Virus record (IMG/VR): IMGVR_UViG_3300028536_000001 | Location: 42,513 to 106,512 of that record | DNA: 64,000 nt | Direction: 5' to 3' (one strand) | DNA from: a virus | Shown here: positions 1 through 64,000 of the stretch, one piece after another | How the letters are laid out: each line of letters begins with the position of its first letter | How positions within the stretch are numbered: the first letter of the stretch is position 1 | Made by a program: the position numbers and the translations under genes | The notes under the pieces: generated by a model | Told to the model about the DNA's origin: nothing | The model's database searches: none | Seen by the model: only the letters and a program-made list of their open reading frames with translations

Positions 1-90
1 AGTTTGGAGATGCTATACGTGCGGAGCAATAGTTGTAGACAGGCAAAAACACAACGAGTGGCACAATATAACAGAAGCCAAGGAGAACAT

Positions 91-273
91 ATGCGATGCT
101 CAGAGTGCGGACGGCCAGCAATCTTCAAAGTAAAGAATTCAAAGAAGCACCTACACTGCGATAAACGCCATGATCTGTGTTTCTTTCACATTCGCAGGTA
201 TTTCAACAAATTGCAGCAGGAAAAACTGAGGGAGGAAGTATGCTCGGCTATCTCATTGCCAGTATCGTCGTAG
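91..273 (+). CDS. Small Cys/His-rich protein
   Basis: A 60-residue protein. The ATG at 91 was chosen because AGGAG lies just upstream; the frame is open further left but without a good ribosome site. It begins MRCSECG, a C-x2-C knuckle, and has further Cys and His (HCDKRH, CFFH), so it may bind one zinc ion. Function not recognised. Confidence 0.55.
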   Translation: MRCSECGRPAIFKVKNSKKHLHCDKRHDLCFFHIRRYFNKLQQEKLREEVCSAISLPVSS

Positions 274-326
274 CAATCTGGGCTTTCTTCTTCATCGCTT
301 TGATTCGGATGTTTACAAAAGGATAA
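240..326 (+). CDS. 28-residue single-span membrane peptide
   Basis: The start ATG overlaps the end of the preceding gene and is preceded by GAGGGAGGAAG. The peptide is almost entirely one hydrophobic helix (LIASIVVAIWAFFFIALI) with a basic tail (RMFTKG). The stop lies two bases before the next ATG, fitting tight operon packing. It could be a small membrane effector, but function is unknown. Confidence 0.5.
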   Translation: MLGYLIASIVVAIWAFFFIALIRMFTKG

Positions 327-327
327 C

Positions 328-606
328 ATGCCTCATCCTCTGGTTGTTCATTGTAAAAAGTCAGAATACGACGAATACATAGGTCGTCCTTCAAAATGGG
401 GCAATCCTTTTGTGGTTGGTGCAGATGGTACTCGCGACGAAGTTATTGAAAAGTACGAACAATGGATTCAAACGCAGCCAGATCTGCTAGCGGACGTATA
501 TAAATTGAAAGGAAAAGTTTTAGGTTGCTGGTGTGCTCCGAAAAGATGTCACGGAGAGATACTAGTCAAGCTAGCTAACGAGAAATATGCTTTATTTGAT
601 TTTTAG
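328..606 (+). CDS. DUF4326 family protein
   Basis: A 92-residue protein with the hallmarks of the DUF4326 family: YIGRPSKWGNPF near residues 17-28 and LKGKVLGCWCAPKRCHGE near residues 60-77. The conserved Cys-x-Cys...Cys-His cluster suggests metal binding. The family is common in phages and has no established biochemical role that I know of. It sits in the early small-gene run. Confidence 0.8.
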   Translation: MPHPLVVHCKKSEYDEYIGRPSKWGNPFVVGADGTRDEVIEKYEQWIQTQPDLLADVYKLKGKVLGCWCAPKRCHGEILVKLANEKYALFDF

Positions 607-802
607 TTCGGAATCGGATTTTACGGATACAGCCAAGTACTTTGTATCTGTGTGGCCGTCGTTGAACGATGCGATTGAAGCCATCGATCACTTGGCTGAA
701 GAACCGTGGGGTCAATACCGATTCTGGTGGGTCACGAGCACGATGGTCGGAGACCCGTACAATTTTACAACCAGTTTGGTGAGATCACCGGAAGGAAGAT
801 AA
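587..802 (+). CDS. Hypothetical protein
   Basis: 71 residues, starting 20 nt inside the end of the DUF4326 gene. Aromatic-rich centre (WGQYRFWWVTS). No family recognised. The arrangement and the following RBS-ATG at 805 support it as a real small gene. Confidence 0.5.
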   Translation: MLYLIFSSESDFTDTAKYFVSVWPSLNDAIEAIDHLAEEPWGQYRFWWVTSTMVGDPYNFTTSLVRSPEGR

Positions 803-804
803 AC

Positions 805-1023
805 ATGAGTCAAAGCGATCCACAATTTTACGAAGGCGCAAATTGGATGTTAAATGCTGTGCGGTCGAGCATAGAAAACTATCCTGACGCGGGAGGGGAT
901 ATAGAGGTTATGGCCCGCATAGACGCGGTATACAACAGTGCCATCGATGATGTGCTCGATATCTTGACCGACTCCTTCACTCTATCTGCCGTAGTTCCAA
1001 GAATCAGGGAGTTGAAGAAATGA
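805..1023 (+). CDS. Hypothetical protein, paralogue of next gene
   Basis: 72 residues. The ATG at 805 follows GGAAGGAAG. It contains SSIENYPDAGGDIEVMARI and AIDDVLDIL, which resemble SIQNQIANYPDP and AIRAVLKAF in the next gene; both end in a short ...RELKK / TELRK tail. The pair looks like an old tandem duplication of a helical domain of unknown function. Confidence 0.55.
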   Translation: MSQSDPQFYEGANWMLNAVRSSIENYPDAGGDIEVMARIDAVYNSAIDDVLDILTDSFTLSAVVPRIRELKK

Positions 1024-1331
1024 ACACAGTAGCTGTTCGAAAAGCAATCAAAGAGTTAAACCATGTTCTTGAAGACTTGAACGAGTCCGACCTAGATGCG
1101 CTCAAACTGTTTAAGAAGGGCGAGGAAGCTACTCTGGAATCCATCCAAAATCAGATAGCTAATTATCCTGATCCCCGCTGCGGTCTTCTTTGCTTCATCG
1201 AGAAATGGGTAATCGAGCGGGAGAGACTAGCGTATAACGAAGCGATTCGTGCAGTGCTCAAGGCCTTCGTTCGAGATACCGAACCAACCGTCTCTGAACT
1301 TTACACTAAAATTACGGAGTTGAGAAAATGA
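1020..1331 (+). CDS. Hypothetical helical protein, paralogue of preceding gene
   Basis: 103 residues, overlapping the previous stop by four bases (ATGA), which implies translational coupling. Charged and mostly helical. The N-terminal 30 residues are extra relative to the upstream paralogue. Function unknown. Confidence 0.6.
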   Translation: MNTVAVRKAIKELNHVLEDLNESDLDALKLFKKGEEATLESIQNQIANYPDPRCGLLCFIEKWVIERERLAYNEAIRAVLKAFVRDTEPTVSELYTKITELRK

Positions 1332-1465
1332 AAATTTGGAGATGGATTATGTCTCGTTTAACTACTCCAACTTGTACAGTTATATTTCCTGGACTAGTAA
1401 TTGGAAAAGGATACAGGTCAAAATGCGAAGGATATTGCGCGTATCATAATAGGTTTAAACCATGA
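1328..1465 (+). CDS. Small hypothetical protein
   Basis: 45 residues, again joined to its neighbour by an ATGA overlap. Begins MKIWRWIMSRLTTP and contains C-x3-C plus His (KCEGYCAYH). Too short to classify. Confidence 0.45.
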   Translation: MKIWRWIMSRLTTPTCTVIFPGLVIGKGYRSKCEGYCAYHNRFKP

Positions 1466-1492
1466 AAGTGCTGCTCGGAATGAGAAAATAAC

Positions 1493-2680
1493 GTGGCGAT
1501 ACTATATACCAGCCCCACTCGGGGATATCCAGTAACGGATCATAGTTACTCCGCAGGATCGCTCTACGATGACTGCCCTAAGAAGTACGACTATGACCGC
1601 CGTCAGGGATGGAAGGAGAAGGAGAAACGCGCCTCATCTGCCTTCGGTACCGCAGTTGAATCGGCCATCCAGTATCACCACAACTCTGGAATGGTACTAT
1701 CCGACACCATCGATGAATGGAAACGGCTGTGGGTGCTTCAGCAGGATAATAAAGAACTGGTATACTCAGATAAAGATGGCGACTGGGAATCTATGTATAG
1801 GCAGGGCGAGCAGATGGTTCGGCTGTACATCGCTGTGTTGCCTACGTTACCTATCCAAAATCCACAGTTTCAGTTGAACTACAAGAAGGAGTACTACCCA
1901 GATACTGAATACGCGGGATTAAAAGATACAGCCTTCCTAGATATGGAAGTGACCGCTCCTTGGAATCACCCCTTGCTACCTCCTTTAGAAGAATGTCCGG
2001 AAAATGGACAACGCAAAATCTTCATTGACATCAAAACTTCGGCAGCCTTGTATCCGGTAGATCCCCGCATGATAAAACTGGACCCGCAGCTACGGAGATA
2101 TGCGTGGACCTCCGGAATCGAGACTGCCTGCTTCCTAGTTTTGGTAAAACGAGGAATGGAGTTTGAAAAGGGCGATACGGTTACTGTCCTTGAAGCGTAC
2201 AGCGAGCAACATCCGGTAGGTACTGAGTTGGTAGTTTTAGATGCCTCAAAAGAAGTCTTGACTTTGCTGACACCAAAGATCTATGATCAGTACGACGCGG
2301 AGGCTAAAGGGCTAAAAGGAAACGTACTCAAGGAAAAGAAACAGGAATTTGCGGATCGATTTGGAATTCAGGCTGCCAAGCATGAGGTTACAAAGCAGCG
2401 ACTACAATTCTTGGCCGCGATAATCTCTGAAGAAGAGCGGCACGAAGCAGGTGAACTGGCTGGAATGCAGGCTCGGAATATCTGCGATTCCAACATTCAG
2501 AATTTCTTTCCCAAGCGACCTGGAATCAAGTTTCCGAATAATCACTGCACCTTCTGTTCGCATTTAGGATTGTGCATCGGTGATGAAAAAATGATAAAGA
2601 ATAAACTAATTCAAATCGGAAACTCACGCCCATCTCGGAGTGAAGAGTCGTCTGATTCGGATTGGCTTTTTGACTTATAA
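1493..2680 (+). CDS. PD-(D/E)XK nuclease, Cas4/RecB-like
   Basis: 395 residues with a GTG start. The N-terminal YSAGSLYDDCPKKYDY and later FGTAVESAIQYH match the start of RecB/Cas4-type PD-(D/E)XK nucleases. FIDIKTS near residue 180 supplies the D-x-K catalytic core, and QLRRYAW the conserved Q/Y motif. The C-terminal C-x2-C-x5-C (CTFCSHLGLC), with the early Cys of DDCPKK, could hold an iron-sulfur cluster as in Cas4. No Cas genes or repeats are nearby, so recombination or end-processing during phage replication is the likely role. A copy of the 17-bp palindrome lies inside it. Confidence 0.8.
   Translation: MAILYTSPTRGYPVTDHSYSAGSLYDDCPKKYDYDRRQGWKEKEKRASSAFGTAVESAIQYHHNSGMVLSDTIDEWKRLWVLQQDNKELVYSDKDGDWESMYRQGEQMVRLYIAVLPTLPIQNPQFQLNYKKEYYPDTEYAGLKDTAFLDMEVTAPWNHPLLPPLEECPENGQRKIFIDIKTSAALYPVDPRMIKLDPQLRRYAWTSGIETACFLVLVKRGMEFEKGDTVTVLEAYSEQHPVGTELVVLDASKEVLTLLTPKIYDQYDAEAKGLKGNVLKEKKQEFADRFGIQAAKHEVTKQRLQFLAAIISEEERHEAGELAGMQARNICDSNIQNFFPKRPGIKFPNNHCTFCSHLGLCIGDEKMIKNKLIQIGNSRPSRSEESSDSDWLFDL
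1994..2010. repeat. 17-bp palindrome copy
   Basis: TGTCCGGAAAATGGACA, perfect arms, within the PD-(D/E)XK gene (codes CPENGQ). Confidence 0.7.
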
Positions 2681-2752
2681 AGAAAACTTTTCTGTCAAAA
2701 TCGGGTTTATATACAATACGAAGTAAAAACAGATATACTGTATCCGAAAAAT

Positions 2753-3859
2753 ATGATTACCTATACTTATAAAATTCGTCCAACCAAAGCACAAGAAGTT
2801 AAACTTTTGGAAACACTGGACTTAACTCGTAAACTTTATAATGACGGTCTTCGAGAATTGATTGATCATTACGAGAAAATAGGAAAATATCTTCATAGAT
2901 ACGATCACGATAAACTACATAATTCAAAAAGACATCCCACTCTTCAAGGATTTGTAGTAGATGAAACATTAAATCGACTGCATAAATCTTTTGCAGATTT
3001 TTTTAGAGGCATAAGAGAAAAACGTAAAGTTGGGTTTCCTCGTTTTAAATCGCAAGATCGTTGGCATAGTTTTTCTTCTTCTTGTTCGGGCGGATTGACT
3101 TTGCGTGGAACTTTATTTTATGCGGGAAAAAAAATGGGAGGAAAAATTCGAGTTAATGTTACTCGGCCTCTCCAAGGTAATCAAAAGATATCACGTATTC
3201 TCAAGAAACCATCAGGCTGGTATCTTCAAATCGTAACTGATTATGAAAAACCTAAACTAGAACCAAATACTCAATCAATTGGCTTGGATTTTGGGATTAA
3301 AAATCTTGTTGCTGATAGCGAAGGAAACTTCGTAGAAAATCCACAGTTTCTAAAGCAGTCGCTAAAGAAACTTAGAATTGCACAGCGCTCCAAAGACCGT
3401 CGAAAAATAGGGTCTAATCGTCGCAAAAAAGCAACACAAGTTGTATCCAACGTTTACGAGATAGTTCACAATCAGCGCCTCGACTATTATCATAAAGTAA
3501 CTAGACGATATGTCAACGACTGTGGTCTGATCGTAATAGAAGATTTAAAACCATCGAATATGATTAAAAACCACAACTTAGCTCGTTCAATTATGGATAG
3601 CAGTTGGGGAATGCTAAGAAATCTACTTGAAGTCAAAGCGGCAGAAGCTGGTCGTCAAGTAATCGCAGTACCACCACATTACACATCTCAAAAATGTTCT
3701 AAGTGCGGAGAAATAGTTCAGAAATCATTAAGCGTTCGCACTCATTCTTGTCCTTGTGGTTACATCGATGATCGAGATGTGAACGCAGCAAAGAATATCT
3801 TAGGGGCCGGGTTGGCCCTTCAGGCGTTAACGTATGGCACTAGCCAACGCGTTGCCTGA
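2753..3859 (+). mobile_element. tnpB: IS200/IS605-family TnpB (OrfB), no TnpA
   Basis: 368 residues, typical length for TnpB, the RNA-guided endonuclease of IS605-type elements. It has the N-terminal YKIRPTKAQE motif, RuvC Asp in GLDFGIKN, RuvC Glu in VIEDLKPSN, a zinc finger (CSKCG...CPCG) and the final RuvC Asp in DRDVNAAKNIL. All key residues are present, so the protein may be active. No TnpA lies beside it, so it may move in trans or persist as a homing-type nuclease. Its base composition looks AT-richer than neighbouring genes. Exact element ends cannot be set without an empty site. Confidence 0.9.
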
Positions 3860-3885
3860 GAAAGCCTGCGTAAGCAGGAGAAGAA
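3805..3885 (+). ncRNA. Putative omega (reRNA) scaffold at tnpB 3' end
   Basis: TnpB guide RNAs derive from the 3' end of the gene and the right end of the element. Here GTTGGC (3811) can pair with GCCAAC (3843-3848), and a stem CCTGC-GTAA-GCAGG lies at 3865-3878 just after the stop. Assignment is by position and folding only; the guide start is not defined. Confidence 0.4.
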
Positions 3886-3947
3886 ATTAAGTAACCAATG
3901 GTTGGAGGAGTTGTGAGTCTAAAAATCTATATAAAGAGTGTAAAACT

Positions 3948-4142
3948 GTGAATCAGCCCCGATATAGTGACGCAAAACGTAAAGTACTATCTTATTTTCC
4001 TGAAGCATACGCAGAGTTCTGGGTGGATGCTTGGGACGATGGTTTCATTATATACTCTAATTCTCTTGGCAAAATTTTAGGTAACGGACAGAATTCTTCA
4101 GATGCGTGGGAAGACGCAGCAAATAACTTGGAGGAACTATGA
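3948..4142 (+). CDS. Hypothetical protein with MNQPRYS start
   Basis: 64 residues, GTG start. The first residues MNQPRYS recur at the start of the gene at 4600, suggesting local duplication of a start region. Acidic C-terminal half. The next gene starts inside its stop (ATGA). Confidence 0.55.
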   Translation: MNQPRYSDAKRKVLSYFPEAYAEFWVDAWDDGFIIYSNSLGKILGNGQNSSDAWEDAANNLEEL

Positions 4143-4600
4143 ACTATAAAAATGGAGATGTAATTCGTTACAAACCTGACAACAATTGGTGTAAGCACGG
4201 TATTGCAGTGGTGTATCGAACCTGCAATTCTGTATTGGCGAAAGATACCTACTGGGGAATTGGAGCACACGGAGATTCTGGATGGATACACGAATCCGAT
4301 ATAGAGGGAAGTACTTTAATCGGCAATATTTATGAGTTCCGGGCCGATAATTACAGAAACGAAAAACATTACGCAGATACAGATAAGTTTTATATACCCA
4401 TGGGTGGAGGTTCCGCTCAAATGTGGTACCGCGTAGGAGCACAACCTATCCCGTCTTTAGTTGCTGCACATTTTCAATGTCTTGTAGAAAAAGCAGAAAC
4501 CGGTGTTAGAGCCGCTGAAGGTACTCTTCTTCGGAGAAAACAGGAACTTGAAGAATATTTGAAACAACACCCTGAGATTAGTCTTAAGAAAGAAATTTAA
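4139..4600 (+). CDS. Hypothetical protein
   Basis: 153 residues. The N-terminal half is rich in aromatic and Gly residues (DTYWGIGAHGDSGWIHESD), like a small beta domain. The C-terminal 50 residues form a charged helix (LLRRKQELEEYLKQH). Family not recognised. Confidence 0.6.
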   Translation: MNYKNGDVIRYKPDNNWCKHGIAVVYRTCNSVLAKDTYWGIGAHGDSGWIHESDIEGSTLIGNIYEFRADNYRNEKHYADTDKFYIPMGGGSAQMWYRVGAQPIPSLVAAHFQCLVEKAETGVRAAEGTLLRRKQELEEYLKQHPEISLKKEI

Positions 4601-4845
4601 TGAATCAACCTCGATATAGCGGTCCGAATCGAAGCGGTACATGCACCTGTGGCTGTTATTGGGAAGACCACCACCTCAACATGGTAATGAAACAAGAATA
4701 TGTAAACGAAACCGGAGAAATTTATATTCCCGAAGAATGTTGTAAATACGGCTTTAATGAAGTAGGCGGTATGAAATATGAAAATGGAGAGTGGGTAGAT
4801 CACTGCCACAGGTATAAGGATACGATGGAAGGAGAGATGAAGTAA
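4600..4845 (+). CDS. Small Cys/His-rich protein
   Basis: 81 residues, starting one base into the previous stop. It begins MNQPRYSG, like the gene at 3948, then has CTCGCYWEDHH and later EECC and DHCHR, so metal binding is plausible. Function unknown. Confidence 0.55.
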   Translation: MNQPRYSGPNRSGTCTCGCYWEDHHLNMVMKQEYVNETGEIYIPEECCKYGFNEVGGMKYENGEWVDHCHRYKDTMEGEMK

Positions 4846-5484
4846 ATGCCACAATTAGTTTTGATAAGCGATACTCACGGGCTGCACGATCAGGTAAAGG
4901 TTCCAGAGGGTGACATCCTGATCCACGCAGGCGACTTCATGAACGGGGGTCGAGATCTGTATGAGGTTACTAGGTTTGCACGCTGGTGGAACAGACATCC
5001 CCATCCCCATAAAATTTTAATCGGCGGCAACCACGACCGATATCTGGAGAAGGATAAGACCGAAGTACTATCTTACTTTGAGAACACGATCTATCTTGAA
5101 GATTCGGGATGCAGTCTCTTGGGGTTAAATTTTTGGGGAAGTCCTTATACCCCGGCATTCATGCAGTGGAGTTTTATGCGCCACAGGGGAGAAGACATCA
5201 AGAAGCATTGGGATAAGATCCCAAATGATACAGATATCCTTGTAACTCATGGACCTCCTTGGGGAATTTTGGATCAAGTAGATCCATACAACAATTCCGA
5301 GTACCTTGGCTGTCAAGATTTAAGCAGAAAATACAATGAAATTTTTGAGCCTAAGCTCCATTTATTTGGCCACATACACGGCTCTTATGGACAGTCTAAA
5401 ATTGGCAATACTATCTTTGTGAACGCGTCTCAAGTAGACGAACAGTACCGCGTGGTAAACAAGCCAGTAGTAATAGAATTATGA
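4846..5484 (+). CDS. Metallophosphoesterase
   Basis: 212 residues. Shows the calcineurin-like phosphoesterase motifs in order: SDTHG (residues 8-12), HAGDF (27-31), GGNHDRY (about 60), THGPP (about 130) and FGHIHG (about 175). These ligate two metals. Family members hydrolyse phosphodiesters or nucleotides; substrate cannot be told. It is one of three such enzymes in the window and belongs to the early operon. Confidence 0.85.
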   Translation: MPQLVLISDTHGLHDQVKVPEGDILIHAGDFMNGGRDLYEVTRFARWWNRHPHPHKILIGGNHDRYLEKDKTEVLSYFENTIYLEDSGCSLLGLNFWGSPYTPAFMQWSFMRHRGEDIKKHWDKIPNDTDILVTHGPPWGILDQVDPYNNSEYLGCQDLSRKYNEIFEPKLHLFGHIHGSYGQSKIGNTIFVNASQVDEQYRVVNKPVVIEL

Positions 5485-5636
5485 GCGATGGTGAATTTTG
5501 TCTGTGTCCTGAGTGTCTTCAAAATCCATGTGGTTGCGAGGAAGAAGACGAACCTATTCCAAAATGGCTTGTAGGTAGAGGCGACGACGCAGTAGCGGCG
5601 TGGGGATATGGTATACCTTTGTCTGGACCAATTTAG
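5481..5636 (+). CDS. Small Cys-rich protein
   Basis: 51 residues, ATGA overlap with the phosphoesterase. CLCPECLQNPCGCEEED gives five cysteines in a row of pairs, probably a zinc site. The C-terminal half has no recognisable motif. Confidence 0.5.
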   Translation: MSDGEFCLCPECLQNPCGCEEEDEPIPKWLVGRGDDAVAAWGYGIPLSGPI

Positions 5637-5643
5637 AGGAAAA

Positions 5644-5847
5644 ATGTCAATAAATCTTAAAGAATACCTAGAGAAAATTTCACAGGAAAACGCACCAACA
5701 GATCCTGTACCAAACGATCCGTGGGGCTTTAACGTATTCGATGCCTCTGGTGGAAACTACGATGATGCCTTTTCTATGGGCTGCGACGAAGGTCGTATCC
5801 AGCTAGCACGTGAACTATTAAAACTTACAGGAATGGAAGAGAAATGA
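5644..5847 (+). CDS. Hypothetical protein
   Basis: 67 residues. The ATG at 5644 follows AGAGGAAAA. Contains PNDPWGFNVFDASGGNYDDAF and an amphipathic C-terminal helix. Overlaps the next start (ATGA). Confidence 0.55.
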   Translation: MSINLKEYLEKISQENAPTDPVPNDPWGFNVFDASGGNYDDAFSMGCDEGRIQLARELLKLTGMEEK

Positions 5848-6890
5848 TGCCCGCCCGCATAGTTGACGGCAGTAGTTTGTACAAGTCTCAAAAGTTGAAG
5901 AAAGTCCCTGTCCAATTTCGGGCCGAGTACGCGAACCTTATTCCCTTAGCTGAGGCGAACGGTAGTTTTGAGTGCGAGGCAGAACTTATCTGGTCTACTG
6001 TGTATTCTTACAATCGCACAGATGTGACCCCGGAAATTGTACAGACAATTCTGGATGAGTTTGAAAAAGCAGGCATGCTGCAACGGTGGGAGGAAAAGGG
6101 TCGCCACTACGGTCACTGGACTGGGATTGAAAAACCAGGTCGGCTGCCTCCTCCTTTTCAGCGAGCAAAATATACAAATTTACCGCCTTTGCCTCCAGAG
6201 GTTGAGGGTACCCGCGATCCATCCGGAAAATGGACAACTCAACAGGTAGAAATTCCACTAGAAGAGGCTAAACACCTGTGGGGCGAAGCTATAGTCAATA
6301 ATCTCAAATCCACTCTTCCCTTAGATACTCAAATTGAAAACGGGTGCAGGGAACAGTTTGGGATCGTAGAGCCGCGCAAGCAGTGGGCTAAGGAACTTAA
6401 GGAAGCGGTGAAGACTCACGGGCACGACGAACTCTTGGCTGAGTTTGAAAACTGGGTAACTTCTCAGATAGGGTTTACAGGTAAAAAACCTGTTTCTATC
6501 TTTTTGCGGAGTTTAAGTAGCGGAATCGCCGCAACTCCTGCGGTGAAAAGCCCCGCGCTTCAGGATGTGGAGACAAAAATTGCTTCAATAAGCAACTCTC
6601 AGGTGTTTTTCCACAACCAACAGCGTCCTTTATTGGCTTCTTTGGTACAACAATACGGCCAAGACGGGGTGACTACAGCCTTTGCGGAGTTCTGGAATAG
6701 CGTAGATGATTCCAGTATCAAGTTCGCAGCCAAGAATTTCATTGAACAGGCTGGAACTCGTATCGAAGCGCGGAAAGCTAAGAAATACCAGACTGAAAAA
6801 CGTGATACACTGGCTAAAGAAGCCTTAGCTGCGGCGCAAGCTGGAGTTGAAAATGATGTTGAGGAAGAATACGTGGAGGAAGAATTGTGA
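5844..6890 (+). CDS. Winged-helix replication-initiation-like protein
   Basis: 348 residues (ATG-ATG start). The first 90 residues (YANLIPLAEANGSFECEAELIWSTVYS then EIVQTILDEFEKAGMLQRW) look like the winged-helix start of phage replisome-organiser proteins. The middle is proline-rich and the end is strongly acidic. It lies five genes before... precisely two small genes upstream of the primase-helicase, supporting a replication role. Alternative: a general DNA-binding protein. The 17-bp palindrome occurs in degenerate form at 6220. Confidence 0.5.
   Translation: MMPARIVDGSSLYKSQKLKKVPVQFRAEYANLIPLAEANGSFECEAELIWSTVYSYNRTDVTPEIVQTILDEFEKAGMLQRWEEKGRHYGHWTGIEKPGRLPPPFQRAKYTNLPPLPPEVEGTRDPSGKWTTQQVEIPLEEAKHLWGEAIVNNLKSTLPLDTQIENGCREQFGIVEPRKQWAKELKEAVKTHGHDELLAEFENWVTSQIGFTGKKPVSIFLRSLSSGIAATPAVKSPALQDVETKIASISNSQVFFHNQQRPLLASLVQQYGQDGVTTAFAEFWNSVDDSSIKFAAKNFIEQAGTRIEARKAKKYQTEKRDTLAKEALAAAQAGVENDVEEEYVEEEL
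6220..6236. repeat. 17-bp palindrome copy, degenerate
   Basis: CATCCGGAAAATGGACA, coding SGKWT. Confidence 0.5.
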
Positions 6891-7123
6891 GTATACCTTT
6901 GAGAATAACTGACAAAATATACGATTCTGTTAGAAATGCAATTTGGTCTGAAATCAGTCCTCAAGAGTTTCTCGATGAAGTACTTGGATGCTGGAAAATG
7001 GTATTAGAAGAAAAGAAACAAATAGCCGATAGAGTATTTTCTAAGAAGAAAACGTATCATGCTGGTGAAACAGTCGAAATAGATTATATAGAAAAATTCA
7101 TAGAAGAGGAGCTAGGAATGTGA
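6887..7123 (+). CDS. Hypothetical protein
   Basis: 78 residues, GTG start overlapping the previous stop. Charged helical protein (KMVLEEKKQIADRVFSKKK, acidic end). Shares a SxIPL start with the following short gene. Confidence 0.5.
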   Translation: MSIPLRITDKIYDSVRNAIWSEISPQEFLDEVLGCWKMVLEEKKQIADRVFSKKKTYHAGETVEIDYIEKFIEEELGM

Positions 7124-7260
7124 GCCGTATACCTCTAGGTAATAAAGTTGCGAGGATAGATGCAATCACTTTTCACACTACATACGACTGTGAGCACACT
7201 GAAATCATCATGAAGAAGTGTGGATGTATTCCAGAAAACGCAACTATCAAGCACGATTAA
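7120..7260 (+). CDS. Small hypothetical protein
   Basis: 46 residues, GTG start overlapping the previous stop. Starts MSRIPLG, like MSIPLR upstream. Two Cys near the end (KKCGCIP) plus Cys-x-His suggest a metal site. Confidence 0.45.
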   Translation: MSRIPLGNKVARIDAITFHTTYDCEHTEIIMKKCGCIPENATIKHD

Positions 7261-7270
7261 GTGAGGCCCT

Positions 7271-9160
7271 TTGTCTGTCCCTGTTGAAGAACTCGAAAGC
7301 ATAAAGTGTAACCCGTCGGTCCTTCGACTGTATTCCAGCAAAACCAAACTGGAGAAACGCGGGAAGGATCTTTTCGGAATATGCCCGCTGCATAGTGAAA
7401 AGTCGGGATCGTTTACTGTATCCCAAGACTCTCGTGGGTTTTGGTTGTGGCACTGCTTCGGCGGGTGCGGTGGCGGAGATATATTGTCTTTTGTCCAGAA
7501 AACGGATAAATGCACTTTCAACGAAGCAGTCAAAACGGTGCAAGATTTTCTTGGTTCCGATCCTAAAAAATCTCACGTGGATAAAATCTTCAAGCCACTA
7601 GAAGAGAAGCCAAAGGAGTATAAAACTTTCACCTTGGCTGAATACAAAAAGCTGGAAGACGCTCTTGCGAGCAGTTCAGAGGGAATGAAGTGGCTTCAGG
7701 AACAGAGGGGAATTACCTACGAGACTGCGAAGAGATTGCATGTTGGGTTTCGGCAGGATTTGGGAAAAATAGGCGAGAAGGACCCGAAAATCCAAGAAGT
7801 TCGCAACAAGGGATGGATCGCATTTCCTTATTTCGAGGATGATAAAGTTGTTCTAATCAAGTACCGCTCTGTGATACAAAAGATTACGGCGCGTCAACCG
7901 GGTATGAAAACTACTCTGTTTGGGTTGGAGAGTATTGACCCTTTTGAACCAATTGTGGTCGTGGAGGGGGAACCGGACCGGATTATTATGGAGCAGGCCG
8001 GATTTCGATCTGTAGCCCTTCCTATGTCCGGATTCACCCTGACCCCAGAACTGAGAGATGCGCTTGAATGCGCAGACGGTATTATCCTGGCGGGTGACTG
8101 CGATCAAGGTCCCGGTATCAAGGCGATGGAACGACTAAAACAGGATTTCGGTGATAAAGCAATTCTGGTCAAGTGGCCCGATGGCTACAAGGATGCGAAC
8201 GAAACTTTCATAAGGTGCAATAAAATGGACGTAAACGCCTTTAAGGACCATTTTAATGAACTTATCGCCCGGTCGAAAAGCCAGCCGATGCCCGGAGTTT
8301 ACGGATTGGCTGACAGTATGCTATCTCACGATGAAGGAACGTTAACTGACCACCCCAATAGGCTAAAATTTCCTTGGCCATCGGTAGATAAAATGGCGAT
8401 TCTAGTTCCCGGCGCGGTAGTGTTTTCAACCGCCACATCCACTGGTTGCGGAAAAACTCAGCTATGGATGAACGCAACTCTGCACGGAGCTAGAAAACAC
8501 GGAGAAATCGTTCTTTCGTACCAATGCGAGCTTAGTGTAGAGGAGTATAAGAACATCGTGGCCGCTCATGTTTTAGCACGTGATCGTAACACTTTGACGG
8601 GAGCCGACTACAAAAAAACATTTGCATTGATCAAGGATTTGCGGTATTATGTTGGTAGAGATACTACTCTGACTGATGTAAACTCAGTATTAGACTTAAT
8701 AGAAGCCGCCGTCAAGAGGTTGGGGGTGACTGTTGTGGTTCTGGATCATATTCACTTTTTGACTCGTACGGCATCAGACGAAATTAAAGCTCAGTCTCAA
8801 GCCATGCAGCGAATAAAAAATATGGCTCAGACTTATGGTTTGAAGTTCATAGTAATTGGACAGCCGAGAAAAGCCGATTCAAAAACAAAAGGAAAATCTC
8901 TACATATTTCGGATGCTAAGGGTTCCGAAGCCGTAACTGCGGATGCAGACGCTGTGTATTTTTTACACAGAGAGGTCGTAAAAAATATCGATCCCGCAAA
9001 TCCACCGATGGATGAATACGGACCGGAAACTGAGATTCATCTTAAAAAGGCTCGGTCCAAAGGAAGAGGCGCTGCGTACGCTAAACTTTATTTCCAAGGT
9101 TCTATTTCTACTTTTTTAGAATTGAGTAACCATGATGAAGAGGACATGTTCGCACAGTGA
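7271..9160 (+). CDS. Primase-helicase (CHC2/Toprim plus RecA-type helicase)
   Basis: 629 residues from a TTG start with GAGG upstream. A primase zinc finger spans residues 38-66 (CPLH...HCFGGC). A Toprim domain follows at about 235-285 (VVVEGEPDR, then LAGDCDQGPG). The C-terminal half is a DnaB/T7 gp4-like helicase with Walker A STGCGKTQ near residue 392, Walker B VVVLDHIHFL near 490, and VIGQPRK. Fused primase-helicases prime and unwind at the phage fork. The 17-bp palindrome at 7492 encodes part of FVQKTDK just after the zinc finger. Confidence 0.9.
   Translation: MSVPVEELESIKCNPSVLRLYSSKTKLEKRGKDLFGICPLHSEKSGSFTVSQDSRGFWLWHCFGGCGGGDILSFVQKTDKCTFNEAVKTVQDFLGSDPKKSHVDKIFKPLEEKPKEYKTFTLAEYKKLEDALASSSEGMKWLQEQRGITYETAKRLHVGFRQDLGKIGEKDPKIQEVRNKGWIAFPYFEDDKVVLIKYRSVIQKITARQPGMKTTLFGLESIDPFEPIVVVEGEPDRIIMEQAGFRSVALPMSGFTLTPELRDALECADGIILAGDCDQGPGIKAMERLKQDFGDKAILVKWPDGYKDANETFIRCNKMDVNAFKDHFNELIARSKSQPMPGVYGLADSMLSHDEGTLTDHPNRLKFPWPSVDKMAILVPGAVVFSTATSTGCGKTQLWMNATLHGARKHGEIVLSYQCELSVEEYKNIVAAHVLARDRNTLTGADYKKTFALIKDLRYYVGRDTTLTDVNSVLDLIEAAVKRLGVTVVVLDHIHFLTRTASDEIKAQSQAMQRIKNMAQTYGLKFIVIGQPRKADSKTKGKSLHISDAKGSEAVTADADAVYFLHREVVKNIDPANPPMDEYGPETEIHLKKARSKGRGAAYAKLYFQGSISTFLELSNHDEEDMFAQ
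7492..7508. repeat. 17-bp palindrome copy
   Basis: TGTCCAGAAAACGGATA, one arm mismatch; codes VQKTD in the primase. Confidence 0.6.
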
Positions 9161-9756
9161 TGATTGAAAAACAATGTACAAAATGTAAGGAATCGAAATC
9201 TCTAGAATTGTTTCCTAAATCCAGTAAGAGTAGGGATAAGAAAGCTTGGGTATGTAAGGCGTGTGCAAAAGAATATCATCGTTTACGATACGTGAATAAC
9301 AAAGAACTTATAAATGAAAGAAACAAAGCATGGGCTCGAAATAACCCCGAAAAGATGGCAGCGTGTCGTAATAGCTGGAACAGCCGAAATCTCGACAGAA
9401 TTAAAAGAAATTGCAAAAGATGGCAAAGTGAAAGATCTAGACCGACAAAACAGGGAATAACTAACGAACAGCATCAAGATCTTTTAAACTATACCGAACG
9501 TAAATGCTTTATTTGCGGATACCTAGATGAAGGCGATTCGAATAGATGGGCTTTGGATCACGATTATAAATGTCACCCGAAGAAAGGTTACTCTTGCGTA
9601 AAATGTATTCGTGGTGTACTTTGTAAGAACTGCAATACAGGTCTAGGGCATTTCAAAGATCATGTGGAGAACTTGGAAAAAGCTATTGAATACCTAAAAG
9701 AACCACCCGCAAAGAATATGTCTTGGAGCAAGTATGGGGAGTTTCAAAATGAATAA
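9160..9756 (+). CDS. Endonuclease VII/HNH-type nuclease
   Basis: 198 residues; ATG at 9160 overlaps the helicase stop (a GTG one codon earlier is possible). The N-terminal zinc ribbon (CTKCKESKSLELF...VCKAC) is common in phage HNH proteins. The C-terminal core CFICGYLDEG...ALDHDYKC...RGVLCKNCNTGLGHFKDH matches the endonuclease VII family. Probably a free-standing homing nuclease behind the helicase gene; a Holliday-junction role is possible but less likely given the ribbon. Confidence 0.8.
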   Translation: MIEKQCTKCKESKSLELFPKSSKSRDKKAWVCKACAKEYHRLRYVNNKELINERNKAWARNNPEKMAACRNSWNSRNLDRIKRNCKRWQSERSRPTKQGITNEQHQDLLNYTERKCFICGYLDEGDSNRWALDHDYKCHPKKGYSCVKCIRGVLCKNCNTGLGHFKDHVENLEKAIEYLKEPPAKNMSWSKYGEFQNE

Positions 9757-9847
9757 CGCATTCGACGTCATCACAGTTGCGGCAGAGTTCATAAAAACGT
9801 TCCTAGAAATCAGTCATCAAGAAGAACCGGAGGACATGTTTCAATGA
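9749..9847 (+). CDS. Small hypothetical protein
   Basis: 32 residues overlapping the nuclease end by eight bases and the next gene by four. Its last residues EEPEDMF resemble the primase-helicase C-terminus (DEEDMFAQ), suggesting it is a displaced remnant or duplication of that tail left by nuclease insertion. Confidence 0.35.
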   Translation: MNNAFDVITVAAEFIKTFLEISHQEEPEDMFQ

Positions 9848-10026
9848 TATTTGATATCATACTACGTCTTTTACCCGATATAATACCGAGAGGTTGCGGC
9901 TTGTTTATGGCCGTGTACGCGACCTACTTAGTGTTTCACTATCCAACGAACGGGCATGAACTGCTGCTAGCATTATTGCTGTTTGTGCTGACAGCATTTA
10001 CTTGGCCCGTGGAAATTAGACCATGA
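9844..10026 (+). CDS. Small membrane protein
   Basis: 60 residues with two hydrophobic stretches (GLFMAVYATYLVF and LLLALLLFVLTAF) separated by a short loop. Sits between replication genes with ATGA overlaps on both sides. Function unknown. Confidence 0.5.
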   Translation: MIFDIILRLLPDIIPRGCGLFMAVYATYLVFHYPTNGHELLLALLLFVLTAFTWPVEIRP

Positions 10027-11072
10027 ATATTGTTCTACCAACTCTTAAACCGCTCATCAAACGCGTTGCTGCGGTCAAGTCTGAGGTAATTATCCTGGAT
10101 ACCGAGCATGGCATACTGGCCGCTAAGGAACAGAACCTAGCCGCCTGGGTTGAGGACGAGTCCCTGAAAGATTCAGAAAAAGTGGTATACTTTTTCCCAA
10201 GCCGAAAGTTCACAACCTCCGTTAACCGCATGTCTGGAATCCTATCTGTCCAGAAAACGGACAAGGGTTATTCTCTTGTCTCAAACAAGACCAGAATCGA
10301 TTTGGAAGAAGCAAAAACCGCTTGGCGGTACGAGCCTGCTGATGCCTTGCAAATCTGCCTCAACACGGCAATTTTACAAGAGCTGATCAAGTTCGTCCAA
10401 ATTGCTCCAGATTCCAAGCAAACGGGGTTGACATATTCTGGGATGGTCTCTTTGGTCGGCACGGAAGATCCGCTCGGGGGGTCAATCGAAGCAATCGCAA
10501 CGGATGGTAAACGTATCGCAAGTTTATCGATTCCTGCGGATGTGCAACAATCCTTTTCGGTGCTGTTACCTTCGTCACTAATTCCAATAATTCCCACACT
10601 TTCTGATGAAAAAACCTTGCTTTTTGACGACTCTCGTGTTAGTATTATTAAGAGTGGTAAATTTACTGCGCGTGCGAACAAATTTACGGATAAATTTCCA
10701 GATGCAAAACGTTTGTTTCCAACAGGTTGTGATTTTATTGCAAGAGTGGATGCAGGAGAATTCCGCGAAGCGCTTGGCCGCTTAGAAGCTGTAATGAACG
10801 AGGAAACCAGGGCAGTCAAGTTGACGTGGGCGCAGAATCTTGAACTTCGTACCGGAAACCAGAGTACGCACGGAAAAGATGAAATTGCGTACCAGACCCT
10901 GCGGGGAAGAGGAAACGAGTTAGCGTTTACTGCCATCTTTGACTGGAAATTCCTGAACGATTTCTTTGAACGAGTAGAAGGACAAGTAACCTGTAGTTAC
11001 TCGGTAGGTAAAAATTTCATAGTACTTCAGAGTAAAGAGAAGAAATATTTGTTAGCGAGGATGGAAAAGTAG
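10023..11072 (+). CDS. DnaN-like sliding clamp
   Basis: 349 residues, close to the size of bacterial beta clamps. Clamp-like signatures are IEAIATDGKRIASL near residue 155, VLLPSSLIPII near 180 and KFPDAKRLFP near 225. It would encircle DNA and tether the polymerase. No polymerase gene is in this window, so it may work with host polymerase III or one encoded elsewhere. Divergent; annotation rests on these motifs, length and position after the primase-helicase. Carries a perfect-arm 17-bp palindrome at 10247. Confidence 0.7.
   Translation: MNIVLPTLKPLIKRVAAVKSEVIILDTEHGILAAKEQNLAAWVEDESLKDSEKVVYFFPSRKFTTSVNRMSGILSVQKTDKGYSLVSNKTRIDLEEAKTAWRYEPADALQICLNTAILQELIKFVQIAPDSKQTGLTYSGMVSLVGTEDPLGGSIEAIATDGKRIASLSIPADVQQSFSVLLPSSLIPIIPTLSDEKTLLFDDSRVSIIKSGKFTARANKFTDKFPDAKRLFPTGCDFIARVDAGEFREALGRLEAVMNEETRAVKLTWAQNLELRTGNQSTHGKDEIAYQTLRGRGNELAFTAIFDWKFLNDFFERVEGQVTCSYSVGKNFIVLQSKEKKYLLARMEK
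10247..10263. repeat. 17-bp palindrome copy
   Basis: TGTCCAGAAAACGGACA, perfect arms; codes VQKTD in the clamp. Confidence 0.7.
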
Positions 11073-11572
11073 TGGCGAATTTGTTCTTCATAAGTGACAC
11101 CCACTTCGGGCACGCTAACATCCTAAACTTTCTGAAGCTGGACGGCACCAAACTACGAGATTTCTCTTCCGTAGAAGAGATGGACGAACATATAATTGAT
11201 CGATGGAACTCAGTGGTTCGCCCGCAAGATCACTGTTATCACCTTGGTGACGTAGCCATGAAACGAAGAGATATAGGTACTGTTTCCCGCTGTAATGGAC
11301 ATAAAAGATTGGTCAGAGGAAATCACGATGTGTACAAGACCAAAGACTATCTTTCCTGTTTTGATGAGATTTACGGAATTCGCGTGCTCGATAATATAAT
11401 TTTTACACACATTCCGATTCATCCAGAAAATATGGGACGGTTTAAAGCAAACGCCCACGGACACATACACGCAAATCCTTCTCCAGAAGGGAACTACATA
11501 AATCTCAGCGTCGAAGCTATAGATTATACACCAATTGCGTTAGAAGATTTGAAAAAGAGGATGGAAAAATAA
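11072..11572 (+). CDS. Metallophosphoesterase
   Basis: 166 residues, GTG start sharing one base with the clamp stop. Motifs FISDTHFGHANI, HLGDV, RGNHD, THIPIHP and AHGHIHA match small phage/bacterial calcineurin-like phosphoesterases. Substrate unknown. Confidence 0.85.
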   Translation: MANLFFISDTHFGHANILNFLKLDGTKLRDFSSVEEMDEHIIDRWNSVVRPQDHCYHLGDVAMKRRDIGTVSRCNGHKRLVRGNHDVYKTKDYLSCFDEIYGIRVLDNIIFTHIPIHPENMGRFKANAHGHIHANPSPEGNYINLSVEAIDYTPIALEDLKKRMEK

Positions 11573-11739
11573 TGGAATTAAATGATCTTAAGGCGATAAT
11601 GGCGGCAACTCTCTTATCTGGATCAGTTAAATTGGAAGCAAATCGTACTTTGCGTGGACCTACCGAGATAGAAATACAAACGGCTGTTCGTCACGCTGAA
11701 AGTATATGGGAAGAAGTTTTAAGACAGGAAAGCAAATGA
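11572..11739 (+). CDS. Small hypothetical protein
   Basis: 55 residues, start overlapping the phosphoesterase stop. Helical (AIMAATLLSGSVKLEANRT, then AVRHAESIWEEVLRQ). Resembles small phage proteins of unknown role. Confidence 0.5.
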   Translation: MELNDLKAIMAATLLSGSVKLEANRTLRGPTEIEIQTAVRHAESIWEEVLRQESK

Positions 11740-11936
11740 TTTATTTCTTGGCTGCGTGGTGGTTGAGTGGGATAGTAAGTGTGATAATGATGCAAAGGCA
11801 GCCACCATACAGGGATATTACTGTGTTTGATTTGTTTTGGGCTGTGTCTATAGGACTTTTAATAGGTATATTCGGATTTATAATACTCCTGCCAGATACA
11901 TTCTGGACAACTACCGTGATAAGGAAGAAAAAGTGA
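11736..11936 (+). CDS. Small two-span membrane protein
   Basis: 66 residues; ATG overlaps previous stop. Hydrophobic segments IYFLAAWWLSGIVSVIMM and LFWAVSIGLLIGIFGFIILL, basic tail RKKK. Holin is possible but no lysis gene is adjacent. Confidence 0.5.
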   Translation: MIYFLAAWWLSGIVSVIMMQRQPPYRDITVFDLFWAVSIGLLIGIFGFIILLPDTFWTTTVIRKKK

Positions 11937-12574
11937 CTGAACTAACAGTAGAAGAACTACTCGAAGCGCAGAGTCTCAAAGATGAGATTGACCAGATTGC
12001 GGAGGGTATCGCAACCGGCGAACGGGATCTCAACACCAGTTGGGTTAAGCTGGGGTCTCGTGTCCACAAGGTGCGATCAAAGAAGTACTGGAAGACCTAC
12101 GGAGCGCACAGTTTTGGCGCGTATGTACTTAGCTTGGAGCCAAAGATTCAGAAAAAGCGGTCGCAAGTATACGTCTGTGTGGGTGTGATCGAAACTCTCG
12201 GTTCGCAACTGAGTGACGAGCAACTTGAAGAGATGGGTATTACACGGGCTTCGGTGCTCAAAAAGTACGTTCAAAGTTCAGGAAAGATAGTTCCCCAAAT
12301 TCTGATCGATGCTGCTCTCGACCGAACTAAAGATATTGATCAGTTTCGAGCGGATGTCTCCAGTGAGCTACACGAAGTTCCGCAGGAAAAGGGTTCATGG
12401 TGGGAGTTAGGTGGGTTCTTCGTGACCCCCGAAGAGAAAATTCTAATTGAAGATACTATTGAAATGACCAGACAGGTAGACCCGGTTATTCCGCACGATA
12501 TTCCAGAACATGAGCAGAACAAATTGACATTTTTGCGTTTGTGCATGGAATTTAGATCTACATACGGAGGGTAA
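11933..12574 (+). CDS. Hypothetical protein
   Basis: 213 residues from a GTG that overlaps the previous stop (ATGA-type junction). The region NTSWVKLGSRVHKVRSKKYWKTYGAHSF followed by helices could be a DNA-binding module, but no family is firmly recognised. C-terminal part acidic. Confidence 0.55.
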   Translation: MTELTVEELLEAQSLKDEIDQIAEGIATGERDLNTSWVKLGSRVHKVRSKKYWKTYGAHSFGAYVLSLEPKIQKKRSQVYVCVGVIETLGSQLSDEQLEEMGITRASVLKKYVQSSGKIVPQILIDAALDRTKDIDQFRADVSSELHEVPQEKGSWWELGGFFVTPEEKILIEDTIEMTRQVDPVIPHDIPEHEQNKLTFLRLCMEFRSTYGG

Positions 12575-12575
12575 T

Positions 12576-13016
12576 ATGAAATATTTTCTCGCTGTGTTTC
12601 TCCTGACCTCAACTCTTGGCTGCGGAAACCAACCCGATGTTGTCAAAGTACAAGTTGAAACTAAAATCCAAGGGTTTGATTTTCCGCATATTTTGTTCAT
12701 TCGCGGTCATCGCTGGGTGGTTATCCTCGATGAAACAAATTACATGGATAACCATCACATATTTGGTGAGACGAACTGCAAGGACGAGGAGATTCTCGTA
12801 AAAAGCGGACTAACTGTTGCAAACCAAAGAGATACACTATTCCATGAGATCCTGCACGCAGGAACCTGCACCGAAAGCAAAGATGGCGATGTGAATAATC
12901 TCTACTGGAACTCCTCTACCCCAGAAAAACATGAAGGAATTTATAGGCTGTCACAGTATCTGACGGAACTGTTTTATGAAAACCCTGAGTTAGTTAAATA
13001 TTTGGCGGGACAATAA
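12576..13016 (+). CDS. Putative lipoprotein with HExxH metalloprotease motif
   Basis: 146 residues. N-terminus MKYFLAVFLLTSTLGCGNQ is a signal peptide with a lipobox-like LGC, giving a mature chain starting at Cys16. FHEILHAG near residue 90 is a zincin HExxH motif, with Cys residues on either side (NCKDEE, GTCTES). It may be exported and act at the host envelope, for example on a receptor or superinfecting phage. The lipobox is not ideal, so a plain Sec signal is the alternative. Confidence 0.55.
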   Translation: MKYFLAVFLLTSTLGCGNQPDVVKVQVETKIQGFDFPHILFIRGHRWVVILDETNYMDNHHIFGETNCKDEEILVKSGLTVANQRDTLFHEILHAGTCTESKDGDVNNLYWNSSTPEKHEGIYRLSQYLTELFYENPELVKYLAGQ

Positions 13017-13018
13017 AT

Positions 13019-13210
13019 ATGCCGTGTTCAGATAATCAAGATTGGGGCGAGCCAGTTCAGATGAAGGCAGCACTAGACTACGCCACGAGGGTTGCGTGTG
13101 AACTGGGAGCGATAGTGGTGCTATGCAATCTTTGGGAAGATCTATCCGAAGATGCTAAAAACTGGTTGAAACATCACGAACAAATGGATAAGCAGAGGCG
13201 TAGTGGCTAA
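13019..13210 (+). CDS. Small hypothetical protein
   Basis: 63 residues; ALDYATRVACELGAIVVLCNLWEDLSEDAKNWLKHH is a helical body. Overlaps the next gene by eight bases. Confidence 0.5.
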   Translation: MPCSDNQDWGEPVQMKAALDYATRVACELGAIVVLCNLWEDLSEDAKNWLKHHEQMDKQRRSG

Positions 13211-13544
13211 ACAGCTCGTCTTTGTGGAAATCCGCGAGTCCAAGATATACCGCATCCTCCGGACAAACGCGGATGCTTGGCGGTTACCTTCTGAGACAGT
13301 GCAACAGTGGCCTAGAGCAGAGGCAGTCAAGACTATACGGCAGCAGGTTTTTGAGCGGTCTAAGGGTGAATGCGAGGACTGCGGTAAACGGATTACCTGG
13401 GACAACGGGGAGTTGAACGAGATTGTTCCAAAAAGCTCTGGAGGAGAAGTTAGTATGGAAAATTGTAACTTTATTTGTCATGCGTGCCATCAAGGGCGGG
13501 CTGATTCTTATCATGGAGATCGTAGATGGGGAGGAAGACAATGA
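13203..13544 (+). CDS. HNH-fold protein with altered active site
   Basis: 113 residues from GTG. Cys pairs CEDCG and CHAC and the frame LNEIVPKSSGGEVSMENCNFICHACH follow the HNH pattern. The usual catalytic pair HH before IVP is replaced by NE, so cleavage may be lost or use another residue. Could be a decayed homing nuclease or a retained structural zinc domain. Confidence 0.65.
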   Translation: MAKQLVFVEIRESKIYRILRTNADAWRLPSETVQQWPRAEAVKTIRQQVFERSKGECEDCGKRITWDNGELNEIVPKSSGGEVSMENCNFICHACHQGRADSYHGDRRWGGRQ

Positions 13545-13720
13545 ACTCAGAAGAAAATATGTTTAAACTACGGTTATTTTTGAGTCTTTTCGGCAGATTA
13601 TTTTTTCATTTATGTGCAGCTTTTTGTTTTGGAACGTGGATGCACAGCGCGTGGGCAGGATTGTTCATGTTCAGTATCTTAGAATTTTTATCTCAAATAT
13701 TTTCAAATAGACAGGAATAA
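13541..13720 (+). CDS. Small membrane protein
   Basis: 59 residues, ATG overlapping the HNH stop, GAGGAAG upstream. Hydrophobic from LFLSLFGRLFF to FMFSILEFLSQIF, two likely spans. Confidence 0.5.
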   Translation: MNSEENMFKLRLFLSLFGRLFFHLCAAFCFGTWMHSAWAGLFMFSILEFLSQIFSNRQE

Positions 13721-13724
13721 CACA

Positions 13725-14033
13725 ATGAAATCAGAAGATCGCAACATACGGGAACTAATCAACGACTGTCCAGCACTACAGACTCTTTTAGAAGTGGTAG
13801 ATTCGGTATGTTCTATAAAAATTACTAAAAGATCCTACGACGGTACAGGAAACGATACTTTGCTGAAAAATAAAACTTTTTGGATTGTAGAGACTTACGA
13901 TGATGTATCGGACCTTCGTCTGACCTGCGCTCATCGTGAAACTTTAGAAGAAGCGGTTGCTGTCACGCTTTCTGAAAAACGCGTACGGGCACCTAGAACA
14001 ATTACCACGGTGTGGACTTCAAAAACATACTGA
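13725..14033 (+). CDS. Hypothetical protein
   Basis: 102 residues, no clear motif. Central beta-like segment KTFWIVETYDD. Immediately upstream of the sigma factor gene. Confidence 0.55.
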   Translation: MKSEDRNIRELINDCPALQTLLEVVDSVCSIKITKRSYDGTGNDTLLKNKTFWIVETYDDVSDLRLTCAHRETLEEAVAVTLSEKRVRAPRTITTVWTSKTY

Positions 14034-14055
14034 GTATTCAGTAAACTAGGGCCAA

Positions 14056-14514
14056 ATGAATCTTTTAAAATGGGAACCACAGATAAAAAAAGCAGTTAAC
14101 ATTTACGGTCGCAAAATATTTGGCTCGGACAAGCAGGATCTCACCCAAAACTGTTATGTGGCGATCCTTCGGGCGTCAGATAGAATTACTCAGGTGGAGC
14201 AGAACAGGGGAGAGGATGCAGCCAAGGGGTATGTATTTGTGATGTGCCGGAACGAGTTGTTGAGTTCTCAGCGTCCTCTGCGAAATGTTCATTTGGTACC
14301 ATTTTTTGATACGGGCACCGCAGCGAAACAGCCGAATGAAAAATTACGCGATGCGGTAGAATGTTTGAAACCCGAAGAACAAGAACTGCTATACGATGTT
14401 TATTATCAAGGATATAGCGTAAGTCAGCTAGCAAAAGCCGCAAACGTACCGATTGGCCGCTTACAGTATCATAAACAAAGAATTTTAAAGGAATTGAAGA
14501 AACTATGCCAGTAA
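14056..14514 (+). CDS. Sigma-70-like RNA polymerase sigma factor
   Basis: 152 residues. Region 2 is seen in DLTQNCYVAILRASDR and GYVFVMCRNELLSS (residues about 28-85), and region 4 helix-turn-helix in GYSVSQLAKAANVPIGRLQYHKQRI (about 118-142). This is the layout of short ECF-like phage sigma factors. It probably directs host polymerase to a class of phage promoters; virion genes without a visible -35/-10 site are candidate targets. Confidence 0.75.
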   Translation: MNLLKWEPQIKKAVNIYGRKIFGSDKQDLTQNCYVAILRASDRITQVEQNRGEDAAKGYVFVMCRNELLSSQRPLRNVHLVPFFDTGTAAKQPNEKLRDAVECLKPEEQELLYDVYYQGYSVSQLAKAANVPIGRLQYHKQRILKELKKLCQ

Positions 14515-14867
14515 CACTTGACGAAAAAATTACAGTAGAATACAATGGTGAAAGATTCACAGGATCTTTGGTTGAAGTTGCACAGACCATTACAATTGTT
14601 TGTGAAAATACAAACTGTCAGAGGGGTGGATTTGACTCCGAGTCTCAGAGACGGACGATAAAGTCAGTTACTTTAGACCCCCAAAACCCTGACAGCGTAC
14701 CGGATGATGCTTGGGAAGTGCTCTACATCGTGAGCTACGATAACACGAAGCGGTCCTTCTGCTCGAAGGGCTGTCTCCAGAGTTTTCTCCAAGCCTACAG
14801 GCCGTTAAAGTCTCCGCGACCGAGTAATGTTGTCCAGTTTCCGGACGGCGAAGGGATAGTAGAATAA
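14505..14867 (+). CDS. Zinc-finger-like hypothetical protein
   Basis: 120 residues overlapping the sigma gene end by ten bases. Two Cys pairs (CENTNCQRGG and FCSKGC) could form one zinc ribbon. Could be a sigma partner, but that is inference from position only. Confidence 0.5.
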   Translation: MPVTLDEKITVEYNGERFTGSLVEVAQTITIVCENTNCQRGGFDSESQRRTIKSVTLDPQNPDSVPDDAWEVLYIVSYDNTKRSFCSKGCLQSFLQAYRPLKSPRPSNVVQFPDGEGIVE

Positions 14868-15079
14868 TGCAAAAACTTACCCGAGAACAGGCAGCAATAA
14901 TCGCAGCTTATACGGGATACATGGCTGGTCCCTTCGATGATTTCCATAAGTACATTGAAGAAAAACTGGGACGGCCTGTTTGGACCCACGAAATAGCCAA
15001 TCCCGAGGTCAATAAATCCATAAAAGATGCTGCAATGCCAGATTTTATGTCACTGTGCGCAGATGGAGTAGTAGAATAA
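14867..15079 (+). CDS. Small hypothetical protein
   Basis: 70 residues. LTREQAAIIAAYTGYMAGPFDDFHKYIEEKLGRPVWTHE resembles a small family of phage proteins of unknown function. One-base overlaps on both sides. Confidence 0.6.
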   Translation: MQKLTREQAAIIAAYTGYMAGPFDDFHKYIEEKLGRPVWTHEIANPEVNKSIKDAAMPDFMSLCADGVVE

Positions 15080-15636
15080 TGAATTTCGAAACATTCCAAA
15101 AATCCGTAAACGCTCTCAAAGCTTGGCGCTTGGCCGCAGATCAACCTTCCCATCATTTTCCAGATTCCCGAGACCCTGAGTTCCATAAACATCTGGTAGA
15201 GCAGGCAGTCACGAGCCAGGATTATGAAATCTCCATTGTTTGTCTGTGTTGCTGGAGAGAAAATCGAGAGGATTTATACGCCGGTGAGATGGCTATTGCT
15301 CATGTAATTAACAACCGGGCGAAACGGGGATGGAACCACGGAAATCAATATATGAACGTGACCGCGAAGAACCAATTTTCTTCAATGGTAATTCCCGGAG
15401 ATCTCCAACTGGATAAGTATCCGCTTGAAAATGATGTTGAGTTCGGAAAGTTGCTTGAGAATATCGACGATCTTTATAGAGGCGAATTGATAGACCGTAC
15501 AGACGGAGCGGTGTACTATGCCAATCTGAAGTATATCCAACCCGGAGGTTGGTTTGCCCGAAACATAATTTCTAATTCTGCTAAGTTTCCGAGACTAGCT
15601 GTGATTGGACGCACAACGTACTTTGGAGAGAAATAA
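15079..15636 (+). CDS. SleB-like cell wall hydrolase
   Basis: 185 residues; ATG overlaps the previous stop. WRENREDLYAGEMAIAHVIN NRAKRGW, then FSSMVIPGD and TDGAVYYANL, match the SleB/Hydrolase_2 family that cuts peptidoglycan (lytic transglycosylase type). A Glu in YAGEMAIAH is the expected catalytic residue. No signal peptide, so it would need a holin or serve as endolysin. The coiled-coil membrane protein at 16582 may be its partner. Confidence 0.7.
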   Translation: MNFETFQKSVNALKAWRLAADQPSHHFPDSRDPEFHKHLVEQAVTSQDYEISIVCLCCWRENREDLYAGEMAIAHVINNRAKRGWNHGNQYMNVTAKNQFSSMVIPGDLQLDKYPLENDVEFGKLLENIDDLYRGELIDRTDGAVYYANLKYIQPGGWFARNIISNSAKFPRLAVIGRTTYFGEK

Positions 15637-15637
15637 T

Positions 15638-15916
15638 ATGGGAACCGGACGATCCTACGTCGAATCTAATGCTAGTCAACATCAAAGTACTGATCAATTG
15701 AATATAACATCTCACGGTTGCAGTACAAAAATTTTTGCAAACGGAAAAACTGTATTTCATAGATTTAATTTTTCAAGTTCGGATATTCCAATAATCCGAA
15801 GCTACGAAGACGGAATAAAAGTTGGATGTACGTTCATTACCAACGAAGCCGTTGAACTTATCTACAATCTTCACAAATCGTTTTTAGACGGTACCAATTC
15901 CAAAACACATCAATAG
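15638..15916 (+). CDS. Hypothetical protein
   Basis: 92 residues, polar start, no known motif. Ends one base inside the palindrome copy at 15915. Confidence 0.55.
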   Translation: MGTGRSYVESNASQHQSTDQLNITSHGCSTKIFANGKTVFHRFNFSSSDIPIIRSYEDGIKVGCTFITNEAVELIYNLHKSFLDGTNSKTHQ

Positions 15917-15931
15917 TCCCTTTTCTGGATA
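15915..15931. repeat. 17-bp palindrome copy, degenerate
   Basis: AGTCCCTTTTCTGGATA, almost wholly intergenic, six bases before the endonuclease VII start. Confidence 0.5.
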
Positions 15932-15936
15932 GCCAA

Positions 15937-16371
15937 ATGCCAAAGAAATTTGATAAGAACCGCAGAAACAGAGACCTACTCAAAAAATACGGTATAACCG
16001 AGCAGGAATATGAGCAGATGCTGGAACGACAAGGCGGTGTCTGCAAGATTTGTGGTAGGCCTCCTACCGGCAGAGCCTTACACGTAGAGCACGACCACAG
16101 ACTTGTACACGCCAAGATTCGGACCCGAAAAACAGAAAAAGGATGGTGGGCTCAGACCGTAGACCCACGCTATCCTAAACTGAATGTTGAGTTTGTTCTG
16201 CGAACCAAATCGGAAGCTATTAAAGCCGTCAAGCACGTGCTGCTTCGTTTCTCGATACGTTCGCTTAGTTGCTGGGCCTGTAACAGTATGTTAAAATGGG
16301 GTCACGATGATCCAAAAATTCTAATAAAGGCGGCTGAACTACTCCATGAGCACAACTCCAAATTCAACTGA
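15937..16371 (+). CDS. Recombination endonuclease VII-like protein
   Basis: 144 residues. YGITEQEYEQMLERQGGVCKICG followed by LHVEHDH, and later LSCWACNSMLKWGHDDP, is the endonuclease VII pattern (zinc ligands plus catalytic DH). A long insert separates DH from the second Cys pair compared with short members. It may resolve branched DNA before packaging or be a homing nuclease. A 17-bp palindrome copy lies just before the start. Confidence 0.8.
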   Translation: MPKKFDKNRRNRDLLKKYGITEQEYEQMLERQGGVCKICGRPPTGRALHVEHDHRLVHAKIRTRKTEKGWWAQTVDPRYPKLNVEFVLRTKSEAIKAVKHVLLRFSIRSLSCWACNSMLKWGHDDPKILIKAAELLHEHNSKFN

Positions 16372-16585
16372 AACAGAAACCAGCGAAGTTATCACTCAAC
16401 AAAATTACGACGAGTTGTGGAACGAAGCTGAGAAAATTCGTATACAACGAGACGACGCAGAACGGGTGTTGTACGCATTATACATGACTCGTGCTCTTAT
16501 GTCAGAAGGAAGGGATTGTCTCGCGGTGGATGAGTACGTTGCTCCTGCAAAAGTTCTACTGCGGAAAAGAGGAAGAATCGAATGA
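16346..16585 (+). CDS. Hypothetical protein
   Basis: 79 residues, helical. The first residues MSTTPNST nearly repeat the start of the next gene (MSTTPSTP), suggesting duplication of the initiation region. Confidence 0.55.
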   Translation: MSTTPNSTETETSEVITQQNYDELWNEAEKIRIQRDDAERVLYALYMTRALMSEGRDCLAVDEYVAPAKVLLRKRGRIE

Positions 16586-17322
16586 GCACAACTCCAAGTA
16601 CTCCTAACATAATTATCGAATCTCCAGCGCAAGCTGTTAGCTGGTTAAAACAACATGAACGTATAATTTTAGTCGTTCTGGGTTTGGCTGTTGCGCTTTG
16701 GCTAGGCAATAAGTGGCTGAACTACTCGTCCAAAAACGACGATGCGAAGTTAACTGCTGCGCAACAAGTTTTGACCACGCAACAACAGCAAAACCAGCAA
16801 TTGGCTCAGAAGATTGATACAGAAACCCAACAGTACGTATCTCTGTCCACCCAGTTGGCCGCTCAAAACCAACAATTACTCGCAGTCATTGCCCAGCGTA
16901 ACCAAGCTACCACAGTTCAGCAGCAAAAAGATCAGGTTCTGCCTTTAAGTGATCTAGGCGCTCGCTGGCACCTGCTCGTCCCTCAAGGAACCGTATCCAA
17001 CACCCCATCCGGACTGTTGGCCGACGAATCCGCCTCCCGAGCCACTGTCTCTCAACTAGAAGAAGTCCCCACCTTACAGCAGAATTTCGCGGACGATGAA
17101 AAAATCATCCAGTCAAAGAATCAACAACTGGACTCTTCAACTAGTCTCAACTCAGACTACAAGAAGCAGGTGGACGGTTTGAACCTTCAATTGACAGATG
17201 CAGATAGAGTGTGCAACGATAAAATCAAGAGCGTGACCGCAAAAGGTCGTAAGTCAAAACTGAAGTGGTTTCTTACTGGACTTGGTATCGGGGCCGGGTT
17301 GGTAGCGAAAGCAGTACTATGA
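16582..17322 (+). CDS. Membrane-anchored coiled-coil protein (spanin-like?)
   Basis: 246 residues. A membrane helix at about 28-48 (ERIILVVLGLAVALWLGNKW) is followed by a Gln-rich coiled coil to about residue 110, a second coiled segment near 160-205, and a hydrophobic C-terminus (FLTGLGIGAGLVAKAVL). This topology is seen in spanins and other envelope-spanning phage proteins. Proximity to the SleB hydrolase supports a lysis role; it is not proven. Confidence 0.45.
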   Translation: MSTTPSTPNIIIESPAQAVSWLKQHERIILVVLGLAVALWLGNKWLNYSSKNDDAKLTAAQQVLTTQQQQNQQLAQKIDTETQQYVSLSTQLAAQNQQLLAVIAQRNQATTVQQQKDQVLPLSDLGARWHLLVPQGTVSNTPSGLLADESASRATVSQLEEVPTLQQNFADDEKIIQSKNQQLDSSTSLNSDYKKQVDGLNLQLTDADRVCNDKIKSVTAKGRKSKLKWFLTGLGIGAGLVAKAVL

Positions 17323-17350
17323 ATATACGGGACAGGAAAGGTGGTCGGTA

Positions 17351-17503
17351 GTGGCTACATATCATAAGATTTTGGTTGAATTGCGGGACGAAGATGACGG
17401 CTGTTTCGAGGAAATATCGAAAATGGTAGAGGTCGCTCTACTACACAACTTGACAGACAGCAGTATAGAGTTTACTCTGACTGAGTACGAGGAGGAAGTA
17501 TGA
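17351..17503 (+). CDS. Small acidic protein
   Basis: 50 residues, GTG start after AGGAAAGGTGG. Strongly acidic ends (LRDEDDGCFEE, EYEEEV). Overlaps the next start by four bases. Confidence 0.45.
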   Translation: MATYHKILVELRDEDDGCFEEISKMVEVALLHNLTDSSIEFTLTEYEEEV

Positions 17504-17667
17504 AAAAGTTCATACACGGGGTTTTAATCGGATACAGCGCAGCCACACTGGTTATATATGGGTTCGGAACGCATCATTTTGGAGACATCATTGCTGGCGT
17601 GTTTCTGGTCGGAAGCTGGTTATACCTCGACTTTACGACAACCTTCACAGACAAGGATTCAAAATGA
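17500..17667 (+). CDS. Small membrane protein
   Basis: 55 residues with two hydrophobic helices (GVLIGYSAATLVIYGF and IIAGVFLVGSWLYL). SD GGAGGAAG upstream. Holin-like size but function unknown. Confidence 0.5.
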   Translation: MKKFIHGVLIGYSAATLVIYGFGTHHFGDIIAGVFLVGSWLYLDFTTTFTDKDSK

Positions 17668-17948
17668 CCCATTTTCTCCTTGCTTTGAGCATGCTTATTT
17701 CCGCAAAAGATTATAAAGCAAATACCGTTCCACCAACAATAGTCACGGAATTCAAGGACGGCGGAGCTTATGTAGTTGGCTTGGATGGTAAAATCCGAAC
17801 CTGCCTGCCGATAGAATACAGCCTTCTAGTTCGAATCGAGAGAACCAAGGGTCAGGACCTTAATTTCTACTACGCGGTTCCAGGAGTACGGCTATTTCCT
17901 GACAAAGATACGCACTATACAGTCCTGTGCGTTTTGGTGAAACCATGA
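17664..17948 (+). CDS. Putative exported protein
   Basis: 94 residues; MTHFLLALSMLISAKD looks like a short signal peptide or anchor. The rest is beta-rich. Function unknown. Confidence 0.5.
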   Translation: MTHFLLALSMLISAKDYKANTVPPTIVTEFKDGGAYVVGLDGKIRTCLPIEYSLLVRIERTKGQDLNFYYAVPGVRLFPDKDTHYTVLCVLVKP

Positions 17949-19225
17949 CAAATAAAAAAATTTCCACCGAGTTACAAGAAAAAATCCGGGAAGCAAAACG
18001 ACTAGATCCTTCACTGTCCAGCAGAAAACTGGGAGAACGATTTGGTGTTCACAACACTACCGTGCTTAAGACTCTTGGGGAAAAAAGTCCAGAAAATGGA
18101 CAGATTCTGACAGAGCAGTCAGAAGTTTCTGGAAATGACTGGACTATTTCTCTTCCGAAAACGCGGATTCACACGCTGGAAGAGTTATTGGAATACTGTA
18201 AGGTAGATTTGTTGGTCTGGGAGGCAGAACGTTTCGTTTGTAACAAGTATGAGATGGGAGCTAAGAACGAAAAGGGAGATTTGGTTGTTGAGCCTTTGTT
18301 CCAAGTTAAAGCGTTTCTGAAGAAGAAGGTTCACGTAGCGAACGCTATCAAGGAGATCGAAGCACTTAAGGAAAAAGCAAAGAACTATTCTCCAGAACCT
18401 CCTCCAGTTCTTAAACCTAAGACCTCTTCTTACATGTTAGAGCTTGCGCTCGTTGATCATCATTTCGGGAAACTTGGTTGGCAACCAGAAACTGGTAGCA
18501 AAAGTTATGATATAAAGGTCGCGGAAAAGATTTATTGGGAAGCATTTAACACTCTTATTGATCGCACAAAGACTTTCACTTTTGATGAAATAGTCATGGT
18601 TATCGGAAATGATTTATTTCAGAGTGACACTGCTGAAGGAACTACGACTAAAGGAACTCCAGTTTCTACCGACGGACGGTACCACAAAGTATTTACTCTA
18701 GTACGCGATACCATGATTAAATCTATCGAAGCTCTTCGTCCTTTGGCTAGAAAAATCAAGGTTGTGATGGTAAGTGGTAATCATGATTCTCTGTCCGTAT
18801 TTTCTTTAGGCTCTAGTCTGGAGATGTTCTTCTTTCGATACGATGATGTGGAAATAGATAACAGTCCTCGAATGAGAAAGTACTACCAGTACGGTAGTAA
18901 TATGCTACTGTGGACTCACGGTCACAAGACAAAACTGTCAAATTTGCCTATTTTGATGGCCACAGAACAGCCAAAAATGTTCGGGGCTACCAAGTATAGA
19001 GAAGCCCACACTGGTCATAAGCACACAAGTCAATCTGAGTTGATCATACTAAAGGATGGAGATGAGAACCACGGTGTCCGAGTACGTATTCTGCCTGCCT
19101 TGTGCGGAGTGGATGACTACCACGCAGATCATGGTTTTGTTGGGAACCTGCGATCAAGTGAAGCGTTCGTGTGGGAGAAGTCGTCCGGTATCGTAACTAT
19201 CGCCATGTACACTGATCCGGATTAA
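17945..19225 (+). CDS. HTH plus metallophosphoesterase
   Basis: 426 residues from the ATG that overlaps the previous stop. An N-terminal helix-turn-helix (SSRKLGERFGVHNTTVLKTL) precedes a phosphoesterase domain with VDHHFGKL, VIGNDLFQSD, VSGNHDS, THGHK and HTGHKHT. Similar large phage proteins are often called DNA exonuclease SbcD-like. The HTH suggests it acts on DNA at specific places. Contains the 17-bp motif (coding SPENGQ). Confidence 0.75.
   Translation: MTNKKISTELQEKIREAKRLDPSLSSRKLGERFGVHNTTVLKTLGEKSPENGQILTEQSEVSGNDWTISLPKTRIHTLEELLEYCKVDLLVWEAERFVCNKYEMGAKNEKGDLVVEPLFQVKAFLKKKVHVANAIKEIEALKEKAKNYSPEPPPVLKPKTSSYMLELALVDHHFGKLGWQPETGSKSYDIKVAEKIYWEAFNTLIDRTKTFTFDEIVMVIGNDLFQSDTAEGTTTKGTPVSTDGRYHKVFTLVRDTMIKSIEALRPLARKIKVVMVSGNHDSLSVFSLGSSLEMFFFRYDDVEIDNSPRMRKYYQYGSNMLLWTHGHKTKLSNLPILMATEQPKMFGATKYREAHTGHKHTSQSELIILKDGDENHGVRVRILPALCGVDDYHADHGFVGNLRSSEAFVWEKSSGIVTIAMYTDPD
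18086..18102. repeat. 17-bp palindrome copy
   Basis: AGTCCAGAAAATGGACA, coding SPENGQ in the phosphoesterase. Confidence 0.6.
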
Positions 19226-19230
19226 TAGTC

Positions 19231-19992
19231 ATGTCTAAAGAAAAACAAACACATTGCTTACGAGGACACGAAAGAACTCCTGAAAATACAACCAAGAGTC
19301 ACGGTTGTAGAATATGTGCTAACGAAAGCAATAGAAGACACAGAGCGAACAACCCAGAGAGGTTTAACAGATCCTATCAAAAACATGCTGAGAAAATGTT
19401 GGAATGGAACTTACATAATATAGATTCTCTACCCAAAGAAATAGTTTGTTCAAAATGCAATAATCTTCTATCTCGTGATTGTTTTACGCCTAATCTAAGA
19501 AAGAAGAGAGGCGCTGCGGCTTGGTGTAAGAGTTGTATAACTGCTAAAAGTAAAGCTATCAAAAAGAGAAACCAAGACGCCGGGTTCTGTAGATGCGGAA
19601 ATCCACCTAAAGAAAGTTTTAAGCAGTGTGTCGAGTGCATTCAAGCAGAAAGAGTTAAACGAATACACGAAAGAAATTTGATTTTAGATGCGTACGGTAG
19701 AAAATGTCAGTGTCCAGGATGTGATATAGATATTCCTGAATTTTTAACCATCGATCATATATTTGACGATGGAGCACAGCATAGACGAGAACTATCTACT
19801 ACCGGAAATGATCGATCTTGCGTAGGAGCAACATTTTATAGGTGGCTTATACGAAACAATTTTCCTAAAGATAGATTTCAATTATTGTGCATGAATTGTA
19901 ATTTTGCTAAAGCTAAGGGCGGATGTCCTCATACAAGAAATAAGGAGAAATATGATTACTATAGGAGTGACCGGTCGTTGCAGATCTGGTAA
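19231..19992 (+). CDS. HNH endonuclease (free-standing homing type)
   Basis: 253 residues. Several zinc ribbons (CLRGH, CSKC...WCKSC, CRCG...CVEC) precede an HNH core CPGCDIDIPEFLTIDHIFDDG ... LLCMNCNFAKAKGG. This is the usual phage homing endonuclease layout. It overlaps the dNMP kinase start by 41 bases, so its end has been adapted to the downstream gene. Confidence 0.85.
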   Translation: MSKEKQTHCLRGHERTPENTTKSHGCRICANESNRRHRANNPERFNRSYQKHAEKMLEWNLHNIDSLPKEIVCSKCNNLLSRDCFTPNLRKKRGAAAWCKSCITAKSKAIKKRNQDAGFCRCGNPPKESFKQCVECIQAERVKRIHERNLILDAYGRKCQCPGCDIDIPEFLTIDHIFDDGAQHRRELSTTGNDRSCVGATFYRWLIRNNFPKDRFQLLCMNCNFAKAKGGCPHTRNKEKYDYYRSDRSLQIW

Positions 19993-20512
19993 ATCGACGG
20001 TAGCGAAATCTGTCGTAAAAGAAGCAAACAAAAAAGGACTGACTGCGGAAATATTTGAACTGAGCGCGTACGTATTGAAGGATGCTATCAGCCAAGGTTT
20101 AATTCCTATTGGAAAATCCAGGGAGGATCTTACTCCAAAAGAAGTTGAGCAGCTTGTGGTTGTGGGTACTCAGCGCCGAGAGGAACATCCCGACTACTGG
20201 ATCAGGATGATGAAGAGAGACGTTCGGGAGAGAAAGGCTGATGTCGCGATTATACCAAACGTACGATATCTCAACGAAGCACAAGCAGTCAGGGATTTGG
20301 GTGGAAATATAGTTCGCGTCCAAGCTTACGTGGCCGATAACGTCGAGTGGGTATCGCGGGATCGCGACCCCAATCATTCTTCCGAGATAGAGAACTACCA
20401 AATCCAAGCTGACTACTTTTTGGTGACACGCCGAGGTCAATCATACCTTCTTGGCCGTCAAGCGGCCACGTTGTTTAACTACCTTATAGATGGAGCGGAT
20501 CATGCAAACTAA
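19952..20512 (+). CDS. Deoxynucleoside monophosphate kinase-like protein
   Basis: 186 residues; the ATG at 19952 was chosen for TAAGGAGAAAT upstream and because the P-loop follows at once (TGRCRSGKST). Later motifs IPNVRYLNEA and RDRDPNHSSE match phage dNMP kinases, which phosphorylate dNMPs for replication. The start lies within the HNH gene. Confidence 0.75.
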   Translation: MITIGVTGRCRSGKSTVAKSVVKEANKKGLTAEIFELSAYVLKDAISQGLIPIGKSREDLTPKEVEQLVVVGTQRREEHPDYWIRMMKRDVRERKADVAIIPNVRYLNEAQAVRDLGGNIVRVQAYVADNVEWVSRDRDPNHSSEIENYQIQADYFLVTRRGQSYLLGRQAATLFNYLIDGADHAN

Positions 20513-20750
20513 TGAACTATTGCTTGAATCTGGTATCACAAAAGACGACCCTGATTATTGGAAACATTTTAATCTATGTCACGCATCTTTGTCGCCTTTA
20601 GGTATAAGAAATGGTTTAGATCCGCGTATTAAAAAAGTAATGACCGAAAAAGGTTTAGGAAATATGACAGAGAATGGAAGAAAACACCTTATCGCCTCCT
20701 TCGCGTCTATTTTGGATCGTTTACAGGAGGTGGAATTAAATGCCAATTAG
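20502..20750 (+). CDS. Hypothetical protein
   Basis: 82 residues; ATG overlaps the kinase stop by 11 bases. Helical; no recognised family. Confidence 0.55.
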   Translation: MQTNELLLESGITKDDPDYWKHFNLCHASLSPLGIRNGLDPRIKKVMTEKGLGNMTENGRKHLIASFASILDRLQEVELNAN

Positions 20751-21330
20751 CGAAGAAGGTCTTCACCATCCAAAGCCATTTATATTCTCCCACTCGGGGC
20801 AAAAGATAGGTCCCGGGTACCAAGCACCCAGTGTTGAGGACATCGCCGTATCTCTTGGCCGCATCTGTAGGTTTGCTGGGCACGGATTGAAGTTTTGGAG
20901 CGTGTTGTTGCATTCTTTTGTCGTTCAAGATCTCGTATGTGAAGAAGCCAAAGGGATCGCGATACTACATGATGCCTCAGAAACGGTTTTTTCGGACATC
21001 CCTACCCCGTTTAAGGAAGATAAGACTCGACTAATGGAAGCCGATCTTCTAAATACTATATTCAGAGAGCATTTGTCAAACAAGCACTACAAGTCTTATC
21101 ATCTAAATCCTGATATATGGAAAATGGTTAAAATCGCGGATACTGAAGCTTTTCTCGGAGAAGTAGGTGTAATTGGTACAAAGGCGTTACGAAGTTTGTA
21201 CCCCGAGCGGTCAGTAAAAGCGGAAAAGCTGGTTCGAAAATATCTGAAGAAATATAGTGTACTGGATACAGTTAGCAATGAAGGTATAGCTGTTATAGAT
21301 TTTATTCGCCGTGTAAAGGATTATCAATGA
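20740..21330 (+). CDS. HD-domain nucleotide hydrolase (YfbR-like)
   Basis: 196 residues. LGRICRFAGHGLKFWSVLLHS, then ILHDASETVFSDIPTPFK, gives the H...HD...D metal ligands of HD hydrolases close to 5'-deoxynucleotidase YfbR. Probably trims dNMP pools or host nucleotides. Fits next to the dNMP kinase. Confidence 0.75.
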   Translation: MPISEEGLHHPKPFIFSHSGQKIGPGYQAPSVEDIAVSLGRICRFAGHGLKFWSVLLHSFVVQDLVCEEAKGIAILHDASETVFSDIPTPFKEDKTRLMEADLLNTIFREHLSNKHYKSYHLNPDIWKMVKIADTEAFLGEVGVIGTKALRSLYPERSVKAEKLVRKYLKKYSVLDTVSNEGIAVIDFIRRVKDYQ

Positions 21331-21524
21331 AAAAATTTACACCATCGGCTCCTCAATGTTCTTTTTGCAAAAAGACTATATACGGTACTTTGGAGGCTGC
21401 TCGCGCCAGCGTTGAACACATTAAGCAAACTGTGGGTCTGTACAAACCTTATTTACGCGCTATGCTATCAGCCTATCCTTGTCCGCGTAGCAAAGTTTAT
21501 CATATAGGACACAAACGATTTTGA
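21327..21524 (+). CDS. Small zinc-finger-like protein
   Basis: 65 residues, ATGA overlap with the HD gene. CSFCKKTIYGT plus a later Cys and His (YPCPRSKVYHIGH) suggest a zinc fold. Last gene before the terminator. Confidence 0.55.
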   Translation: MKKFTPSAPQCSFCKKTIYGTLEAARASVEHIKQTVGLYKPYLRAMLSAYPCPRSKVYHIGHKRF

Positions 21525-21528
21525 TAAC

Positions 21529-21545
21529 CGTCCGTTTTCTGGACA
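21529..21545. repeat. 17-bp palindrome copy
   Basis: CGTCCGTTTTCTGGACA, intergenic, just before the operon terminator. Confidence 0.65.
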
Positions 21546-21550
21546 AATAA

Positions 21551-21572
21551 AAACCCCTCAATTGAGGGGTTT
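21551..21572 (+). terminator. Rho-independent terminator of the + operon
   Basis: Perfect palindrome AAACCCCTC-AATT-GAGGGGTTT 27 bases after the last + gene; the A-rich left and T-rich right flanks allow function in either direction. It separates the early operon from the HNH gene downstream. Confidence 0.8.
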
Positions 21573-21631
21573 TGTCGTATATACTTGTTGTTGAGTAATG
21601 ACGTTAGGAGAATAAAAGGTGAAGATTTTTG

Positions 21632-21660
21632 TTGACTTTTCTCTAAAAATTTGATATAAT
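21632..21660 (+). promoter_or_regulatory. Consensus sigma70 promoter for HNH gene
   Basis: TTGACT, 17-bp spacer, TATAAT. It directly precedes the solitary HNH gene and lies after the operon terminator, so this gene is expressed on its own. Confidence 0.85.
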
Positions 21661-21691
21661 ATAGTTATATTTCAGTGACTTAGAGGTTTGT

Positions 21692-22363
21692 ATTAAACTA
21701 CAGTGGTGTAAGAAGTGTGAACAATGGAAGTCGCCTGACGAGTTTAAATCGATTCGAAAAGGTACGCATTGTTGCGCTTGTAATGAATTGTATTCAAAAC
21801 TAAGAACTAAAGCATGGCGAGAAAACAATAAAGAATTCGTTGCTGCTAGGTCAAAAAGACGACGTGAATTATTTCCCGAAAAAATTAATGCTTGGATGAA
21901 AGCTTGGCGAGAAAGAAACGCTGAACATATTAAAGAATATTCTAAACAGTACTACCGAGATAACGTAGAGCAAGTGCTTCCTAAAAGAAGAAAATGGCAT
22001 CGTGATAACAACGAGCGTTCTCGACAGAATAATAAAAACTGGAAATCCGCTAATCCAGATAAAGTTAAAATGTACGATCATTTAAAAAGAGCACGTAAAA
22101 ACGGTGCGCCAGGATTTTGTAATCCAGAGCAATGGGAAGCAAGATTTAACTATCATGGTCGAAAATGTAGATATTGCTGCTGTAAACTAGATGATAGTAC
22201 GGTTCAAGTAGAGCACATGATTCCACTACGTCATGGAGGAACGAATTGGCCCTCGAATCTAGTTCCCTCGTGTAGGTTCTGTAACACAAGTAAGAAAGAT
22301 AAGACCTATAAACAGTTTATACGTTATATAAAAGAAAACCCTGACTTATTCGGTCAGGGTTAA
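21692..22363 (+). CDS. HNH endonuclease (solitary, own promoter)
   Basis: About 223 residues if translation starts at the ATT at 21692, seven bases after AGAGG; there is no ATG/GTG/TTG in frame early enough to include the N-terminal zinc ribbon (WCKKCEQWKS...HCCAC). If ATT is not used, a TTG at 21788 would give a shorter protein lacking the ribbon. The core CRYCCCKL...VEHMIPLRHGG...NLVPSCRFCNTSK is a classic HNH site. It sits at the point where the two gene blocks meet. Confidence 0.75.
   Translation: MKLQWCKKCEQWKSPDEFKSIRKGTHCCACNELYSKLRTKAWRENNKEFVAARSKRRRELFPEKINAWMKAWRERNAEHIKEYSKQYYRDNVEQVLPKRRKWHRDNNERSRQNNKNWKSANPDKVKMYDHLKRARKNGAPGFCNPEQWEARFNYHGRKCRYCCCKLDDSTVQVEHMIPLRHGGTNWPSNLVPSCRFCNTSKKDKTYKQFIRYIKENPDLFGQG
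22337..22361. terminator. Convergent bidirectional terminator
   Basis: AACCCTGAC - 7-base loop - GTCAGGGTT, A-rich before and T/A-rich after. It overlaps the last codons of the HNH gene and lies five bases from the end of the opposing virion gene, so it can stop both transcripts. Confidence 0.75.
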
Positions 22364-22367
22364 TAAT

Positions 22368-25300
22368 TTATGGTTGTTCGTTTTGTTGCCATAGAAGTCT
22401 CACTCGTCGAAACGTAGGATCTGAAAGACGCTCTTCTGGCGTCATTTCTTTGTACGCCTTAGCCATGTAGTTATTTTTCTTCTTTATAAGAGTCTTAGCC
22501 AAAGCTGATTTTTCTGACGGTGTAGCAGCATCCCACACTTGAAGAGCAGATGGCATATCTAATCTGGATACGTGTGAAACCATTCGTGCAGTCTGCGGGT
22601 CCATCCCCGCCGTCAATTTTATGTTAGTAAGTATTTTCTTGTGTTCGGATTCAGTAAGTGGACCAAAATCTTTGGCATCGTTAAGCTGCGCAAGAGTTAG
22701 ATTGCCTGCCCGAATATCGTCTTCGAATTTAGATATAGCTTGGGATCTACGTAATTTCTCTGGATTCAGTGGTAGACCTGATTCTGATTTTTCCGATGCA
22801 ATGTTGGACGCTAGTTTTTCGGCTTCTGTTCTGTAGGGAGTAACTGTGATACCACTGGCTTTAAGAACTTGTCCAACGTTTCCTACGCTTGAGGTGTCTC
22901 CAGAAGCTATCTGTCCCAGTGCCTGAAAAGGAAGAGGAACCATATTACGACCTATGTCTACAGCAAGATCGCCCGGTTGTAGTTTACGTCCGAAATTATC
23001 TCGTCCAGTGGCTACTTCTTCTGCGATTCTGGCAAAAGGACTCATACGTCCTTTCAGAAACCCTACAGGGTCGGATGCCATATGAAGAACGTCTGTTGGG
23101 AGGGTACGAACTGAATAAATATTCTCTTTGCCATCTTTATCTTTTACGGCAAAACCGAACGGTGCTTCTAAGTGCATATCGCCGGTGTTAACTAAATTTG
23201 CGACTCGTGCGACGCCCCACAAACCAAATGCCATTTTTGCGGCTTGTTCTCTAGTAAAATTTCTACCACCCAATCCACCACGCATCATAGATGCGGCTGC
23301 CCTGGCTTCCGACTCGACCCAATCTGGGGCTAATGCTAACAAGTGAAACCAATCCTGCGTAGCTGTCGCACGGCCCATTGCACGCCAGTTCTGGCCGCCA
23401 AACGCATTATTGACGTGCTCTGCTGTAGCCTTACCAACGGCGTCTCTAGTCCAGTCGGGATGCGCTTTCTGGTATTTGTCGAACATCATTTCAGCCGCTT
23501 GCGCCTTCATGGAGGGGATATAGCGGTTGAATAGGAAATCCTGATACCAATCCAGCGCCTTACCTATGACTGGAATCTTGGATAGAATAGCACTGTGTGA
23601 CGCTACGCCTGCGGAGTGCTCTTGGATTGCATTGCGGTCAGGGGCAATTGTCAATCCGTTTTCAACTGTCGTTTTCAAGTCTGGACGAGCATTTAGTTCA
23701 CCGATTGGATGAATCTTAAGCGGGTTCACACCCATCATAACTGCGCGTAGAGCCTCCTGCTGCAAGTGGAATGGCGAGAAACTGAGCAGCACTTTCTTGG
23801 CTGCGCCTCCGCCCTTGAGAATTGGTCCTGTTATCTTTCCTATTCCTTTGTTCTCTTTTAGATATGATTTTTCCAACCCGAGACGATTAATCATGTAGTC
23901 GGCTATTTCTGGATGGAACTTGATATCCGACCGGGAAATTACGTTGGTTCCGTCGTCTGTCTTAGCCAGCCAGTTCCATCCACTCAGAGATTTATCCCGA
24001 GGAGTAACATAGTCCTGCGGATGCCATGCGTATGTAGATTTTACATACTTAGCGTTTAGGTCACCCAAAGCAGAGGCTGGAGCAGTGCCATTTTTCACGT
24101 TCTTGAGTGTCTGTATGTCCTTACGCAGCACATCATTCCCCTCCGCGTCGTACTGAGGGGTTTGGCCCGTGGCTTTATTTTCAAACTTGTTGATGAACTG
24201 ATCAATATTATCAGGACGAATTGAAGAAGTTGTAGAAACAATGTCTCCGCGTTGCAGGAATCTGTCTAATTCTCCTGACTGCCTCATTTGGTCAATCAAG
24301 TGATCAGCAATGTGAATGTTGCGAACACGGTTTGGGTTGATCATCAGGGATGGATCTGACCCATCGGCGTTCTGGACAACGTGACCTTCTCCAGACAACA
24401 CAGTCAAGGGTCTACCGTCCGATCCACGCACGTTATGATCGCGCAGGAAGTCGATTAGCTGGCGGTTTGCCGCAGCCTTTTGGATAGAGCCTAGATCGTG
24501 CCCAATAATAGCTACAGGATCGTCTGTAACCAATTGGCGGCCACGTAGCAGTCCTTCTGCGTAGGTATCCCACACACGTTTGCGGGCTTGGGTCACATTT
24601 GTATCAAACATGCCAGTGCGAGCCTGCTGGATCAGACGGTTTCCGATGTCAGAATCTTCGCCCCACACGTGGTGAATGTGGTTCTCGATTTTGTCGTGGA
24701 TCAAACCATTTGTAGAGGCTTCGTTCCAATTTTGATCGTCACGGTCACGAAGTTTTTGGTAGATTTCCTGTTCTTTGTCAGTTAGCCCTTTAGCAACGTC
24801 ATGATAGGCGTTTATGAATTTTGAGACGTAGGTTCGTTGTTTGTCGTTGAGTTTTGCGTTGTGGACGAGTTCGACGAGATTTTCTGGGAGGCCAGGATGC
24901 TGGCTTTTTTGGAACGGTGCAAGTCCTCTAGTCGTCCCTTGAGGTACTGATCGACCTGCTCCTTGGTTAATATTTGCATGACCTATATCCTTGAGTGCCT
25001 GTTGCACGTTTGAATGCTCGGAAGGAAGAGATTTCAGAGCATCTTTATTATATAATGAAAAGTATTTTTTAGCTAGATCTTTAATTTCTGCTTTAGATAA
25101 ATCTCCGTATTCTTTTAAATCTTCTCCACCTTCGGAAAGATGGGTACCTATCTCCTCGAATAGTTCACCTGGGTGATAACCTAAATTTAATAAAAACTTT
25201 ACCGCTTTGTGGACCACAGGATCTGGACTGTTTACAAAACCGTTGACTACCTTATCGGGTAATTTATTTTGATCTAACCAAGTATGTGTAGCTTCGTGAT

Positions 25301-27119
25301 TATAGGTGTTCTGAACATTTGATCGATCTTGCATCAAAACGAACGAATCTCCTGGGTTATTTCCCATTTGTCGCAGAGAAGAAATCGCCCAATCATACCC
25401 TTGTCTTTGTTCTTTTGGTAAAGAATCAGCCTGTTTTTGGATTTCTAAGGTAATCTGGTTAAGTTCACGTCTGTTTATGTTGGTCCCTAACCAACTATCG
25501 GGACGAACACCATCAGTTTTCTCCAGAGCACGATTAATTATTTCAGAAGCAAATGGATTCAAAACCACAGATGGAGGATGGTTTTCCGTGGCAGGAAACG
25601 TCTTGAAAGCCGCTTCTTTGCTAAGACCCGAAGGGTCAACACTATAGTTTCCCGACTTATCTTTTGTATACAGTACCGCTGCCTTATCCGAATAGTTACT
25701 CCATTTATCAGCTAAATCTTGACTTCCTCCTGTTTTGATAATATCGTTCGGACTAATATCTTCTAAAGGCTTATCTATTTTCAGACCAAGAACTTGCTGT
25801 TCTGCATCCGCAAATTCTCCAGGTTTAAAATCTTCGGGACCGCCAAGTTTTCTTTCTGGCTGATCAATTGCATCGGCCAAAGCATTGCCGGTTTGCCTCG
25901 CTAACTCAGGATCATTTCCTGTATCCATCGCGACCAAGAGTTTACGTGCGCTTGCATCTGCGATATCTCTGTCCGCTTTTGATTCAAAAACTTTACTAAA
26001 GCCGAGTTTCTGATCCATTTCCTCGCGGGTGGCGTTTTCCCAATTCTGGGAAGTCAAATTCGCGGCTTGGTGTGCTCCCTCGCGCTGCCCAAACGCTTCA
26101 TTCAATTTCTGGTTTTCACCGGACGGTCTCAAGCGCTCTCGTTCATTGATCGACCCGCCTGCAAGTTCCCCGGCAGAGTGCATCGCGTGAGAAACACCTA
26201 ACAGTCCAAGTGTTCCGCCAACTCCACCTTCTACCATATATTCTGCCGCGTCATCGTAGCGACCTTCCTTGAGCAGATCAAAAACTTTAGGAACAGTCTG
26301 GACGGCTTGGTGTATCTGCTGTCCGGTAAATCCGGTGTCCATCAAGAACTGCGTACCCTTGGCTAGTTTCTGAGCTTTGACTGCATCCATTCCAAGATTA
26401 CGGAAGACAGAAGATACACCACGGGTTACTAAATTTCCACCAGTAACATCGGCTTCTTTCAGCCCAGAATCATAGAGCAAATTCTGAAGGGAACGAAATT
26501 CATTGTACTTCATTCCAGTTGCTTCAACTGCACCAGAAACAGACTGGCCTGTAGTTTTGAATGCCTTAGTAGCTGCTTCAGCGGCCTTACCAAACTGCGC
26601 AACCTTTTCAGCGGCTCCTGCTGCATCTAATCCCTCGGCACCAGCCATCAAAGTACTTTTCAGCACGTTAGCGCCAGCCGATTCCAGGAATCCAGCGGTA
26701 CCTAGAGTACCTACAGTCAAGAGCAGAGATAGAGGTGAAGTGAATCCCGACAAAACTTTCTCGGCACCGCGTTCCAGCCCACCAGCGCCGGGACGAGATT
26801 CTGGAATTCCGAATAAACTCTCCGTCAAGGGCTGATTAGCCAGCCGCCAGCTCTTGGCCAACAATCCTTCATTTGGATCAGGCTCGTTGTCCGTTTTCTG
26901 GACAGACTGACCGCCGAAGGCCGCAAACGGGTCTGATGAATCTTGTGGGGCTTGAGTAGGTTGAGGAGAGGATGGAGACTCCGAAGAAAGCGCAGTACCG
27001 CCGAAGGCCGCAAACGGGTCTGATTGAGGGGGAGGAATATTTGTAGGACTTGAATTTGCCTGAGTTGGCGAAGATATAGCCGATCCGCCATACGCCGCAA
27101 ATGGATCATCTTGTGGCAT
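22368..27119 (-). CDS. Giant internal virion / polyvalent protein
   Basis: 1583 residues. The N-terminus has three copies of a DPFAA[YF]GG motif in a Pro/Ser-rich linker. Glycine/alanine-rich hydrophobic segments follow (about 130-160 and 290-320). Near residue 607, YNHEATHTWL contains HExxH, a zincin-like motif. The C-terminal third (from about 1240) is helical and typical of large ejected phage proteins. Last gene of the virion block, beside two other likely internal proteins. Probably ejected with the DNA; enzymatic activity is inference. Confidence 0.65.
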   Translation of the reverse strand: MPQDDPFAAYGGSAISSPTQANSSPTNIPPPQSDPFAAFGGTALSSESPSSPQPTQAPQDSSDPFAAFGGQSVQKTDNEPDPNEGLLAKSWRLANQPLTESLFGIPESRPGAGGLERGAEKVLSGFTSPLSLLLTVGTLGTAGFLESAGANVLKSTLMAGAEGLDAAGAAEKVAQFGKAAEAATKAFKTTGQSVSGAVEATGMKYNEFRSLQNLLYDSGLKEADVTGGNLVTRGVSSVFRNLGMDAVKAQKLAKGTQFLMDTGFTGQQIHQAVQTVPKVFDLLKEGRYDDAAEYMVEGGVGGTLGLLGVSHAMHSAGELAGGSINERERLRPSGENQKLNEAFGQREGAHQAANLTSQNWENATREEMDQKLGFSKVFESKADRDIADASARKLLVAMDTGNDPELARQTGNALADAIDQPERKLGGPEDFKPGEFADAEQQVLGLKIDKPLEDISPNDIIKTGGSQDLADKWSNYSDKAAVLYTKDKSGNYSVDPSGLSKEAAFKTFPATENHPPSVVLNPFASEIINRALEKTDGVRPDSWLGTNINRRELNQITLEIQKQADSLPKEQRQGYDWAISSLRQMGNNPGDSFVLMQDRSNVQNTYNHEATHTWLDQNKLPDKVVNGFVNSPDPVVHKAVKFLLNLGYHPGELFEEIGTHLSEGGEDLKEYGDLSKAEIKDLAKKYFSLYNKDALKSLPSEHSNVQQALKDIGHANINQGAGRSVPQGTTRGLAPFQKSQHPGLPENLVELVHNAKLNDKQRTYVSKFINAYHDVAKGLTDKEQEIYQKLRDRDDQNWNEASTNGLIHDKIENHIHHVWGEDSDIGNRLIQQARTGMFDTNVTQARKRVWDTYAEGLLRGRQLVTDDPVAIIGHDLGSIQKAAANRQLIDFLRDHNVRGSDGRPLTVLSGEGHVVQNADGSDPSLMINPNRVRNIHIADHLIDQMRQSGELDRFLQRGDIVSTTSSIRPDNIDQFINKFENKATGQTPQYDAEGNDVLRKDIQTLKNVKNGTAPASALGDLNAKYVKSTYAWHPQDYVTPRDKSLSGWNWLAKTDDGTNVISRSDIKFHPEIADYMINRLGLEKSYLKENKGIGKITGPILKGGGAAKKVLLSFSPFHLQQEALRAVMMGVNPLKIHPIGELNARPDLKTTVENGLTIAPDRNAIQEHSAGVASHSAILSKIPVIGKALDWYQDFLFNRYIPSMKAQAAEMMFDKYQKAHPDWTRDAVGKATAEHVNNAFGGQNWRAMGRATATQDWFHLLALAPDWVESEARAAASMMRGGLGGRNFTREQAAKMAFGLWGVARVANLVNTGDMHLEAPFGFAVKDKDGKENIYSVRTLPTDVLHMASDPVGFLKGRMSPFARIAEEVATGRDNFGRKLQPGDLAVDIGRNMVPLPFQALGQIASGDTSSVGNVGQVLKASGITVTPYRTEAEKLASNIASEKSESGLPLNPEKLRRSQAISKFEDDIRAGNLTLAQLNDAKDFGPLTESEHKKILTNIKLTAGMDPQTARMVSHVSRLDMPSALQVWDAATPSEKSALAKTLIKKKNNYMAKAYKEMTPEERLSDPTFRRVRLLWQQNEQP
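26888..26904. repeat. 17-bp palindrome copy
   Basis: TGTCCGTTTTCTGGACA, perfect arms; codes VQKTD in the giant virion protein (- strand). Confidence 0.7.
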
Positions 27120-27126
27120 GTTTTAA

Positions 27127-28734
27127 TTAACCAGGAATTATAGGTTCGCCTTCACTTGTAGTTCCACCGGATTGTTGACCTTCTTGAATAATTTGTTGGG
27201 CAGTCGGTTTAGGCTGTTGTGCCTTCGCTCCGGGATTTGCTTTAATAAAGTCATCAAGTTTAGATTGAGGAATACGGCCTGTTTTACCGTTCGACAGTGT
27301 AACGACTACTTGAGGTTCATTTGGGTTTGGTGCGACACCGGCTTGAGTAGGAGGAGCAAAAATAGAAGCGGTTATGCGGCCAATATTACTGATTTGACCT
27401 AGATATTCTTTGGCTAAATCTGTTTCCCCTGCCGCAATCGCGTTCTTGGCTGCTTCGTTATACTGTTGAAGAAGTTTAGGTGCCGATTCACTGATAATCA
27501 GACGAGAAGATGGCTTAATTTTAGTTATATCTCCCGTTGTGTTTAGTTCCTGCATTGCCGAGTTAAACTGTTCGTCTTTCTTTTTACCAAGAGCCGCTTC
27601 TGAGATTTCGGCGTGCGTTTTCGCCGCATCTGCATAGGCTTTTGCTGCGTCTGCCGCTCTTAACTGGACTTGGGATTTTACATCCGCGATATCGGCAGTT
27701 AGTTTCTGTTTCGATAGGTTACGTGATATAAGTTCTTCGTTGCGCTGGGTTAGGGCCGCAAACTGAGTACCATCGATATCTTTACCTACTTTGAGGTTGT
27801 TGAAAAGTTCTGGATGATACTTGTCCATGCCGTTCTTTTTCCAATCATCCAACAAGTTCTTAGTTACTGTAAACTGTTTTTTACTGGGGTCTTCTGATTT
27901 CGGAAAAGCAGACATTATTGATTCATAGCTGACGGTACCATCTGGATGCGTAATAGGTTTTGTATCAGTAGCTACCCAGTCTAGATCGGTACTTGAACCT
28001 TTTCTATTAGCTACGAAATCAGGAACTTCTGATTCGGGAATCTCTGTGATAGGTTTAATACCCGCATTCAGATATACGTTAGCTTTTACTTTTCCAGCAT
28101 TAGCAACCTCTTGGTGGTAACCAAAATCAGATCCCCTTAGCTCTTGTTGTAGTTTCAAAGTCTGCAAATTGCTATTAGCCATTTGAGCTTTAAACATAAC
28201 TTGTTGATTCTGAAAATTCTGAACTTGCCGTCCTTCTTCGCTTTGTTCGCGTTGATTTTTCTGCGCAGTCAACTCGTTCTGATATTCCTGCTGTGCCCTC
28301 TGGACACGTTCCTGGTCCAATTGCTTGTCACGGTCAATGACCGCAGTTCCGCCCTTCATTGCAGATGCCAGACCAGATCCTGCTGTGCGGGTGTTAGCGT
28401 TATCCGCTCCTGCTGCTCCACCTACTAAGGCGGCAGCCACGATGTTCTTGAAGAACTGCCCTGGAGTGTTCTGGGATTGCGTAGCTATCGTTCGCCCGGT
28501 AGTAGGATCGACCTGGTACTGAGTGTTCTGCCCAGATAGCACTTTAAAGGCACGGCCTATCATCGAATCGTGTGCGGCGGTTGCCTGTTCTGGAGTTGGT
28601 TGCACGGGTTGAGGTTGAGCGTTCTGTTGCACCACAGGTGCTTGCTGCATCGGCTGCGGAGGAAGGGTAGCCTGTGCCTGCGGTTGATCCGGATCGGGTA
28701 GTTGGCCGTTAGGCGTTGCCATCGGATTGTCCAT
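27127..28734 (-). CDS. Internal virion protein, coiled-coil
   Basis: 535 residues. Pro/Gln-rich first 50 residues, an Ala/Gly-rich hydrophobic patch (FKNIVAAALVGGAAGAD), then long Gln-rich coiled coil (residues about 130-200) and more helices. Such proteins occupy the internal core or ejection channel in podoviruses. Assignment is from composition and position only. Confidence 0.5.
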   Translation of the reverse strand: MDNPMATPNGQLPDPDQPQAQATLPPQPMQQAPVVQQNAQPQPVQPTPEQATAAHDSMIGRAFKVLSGQNTQYQVDPTTGRTIATQSQNTPGQFFKNIVAAALVGGAAGADNANTRTAGSGLASAMKGGTAVIDRDKQLDQERVQRAQQEYQNELTAQKNQREQSEEGRQVQNFQNQQVMFKAQMANSNLQTLKLQQELRGSDFGYHQEVANAGKVKANVYLNAGIKPITEIPESEVPDFVANRKGSSTDLDWVATDTKPITHPDGTVSYESIMSAFPKSEDPSKKQFTVTKNLLDDWKKNGMDKYHPELFNNLKVGKDIDGTQFAALTQRNEELISRNLSKQKLTADIADVKSQVQLRAADAAKAYADAAKTHAEISEAALGKKKDEQFNSAMQELNTTGDITKIKPSSRLIISESAPKLLQQYNEAAKNAIAAGETDLAKEYLGQISNIGRITASIFAPPTQAGVAPNPNEPQVVVTLSNGKTGRIPQSKLDDFIKANPGAKAQQPKPTAQQIIQEGQQSGGTTSEGEPIIPG

Positions 28735-29140
28735 TTTTTACCTCCTCTATAAAGTACGAAAGTCTAGTATCGCGAGTAATTGAATCATCCTGAAGGGCGT
28801 AGCGTAAAAATTTCACTACTATATCCACGTCGTGTAAATCTTTTATACCGTAGACACCTAGAAGATTACGGATACCATCTGTAGGTTTCAAACCCGCTCT
28901 ACTCTGGCCGCGTACTTTCAGTTCCATGTCATACACAGAAGCTTTGTAGCCAGAAAGTAGCGACGGAAATACACGGCGGCCCTCGGGGTCGAGTACGTGT
29001 TTGCCGGGTTTGGCGAAGGATTTAATTAGCAGGGGAGAGCGAATCTGGTAGGCTAGGGAGCTGGGCACGTGTATATGATGTAGGGATCCTATCGAGTCAA
29101 CCAGCGCCTCGATCTTAAGTTCTTTACTTTTCATTGTCAT
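28709..29140 (-). CDS. Hypothetical virion-block protein
   Basis: 143 residues; overlaps the start of the downstream gene by 26 bases. No motif recognised. Confidence 0.55.
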   Translation of the reverse strand: MTMKSKELKIEALVDSIGSLHHIHVPSSLAYQIRSPLLIKSFAKPGKHVLDPEGRRVFPSLLSGYKASVYDMELKVRGQSRAGLKPTDGIRNLLGVYGIKDLHDVDIVVKFLRYALQDDSITRDTRLSYFIEEVKNGQSDGNA

Positions 29141-29158
29141 TTTCTATTTCTCAGAAAT

Positions 29159-29959
29159 TTATCCACCGTAGAAGCTACCGCCCCACGCTGGATTTGCGGA
29201 GGTGGCCCCGCTTTTATTAACTGCGCCGAAAGCCGAGCTTATTCCAGGTACGGTAATATTCGCTAACGTAGGAACTACGCCGCCAAGGATTCCGCCCACT
29301 ACATTCCAAGGGCTGGATGCGTTGTTCATCGTTTGAACTTGCTGAGCGGTATTTGCTGCGGTAGATCCTGCGGTATTTGCTGCGGAGGCGTAGGCTGTAG
29401 GATTCTCCAGGGAAGCAACTCCAGTCAAACCGCTGACTGCATTGTTAAAATTCTGGCGTCCAGCTTCATAACCAGCGGTCTTGATTCCGAGCAGTTGACT
29501 AGAGGTTTGTTGCGCGGCACTCTGTGCGATTCCAGCTTGAGTTTGCGCAGCGGCACTGGAAGGAAGTACTGCGTTTCCTCCCCCGACTGCGGATGCAGCC
29601 TGACCTGCGGCTTGTGCGGCATTTCTATACTGCGTGGCGGTTCCTGTAGTGGCTTGCGTGTTTAGCGCGTTGGTTTCCGAAGGAGAATATCCGTATTGGT
29701 TCACCCCACCTTGAAGAATTGGAGTCAAGGCAGAAGTAAGCGAACTGATGATATTTTGCTGACCAGAAAATGCAGTCCCAAAATCCTTCTGAAGAGTGTT
29801 CATGAAGTCTTGTTGAGATTGGGATATATCTGTTAACTGGGAACCTGCGCCCTTGCAGTAGGCTATGTTGCCTGTCCATTTTCTGGACAAGTCTTCGATC
29901 AGGATATAGCAGCCAAGACGGTCGTTCCAATTGTATACAACTTTAGTACTAATCTTCAT
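29159..29959 (-). CDS. Ala/Gln-rich internal virion-like protein
   Basis: 266 residues. From residue 90 on the sequence is dominated by Ala, Gln, Ser and Asn (AAQAAGQAASAVGGGNA), like T7-type internal or ejection proteins. The C-terminus has Gly/Pro-rich hydrophobic segments. The first 40 residues hold a palindrome copy (coding SRKWTG); a shorter start is possible. Confidence 0.5.
   Translation of the reverse strand: MKISTKVVYNWNDRLGCYILIEDLSRKWTGNIAYCKGAGSQLTDISQSQQDFMNTLQKDFGTAFSGQQNIISSLTSALTPILQGGVNQYGYSPSETNALNTQATTGTATQYRNAAQAAGQAASAVGGGNAVLPSSAAAQTQAGIAQSAAQQTSSQLLGIKTAGYEAGRQNFNNAVSGLTGVASLENPTAYASAANTAGSTAANTAQQVQTMNNASSPWNVVGGILGGVVPTLANITVPGISSAFGAVNKSGATSANPAWGGSFYGG
29873..29889. 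repeat. 17-bp palindrome copy
   Basis: TGTCCATTTTCTGGACA, perfect arms, near the start of the 29159-29959 gene. Confidence 0.7.
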
Positions 29960-30392
29960 GTTTACTCAAGTCCGACATGCGTAACCGATATATCGGCATA
30001 TCAAGTTTTTCAAATAAAGTATTCTCGGCGAATCGGTTTGTGTCCTCATTTGAGCCGAGAAAATACATTTCTCCCGTTCCCTTCATGTAGCCGATTGTCA
30101 CGCAGGCTTGTATCAATTCTTTCAGTGCAGAAGCTATTTCAACGCTGGTTGAATCGGGACGAACTGCTAAAGACTCCAGCATCATAGGCTCTATAAACAT
30201 TGGCTGCTGCACAGGCAAATAGGCCAACGGACCCTTAGTATCAAATGCGCACAAAGTAAAGCTGTCCAGGTACTGTCCTGCTTCGGGGTCGAATGCGTTA
30301 CCCTGGTTGGCAACGGACCACTTGATAAAATCAGGTACATCTTCCGCTGTCGCGGGGCGTACAAAAATTGGTTGGCGATTTCTTTTAGACAT
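29949..30392 (-). CDS. GNAT-fold-like protein
   Basis: 147 residues. FVRPATAEDVPDFIKWSV at the start and the following pattern resemble GNAT acyltransferase folds; several phages keep such proteins in the internal-protein cluster. The acetyl-CoA loop is not clear, so it may be structural only. Confidence 0.5.
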   Translation of the reverse strand: MSKRNRQPIFVRPATAEDVPDFIKWSVANQGNAFDPEAGQYLDSFTLCAFDTKGPLAYLPVQQPMFIEPMMLESLAVRPDSTSVEIASALKELIQACVTIGYMKGTGEMYFLGSNEDTNRFAENTLFEKLDMPIYRLRMSDLSKHED

Positions 30393-30667
30393 TATTTCTT
30401 TGTGGCGATAATAAGTAGGTCTTGACGAAGACCTGAGATGGCATCAGTCATCTGATCGAAACCACTTGGTATGGCTTCATTCAATTTTTCAAGTTCAGCT
30501 TGAAGGTGCGGAATATGATTTGTAGCTAAGAGCTGAACGGTAGTCTCTGTATTTTCCAGACGCTTTTTAAAGTCGAAGAATCGGCCTGATATTTTCCAGG
30601 TAAGCACGATAAGGGAAGGCCAGCCGAATAACTGGATGTGGTCAGAGACCCATACTAAAAAATTCAT
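30392..30667 (-). CDS. Small membrane protein with coiled coil
   Basis: 91 residues: one N-terminal membrane segment (LFGWPSLIVLTW), then a charged coiled coil. Shares one base with the downstream start. Holin or spanin-like role is possible. Confidence 0.5.
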   Translation of the reverse strand: MNFLVWVSDHIQLFGWPSLIVLTWKISGRFFDFKKRLENTETTVQLLATNHIPHLQAELEKLNEAIPSGFDQMTDAISGLRQDLLIIATKK

Positions 30668-30704
30668 GTGTTGACAACTTATGAGAGATGAGCAAAGTCA
30701 GGCG

Positions 30705-31049
30705 CTACGGGTTTGTACTTGTCAGCGTGCCGAGGTCTACGGGACTGGTTGCGGAGATAATCCAATACTGCGGAGAAGCCCACACCTTAAGTCCTTTGTT
30801 GTTATAGGCTTCTACTGTGTAGTAACTAGAAGCAGGAGAGAGGTTGGAATTAGCCCACAGATATTGCGTTCCGGCTACGTTTCCATTGTTATCGAGAAAA
30901 ATTTTAGTGCGGATTCCAGCAGTTATCTGTGCGTACGGAGAAACCGCGTAGGTAGAATCATGAGATAGCGTGCAGACCAGCCAACCCTGACTAAGCGGGT
31001 GACCTTCATTATCTTGGAAAATTCCGTTTGTAATCTGTGTAAGGGGCAT
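30705..31049 (-). CDS. Fibre-associated beta protein
   Basis: 114 residues beginning MPLTQITNGIFQDNEGHPL; beta-rich with QDNEGHPLSQGWLV and YYTVEAYNNKGLKVW, resembling the N-terminal beta domains of phage fibre proteins. Adjacent to fibre-like genes. Confidence 0.5.
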   Translation of the reverse strand: MPLTQITNGIFQDNEGHPLSQGWLVCTLSHDSTYAVSPYAQITAGIRTKIFLDNNGNVAGTQYLWANSNLSPASSYYTVEAYNNKGLKVWASPQYWIISATSPVDLGTLTSTNP

Positions 31050-31050
31050 A

Positions 31051-31761
31051 TTATATATTGTAAAGAGGTAATTTGTACGCTGTCCCGTTAATGCTTAGTT
31101 GAAGGAATGCTGCTGGGTTAGCGGGAAGAGTTTGTGCTCCCGCAGTTGCTGTGGTTGCTGTAGTTGCTGCGGTCAAAATAATATCGGTAACGGTCTGGTT
31201 CGCTGTAAATACATTTGCTACGTTGTCGTACGCGATGTTTGCAGTATCACTTAATTCAGTTGAGGCCAAAGTACGAAAAGTAGGTGCTGCGGGACTGCCT
31301 GTAGTCGGTCCTGCGAAAACTGTATGAACCGTTTCGTTTGCTTTGGTAACTGTAAAAGTTCCGTTAGTTGTAATCGGAGACCCAGTTACTGTAAACTCGG
31401 ATGGCATCGTAAGTGCGACTGATGTTACCGTTCCCGTTCCAACAGGTAAGTCAGCGGTGACAAGTGCTCTAAAGGTAGGAGTAACTGCTGCGCCTGTAGT
31501 CGGTCCCGCGAATATTGTGTTGGCTGACTGGGTTGCCAAGCTTAAAGCTAAAGTGCCTGAAGTTGTTATAGGTGATCCAGCAACCGTAAAGATTGATGGT
31601 GCGGTCAGGGCAACACTGGTGACTGCGGTCTGGAATGTAGCGTCTTCTCTTAGAAAATGCGTAGTTCCCGCCGAGGCACCAGGGTCAGGAACATCGCCAG
31701 ACGCGTGATTCGGTCCAGATGCACCCATTTGCGTGTTTGCATTAACTACTTTGATTGCCAT
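31051..31761 (-). CDS. Tail fibre-like protein with repeats
   Basis: 236 residues. Two copies of a repeat VTSVALT-x-P-x2-FTV-x-GSPITT-x-GT, each followed by FAGPTTG-x5-PTFR, which is common in phage tail fibres. Short C-terminal beta tail. Likely host contact. Confidence 0.7.
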   Translation of the reverse strand: MAIKVVNANTQMGASGPNHASGDVPDPGASAGTTHFLREDATFQTAVTSVALTAPSIFTVAGSPITTSGTLALSLATQSANTIFAGPTTGAAVTPTFRALVTADLPVGTGTVTSVALTMPSEFTVTGSPITTNGTFTVTKANETVHTVFAGPTTGSPAAPTFRTLASTELSDTANIAYDNVANVFTANQTVTDIILTAATTATTATAGAQTLPANPAAFLQLSINGTAYKLPLYNI

Positions 31762-31963
31762 AGATTTCTATCGCTGGTTTTGGAGAAGCGTTATCCGGTT
31801 TAACCCAAACCCATTCGTATCCTTCCCCGATAGGCTGTATTACACCAAAGTCGTCTAATTTACTATGTAAAGCATCATCAATGTATGAATCATTTATTTT
31901 TGATTCATTATACTTAGCACACAGAAGTTTTCCTCTTCCGTGATTTCTCCAGCGTAAAGCCAC
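31742..31963 (-). CDS. Small hypothetical protein
   Basis: 73 residues between two fibre-like genes, overlapping the downstream one by 20 bases. Possibly a chaperone or fibre accessory, by position. Confidence 0.5.
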   Translation of the reverse strand: MALRWRNHGRGKLLCAKYNESKINDSYIDDALHSKLDDFGVIQPIGEGYEWVWVKPDNASPKPAIEIYGNQSS

Positions 31964-32776
31964 TTAAAACACCACGCTTACTAACTGACCTGTTGGCGGT
32001 GCAACAGAAAAGTCCATTTTCCAGACACCTGAATATAGATTGAGAGTATAGTCGGCCAAAGGAGATACAAAAGATCGATTCACGTATACATCTACATACA
32101 AACTTGTTGGAGTTCCGCCTGTCAATAGAAATTGGGTAGTAGCTGAATTTGATATCGGGGTAACATTGTAGTTTTCCCGAGTTAAGAAGACAGTGTTGTC
32201 GTACACAGCAAAAACTACAGAATTTACTCCAGGAGCAACTACAAAAATAACATGCCATACTCCCGCTATATAGTTCAGCGCGTAATCAATAGTAGGAATC
32301 TGATACACACCATCTATGTAAACATCTATATAAGCCGCTTGAGGAACGCGAGTAGGAAAACTAAAAGTAGTTGCAACACCAGTTGCAGGGTTTGGAGTTA
32401 GGTAAAACATTGACCTAGCATCATTGACCGCATACACAACCCATATTGCCTGTCCGGTTAACGGAGGAGTTACAAAAGTAATTACCGTACCAGATACGGT
32501 ATAATGTATGTTGGGTTGTTGAAGAATTCCCGCTACGTATACATCTACATAAAGGGGTAGAGGTTGTAGCGGGTTTACAACTGTAAACTGCGCAGCAACT
32601 CCGTTGGCCGCAGGTGAAACCGCATAGCAGTTTCGGTTGCCTGTGGAGGATGTTACTGCTGAAGCTATAGTAAGCGATCCACCTAATGTAACAGTTCCGC
32701 CGCCAGTAAGTCCGTCTCCAGTATTGATAGTAATTCCGCTGTTTGACGAAATTGGATTGGGAAATAGCTGGGGCAT
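31964..32776 (-). CDS. Tail fibre/adhesin with three beta repeats
   Basis: 270 residues. After GDGLTGGGTVTLGGSLTI, three copies of a roughly 75-residue beta module occur, each with [LY]YVDVY[VI]-like strand, a Y/DY-x-L strand and a PP-x-G-x2-V turn. Repeats suggest a modular fibre or receptor-binding protein. Confidence 0.65.
   Translation of the reverse strand: MPQLFPNPISSNSGITINTGDGLTGGGTVTLGGSLTIASAVTSSTGNRNCYAVSPAANGVAAQFTVVNPLQPLPLYVDVYVAGILQQPNIHYTVSGTVITFVTPPLTGQAIWVVYAVNDARSMFYLTPNPATGVATTFSFPTRVPQAAYIDVYIDGVYQIPTIDYALNYIAGVWHVIFVVAPGVNSVVFAVYDNTVFLTRENYNVTPISNSATTQFLLTGGTPTSLYVDVYVNRSFVSPLADYTLNLYSGVWKMDFSVAPPTGQLVSVVF
32011..32027. repeat. 17-bp palindrome copy, degenerate
   Basis: AGTCCATTTTCCAGACA, in the three-repeat fibre gene. 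Confidence 0.5.
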
Positions 32777-33448
32777 TTAAAGTTCCATACTTACAAAAGT
32801 TATCGATACTTGAATCGGATTAGAAGTAGAAACCGGATTACTTACGACCGCGTATACATTGGTTGTAGCTGGTTCATCAGCGTTGAATCCGATTGCCATT
32901 GGTGAAGAGAACCACTGGTATTCAGATGGAATCTGAAGCAGCCAATCACCTACAATTCCATTTGGGTTTCCTAAAGCTATTGGAACCGAAACCGGACGAC
33001 CCGCATCTGCGTTGGCGGCGGCTTGGTTCGTATATAGTCTTATTCTGGCCGCCGCGTTTACTGATACGCTTATCACGCCGTAGGTTCTCGCCATGATGAG
33101 GGTAGTTTGATAAATGCCGCCAGGATTCAAGGTAGGAGTAGTAATCGATGAAGTAAAAACTCTACCTAAAGCAGAAGTAGGGGTTGTTCCTCCTCCGCCA
33201 GAAGTTCCTCCCGACGAACTACTGCTTCCCTGTACAATGGTCGTCGTGGAGGTGTTGCCTGTAGTTAAGGAACCATACGGCAGGGCGGCGCTGATAACCT
33301 GTGCTCGAAACTGAGGAACAGCGCCCTTGTTATAGAACTGTCTCAGGTTGTCTACCGGACCCAAACCTACAGGAGGAATAGGGCAGCGTAGTACTGGACT
33401 CTTTTTATCCTGATAGCTTTGTGAATCTTCTTGATTAATTAGAGGCAT
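32777..33448 (-). CDS. Tail-associated structural protein
   Basis: 223 residues from the ATG (MPLINQ) three bases after the upstream stop. A Ser/Gly linker (residues about 75-95) separates an N-terminal segment from a C-terminal beta domain. Follows the long tail protein and precedes fibres, so probably an adaptor or fibre. Confidence 0.55.
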   Translation of the reverse strand: MPLINQEDSQSYQDKKSPVLRCPIPPVGLGPVDNLRQFYNKGAVPQFRAQVISAALPYGSLTTGNTSTTTIVQGSSSSSGGTSGGGGTTPTSALGRVFTSSITTPTLNPGGIYQTTLIMARTYGVISVSVNAAARIRLYTNQAAANADAGRPVSVPIALGNPNGIVGDWLLQIPSEYQWFSSPMAIGFNADEPATTNVYAVVSNPVSTSNPIQVSITFVSMEL

Positions 33449-33450
33449 GG

Positions 33451-36400
33451 CTACTCCGAAGAAAAACCGCCCCAAAGGGTAGAGCTAAGCAATTCATTCT
33501 GAACGGCTTCTGCTTCCCACTGCACCTTAATCTGAAGATGACGGCACAACGCAGGTTCGTCAGTCTGTGAGAAATAGAACCTCTGCGCATACAGAGAAGT
33601 ACTATTGCGGTCAAGTTGTGTGGGGTCTACTACCCAGCGATTAAGCGGATCAAACACGCCTTCAATTTCGTCGCGAAGAATTCCGAGGGTTAGCGGTTTT
33701 CCTGTGCGGATAGAATCGGTAGTGATAAACCCTAGCTGCGCGAGTTGACCAGGTTGGGCCAGCACGATGGAGCCGATGGTGAAGAAAGCGGGATAGATCG
33801 ATCCGTTATCACTAAATACGCTTAGGTTGCGGTAGAGAATAGGACCGGTGCCGGAAGGACCTACTAATAGACGATGCACGCCGGGAACAGTCTCCACTGA
33901 CAGCACGGTTTTGCAGCCAGCGGCAATCGTAGCTTTAGGGCACCACGTTTCTCCGCTCTCAGGGCTTGGGGTTGGAATCATCCTAAACCAAGAACCAACT
34001 CCATCGGCTACGTAGATAGCTTTGTCTCTCGAACCGGAGACGTGCCAGGTTAGGTACGCGGAGGAAGGAGACCAAGGGGCTTGTTCAAACTGATCACCGA
34101 TTGGAAAACCGATTTCAGCCACACCAGAGGACGGTTCCAAGGAGACAATCTGGCTGTCAGAGGTAAAGAAGTATATAACACTTCCATTGATACTAAGTGC
34201 ATTATACGACAAAAGACCTATTCCTGTCAAGTAGGGGACAGGAGTTAAAGGACTTGATGAGGTTCCAGACCCGTAAATCAGGTATATATCAGATACTGTA
34301 AATACCAGCAATCCAAAGCTGACCGGTACCAAACACTTAACCAACGACGGGAAAATAGCATAGTTGGCCGGAGAAAACCCGTTTATACCATTTCCAACTG
34401 GGGTGTCTGGACCCGTGCTCCAATAAACCGTATTTCCTACGCTGCCAAAGATACGGCTTAAGTGGTAGGTTAAGTTGATGATTCCTTTAGGCGGAAGAGC
34501 ATTTTCCTGGTTCGCGGGAGCTTGGATGAAGGTATTTAACTCCTGATCAGGAGTGTTATCTGTATAGCCGTTGGCTTCGTACTCAGAAAGCAGAACCGTA
34601 TACTGAGTGTTTCCGTCTCCGGGGATCAGATAATAAGTTGCTCCGCCATCCTGCGTGCGGAAAATTGCAACATAGTCTACCTGTGGGTCAATAACTGTCG
34701 GCAAACCACCTGATATATGAACACCAGTTCCAGCAAAGAAGTTTCCTGTGGAAACCGAGACTGGACCCACGTCCGATACTGTATTATCCAGAGTGTTGAC
34801 TAGAGCAATGTAATATTTCCATCCACCATTGAAGGTAGAGATGGTGTTCGCAGGAGCGGAGGAAGCAGGACCTTGGTTAATCCAAGTTAGATTGGGGTTA
34901 TCTAGGGTCAGAGCGTTGATCGTAGTAGCGAAAGTAGGAATGGTTGTTCCCGATACGCCGGTACGGTACGGTGCTTCTTTGTTTGAGTTCGGATCTACGA
35001 TGCTGGTTGTTGTTGTGTAGTTCGTAGCCGCATGCCAAACAAAGTCTGACGCTGGACCCACATTCCACCAAGTCAAGTTTCCCGAAGATTCAGTTACCGA
35101 AGGATAGGATGGAGCAAAGGATGTTGTCCAAGCGGGCCAAATAGGTTGAGTTGATCCGCTCTCCGCAGGCTCTGGTACGATATTATTAGTGTTGCAGGTC
35201 ATCTGGAAAGTCTGACCGCTGTGAAACCAATAATCGTAGTTTATCTCTACTGGGTAAGTTCCTGCTGTCGGGAAATAAATAACTGCGGTATCAGTATTTG
35301 AACCAGATACGTTATTTGCAGTCAGGATAGGATATCCCAAAACGAAAGTCTGAGTTTGTCCAAAGGAGTTGTTATTCGGACCAGAAATCAGTGTTGGGGT
35401 ATTACCTGATGATACCGATGCAAAAGCAGTTGGACTGGTTTCTGCGATTGGACCATAGTCTGCGTGGCCGATGGTCGCGGTAAACTGATTTCCACTGATG
35501 GATGTTACGGTAACACTTAACGTATTCAGGAATGTAGCATTTGTCAGTCCCGAAAAAGTAACGCTAACTCCAACATTCAGAATGTTTGTTAGAGTTTCAT
35601 TTGATGTTATCGTAAGTACATTTGATGTGATTTGAACATCGGTAACTAATACATTTAGTACGCCCGCTCCAATGCCCCAGAACATACCGTCTTGGTGAAC
35701 GATGGTGAAGGTGTACTGACCTGCCGCTGGGATTACAAATCCAGTTTGAAGAGAAAGCTGATAATCAGATGGAAACCCAGGAAAAGGTACTGTTGATCCT
35801 GTGATTTCTCCTGCGCCATTTAGAGTGGCCCACGCTACTGGCCGCTGATCTCCGATAGTAGGAGGATTGAACAACAGACTGTTTCCAGTAGCGGATGCTA
35901 AAGCTGAACCTACTGAAGTAGGATAAACATTTGTTACCGCTCCGACTGGACCTGTATGCGGAGAAGCCCATAGGTAAGCCTGAACTGCGCTCGAAAGTTG
36001 AACTCCTGTGAAATTCTGTAACTCAAATAGACAAGGGGTTCCAGAAGCAGCTTCTACAAGAAAATGACCTGGAGTATACGCGGTATGAGCGTTCCAACTC
36101 AAGGATGCAGAAGTCTGGACCATTGTCCAAGTTACAGTGTTATCTGGAGTGGTGTTTCCTACGCTGGTTGCCCACGTCGGGGTAACAGTACCACTTTTGC
36201 CGCCAGTGGTAAGCTTCTGAAGATTGCCGTTGGCATCAACTATGACTTGAGGTAGCGAATACCAAGTATTTGGCTGCCAAGCTAATGCCGCTCCAGATAC
36301 GACCAAATCCGGAGCAGAAGTCGGAGGAGCGATCCCCCAGTTTTCAATCTCAACTCCGCGATTTCTCCACTGCGCGGTTCCGTCATTTGTGGTGCCAAGT

Positions 36401-37281
36401 AAAGTAGTATTCCAGGTCGGTTGGACTGGTCCTGTTACCGGAGTTCCGCCGACTAGAACAGTTGCTGTTCCTGTATCAGGGCTTGAATAGGTACCCGCGT
36501 ACGTAAAAGCAGCAGTAAATTGATTTGTAGAAATCGTCAGTACTGTGATCGGAGTTACGTTTGGATCAAGATTGTTCAGGAACGTGGCGTTTGTCAGTCC
36601 TGAAAATACAATTTCGTTTCCTACTTGAATTGTCGCGGGCAGGTTCGCCGAGGATGTAACAGTAAGAACATTCCCTGTGATCGAAATATTGGTTACAGGA
36701 AAAATCGTATTGATAAGTTGCTGAATATTTCCGTTTGGATCAAGAATAAATGTATTCAGGTTGTACGGGATTAAATCGTATGCAGTATTTGGCTGCCAAG
36801 TGAGTAGTGTATTTAACCACTTCTTCTGATCGACGCCGTTCCCAAAGTACAGTGAGTTAGCCACACTCTGCATGTAGGTCTGACCAGCCCCTGCGGATTT
36901 TGTCCACACAATGGACTGCGTGCTAGGACCCGTGCCATCATATAGAGCGTTGGCTTGGTCCACCATTACTTTTATTTGTTCTACGTTCTGGTTGAAGAGA
37001 CGGAACTCGTAAAAGTAGTCAGGCGAAGTCCATGTGGCTGAGTTATAAATCGATAAACCAGGACGGCGGGCTATAGTTAGACGGGTAGTTATCTCGACGT
37101 TTAGACCGTCGATGAGAGTGTCTAATCTGTTGCCGAAGTATAGACTTTCTTGGCGGCTACCTGCACCTCGCAAAATATTGCGATTGGTGTAAAGGCCCGA
37201 AAAAAAATATTCACACCAGAGAGGAGCAAAGCGAGTTGGTTTAGGAGCCTGCGCTCCGTGCATCGACAGGGTATTAGGCAT
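33451..37281 (-). CDS. Large tail protein, gp12-like (tail tube/nozzle)
   Basis: 1276 residues. The start WCEYFFSGLYTNRNILRG...RLDTLIDGLNVEITTRLTI RRPG matches the opening of phage tail-tubular-B-like proteins. The middle has inserted beta modules, including two copies of an FSGLTNATFLN repeat and several W-x-PNT-Y-x-L repeats resembling carbohydrate-binding modules. The C-terminal 300 residues resume propeller-like strands. Likely forms the tail nozzle and carries adhesive domains. Confidence 0.65.
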   Translation of the reverse strand: MPNTLSMHGAQAPKPTRFAPLWCEYFFSGLYTNRNILRGAGSRQESLYFGNRLDTLIDGLNVEITTRLTIARRPGLSIYNSATWTSPDYFYEFRLFNQNVEQIKVMVDQANALYDGTGPSTQSIVWTKSAGAGQTYMQSVANSLYFGNGVDQKKWLNTLLTWQPNTAYDLIPYNLNTFILDPNGNIQQLINTIFPVTNISITGNVLTVTSSANLPATIQVGNEIVFSGLTNATFLNNLDPNVTPITVLTISTNQFTAAFTYAGTYSSPDTGTATVLVGGTPVTGPVQPTWNTTLLGTTNDGTAQWRNRGVEIENWGIAPPTSAPDLVVSGAALAWQPNTWYSLPQVIVDANGNLQKLTTGGKSGTVTPTWATSVGNTTPDNTVTWTMVQTSASLSWNAHTAYTPGHFLVEAASGTPCLFELQNFTGVQLSSAVQAYLWASPHTGPVGAVTNVYPTSVGSALASATGNSLLFNPPTIGDQRPVAWATLNGAGEITGSTVPFPGFPSDYQLSLQTGFVIPAAGQYTFTIVHQDGMFWGIGAGVLNVLVTDVQITSNVLTITSNETLTNILNVGVSVTFSGLTNATFLNTLSVTVTSISGNQFTATIGHADYGPIAETSPTAFASVSSGNTPTLISGPNNNSFGQTQTFVLGYPILTANNVSGSNTDTAVIYFPTAGTYPVEINYDYWFHSGQTFQMTCNTNNIVPEPAESGSTQPIWPAWTTSFAPSYPSVTESSGNLTWWNVGPASDFVWHAATNYTTTTSIVDPNSNKEAPYRTGVSGTTIPTFATTINALTLDNPNLTWINQGPASSAPANTISTFNGGWKYYIALVNTLDNTVSDVGPVSVSTGNFFAGTGVHISGGLPTVIDPQVDYVAIFRTQDGGATYYLIPGDGNTQYTVLLSEYEANGYTDNTPDQELNTFIQAPANQENALPPKGIINLTYHLSRIFGSVGNTVYWSTGPDTPVGNGINGFSPANYAIFPSLVKCLVPVSFGLLVFTVSDIYLIYGSGTSSSPLTPVPYLTGIGLLSYNALSINGSVIYFFTSDSQIVSLEPSSGVAEIGFPIGDQFEQAPWSPSSAYLTWHVSGSRDKAIYVADGVGSWFRMIPTPSPESGETWCPKATIAAGCKTVLSVETVPGVHRLLVGPSGTGPILYRNLSVFSDNGSIYPAFFTIGSIVLAQPGQLAQLGFITTDSIRTGKPLTLGILRDEIEGVFDPLNRWVVDPTQLDRNSTSLYAQRFYFSQTDEPALCRHLQIKVQWEAEAVQNELLSSTLWGGFSSE

Positions 37282-37287
37282 TTAAAC

Positions 37288-38145
37288 TTAGCAGATGATG
37301 TTACTTTCTATTTTCCATATACGACGTTTAACGGTTCCAAGACTAACATCAAAATATTTAGATATGTCGCTAAACGAAAAATTTTTGGCACGCAAAGAAA
37401 CTATTTCTTCATCAGATATTTCTTTTTCAAACCATTTAGACTTATCAGAACGATTTCCTGGAATCTTTGTTTTCAGTACTATCCCGCTTCTGAGAAGTCT
37501 ATGCTTTATAGAATCTACAGATGTTTTATAATCCCGCGACAGCATAGATAAGTTGTAACCATTAAGATATTTATGAATTATCTCTTCAGTTGGAAGATTT
37601 TGTATCTTTAATGGAGATCTTTTTATAAGAACATTTTCATGCGTAAGTCTAGTTTTGATGAGTGTGAGACTGCGTTCAAACATCTTTGCAATTTCAGCCA
37701 TATTGAATCCATGCTTGTACAGATCAATAATTTGACTGTTGTTTATGCTGTGGTCGTACGACCAATGCTTACTCTTACCGCACTTTTCACCCATTTTCTT
37801 TCTGAGTTCCGGAGGTACAGAATTAACCAGTCTAGTGTTGTAGCCGATATCTTCATTCATGGTGTCAAACAGATAGATGTAATATTTTTCTACCGCATCT
37901 AAATGTTCTTGACTGTGGGTAACCGCGAGTACTTCTTGGATAAAATCGTCTTTTCCATACTTCAGTATGGCTCTCTGTAAGTGACCATACTTATCAAAAG
38001 GCGCTCGGTACACATGCTTACTCCAGCGCAAATGAAGAGAGTGGATCGTCTGTCCGATGTAAATTTTCTTAGTTGTTTTGTTAGTAATCGCGTAAACTAT
38101 ACCATATCCATGATAGTTTCTACGCTGTTTTTCACTTGTTCTCAT
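37288..38145 (-). CDS. GIY-YIG homing endonuclease
   Basis: 285 residues. GIVYAITNKTTKKIYIGQT is the GIY-YIG motif; LHLRWSKH and AILKYGKDDFIQEVL continue the domain, with Glu in DAVEKYYI. The C-terminal part has three helix-turn-helix-like DNA-reading units (IIDLYKHGFNMAEIAKMF and similar). It stands between two tail genes and has its own promoter, typical of a free-standing homing endonuclease. Confidence 0.9.
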   Translation of the reverse strand: MRTSEKQRRNYHGYGIVYAITNKTTKKIYIGQTIHSLHLRWSKHVYRAPFDKYGHLQRAILKYGKDDFIQEVLAVTHSQEHLDAVEKYYIYLFDTMNEDIGYNTRLVNSVPPELRKKMGEKCGKSKHWSYDHSINNSQIIDLYKHGFNMAEIAKMFERSLTLIKTRLTHENVLIKRSPLKIQNLPTEEIIHKYLNGYNLSMLSRDYKTSVDSIKHRLLRSGIVLKTKIPGNRSDKSKWFEKEISDEEIVSLRAKNFSFSDISKYFDVSLGTVKRRIWKIESNIIC

Positions 38146-38151
38146 GTTCTA

Positions 38152-38180
38152 ATTATACCACATTAGTTAACATAAGTCAA
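38152..38180 (-). promoter_or_regulatory. Sigma70 promoter of GIY-YIG gene
   Basis: On the - strand TTGACT, 17 bp, TATAAT. The ATG is only six bases past the -10, so the transcript would be leaderless. Confidence 0.85.
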
Positions 38181-38191
38181 TGAAAATAATA

Positions 38192-39280
38192 CTACAAACC
38201 CGCATAACCAGTTCCATACGGCCATCCGGGTCCTATACTAACACCCCAGTTGGCGCTAACTCCTCCACCTGTAAGTCCCGTTGACGGATACAGTGTGAAG
38301 CCTTCTTGTTCTCGGTCCGCTGCTTTCAAAGCAGTCATAATTTGTTCTTCCCATTTAGCGTATTGGGTAGTTGCTTTAGGAGAACCTACGTGGTCATAAC
38401 ACATCGCTAAAAATCCACTACGGAATAAGTACGCGTACTCATCTGGAATCGGATCTATAGTCTGTTGGATGGTGACAAAAAGAGATGCTTTGCGTTGATA
38501 CACGGGCCACATTAACCATGCTAGCCCTGACAGCGGTGGTAGCGGGTTTAAGCGTATAGTGTATCCATTAGAAGGTGCAACGGTCCAAGTTACGGTTCCA
38601 TCGAGAACTGTAGCGCCTGCGGGAGATTCTGGAGGTAACACAGGTTGAACTGTTCCAGTAGTGCCGTAGGGTGCTGTTGGGGGCAAATTTATAGGACCGT
38701 TTACAAATCCAGGACTTTCTAAGTTCAGATTCAGTACAGTAGAATCGATGTACAGTATGTTACCATTCGTATCTACGAATGATTGAATTGGAGACTTAGG
38801 AGTCATCGACTGACCATAACCACACAAAAACGCAGTATTTGGAGTCCATACGCCGAAGGTAGCAAGGTAGTTCTGTACAAAACAAATATTAAAAGGGTTA
38901 GCCTGAATTGAGGTAAGATTTATGTCCCTAAGAACTTCAAGAGCATACATCGGCTTTGGAGCTAGGTTACCGTTATTCGTAGAGTTGTTTATATCTATCA
39001 TGCGGCAAGATTCTAACCAACTAATATCAGTTACCTGCGTTGGGTAATCCTGCTGAAGTGCTACAGTCATAAAGGGTGGAATATACGCACGATTCCATTT
39101 CCAATCCATACCCTGTGCCAGAATCTTCTGCATAACATCGTTCGCGAAGGTAATCGCAGGTTCCTGGCTGAAACCACTGGTCCCGAGCACAGGTACACAC
39201 TCAGGGAAGGTGCGAGCCCAGTTGACTATTTGCTGGAGGGTAACTGACGATCTGGGGGGAACTAGAGGAAAGACTGGCAT
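38192..39280 (-). CDS. Tail adaptor-like protein (paralogue of 45202 gene)
   Basis: 362 residues. GMDWKWNRAYIPP near residue 60 parallels FAWRWNRAYVSP in the protein encoded at 45202-45930, and both end in helical gp11-like segments. The middle has a beta insertion with W-x-PNTAFLCGY. Probably a second tail-ring protein. Confidence 0.6.
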   Translation of the reverse strand: MPVFPLVPPRSSVTLQQIVNWARTFPECVPVLGTSGFSQEPAITFANDVMQKILAQGMDWKWNRAYIPPFMTVALQQDYPTQVTDISWLESCRMIDINNSTNNGNLAPKPMYALEVLRDINLTSIQANPFNICFVQNYLATFGVWTPNTAFLCGYGQSMTPKSPIQSFVDTNGNILYIDSTVLNLNLESPGFVNGPINLPPTAPYGTTGTVQPVLPPESPAGATVLDGTVTWTVAPSNGYTIRLNPLPPLSGLAWLMWPVYQRKASLFVTIQQTIDPIPDEYAYLFRSGFLAMCYDHVGSPKATTQYAKWEEQIMTALKAADREQEGFTLYPSTGLTGGGVSANWGVSIGPGWPYGTGYAGL

Positions 39281-39289
39281 TCTATAAAC

Positions 39290-41596
39290 CTAATAAATTC
39301 TGTAGTCAATAGTACTATTATCCGAAGTATTAAGCGCCCCTGTAGTAGTCAAGGAGTTAAACACGACACTAACACCACTATTTATAGTACCGAGAGATAA
39401 AATACCTGGTGTACCACTCATACTATGATAATTATAAGAATAGCGTGCTTGAGAAAAAGCATGAACTGTATTAAGAGTAAAAGTTCCGTTTACTAACGTT
39501 ATAGTGCCGATCTCACCGAGCGAAGGTCCAGTAGTTACTGTGACACTCCAATTATTAGAGCCTGTAGTTGTAAAGATAGCGCCATAGCCAGGATGAAGAA
39601 GAAAACCGTTAGCCGGTCCACTAGGAGCCACGAACGGGATATCACTTCCGCCAGGATTATTGGAATTATTAATTGTAATTTGTTTACCTGCTATACATCC
39701 TGACGGCAAAGTAAGTATAATAGTATTACCTGCGTTAACAGTTTGATTGTTACACGTTAAAGTAACGCTAGTAGAAACGGAAGCATAATTTAACAAAGTA
39801 AAATCAAGAGAGCAGGTACCGCCCGCCAAGCAAACAACTGGATTTACTGTAGCGTTCTGGATAGTAGTACCTTGTGATGAAGGTAATACAATTGGTATTT
39901 GTGCAGTAGGACTTAAAAAAGCATTAGCCATTTCATGTTGACCTAATACACTCAAGTGGATAGCGTTATTTACTCCTCCATATTCAGGAAAAGTACCATG
40001 CACCCAATTCCAATTTTCAATATAATTTACAGGAAAACCCGCAGCTTGGTCCGCAGACACAGCGGTACGAATATCGGCAGAAAGTGCTGCTACTCCTCCT
40101 CGAATAAGGTTATCAAGTTGTAAAGGTACATCACTCACCCATACTCTAGGAGTATTTGTTTGATAATTTGTTTGATACCAAGATGGACCTAAACCAGAAC
40201 CAAGAATCGTTACTTTAGCCGCATTTGTTGTTACTATATGAAAATGATATGTAGTTCCTATTGGAAGAGATACACTATAACCAGGAAACATAATACTTGT
40301 TATGGCGTAAGTGAAATTATTAATAGGACTGTACAATGTAACTGCATTTTGAGGGGCACTAGAACCGACTCCACTGGTAATAAGAGCACTATCACTATTC
40401 CGAATGAGTTGATAAGAAAAAGCTCCCGTGCAAGAACTGCATATCTGATACCACAATACTATTGATTCTGCGCCCAAAGGCATTGTAAATGAAGGTAAAT
40501 CAAGAATAGCTCCGTTAGTGGAAGCTGTCGCTCCTAACATAGTCGTGTAAGTATTATCAGTAGTCCATCCTGCTCCTAGTGTACCTGCACCGGCAGCTTG
40601 TTTATTTGAAGAAGCAACAGACCCCCATTCGTCCATTGCTTGGTACATACGAATAAAAACAGGTTCATATGTAGATGTTGTTGGTGCTTGGTTAAAAAAA
40701 TGCGAAGCGTCATTAGATCCGATTAAAATTGTGTTCAGCGCTGTAGAACCTGTATCTTCATTCCAAGTATTGATAAATTTATTTTGAGCTTCAACTAGTG
40801 CAGTTCCACCGGCACCGTAATTAGTTGTTGCAGAAGTTACACCAAGCTGTTGAGATATATAATCTACATAGCAGGTACCAAGATGTGTAACATTGTTGCA
40901 AAGTACACCTACAGCATGATCTCCCTCCGTATTTGAATCGCCGTAAGCCTTGTAAGAAGTCCACGAATAATTAACAATATTATTTGACAAAGCGGAAGTA
41001 GTGACTGAAGGTGCTATAGCAGGAGGAAAACCAAAATCACTTGCACCTGTAACTGGATTAAATACAACAGCATTATTTTGAGCACCTACAACTCCAGTAA
41101 ATACTCCTCCTTGATTAGTCTGAACAGAACCAGAAGGTGAACCCGGAGTGCTGCTTCCTCCTCCGTTAAAAGTGCACGTAGTGGCGACACAAGACACGCC
41201 AGACCCAGTAAAAACAAAAACTCCTTGAACTCCATTTATGCTGGTAAAACTGGAGTTTGTACTACTGATAAGAGTAATAGGAAAGGTGTAGCATTGACTT
41301 AACGGTGCGCATACTTGTTCTATGTACTGACCTGGAGAAGCATAGTAGGAATAGTTTCCGTTTATATCGGCAAAAAATGGTTCTGGAAGAGCGACAGTCA
41401 GTGCTTCGTCGGAATATACAGTTACGGGACTGGTGCATTGTAGTTGTGCGTTGAAGGTACAAACCGTAATTTGAGCGTTTGGTACAAGCTTCGCATAACT
41501 GGAAGAATTTTGTATAGCAACAGAAATTCGCTGCTGGTTTTGACCAAACAGAAAAGGAGACAGCATAAATAAAGCAACTAAGAGAAGTTTTTTCAT
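39290..41596 (-). CDS. Tailspike with SGNH esterase domain and signal peptide
   Basis: 768 residues. The first 19 residues (MKKLLLVALFMLSPFLFGQ) form a Sec signal peptide. Residues about 20-110 share a Cys-containing domain with the next spike (IQNSSSYAKLVPNAQITVC). An SGNH hydrolase follows: AYGDSNTEG (nucleophile), NYGAGGTAL, LIGSNDA, and NNAIHLSVLGQHEMA at the C-terminal side, where the usual Asp of D-x-x-H is Asn. It would remove acyl groups from surface polysaccharide. C-terminal beta domain. Signal peptides are rare on tailspikes. Confidence 0.75.
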   Translation of the reverse strand: MKKLLLVALFMLSPFLFGQNQQRISVAIQNSSSYAKLVPNAQITVCTFNAQLQCTSPVTVYSDEALTVALPEPFFADINGNYSYYASPGQYIEQVCAPLSQCYTFPITLISSTNSSFTSINGVQGVFVFTGSGVSCVATTCTFNGGGSSTPGSPSGSVQTNQGGVFTGVVGAQNNAVVFNPVTGASDFGFPPAIAPSVTTSALSNNIVNYSWTSYKAYGDSNTEGDHAVGVLCNNVTHLGTCYVDYISQQLGVTSATTNYGAGGTALVEAQNKFINTWNEDTGSTALNTILIGSNDASHFFNQAPTTSTYEPVFIRMYQAMDEWGSVASSNKQAAGAGTLGAGWTTDNTYTTMLGATASTNGAILDLPSFTMPLGAESIVLWYQICSSCTGAFSYQLIRNSDSALITSGVGSSAPQNAVTLYSPINNFTYAITSIMFPGYSVSLPIGTTYHFHIVTTNAAKVTILGSGLGPSWYQTNYQTNTPRVWVSDVPLQLDNLIRGGVAALSADIRTAVSADQAAGFPVNYIENWNWVHGTFPEYGGVNNAIHLSVLGQHEMANAFLSPTAQIPIVLPSSQGTTIQNATVNPVVCLAGGTCSLDFTLLNYASVSTSVTLTCNNQTVNAGNTIILTLPSGCIAGKQITINNSNNPGGSDIPFVAPSGPANGFLLHPGYGAIFTTTGSNNWSVTVTTGPSLGEIGTITLVNGTFTLNTVHAFSQARYSYNYHSMSGTPGILSLGTINSGVSVVFNSLTTTGALNTSDNSTIDYRIY

Positions 41597-41599
41597 TAT

Positions 41600-44500
41600 T
41601 TAAAAAGCGGTCCAAGTACCTGCGATACACCGATATGTAGTATTTGCGGTGGTAGTTCCTGCGGTATTGCTATAAAAACTACCGTTTACTGCACACGAAC
41701 CGGATGGCGTGGTAGCTCCAAAAGTCCAAGTAGGCCCCGAAGTTCCCAAAGTAATACCTTTCACAAAGTAGTGCATCTGCTCGGATATATTTGCTCCTGG
41801 TTCCCATATTTCTGCTTGAACCAAATTGCCCGATCCCAGAGGATCTTGTACCATCATGGACTGAGCGGCTGAAACAACTCCCCCAACCGGTGTTCCTAGC
41901 TGGGTGCAGATCAGGCCGCCAGCGTAAATGAATCCGGAGGCGTCTGGTCCTTGCCCTGCCGCAGAGTATGGACGGAACATATAGGCTCCGCAATAGGCTC
42001 CGATAGAAAGTTGTCCTGGAGTTCCTTGTGTGCCTGTGGCTGCGCGAGTAGACCACTCTGGACCATAGGGTAGAGAGGTAAGCGTTCCGTACAGGGTCGT
42101 GTATTTCTTTTGCATCGTCTGAACATCCACTGAAGCAGCCATGATGCCGCCCGGATCGAGATACGGTGCTATACCGTTTTCGTAAATGTTGTTGTTCTGG
42201 GTAAACGGATAGTTTCCAGTCAGAGCAGACTCATAGAGAACTGCCGAAGTGATACTTGCATCGGTCGTCGAGAATGTATTGTTGTGGATGTCAATCGATT
42301 GCAGGACTTGTGGAATGAACGAGTATGGATGCAGATCAATCGCAGCGTGTATGCCCTGGATTGGGTTGATGTTCGTGAACTGCACATTGTCCACAGTGAC
42401 GTGATCACAGTTGGTGATAATCATTCTGACACCAACCATGTGGCCGTGACTTATTCCAATATCGGTGCAGGTAGCTGGCTGACTGGCTGCTCCTACTTCC
42501 AGCAACTGATCGAAGCCAGATATGTCCTGCGGAGTCACTCCCGGTGCGGTAGCGGTAGGATCGAACTCGAAGTTGCTCAGTTGATTGTGCTGCGGCATGA
42601 CAGTAGTCACACCTACGATGTCAAATCCGATGAATCCGAATTGAGGACCATTTGCGCCCTTGATAATGATCTGGTCCGCATCGCAGCTTATACAGTCAGC
42701 CATATCGATGCCGCCAGCCGTAGCGCGTGGCGTCTCTCCCCAATATGGACGGCCAAGCAGCGTCATGCGAGATAGGTGACAGTTCACGCAACGGCCTGTC
42801 GCGAAAGAGTCTGAATAGTCTGAAATTAGGCCGTCTGAGACAAAGACATTTGTGGTCGGGTTGAGGATGATCTGCTGTTGCGGTATGCCGCTTGCTCCAG
42901 AGCCTGTTCCTGCGGTCAAGGCTACAGTAGGTGCTGGGTCTCCTGCCACATAGTAGCCGGTGCCCTTATCGATCATGTTTGTACCGATCCACACACCGTT
43001 ACCGATTCCGACTGAGCAGGTAGCAGGTGGAATCGTGGCTGAGCCTCCACCACCCATTGTGCAGGTTGGTGCAGTATATCCAGATGTCACATTTGTGAAT
43101 TGAATCGTCTTTACGTAGAACGTTACGACTCCCGTCAACAGCGGGGCAGTTACCTGCGTGCCGGAAGTCAGATTAAGCTGAAAAGCGGTCTGCGACGAGA
43201 AATACCCATCGCCGCCTACCAATGTCCCCGTTTGGCACCCTGAAATAGCGCTTCCAGTGAATTGAGCTGGGCAAGTTCCGCCCGTACCGCCTACTTGTGT
43301 TAGGGCAAGCGTGTCTGTGTTAGCGTAGTTCTCGCCAGCATTCTTGACGCTACATCCTGCTCCAACACCGCCCGGCCCGACCGTAAGTACCACAAAGGCT
43401 CCGGTTCCTGTGGCTGAGACAGGAGTTCCTGTTACGTATCCAGAGACATAATTAGTTCCACCGGTAAATGAGCAGGAAACGAGGCCGCCGCCAGCGTAGG
43501 TTGCGATAAGGATTCCACCCGTTCCTGGTTCGTTGTTCCAAATCAGGGTTCCGGCAGGTGATCCAGAAAATACACCACCGTTCTGCACAGTAACCGAGGT
43601 GATTTGACCAGAGATGGTTGCAGATGCGGTTGTATTTTTGCCTGTAGAATCTGTAATCTTTACCCAGGGCGGACCCGTAAAGTCGTGCGCCGTAGTCAGC
43701 AAGGTCAGATTGTTAGGCACTCCATTCGCGATGATGGGTGTTCCTGTGGCCTGTATGCCGCCTGCGTGAGGCGCAGAGAAAGCTAGGACCGCCGAGCCGT
43801 TGGTAGGGTATAAAGATCCACCATTGGCAATTGAGGTACCACCAATACCGTTGGCGAATACGCCACCCTCATCAATTGACCCGGCCTCGCATCCAAAATT
43901 CGGATTGATTGTGTCGCAGTGTTCTACTTTGAAATGGTGGATCCAGAGATTGTTGACCGATCTGAAATCGAATGGCCTGCTCATACCATTCTCAAAGGTC
44001 ACATTCCACATGCGAATATCGCCTGTAGACGCTCCCGTAGGGTCACTTTTTACTTCGGCGTAGAAACAAGTCAGCTCAGGGCAGTTTTGTCCCGCACGGT
44101 TGCCGTCGAAGTAGATATCATGAATATTGATGTACTTCGATGGCTGACGCAGATACATCAGCGTTTGAATGTTTGTGCCCGTCCCGCGAAAGAAGTTGCA
44201 GGGCTGGCCATTCACTCCACCGAATATATTGAAATTGTTTGCCTGAACGTCGATAACGCCAGCAACCTGGCCTTGGTCCTGCCCAGTGAAGTTGAATGTC
44301 GTTCCCGAGCAGTCGATAGTTACATTGTCCTGGGTGATCTTGACCTGCGTGGTCCAGTTTCCAGTGAGTCCCTGTGTCTTAACTACCTGCCCCGGACCAG
44401 CCGCAGCGATAGCGTTGATTACCTGCTGGCCCTGATCTGAGCCCGGCTCTAGGAATGCCCATACGCTGCCATTTACACCCGGAGAACTCAGACTATGAGT

Positions 44501-44953
44501 AGAGGGATTTATAGTGATCGACGCGTCGGAAATCAATCCACCCGTGGAACTGTAGGCTTGAATAGAGTAAAGAGGAGGATTAGGAGATGCTCCGCCGCCC
44601 CCACCAGATCCTCCCGAAATCAAAGTAAGGGGACGAGTGTAGCATTGGTTTGCAGTTATGCAGATTTGCTCAATGTACGTGCCTGCGGGAGCAAAATAGT
44701 CGTAGTTTCCGTTTCCATCCGCTAAAAACGGATAAGTGATCGGGGATGTAAGTGCCTGATCTGAATAAATCGGCACGGGAACAGAGCACTGAAACTGGGC
44801 ATTGTAGTTACAAAGAGTAATCTGGGCGTGCGGGATTAACTTTGCGTAAGAAGATACATTCTGTATTGCAGTACCTTCCCTCTGCTGATTCTGTTGTGCC
44901 AGAGCCAGACAAGGGAAAAGCAGTAGAAGTAGTACCTTAGCGAACTTGGTCAT
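41600..44953 (-). CDS. Beta-helix tailspike with signal peptide
   Basis: 1117 residues from ATG 44953 (an ATG at 44980 is possible). Residues 1-19 (MTKFAKVLLLLLFPCLALA) are a signal peptide; the next 90 residues match the paralogous N-domain of the SGNH spike. A right-handed beta-helix follows, with INIHDIYFDGN, NLWIHHFKVEHC, VTVDNVQFTN and similar rungs, as in pectate-lyase-like depolymerases. Gly/Thr-rich insertion in the middle. Probably degrades capsule or exopolysaccharide. Confidence 0.75.
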   Translation of the reverse strand: MTKFAKVLLLLLFPCLALAQQNQQREGTAIQNVSSYAKLIPHAQITLCNYNAQFQCSVPVPIYSDQALTSPITYPFLADGNGNYDYFAPAGTYIEQICITANQCYTRPLTLISGGSGGGGGASPNPPLYSIQAYSSTGGLISDASITINPSTHSLSSPGVNGSVWAFLEPGSDQGQQVINAIAAAGPGQVVKTQGLTGNWTTQVKITQDNVTIDCSGTTFNFTGQDQGQVAGVIDVQANNFNIFGGVNGQPCNFFRGTGTNIQTLMYLRQPSKYINIHDIYFDGNRAGQNCPELTCFYAEVKSDPTGASTGDIRMWNVTFENGMSRPFDFRSVNNLWIHHFKVEHCDTINPNFGCEAGSIDEGGVFANGIGGTSIANGGSLYPTNGSAVLAFSAPHAGGIQATGTPIIANGVPNNLTLLTTAHDFTGPPWVKITDSTGKNTTASATISGQITSVTVQNGGVFSGSPAGTLIWNNEPGTGGILIATYAGGGLVSCSFTGGTNYVSGYVTGTPVSATGTGAFVVLTVGPGGVGAGCSVKNAGENYANTDTLALTQVGGTGGTCPAQFTGSAISGCQTGTLVGGDGYFSSQTAFQLNLTSGTQVTAPLLTGVVTFYVKTIQFTNVTSGYTAPTCTMGGGGSATIPPATCSVGIGNGVWIGTNMIDKGTGYYVAGDPAPTVALTAGTGSGASGIPQQQIILNPTTNVFVSDGLISDYSDSFATGRCVNCHLSRMTLLGRPYWGETPRATAGGIDMADCISCDADQIIIKGANGPQFGFIGFDIVGVTTVMPQHNQLSNFEFDPTATAPGVTPQDISGFDQLLEVGAASQPATCTDIGISHGHMVGVRMIITNCDHVTVDNVQFTNINPIQGIHAAIDLHPYSFIPQVLQSIDIHNNTFSTTDASITSAVLYESALTGNYPFTQNNNIYENGIAPYLDPGGIMAASVDVQTMQKKYTTLYGTLTSLPYGPEWSTRAATGTQGTPGQLSIGAYCGAYMFRPYSAAGQGPDASGFIYAGGLICTQLGTPVGGVVSAAQSMMVQDPLGSGNLVQAEIWEPGANISEQMHYFVKGITLGTSGPTWTFGATTPSGSCAVNGSFYSNTAGTTTANTTYRCIAGTWTAF

Positions 44954-45200
44954 TCTTATCACTGAAACTAGCCACTGCATCGTGGGCTTTGTTGGTTACG
45001 TAGAAGGCAGTCATGACAGAAAGTTGTGTCAAGAGGGTTGCGTTATCTACAAAGTGGTGGCCATTGTGGAAGAAAAACAGCGCGTCCATTACCAGAAAGT
45101 ACAGAACTATCAACAGGCTTACTGCCCGTCCAAAACTGATGGCTGCGTTGGCCCCTAAAGCCTGTTCCAATAGCCACTTAATCCAAAGTATAAATTTCAT
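44937..45200 (-). CDS. Small membrane protein (holin candidate)
   Basis: 87 residues. A hydrophobic start, a membrane span (AVSLLIVLYFLVMDALFFF) and a weaker second span (ATLLTQLSVMTAFYV), then a charged tail overlapping the spike start by 17 bases. Size and topology fit a holin. Confidence 0.5.
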   Translation of the reverse strand: MKFILWIKWLLEQALGANAAISFGRAVSLLIVLYFLVMDALFFFHNGHHFVDNATLLTQLSVMTAFYVTNKAHDAVASFSDKNDQVR

Positions 45201-45201
45201 G

Positions 45202-45930
45202 TTACGATCCTGCGCGAGCAGATCGCGCTATCTGGGCAGTGCCCATAGTATTCTGTTGCTCTGCTTGTGTAATCATTTGATGGGAGAGGAAAATATTCTT
45301 CTCGGTTTCAGTCAATCCATCATTGGCTGCGGTTACCTGCCGCAAAAACATTTGAAAGGCGAACGCATACTTCTCTTCGTCGATATACTCGTAAGCCAGA
45401 GCCTTCATTCCCTGCGTATAAATATAGGACATATAATCTGGAAGGGGATACCAAGTCTCAGTCAAGGAATCAAACTTAGGCGCGGCCTTTTGATATATGA
45501 TATTCAGTATGTAGGCTTGATCTGGTGCGGGAAAGAGGCGGAATGTAATATTTCCGTTGTCGTCGTCCAGGTTGGCGGTAATACGGGTAGGTTGGTTAAC
45601 TAACTGGTCTCCAGCAACCACCATTTCGACTTCCAGTTCAATCGACTGGCCGGGCTGACCATTTACGATAGGAAAGTTCAACCATGCTTTTTCAATCCAA
45701 CCAAAATCGGGAAGTTTTACTTTGTAATCAGCTACTCCGATTGTACATGTGACTGGAGACACGTATGCCCGGTTCCATCTCCACGCGAACGGGGGAGCCA
45801 GAATGAACTGTCTCACCCAATCAGCAGAGAGGAATGCCGGGTCACCGTCGTTAACAAGAGTTAGAGGGGCGTTCCTGATGAAGCGCTGAACATATTTTAC
45901 AGTGCGCTCCAATGTAATGGTCGATGCCAC
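45202..45930 (-). CDS. Tail adaptor, T7 gp11-like
   Basis: 242 residues. FAWRWNRAYV, QAYILNIIYQKAAP, YIYTQGMKALAYEYIDEEKYAFAFQMFLRQV resemble phage head-tail adaptor/tail tubular A-type proteins. Related to the gene at 38192. Expected at the portal-tail junction. Confidence 0.65.
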   Translation of the reverse strand: MASTITLERTVKYVQRFIRNAPLTLVNDGDPAFLSADWVRQFILAPPFAWRWNRAYVSPVTCTIGVADYKVKLPDFGWIEKAWLNFPIVNGQPGQSIELEVEMVVAGDQLVNQPTRITANLDDDNGNITFRLFPAPDQAYILNIIYQKAAPKFDSLTETWYPLPDYMSYIYTQGMKALAYEYIDEEKYAFAFQMFLRQVTAANDGLTETEKNIFLSHQMITQAEQQNTMGTAQIARSARAGS

Positions 45931-45937
45931 TTAGAAC

Positions 45938-46486
45938 CTAGCTGGCTGAAAAGTGCAGCCGTTCGATAATCTTCTTCCGTTCCTCTTCAGAAAAACGGGC
46001 GGTCATGGCTTTAATAGGATCAAGGAAGGCTCTTTGTCCCGCCTGTGAGGGGACATTTGATCCCTTCATCGCGAAAAATCTCTGATCGTCAGGATTCAAG
46101 CTGCTGATAACCCTCTGACAGAAGGAGCAAACTCCGATAGTCTCGCCTGTGTCGGACCTGTGAATCCAGAACGCAGAAGCGCTACCTGGTTCCTGGCCGC
46201 CAAGTCCCTTGACGTGTAGGCAAGAATCCTGCGCCCACTTGCGATTGCGGTCAATAGCTGCTTGCTGTTGACGCTCGCTCTGGCGCATGACCTCTTTGTT
46301 GAGTTCCTGGCCGGGATCTACGTAGGGTTTGCGGGTCTCGATAAGCGCGGAAATAAGTTCTGAGAACTTAGAATCCGAGTCTTTCTGTTGCTCTTTTGTA
46401 GCTTCAGAGATTAGAGACTGGAGTTGTTCGAGAGTTAGAGAGATTTGCTGATCTTCAGCAATGGTTGGTTCCTGTGTTTTTGCCAT
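45938..46486 (-). CDS. Hypothetical virion-block protein
   Basis: 182 residues from the ATG nine bases after AGGAG. Coiled-coil N-terminal half; C-terminal half has HVKGLG...FWIHRSDTGETIGVCSFCQ, a zinc-ribbon-like unit. Its leader carries the conserved hairpin and a palindrome copy. Confidence 0.55.
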   Translation of the reverse strand: MAKTQEPTIAEDQQISLTLEQLQSLISEATKEQQKDSDSKFSELISALIETRKPYVDPGQELNKEVMRQSERQQQAAIDRNRKWAQDSCLHVKGLGGQEPGSASAFWIHRSDTGETIGVCSFCQRVISSLNPDDQRFFAMKGSNVPSQAGQRAFLDPIKAMTARFSEEERKKIIERLHFSAS

Positions 46487-46495
46487 GTTGTCTTT

Positions 46496-46516
46496 CTCCT
46501 GCGCCAATCGGACGCG
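46496..46516 (-). promoter_or_regulatory. Conserved 5' UTR hairpin plus SD
   Basis: On the - strand GCGTC-CGATT-GGCGC is followed at once by AGGAG. It matches the scaffold-gene leader with compensatory changes (A-U to G-C, C-G to U-G). Confidence 0.6.
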
Positions 46517-46528
46517 ACGGATGTATTT

Positions 46529-46545
46529 TGTCCATTTTCTGGACA
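46529..46545. repeat. 17-bp palindrome copy
   Basis: TGTCCATTTTCTGGACA, perfect arms, intergenic, upstream of the hairpin leader. Confidence 0.75.
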
Positions 46546-46546
46546 G

Positions 46547-47086
46547 TTATTTCTTTAATGAGTTTAGTATGTTGTCTATCGTGCTATCAGTGTTTCTGGG
46601 TCCAGTTTCGAGAGATACTCCCAAGCAGTTAAAAACTCGTAGAACTATTCCAAGTTCCGCTCTGTTGTGACCTCTCTCGAACTCACAAATCCATTTTCGA
46701 CTAGCACCAACTGACTGCGCCAGTTGAGATTGAGTTAAACCTTTTTGTAGTCGAAAGAATCTAGCTGCGGCTCCGACATCTTCAGAGGTTTTGATTTTAA
46801 TTTTATTATCGTCAAGTTTCGGTCTATTTGCTAAAATAGAATCTATGAATTGACAAAGTTCAGCGTCCGCCTCAAACCACTCCCCGCGTATTCTTTTGGA
46901 CAAGAATTTATCGTGCAGCGAGCCTTCCGTGTGTCCAGACTTACCCTCGTCGATGAATCCCAACAAGGATAGATTATCCGGAGAACTCGTACATAGAGCT
47001 TTTAGACGGGTTTCTGGCTCTCCAGAAGTTCGACCAATCTTAATTAGATTAGTTGTAGCGGATTTTATGAAATAGATATAAGACAT
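46547..47086 (-). CDS. GIY-YIG (T5orf172/MUG113-type) fused to XRE HTH
   Basis: 179 residues. N-terminal YIYFIKSATTNLIKIGRTS and LHDKFLSKRIRGEWFEAD form the T5orf172/MUG113 variant of GIY-YIG. Residues about 105-160 are an XRE helix-turn-helix (RLQKGLTQSQLAQSVGASRKWICEFERG). The fusion could be a homing nuclease with its own DNA reader or a regulator. A palindrome copy lies just 3' of it. Confidence 0.8.
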   Translation of the reverse strand: MSYIYFIKSATTNLIKIGRTSGEPETRLKALCTSSPDNLSLLGFIDEGKSGHTEGSLHDKFLSKRIRGEWFEADAELCQFIDSILANRPKLDDNKIKIKTSEDVGAAARFFRLQKGLTQSQLAQSVGASRKWICEFERGHNRAELGIVLRVFNCLGVSLETGPRNTDSTIDNILNSLKK

Positions 47087-47087
47087 A

Positions 47088-47315
47088 TTAAAAATTGTGA
47101 GCGATAAAATAGTCTGACCAAAATCCTGTGTAAAAAGGATTGGTATATAACTGGGCTTGTCGCCACGTATAATCGGGTTGGGTTTTTCTTATTTCTATAA
47201 AACGTACAGCCCCTAATAACCAAGCTGAAAATATTAGATGCCAAGTACCTTCTCGATAGTCAGAATCTAGAGATTCCTTTATCATCCAATACAGAAAAAT
47301 AAGTGTTAAGTTCAT
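47088..47315 (-). CDS. Small hypothetical protein
   Basis: 75 residues with a hydrophobic start (LTLIFLYWMI) and a second weak segment. Followed directly by the GIY-YIG/XRE gene. Confidence 0.45.
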   Translation of the reverse strand: MNLTLIFLYWMIKESLDSDYREGTWHLIFSAWLLGAVRFIEIRKTQPDYTWRQAQLYTNPFYTGFWSDYFIAHNF

Positions 47316-47974
47316 TTCTTATTTCTGTGGTTGAAAAGCCGAGTCCGGTAAACTTGACTGGCTAGATTTTCTGCTGGGCTGCCAAAGACATCGTTGGCTT
47401 GTTTCTCAGTTATCATGTCTGAAAGTAGACACCTGAGTAACGGAGTCCGCCAGCCGCGTAACTTCTCTTTGATGGGACAATCACGATCATCAAATTCATG
47501 GAGTGAGAATTCGGGCAGCGTGCCTTGCGGCACGTACCAGAGATACCGCATCCCAGATTCCTCGCGGGAGTCGCGGATATACACCGAGAAGTCGCCCGCC
47601 ACATTTCCTGACAGCCAGTGGAGTCCGGGTATCAGAGTCTTGAGTTTATTCAGGAAGGAAAGAGAGTCCATAACGCGCCCAATGCGGCCAATGTCGCACT
47701 TCATGGAGTCGATCCACGGCGGACGTTGGCGCTTGAGCGCTTCTGAATTGTAGTTCTGTTCCCGAAGACGGGCAGTGTTTTCGTCTATGGATAGCCAAGG
47801 AGTAGACTCGCAGAAGTTACAACGTTCTGCTCGGCCATCCCGATTGGTATGATCTGCTTTGAAGTGCTTAAGCGTAAGGATACGCTGACAACAGCAGCAC
47901 TCTCGTCCGTTGAGAGTTTCGCTCTCAAGGATATCGCGGTCAATTTGATACTGTGGGTCGTTTATGTCGTGCAT
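47312..47974 (-). CDS. Zinc-ribbon hypothetical protein
   Basis: 220 residues. N-terminal CCCCQRILTLKHFKADHTN...RCNFC looks like the zinc ribbon seen before phage HNH domains, but no HNH core follows. The rest is unrecognised; may be a remodelled nuclease remnant. Confidence 0.5.
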   Translation of the reverse strand: MHDINDPQYQIDRDILESETLNGRECCCCQRILTLKHFKADHTNRDGRAERCNFCESTPWLSIDENTARLREQNYNSEALKRQRPPWIDSMKCDIGRIGRVMDSLSFLNKLKTLIPGLHWLSGNVAGDFSVYIRDSREESGMRYLWYVPQGTLPEFSLHEFDDRDCPIKEKLRGWRTPLLRCLLSDMITEKQANDVFGSPAENLASQVYRTRLFNHRNKK

Positions 47975-48002
47975 TTATCTGGGCACACTTTATGAGGAAA
48001 GA

Positions 48003-48509
48003 TTAAACAAACTGCATTTTGCAGTGAGTAATAACAATCGCATCTGTGGTATTTTGATCGGGAAAACCAGCAATTATGACGAATTGGAGGCTACTTTGGT
48101 TTGTAACGCCAGATATAGGATTAGATGCAGTTGAGGTATTTATGTTTTGAGTTTGTGAACTCCACATAAAATCTACTTCGAATACAAAACCATTGGTACT
48201 TTTACTGCCTAAACTTCCATTTACAGTAGTCCAATCAGTACCTTGGGCTACAGAAATATTTCCTCCGGCCCCAATAAAGTATCCAGATATCAATAGTTTA
48301 ACGGTTTTTCCGTCAACATCAATAGTTGAGGGTATAGAAAGAATAGCGTTTCCACCCGAAGTTGATTGAACAATCTGACCGGAACGAACAGTTGGCTCGC
48401 TATTATAAGTAACAGCTAATTGACTTGTGAAATCGGCTATTTGATTGGTGTCTGGAACTGCTGAGGCTAAAACTTCAAGGGCGTTTGTGATATCAGTACA
48501 GGAAGGCAA
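48003..48509 (-). CDS. Virion surface-like beta protein
   Basis: 168 residues. Pattern of strands (KTVKLLISGYFIGAGGNISV, FVFEVDFMWSSQTQ, SLQFVIIAGF) parallels the 48581 gene (FRVRVSGTYATSAG, FIFDTYIRWDSVT, LSFVLSVNAG). Both look like jelly-roll decoration or fibre proteins. Confidence 0.55.
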   Translation of the reverse strand: MPSCTDITNALEVLASAVPDTNQIADFTSQLAVTYNSEPTVRSGQIVQSTSGGNAILSIPSTIDVDGKTVKLLISGYFIGAGGNISVAQGTDWTTVNGSLGSKSTNGFVFEVDFMWSSQTQNINTSTASNPISGVTNQSSLQFVIIAGFPDQNTTDAIVITHCKMQFV

Positions 48510-48549
48510 TTTGTCTCCGAGAGGGTTAAAACAACGTGGGTGAAGTTGT

Positions 48550-48570
48550 GAGCGCCCGTAAAGAGCGCTC
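48550..48570 (-). terminator. Intergenic hairpin, possible terminator or attenuator
   Basis: GAGCGC - 9-base loop - GCGCTC between the two beta-protein genes; no long U run follows, so it may modulate rather than end transcription. Confidence 0.4.
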
Positions 48571-48580
48571 GTGGTTAAGA

Positions 48581-49243
48581 CTATTCTTGGCTAATCGAAA
48601 ATTCAGAAACCGTAACTGTTCCCACGCTGGCTGCTCCGGCGTTAACCGAGAGCACGAACGATAAAGCTGCGGGAGTTGTTGCAGCCACTGCGTTAGTTAA
48701 AAAAGTAAGAGCAGCAGGTGCTGCGTTGCCTGACTGTCCAGTGTAGTAACCAGACACGGCTGCGGTCACTGAATCCCAGCGAATATAGGTATCAAAAATA
48801 AAGTTTCCGGTAGACGCAGCGGTCAACGAAAGGGTGGATAATCTATTACCCAAAGTTCCTACTATCGCTCCTGAAGTTCCAAGATACAGAATAACAGGAT
48901 TAGCAGCACCTGCGCTGGTTGCGTACGTTCCTGATACTCGAACTCTAAAAGGACGACCAAGGTCAAAAGATGAGGAGTTAAAATAAGGAGCTTCTGTGCC
49001 TGCGTCACCGGTAGACACAAGTGTGCCACCAAATTGAGCTAGATTAGCTTGATTGCCGTTAGGTCCAAGCGATTGCGCAGATCCAAGGACGGCGGTTTGA
49101 AGAGGTATAGCAAGAACAGCAGCAGTTGTGCCAGTATCCGTATTGACCAATATTGCAGATTCTGTTAAGGCGGTAAGAGTAAGAGCAGCTATCTGGTTCC
49201 GTTTGGTTCCGTTAATGTAGCCGACTATGGTATTTGCATTCAT
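48581..49243 (-). CDS. Virion surface-like beta protein, paralogue of 48003
   Basis: 220 residues, Ala/Thr/Gly-rich beta sandwich. Starts MNANTIVGYINGTKRNQIAAL. Likely decoration protein or minor capsid; see the paralogue. Confidence 0.55.
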   Translation of the reverse strand: MNANTIVGYINGTKRNQIAALTLTALTESAILVNTDTGTTAAVLAIPLQTAVLGSAQSLGPNGNQANLAQFGGTLVSTGDAGTEAPYFNSSSFDLGRPFRVRVSGTYATSAGAANPVILYLGTSGAIVGTLGNRLSTLSLTAASTGNFIFDTYIRWDSVTAAVSGYYTGQSGNAAPAALTFLTNAVAATTPAALSFVLSVNAGAASVGTVTVSEFSISQE

Positions 49244-49289
49244 TTGAGATTATTCTCGAAAAGTAATATGTTGTGAAAAGCTTTGCTCG

Positions 49290-49514
49290 CTATACGCCGA
49301 GCGGAAAATCGTAGTCATCATCCACTGGACAGTGGTCTTTGATGAAGAAGTTTAGAATTTTAACAAGAATCTTGCCCCATCGTTTTCCCTGCTTTGCGGA
49401 CCAAGTTGCGTGGCGGGAAATTGTTTCATTGAGTTCTCCGCCAAGGATTAACACGTTAAGGAACATGTCAAAGGATAGGAAAACTCTGCGAAGGTAAGAA
49501 GGAGTCTGGGGCAC
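49290..49514 (-). CDS. Small hypothetical protein
   Basis: 74 residues; FLSFDMFLNVLILGGELNETISRHATWSAKQGKRWGKIL resembles small phage proteins predicted to act near peptidoglycan or host metabolism, but no firm family. Confidence 0.5.
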   Translation of the reverse strand: MPQTPSYLRRVFLSFDMFLNVLILGGELNETISRHATWSAKQGKRWGKILVKILNFFIKDHCPVDDDYDFPLGV

Positions 49515-49523
49515 AGAACGCTC

Positions 49524-50156
49524 CTATGAGATAGTATCGGCTCGGCCAAGCTCTTCAGCGGAAACTTCGAAAGGGCGATATACTGCCTGCATTCCCAGTT
49601 TCCCGTTTGATATATAGATGGCTGCAACTCCACCCGGTTTAACAAGACAGGCGGTGTGGGAACCTAGTATCAGATTCGAAGCTTCATGAACCACACTGGA
49701 GTGCGCGACCAAAACACCGGGAAGGGCAGAATCATCTGCTATCTCAATCGCTTCTCGGACGGCAGGTTGAATGCGTCCTCTGAACTCTGAGAGGGATTCT
49801 CCATCGGGAATTTTCTCGTCTGGATTATCTAGATACTGCTGAAGCTCTTTAATATTTTCTGGAGTACGTTGCTGGCCTGAAAACTTTCCTACATTAAGGG
49901 CGCGTAGAACTGAAGTCGTTTCTAAGGGAACAGCGTGACTGCCCTTTAAAATATTGGCTGTCTGCGTAGCTCTTTGCCTGTCAGAGGATACGATAAAGGA
50001 AATCGGTTCGTCTTTGAAAAACTCAGCCAACTGATGTGCGTCCCTGATTCCTTCTGAGGATAGAGGTACGTCCTTATTACCTCTGAACGCGTTTTTTTGG
50101 TTCAAGACGGTGGTTCCATGTCTGGCGAGGTAGAGGAGAATTATGGCGTTAGACAT
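49524..50156 (-). CDS. Histidine phosphatase family protein
   Basis: 210 residues. LARHGTTVLNQKNAFRG carries the RHG catalytic motif; DVPLSSEGIRDA, SDRQRATQTA and VLVAHSSVVHEA complete the phosphoglycerate-mutase-like fold. An enzyme in the virion block is unusual; substrate unknown. Confidence 0.85.
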   Translation of the reverse strand: MSNAIILLYLARHGTTVLNQKNAFRGNKDVPLSSEGIRDAHQLAEFFKDEPISFIVSSDRQRATQTANILKGSHAVPLETTSVLRALNVGKFSGQQRTPENIKELQQYLDNPDEKIPDGESLSEFRGRIQPAVREAIEIADDSALPGVLVAHSSVVHEASNLILGSHTACLVKPGGVAAIYISNGKLGMQAVYRPFEVSAEELGRADTIS

Positions 50157-50491
50157 TAAAAATCTTTCGTGGTAAACCCAGCAAACAGAGAAGGCTGATC
50201 TTTGTTGGATTCGTTCGCTTTGGTTAGCGGACCTTCGATTGCGGTCTCGACCACATCCTCTACTTCACTCTTGGCTGTGCGGTCTGCTAGTACTTCACGC
50301 AGTAAATCAGAAATCTCGCTGCGATTCGCTTCGGGAAATTTGTGATCCAGCATGATTTCGACAGCGGCTTTGCGCCACCGCCACTCTGCGTTCTCGTTTT
50401 TGGCTAGGTCTAAAAGGATGCCGCCAGGAAGATGGTCGAACTGCTCTTTGCGTTGTTCGTAAAAAAGGTCTGGGTTCAGGGTAGGTTTCAC
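50156..50491 (-). CDS. Hypothetical protein
   Basis: 111 residues, shares one base with the phosphatase start. Helical, charged; begins MKPTLNPDLFYEQRKEQFDHL. No family recognised. Confidence 0.55.
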   Translation of the reverse strand: MKPTLNPDLFYEQRKEQFDHLPGGILLDLAKNENAEWRWRKAAVEIMLDHKFPEANRSEISDLLREVLADRTAKSEVEDVVETAIEGPLTKANESNKDQPSLFAGFTTKDF

Positions 50492-50501
50492 TGGTATTTT
50501 C

Positions 50502-50744
50502 TTAGAAAGGGTATTTGTCGTTCGGACGATGAATTAACCGCCCCTCAACAGGGAAATTTATTTCTTCTGGAGATAGATTTTTACTGTAAGAATCGGATTG
50601 CGGCCAGTTCTTCGTCTTGACCAAAGCAAAGGACACGGATATTTCTTCAAGAGGACTTGTGATCGTGTATTTATCTACTCTGGATAAACCAGGAATAGTT
50701 GAATCGCAGTCTTCGTCTACTATATAAAGTGTCTTTTTACGCAT
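50502..50744 (-). CDS. Hypothetical protein
   Basis: 80 residues, no motif recognised. Packed one base after the upstream stop. Confidence 0.5.
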   Translation of the reverse strand: MRKKTLYIVDEDCDSTIPGLSRVDKYTITSPLEEISVSFALVKTKNWPQSDSYSKNLSPEEINFPVEGRLIHRPNDKYPF

Positions 50745-50745
50745 A

Positions 50746-51132
50746 TTAACTCGCTAACACGTACTCAACAGGAGTATTGACCGCTGATGCAGTCAAGGAT
50801 AAGGCTACTATACCGTTAGCGGTATCGGTTTCTGAGAACAGGAGAGCTGCGCCGGGCGAAAGAGTCAACACCGCCGCAGAGAATCCATTTTTTGGGGTCC
50901 AGGTTACTGATACGGTATTACCGGCTACAGTAGAAAGATTTTTGATGTAAACAAACTGAGATGACCCATTCGGCAGGGTTATGGTAGCAGGGGAAGTGCC
51001 GATGTTCAGGCTCTGCGCAAACGAAGACACCGTGGCTGCGTAGCCCAGCACCAACTGCTTGAGAAAGGTGGTATCTCCCGCGAGGTTATCGGTGAGTTGG
51101 AGATTGCCGCTAATGGATGCTGTTACTGGCAT
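50746..51132 (-). CDS. Small virion beta protein
   Basis: 128 residues, beta-rich (ATITLPNGSSQFVYIKNLS, NTVSVTWTPKNG, LSPGAALLFSET). Resembles small decoration or head-fibre base proteins. Confidence 0.5.
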   Translation of the reverse strand: MPVTASISGNLQLTDNLAGDTTFLKQLVLGYAATVSSFAQSLNIGTSPATITLPNGSSQFVYIKNLSTVAGNTVSVTWTPKNGFSAAVLTLSPGAALLFSETDTANGIVALSLTASAVNTPVEYVLAS

Positions 51133-51473
51133 GAATTGGGATCTACTTCTTTAAGTTTTCGGTACAACCAAACATCGACAACGGATAATAGGCCGTTATA
51201 GTTCGCTGGACGTTCCGCTTTCCAAGCGTCGTACAATTCTTGACCAACAATTCCATTCTTTACGTGCTGTTCGGTCAAGGTGTAATTGAGATAGCGGCTT
51301 CTTCGGTTTGCTCGTTGCATCCCGTCACTAAATTCCGCGCCACATGGACAAGAATACATAATTACGTAAGATGGATCGGCAGTGGACGGTCCTCGGTAAA
51401 ACCTAAGTGAAACTGTGTTACAAGCGGGGCACAGGTATCTGATAGAATCTATATCTTGATTGTGTTCGTTCAT
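51123..51473 (-). CDS. Zinc-ribbon hypothetical protein
   Basis: 116 residues. YLCPACNTVSLRF and YSCPCGAEF form one zinc ribbon; the remainder is helical. Overlaps the downstream gene by ten bases. Confidence 0.55.
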   Translation of the reverse strand: MNEHNQDIDSIRYLCPACNTVSLRFYRGPSTADPSYVIMYSCPCGAEFSDGMQRANRRSRYLNYTLTEQHVKNGIVGQELYDAWKAERPANYNGLLSVVDVWLYRKLKEVDPNSCQ

Positions 51474-51622
51474 ACCGGGTATCCAGTCGGATCTGGTTCT
51501 GGGTCGTGGCGCTTGACGTACACTTTATAATCTTTGAAGGTTTCCTTTAGTTGCTCTTCAAACTTGGCTGATTGTTCATCCGTCATATCGCCGTAACTGA
51601 TTTCAATCTCGGGTAGATCCAT
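51470..51622 (-). CDS. Small acidic protein
   Basis: 50 residues (MDLPEIEISYGDMTDEQ...), with ATGA overlap to the downstream gene and GAGGG before the start. Function unknown. Confidence 0.5.
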   Translation of the reverse strand: MDLPEIEISYGDMTDEQSAKFEEQLKETFKDYKVYVKRHDPEPDPTGYPV

Positions 51623-51849
51623 TGTCCCTCTTTAAAATATGCCGGGTAGGTTTGAATGTCCTTGTGCGAGGTCTTGTTCTGGTTTGCCCCGGTAATCAGG
51701 CGGTCATGGGTGTTAGGCTATGGGCCTTCGTCCATTTTCCGGACAGAATACCGAACCGCGAACAATCTCACTCTTTAATTCGGGCAAGAACCTTGGAGTT
51801 TGAATCGCGTAGGAAACCGACCCGGCTGGTGCCGCAAACGCGGCTAACT
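51623..51849. other. Noncoding interval with palindrome copy
   Basis: No convincing ORF. It contains the 17-bp motif at 51729 and, on the - strand, a GCCGC-GTTT-GCGGC hairpin near 51830. Could be a 5' leader or small RNA; no tRNA fold could be made. Confidence 0.4.
51729..51745. repeat. 17-bp palindrome copy
   Basis: CGTCCATTTTCCGGACA, in the noncoding interval. Confidence 0.65.
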
Positions 51850-52041
51850 TTAAATTTTAGGGCTAATCCCTAGTTCTTCTTCAGAAACTTTGTGGATAAA
51901 AATATCCAAGACATCATCTTGTTTCGTTGCAATCGCCTTTATCATGTTCATAAATTGCAAAGGGTGAATCGGAGTGTATTTTTCAGGAGCAGAAATAGTT
52001 TGAAGGAAATTTACACCAAGAACAGTTGTTGCTTCTATCAC
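51850..52041 (-). CDS. Small hypothetical protein
   Basis: 63 residues (MIEATTVLGVNFLQ...). ATGA overlap with its upstream neighbour. Unknown. Confidence 0.5.
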   Translation of the reverse strand: MIEATTVLGVNFLQTISAPEKYTPIHPLQFMNMIKAIATKQDDVLDIFIHKVSEEELGISPKI

Positions 52042-52211
52042 AGGCTCTCCTTTAGATACAGCGGAAACATTGAAGCTAAAATCTTAAAATCGCGGTCATT
52101 CTGGGCGGCTACCTTGTTGTACCATCCGTTCGCGAGAGCGTCACTGTCATGCGGGTATTCCTTGGATGCGATAGTTTTCATCTGGCCGCGTAGAGAAAGG
52201 TTGTATAACAT
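52038..52211 (-). CDS. Small hypothetical protein (leaderless start)
   Basis: 57 residues if started at ATG 52211, which falls at the expected transcription start of the promoter at 52218-52246; an internal ATG at 52181 is the alternative. Contains YPHDSDALANGWYNKVAAQND. Function unknown. Confidence 0.5.
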   Translation of the reverse strand: MLYNLSLRGQMKTIASKEYPHDSDALANGWYNKVAAQNDRDFKILASMFPLYLKESL

Positions 52212-52215
52212 AAGA

Positions 52216-52767
52216 TCATTGTAGCACAGGTTGAGCGGAATTGCAAATCTTAGATTCCATCCAATCAGCAATTTTTCTGTGTTCCTCGGCTGTACCGTTG
52301 TTCTTTATGCGGTTAGCTCGATAGGACATAACTACAACATTATCCTTGAAATACCCCAATTCAGGTCGAATTCTATCTATACTAGGTGAACCGTCTCTAT
52401 TGCTATCAACACTTCTGGGCTGAAGTTTTATCCCCAAAATTGGACAATATTCAGGGATTATAATATCTTCTTCTTTAAGATCAAAAGGAACATTAAACCT
52501 TTTCGCTCTCTGTTTAGCAGCATAAACTAAATGCCGTTCTAAATACTTGATGTAGCGGGCTTGTTGCTGAGAGATCATTTTCTCTCGATTGTTCTGGTAC
52601 CGTTCAGCCCACCGCTGTTTTGTACGATCCATATTCTTCGCCCGATTAGCCCTGACCTTTTTAACATCACAAGGTTTACAAAGAGAACGAAGACCGTCTT
52701 TCTGGCCCTTATCTTTACTAAAGCACTCAAGCAGCTTTTCTTCACGACATATTCTACAGATTTTCAT
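52216..52767 (-). CDS. HNH endonuclease (free-standing)
   Basis: 183 residues from the ATG after GAGGAAAAT. N-terminal zinc ribbon (CRICREEKLLECFS...LCKPC); C-terminal IIPEYCPILGIKL...SIDRIRPELGYFKDNVVVMSYRANRIK is the phage HNH variant with SIDRI and NV-x-V-x-S-x-RAN. It stands right after the split capsid gene, so it may have driven intron or flank transfer. Confidence 0.85.
   Translation of the reverse strand: MKICRICREEKLLECFSKDKGQKDGLRSLCKPCDVKKVRANRAKNMDRTKQRWAERYQNNREKMISQQQARYIKYLERHLVYAAKQRAKRFNVPFDLKEEDIIIPEYCPILGIKLQPRSVDSNRDGSPSIDRIRPELGYFKDNVVVMSYRANRIKNNGTAEEHRKIADWMESKICNSAQPVLQ
52218..52246 (-). promoter_or_regulatory. Sigma70-like promoter
   Basis: TTGCAA, 17 bp, TACAAT on the - strand, inside the 3' end of the HNH gene. 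Confidence 0.6.
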
Positions 52768-52854
52768 ATTTTCCTCAAGTTGCAGTAGCGGACGCACTTG
52801 AGGGAACGCCCGCCGCCGCATTTAATTGCACCTGATGATCAATCAGATAATTCT

Positions 52855-52883
52855 ATTATACTCCGAATCAAGAGTTTTGTCAA
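52855..52883 (-). promoter_or_regulatory. Consensus sigma70 promoter for HNH gene
   Basis: TTGACA, 17 bp, TATAAT on the - strand, between the capsid stop and the HNH start. Confidence 0.85.
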
Positions 52884-52925
52884 GCACTATTTTAGCTGCT
52901 TGAATCAGTTAAACCAGCACTTTAA

Positions 52926-55900
52926 CTAGCTGCTGGAAGTCTCTGATTGCAATCGTCTTATAGTCATTGTTGAACCGGGCATCGTTGTTACTCACCTTGC
53001 GGCGGGATAGATCATTTCTGTCTATCTCTGTATGTCGCCATACAGTCCGGACTATCGCACAACCGCTTGACTGCGGTTTCTTCTCGTTTAGTCTCTTCAG
53101 CCGAAATTATCTTGCTGTTTGTTGTCTCCCAAAGGAGAGGTTCAATTTGATTAGAGAAGATTTATACTGCGCCAAGGTTAACGCAGTGACGTAGTGAACT
53201 TAACATTATAAGCGCACCAACCCGTTTGTTTTCAGCAACTTAGCATCTCTGCTAGTTGGCGCTCACAATCGCTCGTGAGATGAGACTGTATCTTAGCTTT
53301 CGCTTCTATCATGTCAGTCGTTACGGTGCCTTGCGGTTACCTCGGGATTGTCCACTAGGGAGTTTCCCCGATATAGATAGATTTAAAATCGGCAGTTTGA
53401 CGTACCGATCTGTCTTGCTGGATCAGAAACACTACCCTGTTGAGGAGCTTCCTGAATACATTGGATTATTGCGTCTTTGACGACTCTACATGTTTCCAAG
53501 TAGTTTGGACTATATCTTCATCCCAGTAGGATGGCATCGTGTAGTCTCTACGGCTCCCAGTTAGGTTGCCTCGGGGTTACCCTCGCGGGCCTTCACCGAT
53601 ATAGATGTATTTTCAGTTAGCATTGCTGCTAAAAGTGCCTAGTTTCCAGAGCAATTTGTAGTTTCTTTCCAGATATTGTTTAAGTACTTTTAAGTACATT
53701 CTCATAGTTTCTTATGAGGTCGGACTATGTCTTCACTTTCGTGTCTAGCGTATAGTCTCTAAGGATTCCCTTGCGGGTCTTTCCTCGGCGTTACCTTTAC
53801 AGGCGTTCACCGATATAGCTAAATTAAGTGGCAAAAGTCTTTACCACTTTCCGGATTTCTTCCAAGAAAAACGGCGAACAACGCGTCATCTCCGTAGAGA
53901 TAAGTATTATCAGGTTTGTTTTAGGCCGCCAAGCTCACGCGTGGGGCTCTCACTTCATCTCTGAAGTGCTCAGGCTCTATCTTCACTACATGGCTTCCTT
54001 TAGAAGTAGTCGTAGTGTCTTGCGTATTAGTCGTTACAGAACGCCCTTTTTTGTTTAACTCCATCATTTTAAGTCTATAGGGTGCTCTTTTCGCAGGATC
54101 GTTCACGTTGAAAAGAGATTGATAATCCAACATCAATTGTAACTGCTCACACTTAATTTTCATGTAAGGTTTCACGGCTTGTAAGAAATCGTGAATATCT
54201 TGTTTCCGACTGAGAGACCAGAGATAGCAATCTTTGTTCTTTTTGTCTGGAACGATGCGCAGTTGAAGATTTCCACCAAATTTGGCATACAACCAATCGG
54301 TTAGAATTCTGTTGGTATTACCTACTATGACTTTACAACCGTACGTATAGCAAACTACACCTTTACGGTTTTTGTTCTTGACGCGGTATATGCTTATACA
54401 TCCTTCGCAATCCATTGCTGAGGCTGCGTAAGCTGCGTCGTGCGGAGATAAAATATACAAGGGCTTTCCTCGGTATTGTGAGTTATAATATAATACATTA
54501 TAACACATATCCACCGATTTAGCAAGATTTCGTACCAAATTTTTTAGTACGTGTTTCCACCAATAGTAACAGTAGGAGCAGTGGAGGTCTGCTTGAATGT
54601 CGCACCACCAAAGGTGATAACGTCGTCGTTTGAAAGCGGTGCAAGCAGCTTCTCGCGAGTGTCGTCGCCACGTTTGAGGATGTCGGTCAAGCCGTTCCAG
54701 GACTGATCGTTCAACACGTCTCTCACTACGTTAGGATGAATAATCCCTCCGTACTGACCGTTAGGATACAACGGACGTGCGTTTACTGATACTAGGGACT
54801 GAACAGCCGAGCGAATGTTGTTCGCGGTCAAGTAAGTGCCGTTTGCAAGCTGGATGTTTACGCTTGAATCGACGCCCGTTGCGGTGTCAGAGGTGTACTG
54901 AACAAGAGTGTTCAGGGTTAGGGCCAAACGATAGTTTAGCTCTGTTGCCAGGTTGTTTAGAAGACCTGGTTCGTCAATTGCAACATCACAATTATGTTTT
55001 GGATCTTCAGTATCACTACTGAAATCAACTTACATTCACATGTAAGATCGGACTCTATCTTCACCGTAAAGGTGTCCAGCGTATTAGCCTCTGGGGTTCC
55101 CTTTCGGGTTACCTGCTTCTAATCTTGCTGCCAAGAGTTTGAAGCATTTGGCTGGATTTAATGGCACCAGATTTAGTTTAGTGCCAAGTCAGATGCGTTG
55201 ATATAATCGCTGTACTGACCCACGGTCGCGTTAATTTTGGTTGACGATTCGGAAATAGGTGATCCTACTGTACCTTCCAGTTATGTTAACTAATCATCGC
55301 TGAATAGCTCGGACTATATCACCATCCCGAAGGATGTGTATCGTGTAGTCTCTAAGGATTCCCTTGCGGGTCTTTCCTCGGGATTGTCCTCTAGGGAGTT
55401 TCCCCGATATAGATACATTTTCGATTAGCATTACTGCTAAAAGCGCCAAAAGTTTAGCGGCCTGATTTGTGTTAGCAGGCAGAAGAGCGTAGGAGTAGAA
55501 CTGGATGTTATTTCCAGAGTGCATTGGAAGCGGCCACTGTTTAGCCATTCCGAGGACATATTCTTATGGGTCACGTTTGACCGCGCTGCATATTACTATG
55601 CAGATGAGACTATATCATTTGATATCGGCGTGTAGTCGTTACGGATTCCCTTGCGGGTCTTTCCTCGGGATTGTCCTCTAGGGAGTTTCCCCGATATAGC
55701 CAATTTTATTCACCACCTCAATGATGGTGTGTTCGCTTTCAAGTTAGGGCTGTGTGTTTAGGCTGCGTGAACAGCGCACTCGTAATCACTTACGAGAACA
55801 GACTCTATCTTCAAATTGCGTAGTATACTAGACAAATTAGAGAAAATGCTTCTCTTTGACTCGTATATTAGACATTTTGTCTTACGTTATGGTCGTTTCG

Positions 55901-56776
55901 GTGCAAACTCTTAATGACTGTAGCATGTCGTTCACTTCTTTCTTTTTCTCCACCAAATAGGGGATGATAGAAAGAAGAAACCGTTCGGAATTGGTTTCCA
56001 TATCTTCGCTGTGGGGTGTGATTTTATCTGTTATTCCCGTTGCGTCAATTATCCCAGCTTGATAGGCTGCGATCTCTCGTCTGGTCTTCATAGTCTGTGA
56101 AGATTCTGTAAACTCGTCCATTTTCTGGATAACGTACTTTGCGTCATCCTTTTTCTCGAACAAAAAGGGGTAGAGTTCCTTTAATAAAGAGGGAAGTGCT
56201 TTCTCACCGGTCAGTTTCCAGTAGTAGATCTTCTTCTCGTCGTCAGGTACTCGGATGAATACGCCGCCAAAATGAAGTACTAGGAACTTGCAGACTTTAC
56301 GTGTTGTATTTCCTGTATGAACGGAATACTGAATTTTGTGAATTACACCGTCATCTTGACCGATGAAACCACCTGTGTCCAACATTCCCGATAAATAGGC
56401 TAACTTAGACGTTCGTGTCATTTATGAGTTTGTTACCTCCGTCTTGTCTCTTCCATTGTATACCAAAGAGAGATTAACGGATATGGTAAGATTTTAAAGC
56501 AACCATTGTTAAAAAATTGCTTTTCTTTCGTCGTTTTGTTTAAGCTATCAACGTTCCCGTTGATGCGTGCTCGCGATCACTCGCGAGATCAGACTGTATC
56601 TTAGACTGTTGTCTCTGTACGTTTCAGTCGTTAAGGAGCCAATTCGGTTTCCTTGGGATTGTCCACTAGGGAGTTTCCCCAATTTAGTACAGTTACCTAC
56701 CAGAAAGTTAGTAGGTTGCAAGCAGGTTGGGTAGTTGACCCGAAGATACCTGTATGCTAGATGGGGTATAAGCCAT
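52926..56776 (-). CDS. Major capsid protein (N4-gp56-like), 11 exons, 10 group I introns
   Basis: No single frame encodes this protein. Joining exons 56776-56710, 56531-56516, 55749-55724, 55556-55456, 55277-55180, 54988-54546, 53910-53843, 53670-53651, 53458-53404, 53222-53180 and 52990-52926 gives 1002 nt: 333 codons plus TAG. Junction peptides fit the N4-gp56 capsid family: LLATYYERKAIPNLKANTPF, NTNQAAEGTVGS, INASDLALDVAIDEP, GGNTYYNTYLYGDDALF, PESGERNYKLLIQEAP, ARQIGGWCAYNVKF. Each upstream exon ends in U and each intron in G, as group I splicing requires. The gene follows the scaffold-like gene by 32 bases, the usual capsid place. Exact boundaries are predictions, but frame, ends and P1 pairings agree at all ten sites. 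Confidence 0.9.
52991..53179 (-). other. Group I intron 10 of capsid gene (189 nt)
   Basis: P1: ACTGCGTT with GGCGCAGT. P7 GAGACTAAACG / CGATAGTCC. Ends GTGAG before the last exon. No ORF. Confidence 0.8.
53223..53403 (-). other. Group I intron 9 of capsid gene (181 nt)
   Basis: P1: AGATCGGT with GCCGATTT. P7 GACTG / CAGTC, closest to intron 1. No ORF. Confidence 0.85.
53459..53650 (-). other. Group I intron 8 of capsid gene (192 nt)
   Basis: P1: AAATTGCT with GGCACTTT, one mismatch. P7 AGAGACTACACG / AAGATATAGTCC. No ORF. Confidence 0.8.
53671..53842 (-). other. Group I intron 7 of capsid gene (172 nt)
   Basis: P1: AAGTGGT with GCCACTT. P7 GACTA / TAGTC (AGAGACTATACG ... AAGACATAGTCC). 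No ORF. Confidence 0.85.
53921..54460 (-). CDS. LAGLIDADG homing endonuclease in intron 6
   Basis: 179 residues from TTG 54460 (after GAGGAAAG); the frame is open further upstream but that part overlaps the promoter. AAYAASAMDCEGCISIYR is a single LAGLIDADG motif with both acids (D, E), so it likely works as a homodimer. Its last 35 codons are also the intron core. Confidence 0.8.
   Translation of the reverse strand: MYILSPHDAAYAASAMDCEGCISIYRVKNKNRKGVVCYTYGCKVIVGNTNRILTDWLYAKFGGNLQLRIVPDKKNKDCYLWSLSRKQDIHDFLQAVKPYMKIKCEQLQLMLDYQSLFNVNDPAKRAPYRLKMMELNKKGRSVTTNTQDTTTTSKGSHVVKIEPEHFRDEVRAPRVSLAA
54497..54525 (-). promoter_or_regulatory. Promoter inside intron 6
   Basis: TTGCTA, 17 bp, TATAAT on the - strand, 36 bases before the endonuclease start. 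Confidence 0.65.
54989..55179 (-). other. Group I intron 5 of capsid gene (191 nt)
   Basis: P1: TGGCACT with GGTGCCA. P7 of the other type here, GGCTAATACG / AAGATAGAGTCC, as in introns 2 and 6. No ORF. Confidence 0.8.
55278..55455 (-). other. Group I intron 4 of capsid gene (178 nt)
   Basis: P1: CCGCT with GGCGC plus flanking wobble pairs. Core from TATATCGGGG to GGGAATCC is nearly identical to intron 3; P7 GACTA / TAGTC. No ORF of its own, though an exon-4 frame runs into it. Confidence 0.8.
55557..55723 (-). other. Group I intron 3 of capsid gene (167 nt)
   Basis: P1: CACCAT with GTGGTG. Core TATATCGGGGAAACTCCC and P7 GACTA / TAGTC. Among the smallest group I introns; no ORF. Confidence 0.85.
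55882..56421 (-). CDS. LAGLIDADG protein in intron 2, catalytic acids lost
   Basis: 179 residues; GGAGGT upstream of ATG. Two motifs are visible: YLSGMLDTGGFI and YQAGIIDATGIT. In both, the eighth position of LAGLIDADG, which binds metal, is not acidic (Gly and Thr). The fold looks kept, so it may act as a splicing maturase rather than a nuclease. A palindrome copy (QKMD) lies within it. Confidence 0.75.
   Translation of the reverse strand: MTRTSKLAYLSGMLDTGGFIGQDDGVIHKIQYSVHTGNTTRKVCKFLVLHFGGVFIRVPDDEKKIYYWKLTGEKALPSLLKELYPFLFEKKDDAKYVIQKMDEFTESSQTMKTRREIAAYQAGIIDATGITDKITPHSEDMETNSERFLLSIIPYLVEKKKEVNDMLQSLRVCTETTIT
56115..56131. repeat. 17-bp palindrome copy, degenerate
   Basis: CGTCCATTTTCTGGATA, in the intron 2 ORF (codes IQKMD). 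Confidence 0.5.
56532..56709 (-). other. Group I intron 1 of capsid gene (178 nt)
   Basis: P1: exon ACCTACT pairs fully with intron GGTAGGT, ending in U-G. P7 strands GACTG / CAGTC are present with a GGGGAAACTCCC core hairpin. No ORF. Ends in G before ACGAAAG. Confidence 0.85.
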
Positions 56777-56808
56777 TTGTTTTATTGGTGTTACATTCGT
56801 CTGTGGCG

Positions 56809-57960
56809 CTAACGTCCGTTTTTCTGACGATTTAGTCTATAGGTTCTCATTGCCGATTCGACTACATCGTCGGACCAATTGTTAACGTCTTCGTCTGGGA
56901 GCGCCTGTTCTGGAGAGGCAAGGGCTGGTCCGCCCGTAACTCGTATTCCAAAGTTGGCCGCTCGCGTTCTGCCTGCTGGCTGCTGATTATCGACAGGAGG
57001 TACAGCAGGTGCCGGTACAGGCTCCGAAGTTGGAGTCGGTACAGGCGGTTGTGGTTCCGGTACAGGCTTTACAGTCTGGCGCGGAGCCGGTGGTTGAGGC
57101 GCGACTTCCAGCAATTCGCTGGCAAGTAAGTCGTCTTTCGCCTGTTCTAGGTGTTCAACTGTCCATACGCCCCGTTCGAGCAGGTCTATGGTAAGTTGAT
57201 CCATATCTTCGTCTGGCTGAATAGCTCTTCCGAGACTTTTCTTTACCAGATACCGAACTACTGTGTAAAAATTACGCTGTGTTGGGTAGTAGTCGGGATT
57301 TTGCTGAACGAAAGCATTGGCCGCTGCGCTGATATCAGCGAGCTGGTGCGTCAGGGTGACTTCGTTCAATTTCTGTGCGACTTCCTGTGGGGAAAGTCCG
57401 AATCTCTTCTCGTAGTAGTAGTCTTGCGCGGCCACGGGGTTGGATTCAAAAAGTGTTTTGTACTCCCATGCTTCGTCGGCAGTCAGGTCGTGGACGACTA
57501 CTTTCTTAGGCGCGTTAGCCTTGATTGGAACCGAAGTTGCGCTTCCCTCTCCCAGTTTCACCTTGCGGTCAAGTTCTCGGACCCGTTTGGTGGCGTTGCC
57601 TTTTCCAAGCGCTAGGCGGGTAAGCAGTTCGTCCTTTGTCTTACCGTAAAATCTCTCAGGCTGCGTGCCCGGAATGTGTGTGTCTACTTCGGCGTACCAC
57701 TGACCCTTACGTTTGTCAATAGTTACGGTAACGCCGTTTTCATCCGTTATAGTACTTGGCTGCGGTTCGGGTTCTGGAGCAGGTGTTGGTTCTGGAACCG
57801 CCGCTACCGGTTCTGGTACAAGGTCGGAAACCGGTTCTGGAGCAGGCTCGACAAAACCTTCTTCTTGAGCAATGCGAGGAAGTTCCTCGAAATATGTGTT
57901 TGAGTTATCTGCTAGCCGGAAATCTTCATCCAACCAAGGATCAATTGTAGGTGTTGCCAT
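56809..57960 (-). CDS. Scaffold-like protein
   Basis: 383 residues between portal and capsid genes, the usual scaffold place. Acidic N-terminus with Pro/Glu/Val repeats, a central helical region (residues about 120-280), a Pro-rich linker, and a basic C-terminal helix (MRTYRLNRQKNGR) that could bind capsid. No enzyme motif. Confidence 0.65.
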   Translation of the reverse strand: MATPTIDPWLDEDFRLADNSNTYFEELPRIAQEEGFVEPAPEPVSDLVPEPVAAVPEPTPAPEPEPQPSTITDENGVTVTIDKRKGQWYAEVDTHIPGTQPERFYGKTKDELLTRLALGKGNATKRVRELDRKVKLGEGSATSVPIKANAPKKVVVHDLTADEAWEYKTLFESNPVAAQDYYYEKRFGLSPQEVAQKLNEVTLTHQLADISAAANAFVQQNPDYYPTQRNFYTVVRYLVKKSLGRAIQPDEDMDQLTIDLLERGVWTVEHLEQAKDDLLASELLEVAPQPPAPRQTVKPVPEPQPPVPTPTSEPVPAPAVPPVDNQQPAGRTRAANFGIRVTGGPALASPEQALPDEDVNNWSDDVVESAMRTYRLNRQKNGR

Positions 57961-57971
57961 ATGAAATCATT

Positions 57972-57991
57972 CTCCTGCACCAATCGGGTGC
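57972..57991 (-). promoter_or_regulatory. Conserved 5' UTR hairpin plus SD
   Basis: On the - strand GCACC-CGATT-GGTGC, then AGGAG, eleven bases before the ATG of the scaffold-like gene. Second copy at 46496. Confidence 0.6.
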
Positions 57992-58012
57992 AACGGGGTA
58001 TGGTGTATAAAA

Positions 58013-58041
58013 ATTACATAGTAATTTCTACACGATGTCCA
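58013..58041 (-). promoter_or_regulatory. Promoter with -35 inside the palindrome
   Basis: TGGACA, 17 bp, TGTAAT on the - strand. The -35 is the right arm of the 17-bp palindrome at 58036, so a bound protein would block RNA polymerase. Confidence 0.6.
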
Positions 58042-58052
58042 GAAAATGGACA
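58036..58052. repeat. 17-bp palindrome copy over a -35 box
   Basis: TGTCCAGAAAATGGACA, perfect arms, intergenic, covering the -35 of the scaffold-like gene promoter. Confidence 0.75.
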
Positions 58053-58053
58053 G

Positions 58054-58398
58054 TTACTGCTGTTTCAACCGAGCCAGAATTTCTGGCGGTTGCTTTGAGG
58101 ATTCGATAGCACTCAGTACTTCATACTTGAGGTTATCGAGTGTTTTATTGACTGCATACGCAGTAGCATGTGCGGCCAGTACTAAATCTTTATCGCCGGG
58201 ATTGATGTCTAGCAATTCTTGAGTGGCGTTTAGCTTATGGGATTCAAAAGCGCTCAACAAAACTTCCCAGCCGGGCATGATAACTAATTGTTGGAGTGCT
58301 CTGCCGTTATAAAATTGCTGGATCGACGTACGCTCTTCTTCAGTTAAAGGAGCAGAATTAAATTCCAAAGTGTGTACTAGTTCGTCTGGTGTGAACAT
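58054..58398 (-). CDS. Hypothetical head-region protein
   Basis: 114 residues, helical. Starts MFTPDELVHTLEFNSAPLTEEE. Lies between portal and scaffold genes with its own promoter and almost no leader. May be a head completion or packaging accessory protein. Confidence 0.55.
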   Translation of the reverse strand: MFTPDELVHTLEFNSAPLTEEERTSIQQFYNGRALQQLVIMPGWEVLLSAFESHKLNATQELLDINPGDKDLVLAAHATAYAVNKTLDNLKYEVLSAIESSKQPPEILARLKQQ

Positions 58399-58406
58399 AT
58401 AGTTAT

Positions 58407-58435
58407 ATTATACCACAAGTCTTAGCTATTGTCCA
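58407..58435 (-). promoter_or_regulatory. Sigma70-like promoter
   Basis: TGGACA, 17 bp, TATAAT on the - strand, overlapping the portal gene end. Confidence 0.7.
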
Positions 58436-60504
58436 CCAAAACCAGCGTTTCCAGGTTCTCCGGTTATGGCTTCCGTCGATCCAGAAGTTTCGATTGCGTG
58501 CCTAATGATGTCGCGCCCAGCTCTCGCGTAATTTTCTTGGTCCAATTCAGCGGCTTTGGACTGTTCTTTCTGAATTTGCGCTTGTTGCTGCGCTTGAATC
58601 TTTTGCTGATTCAAAGCGGCTGGACTATTCTGCTGTGCTCTTTGTACTTCCTGCTCCGACATAGGAACCACTACAGAGTAGTATTCATCAGACATTTCGG
58701 CGGCTTCGAAGAAGAGGTGCAAGAACTCGTCTACATCCAATTTCTTTTGCTGTGCTTCTAACTGCTGAAGCACAAACTGATTGGTCATGAAATTCGTTAG
58801 TACTGGTAGCGCCTGAGCCAAGTTACGTCTGACTGACATCTTTGCGCCAGCCAAGATACTGAACTTAACAACAGCGTTCAATAACTCAATGATATCGCCT
58901 TTGTTCTTGAAATACGCGCTCTGAAGTTCTTCGTTCAGAATCCGTTTAATTTCCTTTACCGGAAGTAGACCGCGATTCATTTCATGAACGTTGTATAGAA
59001 ACGGCGTGATAACCTGATCGGCTAGCCTATCTACAAAATCTGCTGGTCTGTTACCTGCTCCTGCGCCGAGCAAGTTCGCTCCCGCGGCGGTGCGAGCTAG
59101 GTTGGAGTGCCCGGATGATCCGGCTATTCCTTGCGAGGACATTTCGTTTACACCAGAAATTTGTCCTACGCGAGATTCAGATAATCCTAAGTGCTGGAAG
59201 GCTTCTGGAATACTCGGGGTGCGATTCAAAGGCTGGATGTCGTCCTTATTTTCGACATCGATCATGCGGCCAGGTGCAATACGGATACTCTGGGTTGGGA
59301 TCGACTTCCCGCGTACTCGTGTAAACACACCCTGAAGATTCAGGGCCATGTTATCGAGCGATGTATTTGTTACACCTTGCTGCAAGCGCTGTTCTGCACC
59401 GAGCAGCTTTCCGAGACCCATACCCCAAAAAGCTTCTGGTACGTCCACAAAATTTACCGAGAAGAAAGGAATTACCCCGTATGGATTATCTCCGTTACAG
59501 ATAACAAGTTTCTTTTGTAGAACTACGTAGCATTTCTCGTTATCCCAGCGTTCCAAAACTTCAAGCGGTTCGTTGAAGGGGTCGATGGTCGCGTCTTCCC
59601 AGCGAGGTTCTGCGCGAAAATCCCATAGCGGGTTCTTAGCGGTCAGTTCCTGTGGGGCTGGATCTGCCAATTCCCTTGGCGGCATGAATAGTTGCAGTAG
59701 TTCAGCCTTAGAAGGGATCTTCCAACCGGGTTGATCCTTCATCTTGACAAGATCATCGTAGGTCATATATATGCGGTGAATAACAAACTTCGCTTCGCGT
59801 ATATCTGGAACATCTAGGGTTGAATCTACGAGAACGTGTCGTGGGCTTGTAATGTGATCAAAAAACGGACGCTCTACGTTGATTTCAATATCGCGTGAAA
59901 CGATATCTTCGTCGTCCGGTTCAATATCAATATCCGGAGCGCCGGGAACTCCGGATGGGATAGATACGTTCGATCCAGATCGTTCCCAAATCGTACGTTT
60001 CTTTTTGTAAGATTCCCAGCCCCATTTCCAAATCGCAGTACCGTACAACGCGGCGCTTGCTATTCCCCAACGAAGAGTTCGTTTGAACTTGATATCTTCG
60101 AGTTGGAAACCAAGTATCTCACCAACTGCCCTAGAGGCGTCTGCGGTGGTTCCAGGTTTTGCCTGAACTATAAAGGGAGGATTCTCATAGAACAAACCAT
60201 TTACAATTTGGGGAGTAACCGCAGTCACGGTGGTGGCTACGGTGTAGAAAGGAATGTTAGCACGAGGTACAGAAGTCCCTTCCCAACAAATCGTACTGGC
60301 TGGTGACACAAATAAGGTCGCTGACTGCGCCCAACCAGTGATCCAAGCTTTGGTAGAAGAGAAATTTTCAGCCTTAATGGAATCCTGAATGACAATTTTT
60401 AATACCACATCATCGTCAAAAGATCCAGTAACCCTAGCATGCTCTGCTTGAGCAGGAGTGATAGGAAGTTGCGGTGATGATGCGGGCTGATCTAAGAGAG
60501 CCAA
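58426..60504 (-). CDS. Portal protein
   Basis: 692 residues. WAQSATLFVSPASTICWEG, LRWGIASAALYGTAIWKWGW, HITSPRHVLVDSTLD, YGVIPFFSVNFVDVPEAFWGMG, and a Gln-rich coiled C-terminus match podovirus-type portals. It lies between terminase and capsid genes. It would form the dodecameric DNA gate. Confidence 0.85.
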   Translation of the reverse strand: MALLDQPASSPQLPITPAQAEHARVTGSFDDDVVLKIVIQDSIKAENFSSTKAWITGWAQSATLFVSPASTICWEGTSVPRANIPFYTVATTVTAVTPQIVNGLFYENPPFIVQAKPGTTADASRAVGEILGFQLEDIKFKRTLRWGIASAALYGTAIWKWGWESYKKKRTIWERSGSNVSIPSGVPGAPDIDIEPDDEDIVSRDIEINVERPFFDHITSPRHVLVDSTLDVPDIREAKFVIHRIYMTYDDLVKMKDQPGWKIPSKAELLQLFMPPRELADPAPQELTAKNPLWDFRAEPRWEDATIDPFNEPLEVLERWDNEKCYVVLQKKLVICNGDNPYGVIPFFSVNFVDVPEAFWGMGLGKLLGAEQRLQQGVTNTSLDNMALNLQGVFTRVRGKSIPTQSIRIAPGRMIDVENKDDIQPLNRTPSIPEAFQHLGLSESRVGQISGVNEMSSQGIAGSSGHSNLARTAAGANLLGAGAGNRPADFVDRLADQVITPFLYNVHEMNRGLLPVKEIKRILNEELQSAYFKNKGDIIELLNAVVKFSILAGAKMSVRRNLAQALPVLTNFMTNQFVLQQLEAQQKKLDVDEFLHLFFEAAEMSDEYYSVVVPMSEQEVQRAQQNSPAALNQQKIQAQQQAQIQKEQSKAAELDQENYARAGRDIIRHAIETSGSTEAITGEPGNAGFGGQ

Positions 60505-60507
60505 GAA

Positions 60508-61296
60508 TTATCCTATGTTATCTGATTTACTCATGTTTTCACTGAACCACAAAGGTTGCATATTACCCCAGTGGCAGGCGAGTAAGACGTGCTGTCTGTT
60601 TGTTAGATCAAAAGCCTTCATAGGCATGATATGATCTATAGTCCATTTATCTAAACCATGACCATAGTTTCCCCAAGTCATTCCGGGTTTAAATTTTGAT
60701 TCAAGATACCGTTTAAATTCAACTACTGTACAGCCAAGGTCCCTGACCGCTGAACCGCCTTTAAATCCACGTTGAATAGCACTTCTTAAACGGCGACGAA
60801 GATTATCGGTTAATTTTAACTGGATATTTTCTTTGCGACGTTCGTTAGCCTTGGCGCTGAGAATTTCTCGATATTCAGTGCGATATATCTTATTAACTAC
60901 AAGCAGTTCTTCTCTATTTTTCTCGTAATACTTTTTAGAGAAACCTTTTTCTCTTGCGTAATTGCTCCTGCAATTTTTACACTTACTGTCGTAGCCTGAC
61001 TTTATGTGACGATTACGAACAAATTTCTCAAAAAGAAGTTCTTGACGACATTTTGTGCAGACCTTCGTCGTTCTTAACTTTTCCTCTTGTTCACGTACCG
61101 CACGCGCGGCTGCTTTTCTAATCCGCTTTCTTTGGCTATTGTAGGCAATGATCGCGACTCTATTTTTAAGATAGTATTCTCTGTGACAATCTCGACAGTT
61201 CGCGCTGTACCCGTTTTGTCGACTTCTGTTGGTGTAAAACATACTAACAGATAGGTCCCGTTTACAGTGCGAACAGTGTAGTGATTTTTCTTCCAT
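60508..61296 (-). CDS. HNH endonuclease (free-standing)
   Basis: 262 residues. Two zinc ribbons (CSHCKRDLSVSMFY...CRDC and CTKCRQELLFEKF...CKNC) and an HNH core (WTIDHIMPMKAFDL...NMQPLWFSENMSK). Inserted between the portal and the gene at 61396, with its own perfect promoter. Confidence 0.9.
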   Translation of the reverse strand: MEEKSLHCSHCKRDLSVSMFYTNRSRQNGYSANCRDCHREYYLKNRVAIIAYNSQRKRIRKAAARAVREQEEKLRTTKVCTKCRQELLFEKFVRNRHIKSGYDSKCKNCRSNYAREKGFSKKYYEKNREELLVVNKIYRTEYREILSAKANERRKENIQLKLTDNLRRRLRSAIQRGFKGGSAVRDLGCTVVEFKRYLESKFKPGMTWGNYGHGLDKWTIDHIMPMKAFDLTNRQHVLLACHWGNMQPLWFSENMSKSDNIG

Positions 61297-61305
61297 GATA
61301 GTTAT

Positions 61306-61334
61306 ATTATATCACAAAACAAAAGACTTGTCAA
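61306..61334 (-). promoter_or_regulatory. Consensus sigma70 promoter of HNH gene
   Basis: TTGACA, 17 bp, TATAAT on the - strand; the ATG lies nine bases past the -10, leaving a 2-4 base leader. Confidence 0.9.
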
Positions 61335-61395
61335 CAAAATACAGTAGAAAATTACTATAAATGTAGTAACTTCCTACCATATTTTTGAAGAACGG

Positions 61396-61740
61396 TTATG
61401 CTTTGCCGGTATTTGCGCAGCTGTGTTGTCCGTCTTTAAAATCAACCCAGTTGTCGTTGGACACGCTAGTACCCTGCTGTGGATTCTGCGAACTCTTGAA
61501 GTTCTTAGCTACTGCCGCAGAGCGGTCATTGGATGGTGTGCCTGCACCGGAAGAACCTTTGCCCGCGTCTTCTGCGTGGCGAGGTGCGAACTGGTTTTCA
61601 CTTTGATCCCAAAGTGCTGGCTCGCTCTTGTCGTTCTGCTCGGAAGGTGCGGGACCGAAGTCGGAAGGCTTTGCGTTGCGTGGATATAGCTGATTCTCGG
61701 AAAGGGAAACTAAATCCCCAAAAGATTTGTCGTTTTTCAT
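61396..61740 (-). CDS. Hypothetical protein between terminase and portal
   Basis: 114 residues, low-complexity and polar, with paired segments LSENQLYPRNAKPSDFGPAP and QSENQFAPRHAEDAGKG that look like an internal repeat. Possibly a disordered virion or packaging accessory. Confidence 0.55.
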   Translation of the reverse strand: MKNDKSFGDLVSLSENQLYPRNAKPSDFGPAPSEQNDKSEPALWDQSENQFAPRHAEDAGKGSSGAGTPSNDRSAAVAKNFKSSQNPQQGTSVSNDNWVDFKDGQHSCANTGKA

Positions 61741-61762
61741 AGTGTACCTGTATAAATTTTTG

Positions 61763-64000
61763 TTAACCTATCAAGCCGCCGCCCAAAATGTTATCAAGGC
61801 CGGGAGCGTACGTTTGAGACAAAATGTCCTCAGAAATTTTTGGTTCATCGAAAACGTGAGTAAATACTCCACCTTGTCCGGGTCTGCCCCACGGATCACA
61901 GTTTTCTTCAAATATTAAATTGTATGCAGCTCGTTCTTTCGTCCAGCCTGTCCAACTTGGAATTCCCTGTTCGATAACCTTCATCGACATTCTAGGGGCA
62001 TATCTCGGCTGGTAGGATAGTGCATCAGGAATATCATTTTTCGTCTGCCTAGTACCTTGGCAGCGAATAAACTCGTCGTAGACTATCTGGCGAAACGGAA
62101 TATGGTACGCAAACTTGAACAAGCCGTATTCCATCAACGGTTGGAGGGCGGCCATGCGAATGCGTTTCGCGTCGTTCTGTGTATCCGGTTTGATCCAATC
62201 GATTTTGGTGCAAACTTGAATCACATACGGATCGTTTGTCTTCAGCGCCTCTGCTTCAATCGTTGGGCCAAGCAGGTTAGATCCACCCGCATCTTCAATT
62301 CCAATTACGTACGGATGGTGCTTGCGGGCAAACTCTACAATCGCCTTTGCCTGCGCTAAAGGAGTTATAAATCTATCGCGGATAAGGTCGTTCGTGTATC
62401 CGACGCCTTTTTCATCCCATATAACCGAAGTGCCGACTGTAAAATCTCTGTATTTCTTCTTGCTGAACGCAAAATCCCACGTGTGGGAAATCGGACCCCT
62501 GTGCGGCATTTCGGTAAAAGGAACTGTGCTTCTTAAAAGCAGGGGAAGGTCGAAAACTGCTTCTTGTTCGGGTAGAGGGTTCTGATTCATCTGACCTTCA
62601 AATGAACCATCTTCCATTTTTCCTTGACGATCTTCGTTATACATGACCATCAAAGATGAATAGTCAAGTACTTTCGGCATCACAAAGATGCAACCCTCTT
62701 CTCCAGCTTCTTTGTAAAAATCAACGGGAGGTATACCCTTTTTTACTAATGCTTCGCGAACTTCAGGTTTAACCTGCATCGCTCTGCCAACCAATATCAA
62801 ACTCTTGTTGGCTGGATTTTCAGTCAGTTCCCACCCAAGACCGGAAGTTGTTTTTAGGCTACCAACATTGCTGGAAATTTCAGCCCCATAAATATCCGAA
62901 TTCTTTGAGCAGCATCCATCTGCAATGTAATTACCTGTTTCGGTCTGGAAAAAGTATACGGATTGTTCGCCGCAAGGTTCAATCGATACAAGTTTGTCTT
63001 CTTTGGTAAACAATTGACCAAAAAGACTTTCTGATATTTTTGTAGACCTAATTGGTGATACTTCTCGCAGGAATCTATACCGTTCAGGCCAACCTCCGAG
63101 TATGGTAAATTGACATTTGTCTTTCCAGTGCTCTTGTCCGTATTTGCCCTTGCTCGGTTCGCTCCAGTTTTCGTGAAACTCAAAACCGAGGTTGCTAAGA
63201 ACTTCTCGTATTTTATTAAGTACATTGGGGTTATGTTTGGTTTGTGCAATAGATATAACACCGCTCGGATAACCCGGATTTCCTCCAAATGATCCTTCAC
63301 CGTCATATATACCGGATAACCAAGACGCTTCCCACGAGTTATTCCTATCTTTGGGGATCAGCAATCTACGGACGGAAGCTAACTTACCGTAAGAAAATGA
63401 AAGAATATTATATCCTTCGTCCTTATTAGCGTTGACACTTCCCTTACCACCCCACCATTTGTGAGTTTCAGTAGCTACGACGCTTCTTCCAGATTCAAAC
63501 GTGTACTTAAATACCGGACGAGAATCGTGCTTACCGGTGGCTAGCACTTTAGAAGGAGTAAGAAATCTTTTATGTCCTTTTCCGTTACGGTTAGTCTTAA
63601 AAGACCACCCTACCAGACTGTCGCCCTCAGTTATATCTTCTATAGGCTTTTGTGACCAATCTGCCATTAAGATAGGAGTTCCAGCGACTAGACAGTCGTT
63701 ATATCTTGTTCCTATTTTTATCGCGTATCCCCACTTACGCAGCATCTTTTTATTGATACGGTAATTTTTACCTACCTTCATACACTGATCTTCGTTTTCA
63801 GAGTTTAGGTTGGATACCATATCATCGCCAACCAGAAGTTCAAAGTGGAATCCGGAAAGCGTGGACTCGATAGACGAAGCCATGATGGTTGGTTCTGGTC
63901 GTCTTACTTCTTTGGCTGCCCAAACTGGACAAGTGAACTCAAACTGATTGCCTAGATTTTTTTCTTCTACGCAAAATTCAGGAAAGAAAAGATTCATTAG
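61763..64000 (-). CDS. terL: Terminase large subunit, partial, with intein
   Basis: The gene runs off the right edge; the frame is still open at 64000, so the Met at 63997 is internal and Walker A lies outside. Walker B is seen in LLVGDDMV. Extein GTRYND, interrupted by the intein, resumes as SDIYG, giving the conserved GTRYNDSDIYG. The nuclease domain shows TWDFAFSKKKYRDFTVG, VIGIEDAGGS and KNDIPDALS, three acidic RNase H-like positions. It packages and cuts phage DNA. Confidence 0.9.
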   Translation of the reverse strand, partial: LMNLFFPEFCVEEKNLGNQFEFTCPVWAAKEVRRPEPTIMASSIESTLSGFHFELLVGDDMVSNLNSENEDQCMKVGKNYRINKKMLRKWGYAIKIGTRYNDCLVAGTPILMADWSQKPIEDITEGDSLVGWSFKTNRNGKGHKRFLTPSKVLATGKHDSRPVFKYTFESGRSVVATETHKWWGGKGSVNANKDEGYNILSFSYGKLASVRRLLIPKDRNNSWEASWLSGIYDGEGSFGGNPGYPSGVISIAQTKHNPNVLNKIREVLSNLGFEFHENWSEPSKGKYGQEHWKDKCQFTILGGWPERYRFLREVSPIRSTKISESLFGQLFTKEDKLVSIEPCGEQSVYFFQTETGNYIADGCCSKNSDIYGAEISSNVGSLKTTSGLGWELTENPANKSLILVGRAMQVKPEVREALVKKGIPPVDFYKEAGEEGCIFVMPKVLDYSSLMVMYNEDRQGKMEDGSFEGQMNQNPLPEQEAVFDLPLLLRSTVPFTEMPHRGPISHTWDFAFSKKKYRDFTVGTSVIWDEKGVGYTNDLIRDRFITPLAQAKAIVEFARKHHPYVIGIEDAGGSNLLGPTIEAEALKTNDPYVIQVCTKIDWIKPDTQNDAKRIRMAALQPLMEYGLFKFAYHIPFRQIVYDEFIRCQGTRQTKNDIPDALSYQPRYAPRMSMKVIEQGIPSWTGWTKERAAYNLIFEENCDPWGRPGQGGVFTHVFDEPKISEDILSQTYAPGLDNILGGGLIG
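62900..63694 (-). other. Intein in TerL with LAGLIDADG endonuclease
   Basis: 265 residues from Cys (CLVAGTPIL, block A) to Asn followed by extein Ser. Block B is VVATETHKW; a homing endonuclease motif WLSGIYDGEGSF has both acids; the end GNYIADGCCSKN carries Lys where His is usual before Asn. Removing it restores the conserved terminase motif. Confidence 0.9.

Follow-up and report, generated by a model that had tools for sequence, protein, structure and literature searches.

The spike slot and its surroundings

The window analysed here is a stretch of 64,000 nucleotides (positions 42,513 to 106,512) of the virus record IMGVR_UViG_3300028536_000001, which is 106,512 bases long and encodes an SU10-type portal (PF23899) together with SU10-type adaptors. 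On the minus strand the genes of interest run in the order adaptor 1, an 87-aa ORF, spike 1, spike 2, adaptor 2, a GIY-YIG gene and a large tail protein (Table 1). The two spikes, whose coordinates had been given correctly in an earlier sequence-only reading of this DNA, sit within the tail/structural module, and the synteny of this region is conserved across loci. The adaptor-1 profile also detects adaptor 2 in relatives, the large tail protein may be termed nozzle-like, and a family search with the 87-aa ORF gave no match. The contents of the slot between adaptor 1 and adaptor 2 or the tail protein vary from locus to locus: it can be empty, or it can hold a stand-alone domain, fibres without a signal peptide (SP) like those of phage Tunturi_3, or spikes with an SP.

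Table 1. Features of the spike slot, in window coordinates
Feature	Position	Strand	Basis
Spike 1 gene, putatively exported beta-helix-type tailspike	41600-44953	-	ORF, 1117 aa from ATG 44953; predicted SP
Spike 1 predicted Sec SP, MTKFAKVLLLLLFPCLALA	44897-44953	-	n/h/c regions, ALA-Q cleavage motif; score 12.6 with the longer start
Spike 1 putative virion (head-binding) domain, Cys48/56 and Cys98/104	44615-44896	-	PDB profile match 9vyg, AF2 model, Foldseek
Spike 2 gene, putatively exported SGNH-hydrolase tailspike	39290-41596	-	ORF, 768 aa; Lipase_GDSL E 1.8e-8
Spike 2 predicted Sec SP, MKKLLLVALFMLSPFLFG	41543-41596	-	SP score 7.6
Spike 2 putative virion (head-binding) domain	41264-41542	-	63% identity to the spike 1 copy; own iterated-profile HMM E 6e-27
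Spike 2 SGNH/GDSL catalytic blocks, residues 219-319	40640-40942	-	PF00657
Spike 2 C-terminal K1-lyase_C-like domain (weak)	39296-39514	-	PF24146 E 0.0022, under the Pfam cut-off
SU10-type adaptor 1, upstream edge of the slot	45202-45930	-	PF24175 E 6.5e-7; survey anchor
87-aa membrane-protein-like ORF, overlapping the spike 1 start	44937-45200	-	ORF list
Adaptor 2, adaptor-1 paralogue, downstream edge of the slot	38192-39280	-	PF24175 weak; synteny
Large tail (nozzle-like) structural protein without SP, conserved 3' of the slot	33451-37281	-	synteny across loci
GIY-YIG endonuclease gene, an insertion separating adaptor 2 from the large tail protein	37288-38145	-	

The beta-helix of spike 1 is without a Pfam match and its fold was assigned by reading the sequence. 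In spike 2 the motif NNAIHLSVLGQ gives SGNH block V as NxxH, not DxxH, so that the enzyme may have no catalytic Asp or have it at another place. On the point of a homotrimer, the one observation is the weak K1-lyase_C match at the C-terminus of spike 2. An AlphaFold model of the first 573 codons of this spike, made from the single sequence, reached a pLDDT of 31, too low to be of use. No cultured relative of either full-length spike was found among 50,697 phage records. The same phage has a third SP-bearing SGNH-like spike (locus L007, G000:C1:1289-4540), which has 16 mature Cys and lacks the domain shared by the first two; near it, outside the window, lies a predicted exported trypsin-like protease (L007:5610-6392, record G000:C1:5610-6392; PF13365 E 1.3e-8) with a predicted SP and 6 Cys.

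Elsewhere in the window, a small SP-less protein encoded 3' of the tail protein (31964-32776) matches a tail-fibre PHROG over a short stretch and may be a further component for receptor binding. The terminase large subunit (61763-63997) has a LAGLIDADG match at residues 222-273, which is likely to represent an intein or an inserted homing endonuclease. An IS605 OrfB/TnpB-like protein (2753-3859; PF07282, PF01385) and a protein with a match to the C-terminal domain of the DNA polymerase III beta-clamp (10023-11072) are also encoded.

Signal peptides and cysteine numbers

Both spikes begin with a predicted Sec SP, as the sequence-only reading had proposed, with cleavage expected at MTKFAKVLLLLLFPCLALA-QQNQQR in spike 1 and MKKLLLVALFMLSPFLFG-QNQQR in spike 2. 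The n-, h- and c-regions and an AXA-like cleavage site were recognised in both by our own von Heijne-type script, which is not SignalP: it combines a weight matrix with rules, calls an SP at a score of at least 5 and overlooks some clear SPs (for example in L083, 965 aa, and L012, 421 aa). A lipoprotein signal was rejected for the window spikes since no Cys stands directly behind the cleavage site. A search of open-licence PMC papers found no report of signal peptides on tailspikes.

It could be argued that these hydrophobic N-termini are not working SPs but products of chance or of a mis-set start, or that they are uncleaved hydrophobic docking peptides. The predictor is home-made and the starts of the window spikes lack a strong Shine-Dalgarno sequence, points which would fit such a reading, but we consider it very improbable in view of the conservation of position, the rarity of SP calls in neighbouring genes and the cysteine numbers described below. 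An earlier ATG for spike 1 at 44980, proposed by the ORF finder, also keeps the SP, and a mis-set start was rejected on the grounds that both candidate starts retain it and that in L006 a TTG start with a clean ribosome-binding site (AGGAG) upstream places the SP at the very N-terminus. The SP is retained ahead of the shared domain in IMG/VR relatives, including the more distant L005 and L006 (49-51% identity in the domain), where additional SP-bearing genes adjoin the domain-carrying gene. The letters of the SPs have diverged between the two spikes and among relatives, and the position before the domain is conserved; such divergence beside a conserved domain is as expected for real signal peptides.

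The distribution of SPs was surveyed in 80 IMG/VR loci, which were fetched by adaptor 1 because selection by the trait itself was to be avoided. Among same-strand genes SPs were called in 6 of 723 upstream of the adaptor as against 61 of 378 in the first 8 kb downstream; the antisense ORFs of the surveyed loci gave 10 calls in 258.

Export of a chain, followed by cleavage and complete disulfide bonding, should leave an even number of Cys in its mature part. In the first survey this number was even in 40 of 41 SP-bearing proteins, over a range of 4 to 48 Cys, and downstream genes without an SP comprised 66 with even and 73 with odd numbers. Spike 1 has 26 mature Cys, as has its identical copy in L010, and spike 2 has 14. 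When SP proteins from all loci, Tunturi_1 included, were clustered at 40% identity, 60 were even, 9 odd and 4 had no Cys; among non-redundant proteins with at least 6 Cys the ratio of even to odd was 50:2 with an SP and 61:43 without. Of 25 proteins in which the Cys number of the SP itself is odd, 23 still had an even mature part, which argues for removal of the SP. Since modules are shared among spikes, the strictest grouping was by any shared homology, with the longest member taken from each component, and this member was even in 18 of 20 components (p 2e-4). Regions without homology to other members were even in 44 cases and odd in 12. In a second sample, of loci fetched by the shared domain, the new SP-bearing proteins were again mostly even (8, 8, 10, 12, 14, 16, 18 and 20 Cys), the exceptions being one odd family with 5 Cys and one protein with an uncalled start and 13 Cys. 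An oxidising cytoplasm as the cause of even numbers was rejected, since SP-less proteins of the same phages, at 61:43, show little excess of even counts. Taken across relatives, the even counts, the strongest independent line of evidence, suggest export, removal of the SP and full pairing of Cys in disulfides.

The domain behind the cleavage site

That the two spikes share an N-terminal Cys-containing domain was confirmed, the copies being 63% identical over 92 aa (E 3e-34). This domain of about 92 aa starts exactly at the predicted cleavage site in both spikes and has four invariant Cys, C48/C56 and C98/C104 in spike 1 numbering. A profile built from 29 copies found tail spike chains 9vyg/9vyh in the PDB at E 6e-5 to 3e-4 and, at E 0.014, the head-binding domain of the Pam1 tailspike (7eeq). 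The sequence match spans 46 residues. An AF2 model of the spike 1 domain (pLDDT 89), when compared with the PDB by Foldseek, placed tail complexes of Pan3 and Pam1 first, with probability 1.00, a best E of 0.012 and a modest TM of 0.58; P22 tailspike head-binding structures stood lower in the list with a weaker match, and in BFVD the model retrieved tail spikes, pectate lyases and an EPS depolymerase. The profile and model comparisons point, with modest strength, to a virion (head-binding) domain rather than a part of the enzyme.

The tailspikes of the cyanopodophages Pan3 (9vyg, 9vyh) and Pam1 (7eeq) likewise have an N-terminal head-binding domain followed by an enzymatic or receptor-binding spike, but they have no SP, carry the domain at the very N-terminus and contain odd numbers of Cys (1 and 7). 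As those spikes begin with the domain, an SP would here have been placed ahead of a virion-docking domain. The P22 tailspike folds in the cytoplasm and is not known to carry an SP. It docks on a podovirus tail hub, as the window spikes would, and resembles them in the fold of its docking domain (2vky, 2xc1, 8tvr), a weak and purely structural match with a Foldseek TM of about 0.5.

Copies of the domain without an SP also exist as proteins of 99-173 aa directly after adaptor 1, and in several phages (L014, L040, L042, L046, L147 and L154) such a copy stands beside an SP-bearing spike. In the first survey 9 of 11 SP-less copies had no Cys, that in L018 retaining a single relic, and in the second sample all new copies without an SP had 0 Cys. 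SP-less copies nest inside the SP group in the domain tree, which together with their mostly Cys-free state indicates that the SP and the disulfide were lost together; within the domain alone this association rests on few events, since about two SP changes are required by the tree. In a sister group (L067, L071, L072, L075, L081, L083 and L087) the spikes have a second type of N-terminal domain (QQPQ...NGVAPGYAP...) behind the SP and adjoin stand-alone SP-less proteins of about 95 aa. In L072 and L081, which represent other subgroups, the N-terminal domain differs from the shared one and has no known match.

The suggestion that the spikes were acquired from bacterial secreted enzymes is not supported for the shared domain by the genomes searched, a comparison that covers this domain and not the catalytic modules. 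A pattern scan of genome contigs gave no relative, and 396 Acidobacteriota genomes yielded two matches, one in a prophage-like element and one an orphan island copy. The orphan (L111:810-4256), a fibre with an SP, the docking domain and 22 mature Cys, lies in an island of an Acidobacteriota genome; recombinase-like genes are close by, and other phage structural genes were not seen in that island. Some C-terminal modules of other spikes from the cassette do resemble bacterial secreted enzymes, as in L012, where GH30, InlB-like repeats and a chitobiase C-terminal domain are found.

Proposed maturation and attachment of the spikes

Among cultured phages, adaptor 1 has a single relative, that of Tunturi_3, a phage of Tunturiibacter psychrotolerans (31% identity), whose fibres in the corresponding slot are without an SP. 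In Tunturi_1, an unrelated podophage of the same host (PMC11924767), the large spike-like proteins of the tail module bear SPs: five SP-bearing genes are present there, with mature Cys numbers of 20, 10, 20, 1 and 32. In this cultured Acidobacteriota podophage and in Tunturi_2 (PP887698, PP885685), gp12, gp13, gp14 and gp17 are like the window spikes in having an SP, a richness in Cys (20, 10, 20 and 32 in the mature parts, respectively) and a place in the tail module; gp12 shows a weak match to the docking-domain profile, and the four are otherwise unrelated by sequence to the window spikes. The main text of the paper describing these phages (PMC11924767) does not mention SPs. Tunturi_1 gp11 and gp31 gave no match as anchors for further loci, and A7 as an anchor largely recovered contigs already found. 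In an Acidobacteria MAG, bacterial genes flank a prophage-like element (L095) that carries an SP spike with 18 Cys, a PHROG 'tail spike protein' match and a Beta_helix match. The Tunturi host and this element make Acidobacteriota likely hosts for the group, and the window phage, a soil phage, probably infects such a host.

The explanation that we favour, and hold to be rather probable, is that the spikes of these podophages, probably of Acidobacteriota, mature outside the cytoplasm by way of Sec and join the virions at lysis. The precursor would pass through Sec and lose its SP, and the mature chain would become fully disulfide-bonded; both steps are well supported by SP anatomy and cysteine parity, and the second would need the oxidising periplasm. 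The new N-terminus would then be the head-binding domain, as supported by homology, enabling the spike to dock on the virion. Mature spikes may be stored in the periplasm until lysis brings them together with the heads, which are filled in the cytoplasm, so that docking would be the last step of assembly. In vitro, finished heads of P22 accept tailspikes that are supplied afterwards. Attachment to the virion is our inference, and surplus spikes might be released as free enzyme, presumably acting on surface polysaccharide as judged from the beta-helix and SGNH esterase folds. Points that weigh against the favoured explanation are the modest structural match of the domain, the home-made SP predictor, the different N-terminal domain in L072 and L081, the few events behind the SP/Cys association within the domain, and the possible receptor-binding role of the SP-less protein at 31964-32776.

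The sequence-only reading proposed that the spikes may be exported as free depolymerases. Export is upheld by the anatomy of the SP and by Cys parity; the 'free' part is weakened because the domain that comes directly after the SP resembles the virion (head-binding) domain known from tailspikes and because SP-less tail fibres fill the same slot in sister phages such as Tunturi_3. In its full form this alternative would make the proteins soluble polysaccharide-degrading enzymes, exported and disulfide-bonded, that leave the cell across the outer membrane or on lysis; they would never join the virion, and their docking domain would be a relic or a means of oligomerisation. SP enrichment and Cys parity fit it equally well, and the bacterial-type modules of L012, the chitobiase C-terminal domain of Tunturi_1 gp17 and the orphan island copy speak in its favour. 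So does WceF of Pantoea stewartii (PMC7949094), a tailspike-like beta-helix protein whose export follows the removal of its signal peptide and which acts off the virion, although it differs from the window spikes in being a bacterial gene product with a Tat signal, encoded outside a phage structural operon. Against it stand the position of a docking-type domain exactly behind the cleavage site, the filling of the tail-spike slot by up to four or five such proteins, and the consequence that Tunturi_1 would be left with no obvious large spike; we regard it as a doubtful alternative that nevertheless deserves weight.

A less probable proposal, and to our minds a distinctly unlikely one, is that the exported enzymes act on the infected or lysogenic host, for example by trimming polysaccharide against superinfection or to ease release. 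The presence of one such gene in the prophage-like element L095 and the persistence of the orphan copy in another genome would agree with this, but the genes lie within a structural operon between adaptor genes, several different catalytic folds occur in each phage, and they are present also in Tunturi_1 and Tunturi_2, which form clear plaques and have no annotated integrase (PMC11924767).

Use of the host Sec pathway by a tailed phage has a parallel in Lys44 of fOg44 (reviewed in PMC6116005), an endolysin with an SP that is cleaved during infection, but Lys44 is a lysis enzyme rather than a virion spike. Extending the favoured explanation of late docking, several unrelated podophage groups, at least one of them on Acidobacteriota, might export their spikes through Sec, fold them oxidatively in the periplasm and let them meet the heads at lysis, with the SP-less stand-alone domains perhaps occupying the virion's docking site or making it ready in the meantime; we consider the case for this wider proposition to be evenly poised.

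The prevailing assumption for dsDNA phages is that their tailspikes both fold and become attached within the cytoplasm. As Tunturi_1 is cultured and forms plaques, the question is directly testable. If the explanation is true, it may give a reason why such spikes might express poorly in ordinary cytoplasmic systems. The virion would be completed outside the cytoplasm, possibly with spikes that come from other cells, and this would bear on mixed infections and phenotypic mixing.

Follow-up and report, generated by a model that had tools for sequence, protein, structure and literature searches.

The locus analysed here raises the question of whether a phage major capsid gene scattered in fragments over 3.85 kb can still be a working gene, its message interrupted by ten group I introns. 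The common view is that phages retain few introns, and head protein is a product that they make in huge amounts. We examined a window of 64,000 nucleotides (positions 42,513 to 106,512 of IMG/VR record IMGVR_UViG_3300028536_000001), taken from a metagenomic contig that is linear and of unknown completeness. Our main reading, with a probability of roughly 0.92, is that this is a working capsid gene with ten group I ribozymes in its pre-mRNA and that the introns are mobile parasites of the gene. Cellular splicing, homing and the way in which the introns spread within the gene are inferred, there being no RNA data.

The splice map was obtained by spliced alignment, using dynamic programming against a profile of 11 intact capsid relatives. 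On the minus strand, positions 52926-56776 were resolved into 11 exons and 10 introns; the spliced frame has 329 codons and a stop (990 nt) and encodes a full-length protein. A preliminary description, made without database searches, had proposed the capsid fragments with their order, strand, frames and splice sites, as well as eleven exons joined in phase around ten group I introns; all of this held, by inference from the sequence and without RNA data, while its length of 333 codons (1002 nt) failed. In the list below, exons were placed by spliced alignment and introns by spliced alignment, Rfam and the covariance model R2 described further on (R1/R2 for introns 4, 8 and 10); for intron 9, both ends coincide with those of the covariance-model hit.

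56710..56776 (-), exon 1, 67 nt, ATG at 56776
56532..56709 (-), intron 1, group I, 178 nt, without ORF
56516..56531 (-), exon 2, 16 nt
55750..56515 (-), intron 2, group I, 766 nt, LAGLIDADG-type ORF inside
55882..56421 (-), LAGLIDADG-like ORF of intron 2, 179 aa
55724..55749 (-), exon 3, 26 nt
55557..55723 (-), intron 3, group I, 167 nt
55456..55556 (-), exon 4, 101 nt
55278..55455 (-), intron 4, group I, 178 nt
55180..55277 (-), exon 5, 98 nt
54989..55179 (-), intron 5, group I, 191 nt
54546..54988 (-), exon 6, 443 nt
53911..54545 (-), intron 6, group I, 635 nt, LAGLIDADG-type ORF inside
53921..54538 (-), LAGLIDADG-like ORF of intron 6, 205 aa
53843..53910 (-), exon 7, 68 nt
53670..53842 (-), intron 7, group I, 173 nt
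53650..53669 (-), exon 8, 20 nt
53459..53649 (-), intron 8, group I, 191 nt
53404..53458 (-), exon 9, 55 nt
53223..53403 (-), intron 9, group I, 181 nt
53181..53222 (-), exon 10, 42 nt
52980..53180 (-), intron 10, group I, 201 nt
52926..52979 (-), exon 11, 54 nt including stop codon TAG

The spliced alignment scored 518; the maximum over 20 shuffles was 18, and the reverse complement reached 13. The same exons and introns were recovered with and without the rule requiring U at the exon end and G at the intron end. Dropping the rule moved four junctions by 1 nt, because the protein alone cannot fix them, and left the others unchanged. All ten introns are preceded by U and terminate in G, all ten exon-intron junctions are in phase, and no exon carries a lesion. 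Purifying selection acts on the short exons, the smallest of which measure 16 and 20 nt: compared with the intronless relative L010, the small exons gave a pS of 0.82 and a pN of 0.13, and the large exon a pN of 0.15. In-frame stops within three codons of the 5' splice site were observed in 55 of 132 cases, compared with 57 of 260 in the other frames; in intron 1, the last exon base and the intron start form an in-frame TAA. The junction peptides QAAEGT and ESGERN, proposed earlier as targets for mass spectrometry, are both present in the spliced sequence.

By fold and by splice-site rules, the ten inserts are group I introns; self-splicing with guanosine is inferred in the absence of RNA data. 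Rfam Intron_gpI (RF00028) gave nine hits in the region, four of them above the gathering score. Together the nine account for all ten introns, since introns 4 and 5 fall under a single hit; the earlier expectation of ten hits was met only in part. Two covariance models, R1 and R2, were built from the relatives' introns only, leaving out those of the window. R2 matched all ten window introns at E <= 5e-6 and R1 matched eight, with no hits outside the ten introns when the 64-kb window was searched, and the hit ends fell on or near the protein-derived splice sites. Matches to the two long introns were only split and weaker. A P1 helix of 4-8 bp, in which the exon-end U pairs with a G of the guide sequence, was present in all ten introns, so that the U, G and P1 rules of the preliminary description held throughout; across the clade introns, the mean P1 score was 12.1, compared with 6.1 when flanks were swapped. 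The core helices P3-P9 show covariation: over 45 pairs, 89.6% of cells were paired, compared with 33-45% when slid, and the covariation score was 0.47, compared with 0.04-0.08. The alignment used was fitted to the model and is hence biased toward this outcome; a plain MAFFT alignment showed compensatory change at 24 of the 45 pairs. MAFFT aligned all 70 small introns together poorly, and the two intron classes were therefore aligned apart. The P7 motif GAUA(N)AGUC and its partner, which lie outside the fitted structure, are visible in most introns; by eye, P7 has a weak end pair in intron 2 and an A.C pair in intron 6, an arrangement also present in introns of three relatives.

The spliced protein matched the PHROG 1357 major head protein with 64.7 bits (E=1.4e-17), compared with 19.5 bits for the largest exon alone. 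Intact relatives matched TIGR04387 (N4-gp56 type, NCBIfam) at 43-53 bits, under the 60-bit cut-off, while a Pfam search with the capsid returned nothing useful and no match was obtained when the region was compared with 50,697 phage records by megablast. An AlphaFold model of an intact relative's capsid was set aside (mean pLDDT 30.5). The gene lies in a head module with the following order:

61763..63997 (-), terminase, by profile
58426..60504 (-), portal, by profile
56809..57960 (-), 383-aa ORF at the usual place of the scaffold gene, between portal and capsid

A second intact capsid gene, which would have refuted the preliminary description, was sought in the 106,512-base record and not found; since the record is linear, a missing piece carrying one is not fully excluded.

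A separately listed contig, L009, carries the same ten introns with 1 mismatch in 16 kb. It possibly comes from the same phage population or the same reads as the window. Another contig, L059, is about 95% identical and has empty sites for introns 1, 2, 3 and 5; it was used for local sequence only and not for the whole gene, because it seems strain-mixed. L059 derives from a different sample and looks chimeric. The other complete relatives have 0-8 capsid introns each, at about 48 sites in all, and many of them keep 3-8 introns with intact exons. In this census, a first run with lax penalties split introns by false tiny exons and was repeated with a higher penalty and a minimum length; doubtful exons of 7-32 nt were left in L057, L062 and L063, and the clade counts are therefore approximate. 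The introns are confined to the capsid gene, as the family was restricted to it in 20 further whole records, and their presence varies between near relatives, pairs with 95-97% identical coding sequence still differing in intron content. The protein splice map, the RNA models, the P1 pairing and the intron-free relatives are jointly accounted for only by ten group I introns in a single major-capsid gene, with splicing itself inferred.

Neither intron ORF of the window has LAGLIDADG motifs with full catalytic acids. Both motifs of the intron 2 ORF (LSGMLDTGG and AGIIDATGI) are without the catalytic acid. The intron 6 ORF has a single motif, AASAMDCEG, in which the acidic residue is retained, and the 3' end of this ORF overlaps the ribozyme core. 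Pfam support was weak only, with no useful match for the intron 2 ORF; the relatives' intron ORFs gave clear LAGLIDADG_1 matches, and the LAGLIDADG protein of L101 looks active. Between the intron 2 ORF and its copy in L059 there are 8 synonymous and 2 nonsynonymous codon differences.

In the mechanism that we propose, the internal guide of each ribozyme would pair with the upstream exon end (P1, with a U.G pair); the ribozyme would cut after that U with the aid of a guanosine cofactor, a second cut would follow the intron's terminal G, and the exons would be joined, so that completion by all ten ribozymes would give an mRNA with one 329-codon frame. Introns bearing LAGLIDADG genes would invade intron-free alleles by DNA-level homing, dragging along flanking exon sequence, and the endonuclease gene would later be lost from homed introns. 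Within this phage, the introns would then have multiplied further, or have swapped core sequence from one site of the gene to another.

This last step bears on how similar introns came to occupy one gene. For six of the window introns, close matches lie at different sites within this gene; introns 3 and 4 have about 58 identical bases in common, with dissimilar sequence on both sides; and a 30-base core tract has three copies in this phage and none in the rest of 2.9 million viral contigs. The window introns also cluster on the tree (5 changes compared with 7.7 when shuffled, with 1 of 500 shuffles as low). Since these core tracts are common to several window introns and absent elsewhere in that set of contigs, we infer multiplication or sequence exchange within the gene, the route remaining an inference.

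Against within-gene spread only, it remains possible that the ten introns are real and that the similar ones arrived by independent homing out of other phages, their likeness reflecting ribozyme constraint. In favour of this, 71 of 135 clade introns best match the same site in another phage, and there are fewer changes of site label than of phage label on the tree (21 compared with 36). Against it stand the cross-site matches, the shared tract amid dissimilar flanks, the phage-specific core tract and the clustering described above. A bolder version of within-gene spread, which we put forward tentatively and with the odds slightly against it, would hold that a group I lineage exclusive to this clade's capsid gene multiplies inside it, both through movement to new sites and through conversion of core sequence from intron to intron, and has so given rise to the most intron-dense phage protein gene known. 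As part of it, the acid-less LAGLIDADG protein, under purifying selection, might now serve as a splicing helper (maturase).

It is very unlikely that the locus is a pseudogene, a decaying capsid gene, with the head protein supplied by a helper phage or by an intact copy located elsewhere. It is plausible that ten insertions would inactivate a gene, and the linear record may be incomplete; however, the junctions are all in phase around lesion-free exons, the small exons show no less constraint than the large one, P1 is kept at each site, no second copy was found in 106 kb, and many relatives retain several introns alongside intact exons. An assembly artefact, with several strains or repeats stitched together, is all but excluded: near-identical tracts are common to the window introns and L059 looks chimeric, but L009 is virtually identical, the repeated tracts of about 60 nt are below typical read length, and stitching would not give ordered, in-phase exons obeying splice-site rules. 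Equally remote is a split protein, with real insertions and fragments translated separately or joined at the protein level without splicing, for although split proteins occur in phages and exon 6 by itself forms an ORF of 127 aa, the exons that measure only 16, 20 and 26 nt are too short for separate proteins, the inserts are complete, covarying ribozyme structures, and in-frame stops are enriched after the 5' splice sites.

Returning to the reading of a working, intron-split gene, multi-intron phage genes are known, and ten group I introns in one phage gene, with splicing inferred, is a new and extreme case. No phage gene with more introns was found in the open-access literature searched, and the earlier claim that ten would be exceptional held against the papers found. 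In the crAss-like Zeta group (Yutin et al. 2021, PMC7886860), intron-rich phages with up to 14 introns per genome, the major capsid gene is likewise split by several group I introns; it lies in five fragments, and three of its four gaps have intron-type domains, with introns across many genes, whereas the ten introns found in the genome of the phage studied here all lie in a single gene. Twort has three introns in one gene (orf142; title cited in PMC11878797, its reference 34) and Bastillevirinae polymerase and terminase genes have up to three (PMC11878797), the latter with a mean of about 800 nt, whereas those of the window are mostly 167-201 nt. The Jug phages (PMC12363816) also carry many short group I introns (about 206 nt), with metatranscriptomes supporting splicing for 37 of 76, but spread across many genes of 360-402 kb genomes, with terL in 2-3 fragments. 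The capsid gene of Faustovirus E12 (PMC6247863) has 12 introns, very short exons (13 nt) and homing endonuclease ORFs in introns, but belongs to a giant virus of amoebae, which are eukaryotic, and its introns are long (mean 1,273 bp), only 5 of the 12 being group I and the rest spliceosome-like. Fungal mitochondrial cox1 is one gene with many mobile group I introns and LAGLIDADG ORFs, some also maturases, although it is a non-viral organelle gene with much longer introns.

Removing ten ribozymes around exons of 16-26 nt in a capsid message would test the speed and accuracy of group I splicing in a bacterium. Across the clade, the intron number of this one gene runs as a natural series from zero to ten, and some near-identical strains differ by just one intron. 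Homing, endonuclease-gene loss and spread to new sites can therefore be tested directly; for the idea that group I introns transpose to new sites by reverse splicing, the support is only circumstantial (review PMC3984707). The intron-split structure also shows why ordinary gene calling misses such capsid genes.

The window covers bases 42513-106512 of a linear virus record of 106,512 bases, and between window positions 52926 and 56776 its minus strand encodes short protein pieces in series, separated by non-coding stretches. Searching for relatives of the largest exon recovered 62 loci. Several of these have an intact capsid gene, and the nearest such relative, L010, is 79% identical over this exon. 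From 11 intact capsids a profile was made, which was then aligned to the window with a spliced dynamic programme written for this analysis. The alignment covered the entire profile with 11 exons and 10 introns, ended at a stop codon, and placed a T before and a G at the end of each intron.

Major capsid gene, 52926-56776, minus strand; lengths of exons 1-11 in transcript order: 67, 16, 26, 101, 98, 443, 68, 20, 55, 42 and 54 nt

The alignment scored 518, as compared with 18 or less in 20 shuffled copies and 13 for the reverse complement. Removing the T/G rule left the exons unchanged, except for 1-nt shifts at four junctions, where the protein alone cannot decide. The exons total 990 nt (329 codons plus the stop), so that the 333 codons of the preliminary description were slightly off, while the rest of its account, a fragmented capsid gene of 11 exons and ten introns, held. 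The spliced protein matched PHROG 1357 (major head protein) with 64.7 bits, as compared with 19.5 for the largest exon alone. Splicing of the capsid pre-mRNA at the ten introns is inferred from sequence alone, on a metagenomic contig and with no RNA or protein evidence.

An all-Rfam scan returned no family but Intron_gpI, with every match on the minus strand and within the capsid region. A check for ten Intron_gpI matches had been proposed; four exceeded the curated threshold in the whole-window scan, and a local search gave nine (weakest E = 0.03), which cover all ten introns because one match extends over two. P1 with the U.G pair was found at all ten sites (4-8 bp), and over 135 clade introns its mean score was 12.1, as compared with 6.1 when flanks were exchanged between introns. 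Two covariance models were made only from relatives' introns, and their E-values are rough. R1 matched the eight introns without ORFs, while R2 matched all ten (E ≤ 5e-6) and nothing else in the 64-kb window, giving twelve matches because ORFs split introns 2 and 6. Several R2 match ends coincided exactly with the protein-derived splice sites, the rest being off by a few to about 20 bases. Among 137 distinct rows, 89.6% of the pairings at 45 modelled pairs were standard, as compared with 33-45% when one side was slid, and 44 pairs showed double changes, although the alignment used there had been fitted to the model. A plain alignment, made with ten introns, still showed compensatory change in 24 of the 45 pairs. 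By eye, one P7 position in A2, an alignment of type-B introns, was G.U in some and A.C in others, an isosteric swap (GGCU/AGUC versus GACU/AGCC) also seen in window intron 6.

A second intact capsid gene, which would have refuted this reading, was looked for across the 106,512-base record and none was found. The gene lies in the customary head order, downstream of terminase, portal and a scaffold-like ORF, and its small exons, compared with intronless L010, gave pS 0.82 and pN 0.13, the large exon being much alike. The same ten introns are present in L009, the same phage on a separately listed contig. Of 132 clade introns, 55 have an in-frame stop at most three codons from the 5' splice site, as compared with 57 of 260 for the two alternative frames, an excess that would be expected if ribosomes are excluded from the ribozymes.

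In L059 (3415-5974), a relative whose identity to the window is about 95%, nothing is inserted at the sites of introns 1, 2, 3 and 5, and the flanking exon sequences meet at precisely the predicted positions. Between the two, exon 1 has 98% identity, while exons 2-4 have only 77%, with nearly all differences synonymous. This sharp block of divergence beside the insertions is consistent with flanking exon having been co-converted during homing, as is known to accompany that process (review PMC3984707). L059 also carries an additional LAGLIDADG intron of about 1000 nt at codon 119, has the endonuclease gene of intron 2 positioned after the codon-54 splice site, and lacks amino acids 55-68, so the contig may mix strains.

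In the window, eight introns have lengths of just 167-201 nt, and introns 2 and 6 contain LAGLIDADG-type ORFs. Neither motif of the intron 2 ORF has its catalytic acid; compared with the L059 copy, this ORF shows 8 synonymous but just 2 nonsynonymous codon differences, suggesting that a function is retained despite this loss. An intron at the same site in another relative (L101:7094-7972, plus strand) encodes a two-motif LAGLIDADG protein with both catalytic acids, and window intron 2 is possibly its decayed counterpart.

Introns 1, 3, 4, 7, 8 and 9 are close mutual matches though located at different sites. An identical stretch of about 58 bases in P4-P6 is common to introns 3 and 4, which diverge abruptly beyond it, and a 30-base core tract has three copies in this phage and none in all other viral contigs scanned. 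The window introns clustered in the intron tree more strongly than expected by chance (5 changes, as compared with 7.7 in shuffles, 1/500 as low), without forming one clade. Given this patchy likeness, gene conversion between introns is at least as well indicated as transposition of whole introns, and these data do not tell the two apart.

The clade comprises 72 distinct genes including that of the window, 59 of them complete, of which 24 have no intron, the window alone has ten and the others have 1-8, at about 48 insertion sites (a few entries are approximate). At sites 21.1, 54.1, 87.2 and 188.1 some introns have an ORF and others do not, the expected sign of endonuclease loss. Pairs of genes with 95-97% identical coding sequence were yet unlike in their introns, L060 and L061 by one, L061 and L066 by six, and L125 and L129 by five. 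In 70 loci totalling 848 kb and in 20 whole records, R2 matches clustered within the capsid gene, so this family of introns appears to specialise in one gene.

Known systems include three group I introns in one gene of Twort (title in PMC11878797), as many as three per gene in Bastillevirinae (PMC11878797), a crAss-like phage capsid in five fragments (PMC7886860), Jug phages with numerous short introns in each genome, 37 of 76 of them having metatranscriptome support for splicing (PMC12363816), and 12 capsid introns of mixed kind in Faustovirus, an amoeba virus (PMC6247863). In the open-access literature searched, we found no description of a 990-nt phage gene that holds ten group I introns, nor of a clade-wide intron family tied to the capsid gene.

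The sole capsid relatives in bacterial genomes, L137 and L138, come from MAGs, one of Ca. Sulfotelmatobacter and one of another acidobacterium, and thus give a weak hint of a possible Acidobacteriota host. Three further ORFs were observed in the window.

61763-63997, minus strand: terminase large subunit ORF, with a LAGLIDADG_3 domain between terminase parts
52216-52821, minus strand: endonuclease VII/HNH-like ORF
60508-61296, minus strand: endonuclease VII/HNH-like ORF

The terminase ORF seems to include an in-frame intein, and the other two, on either side of the head genes, might be free-standing homing endonucleases.
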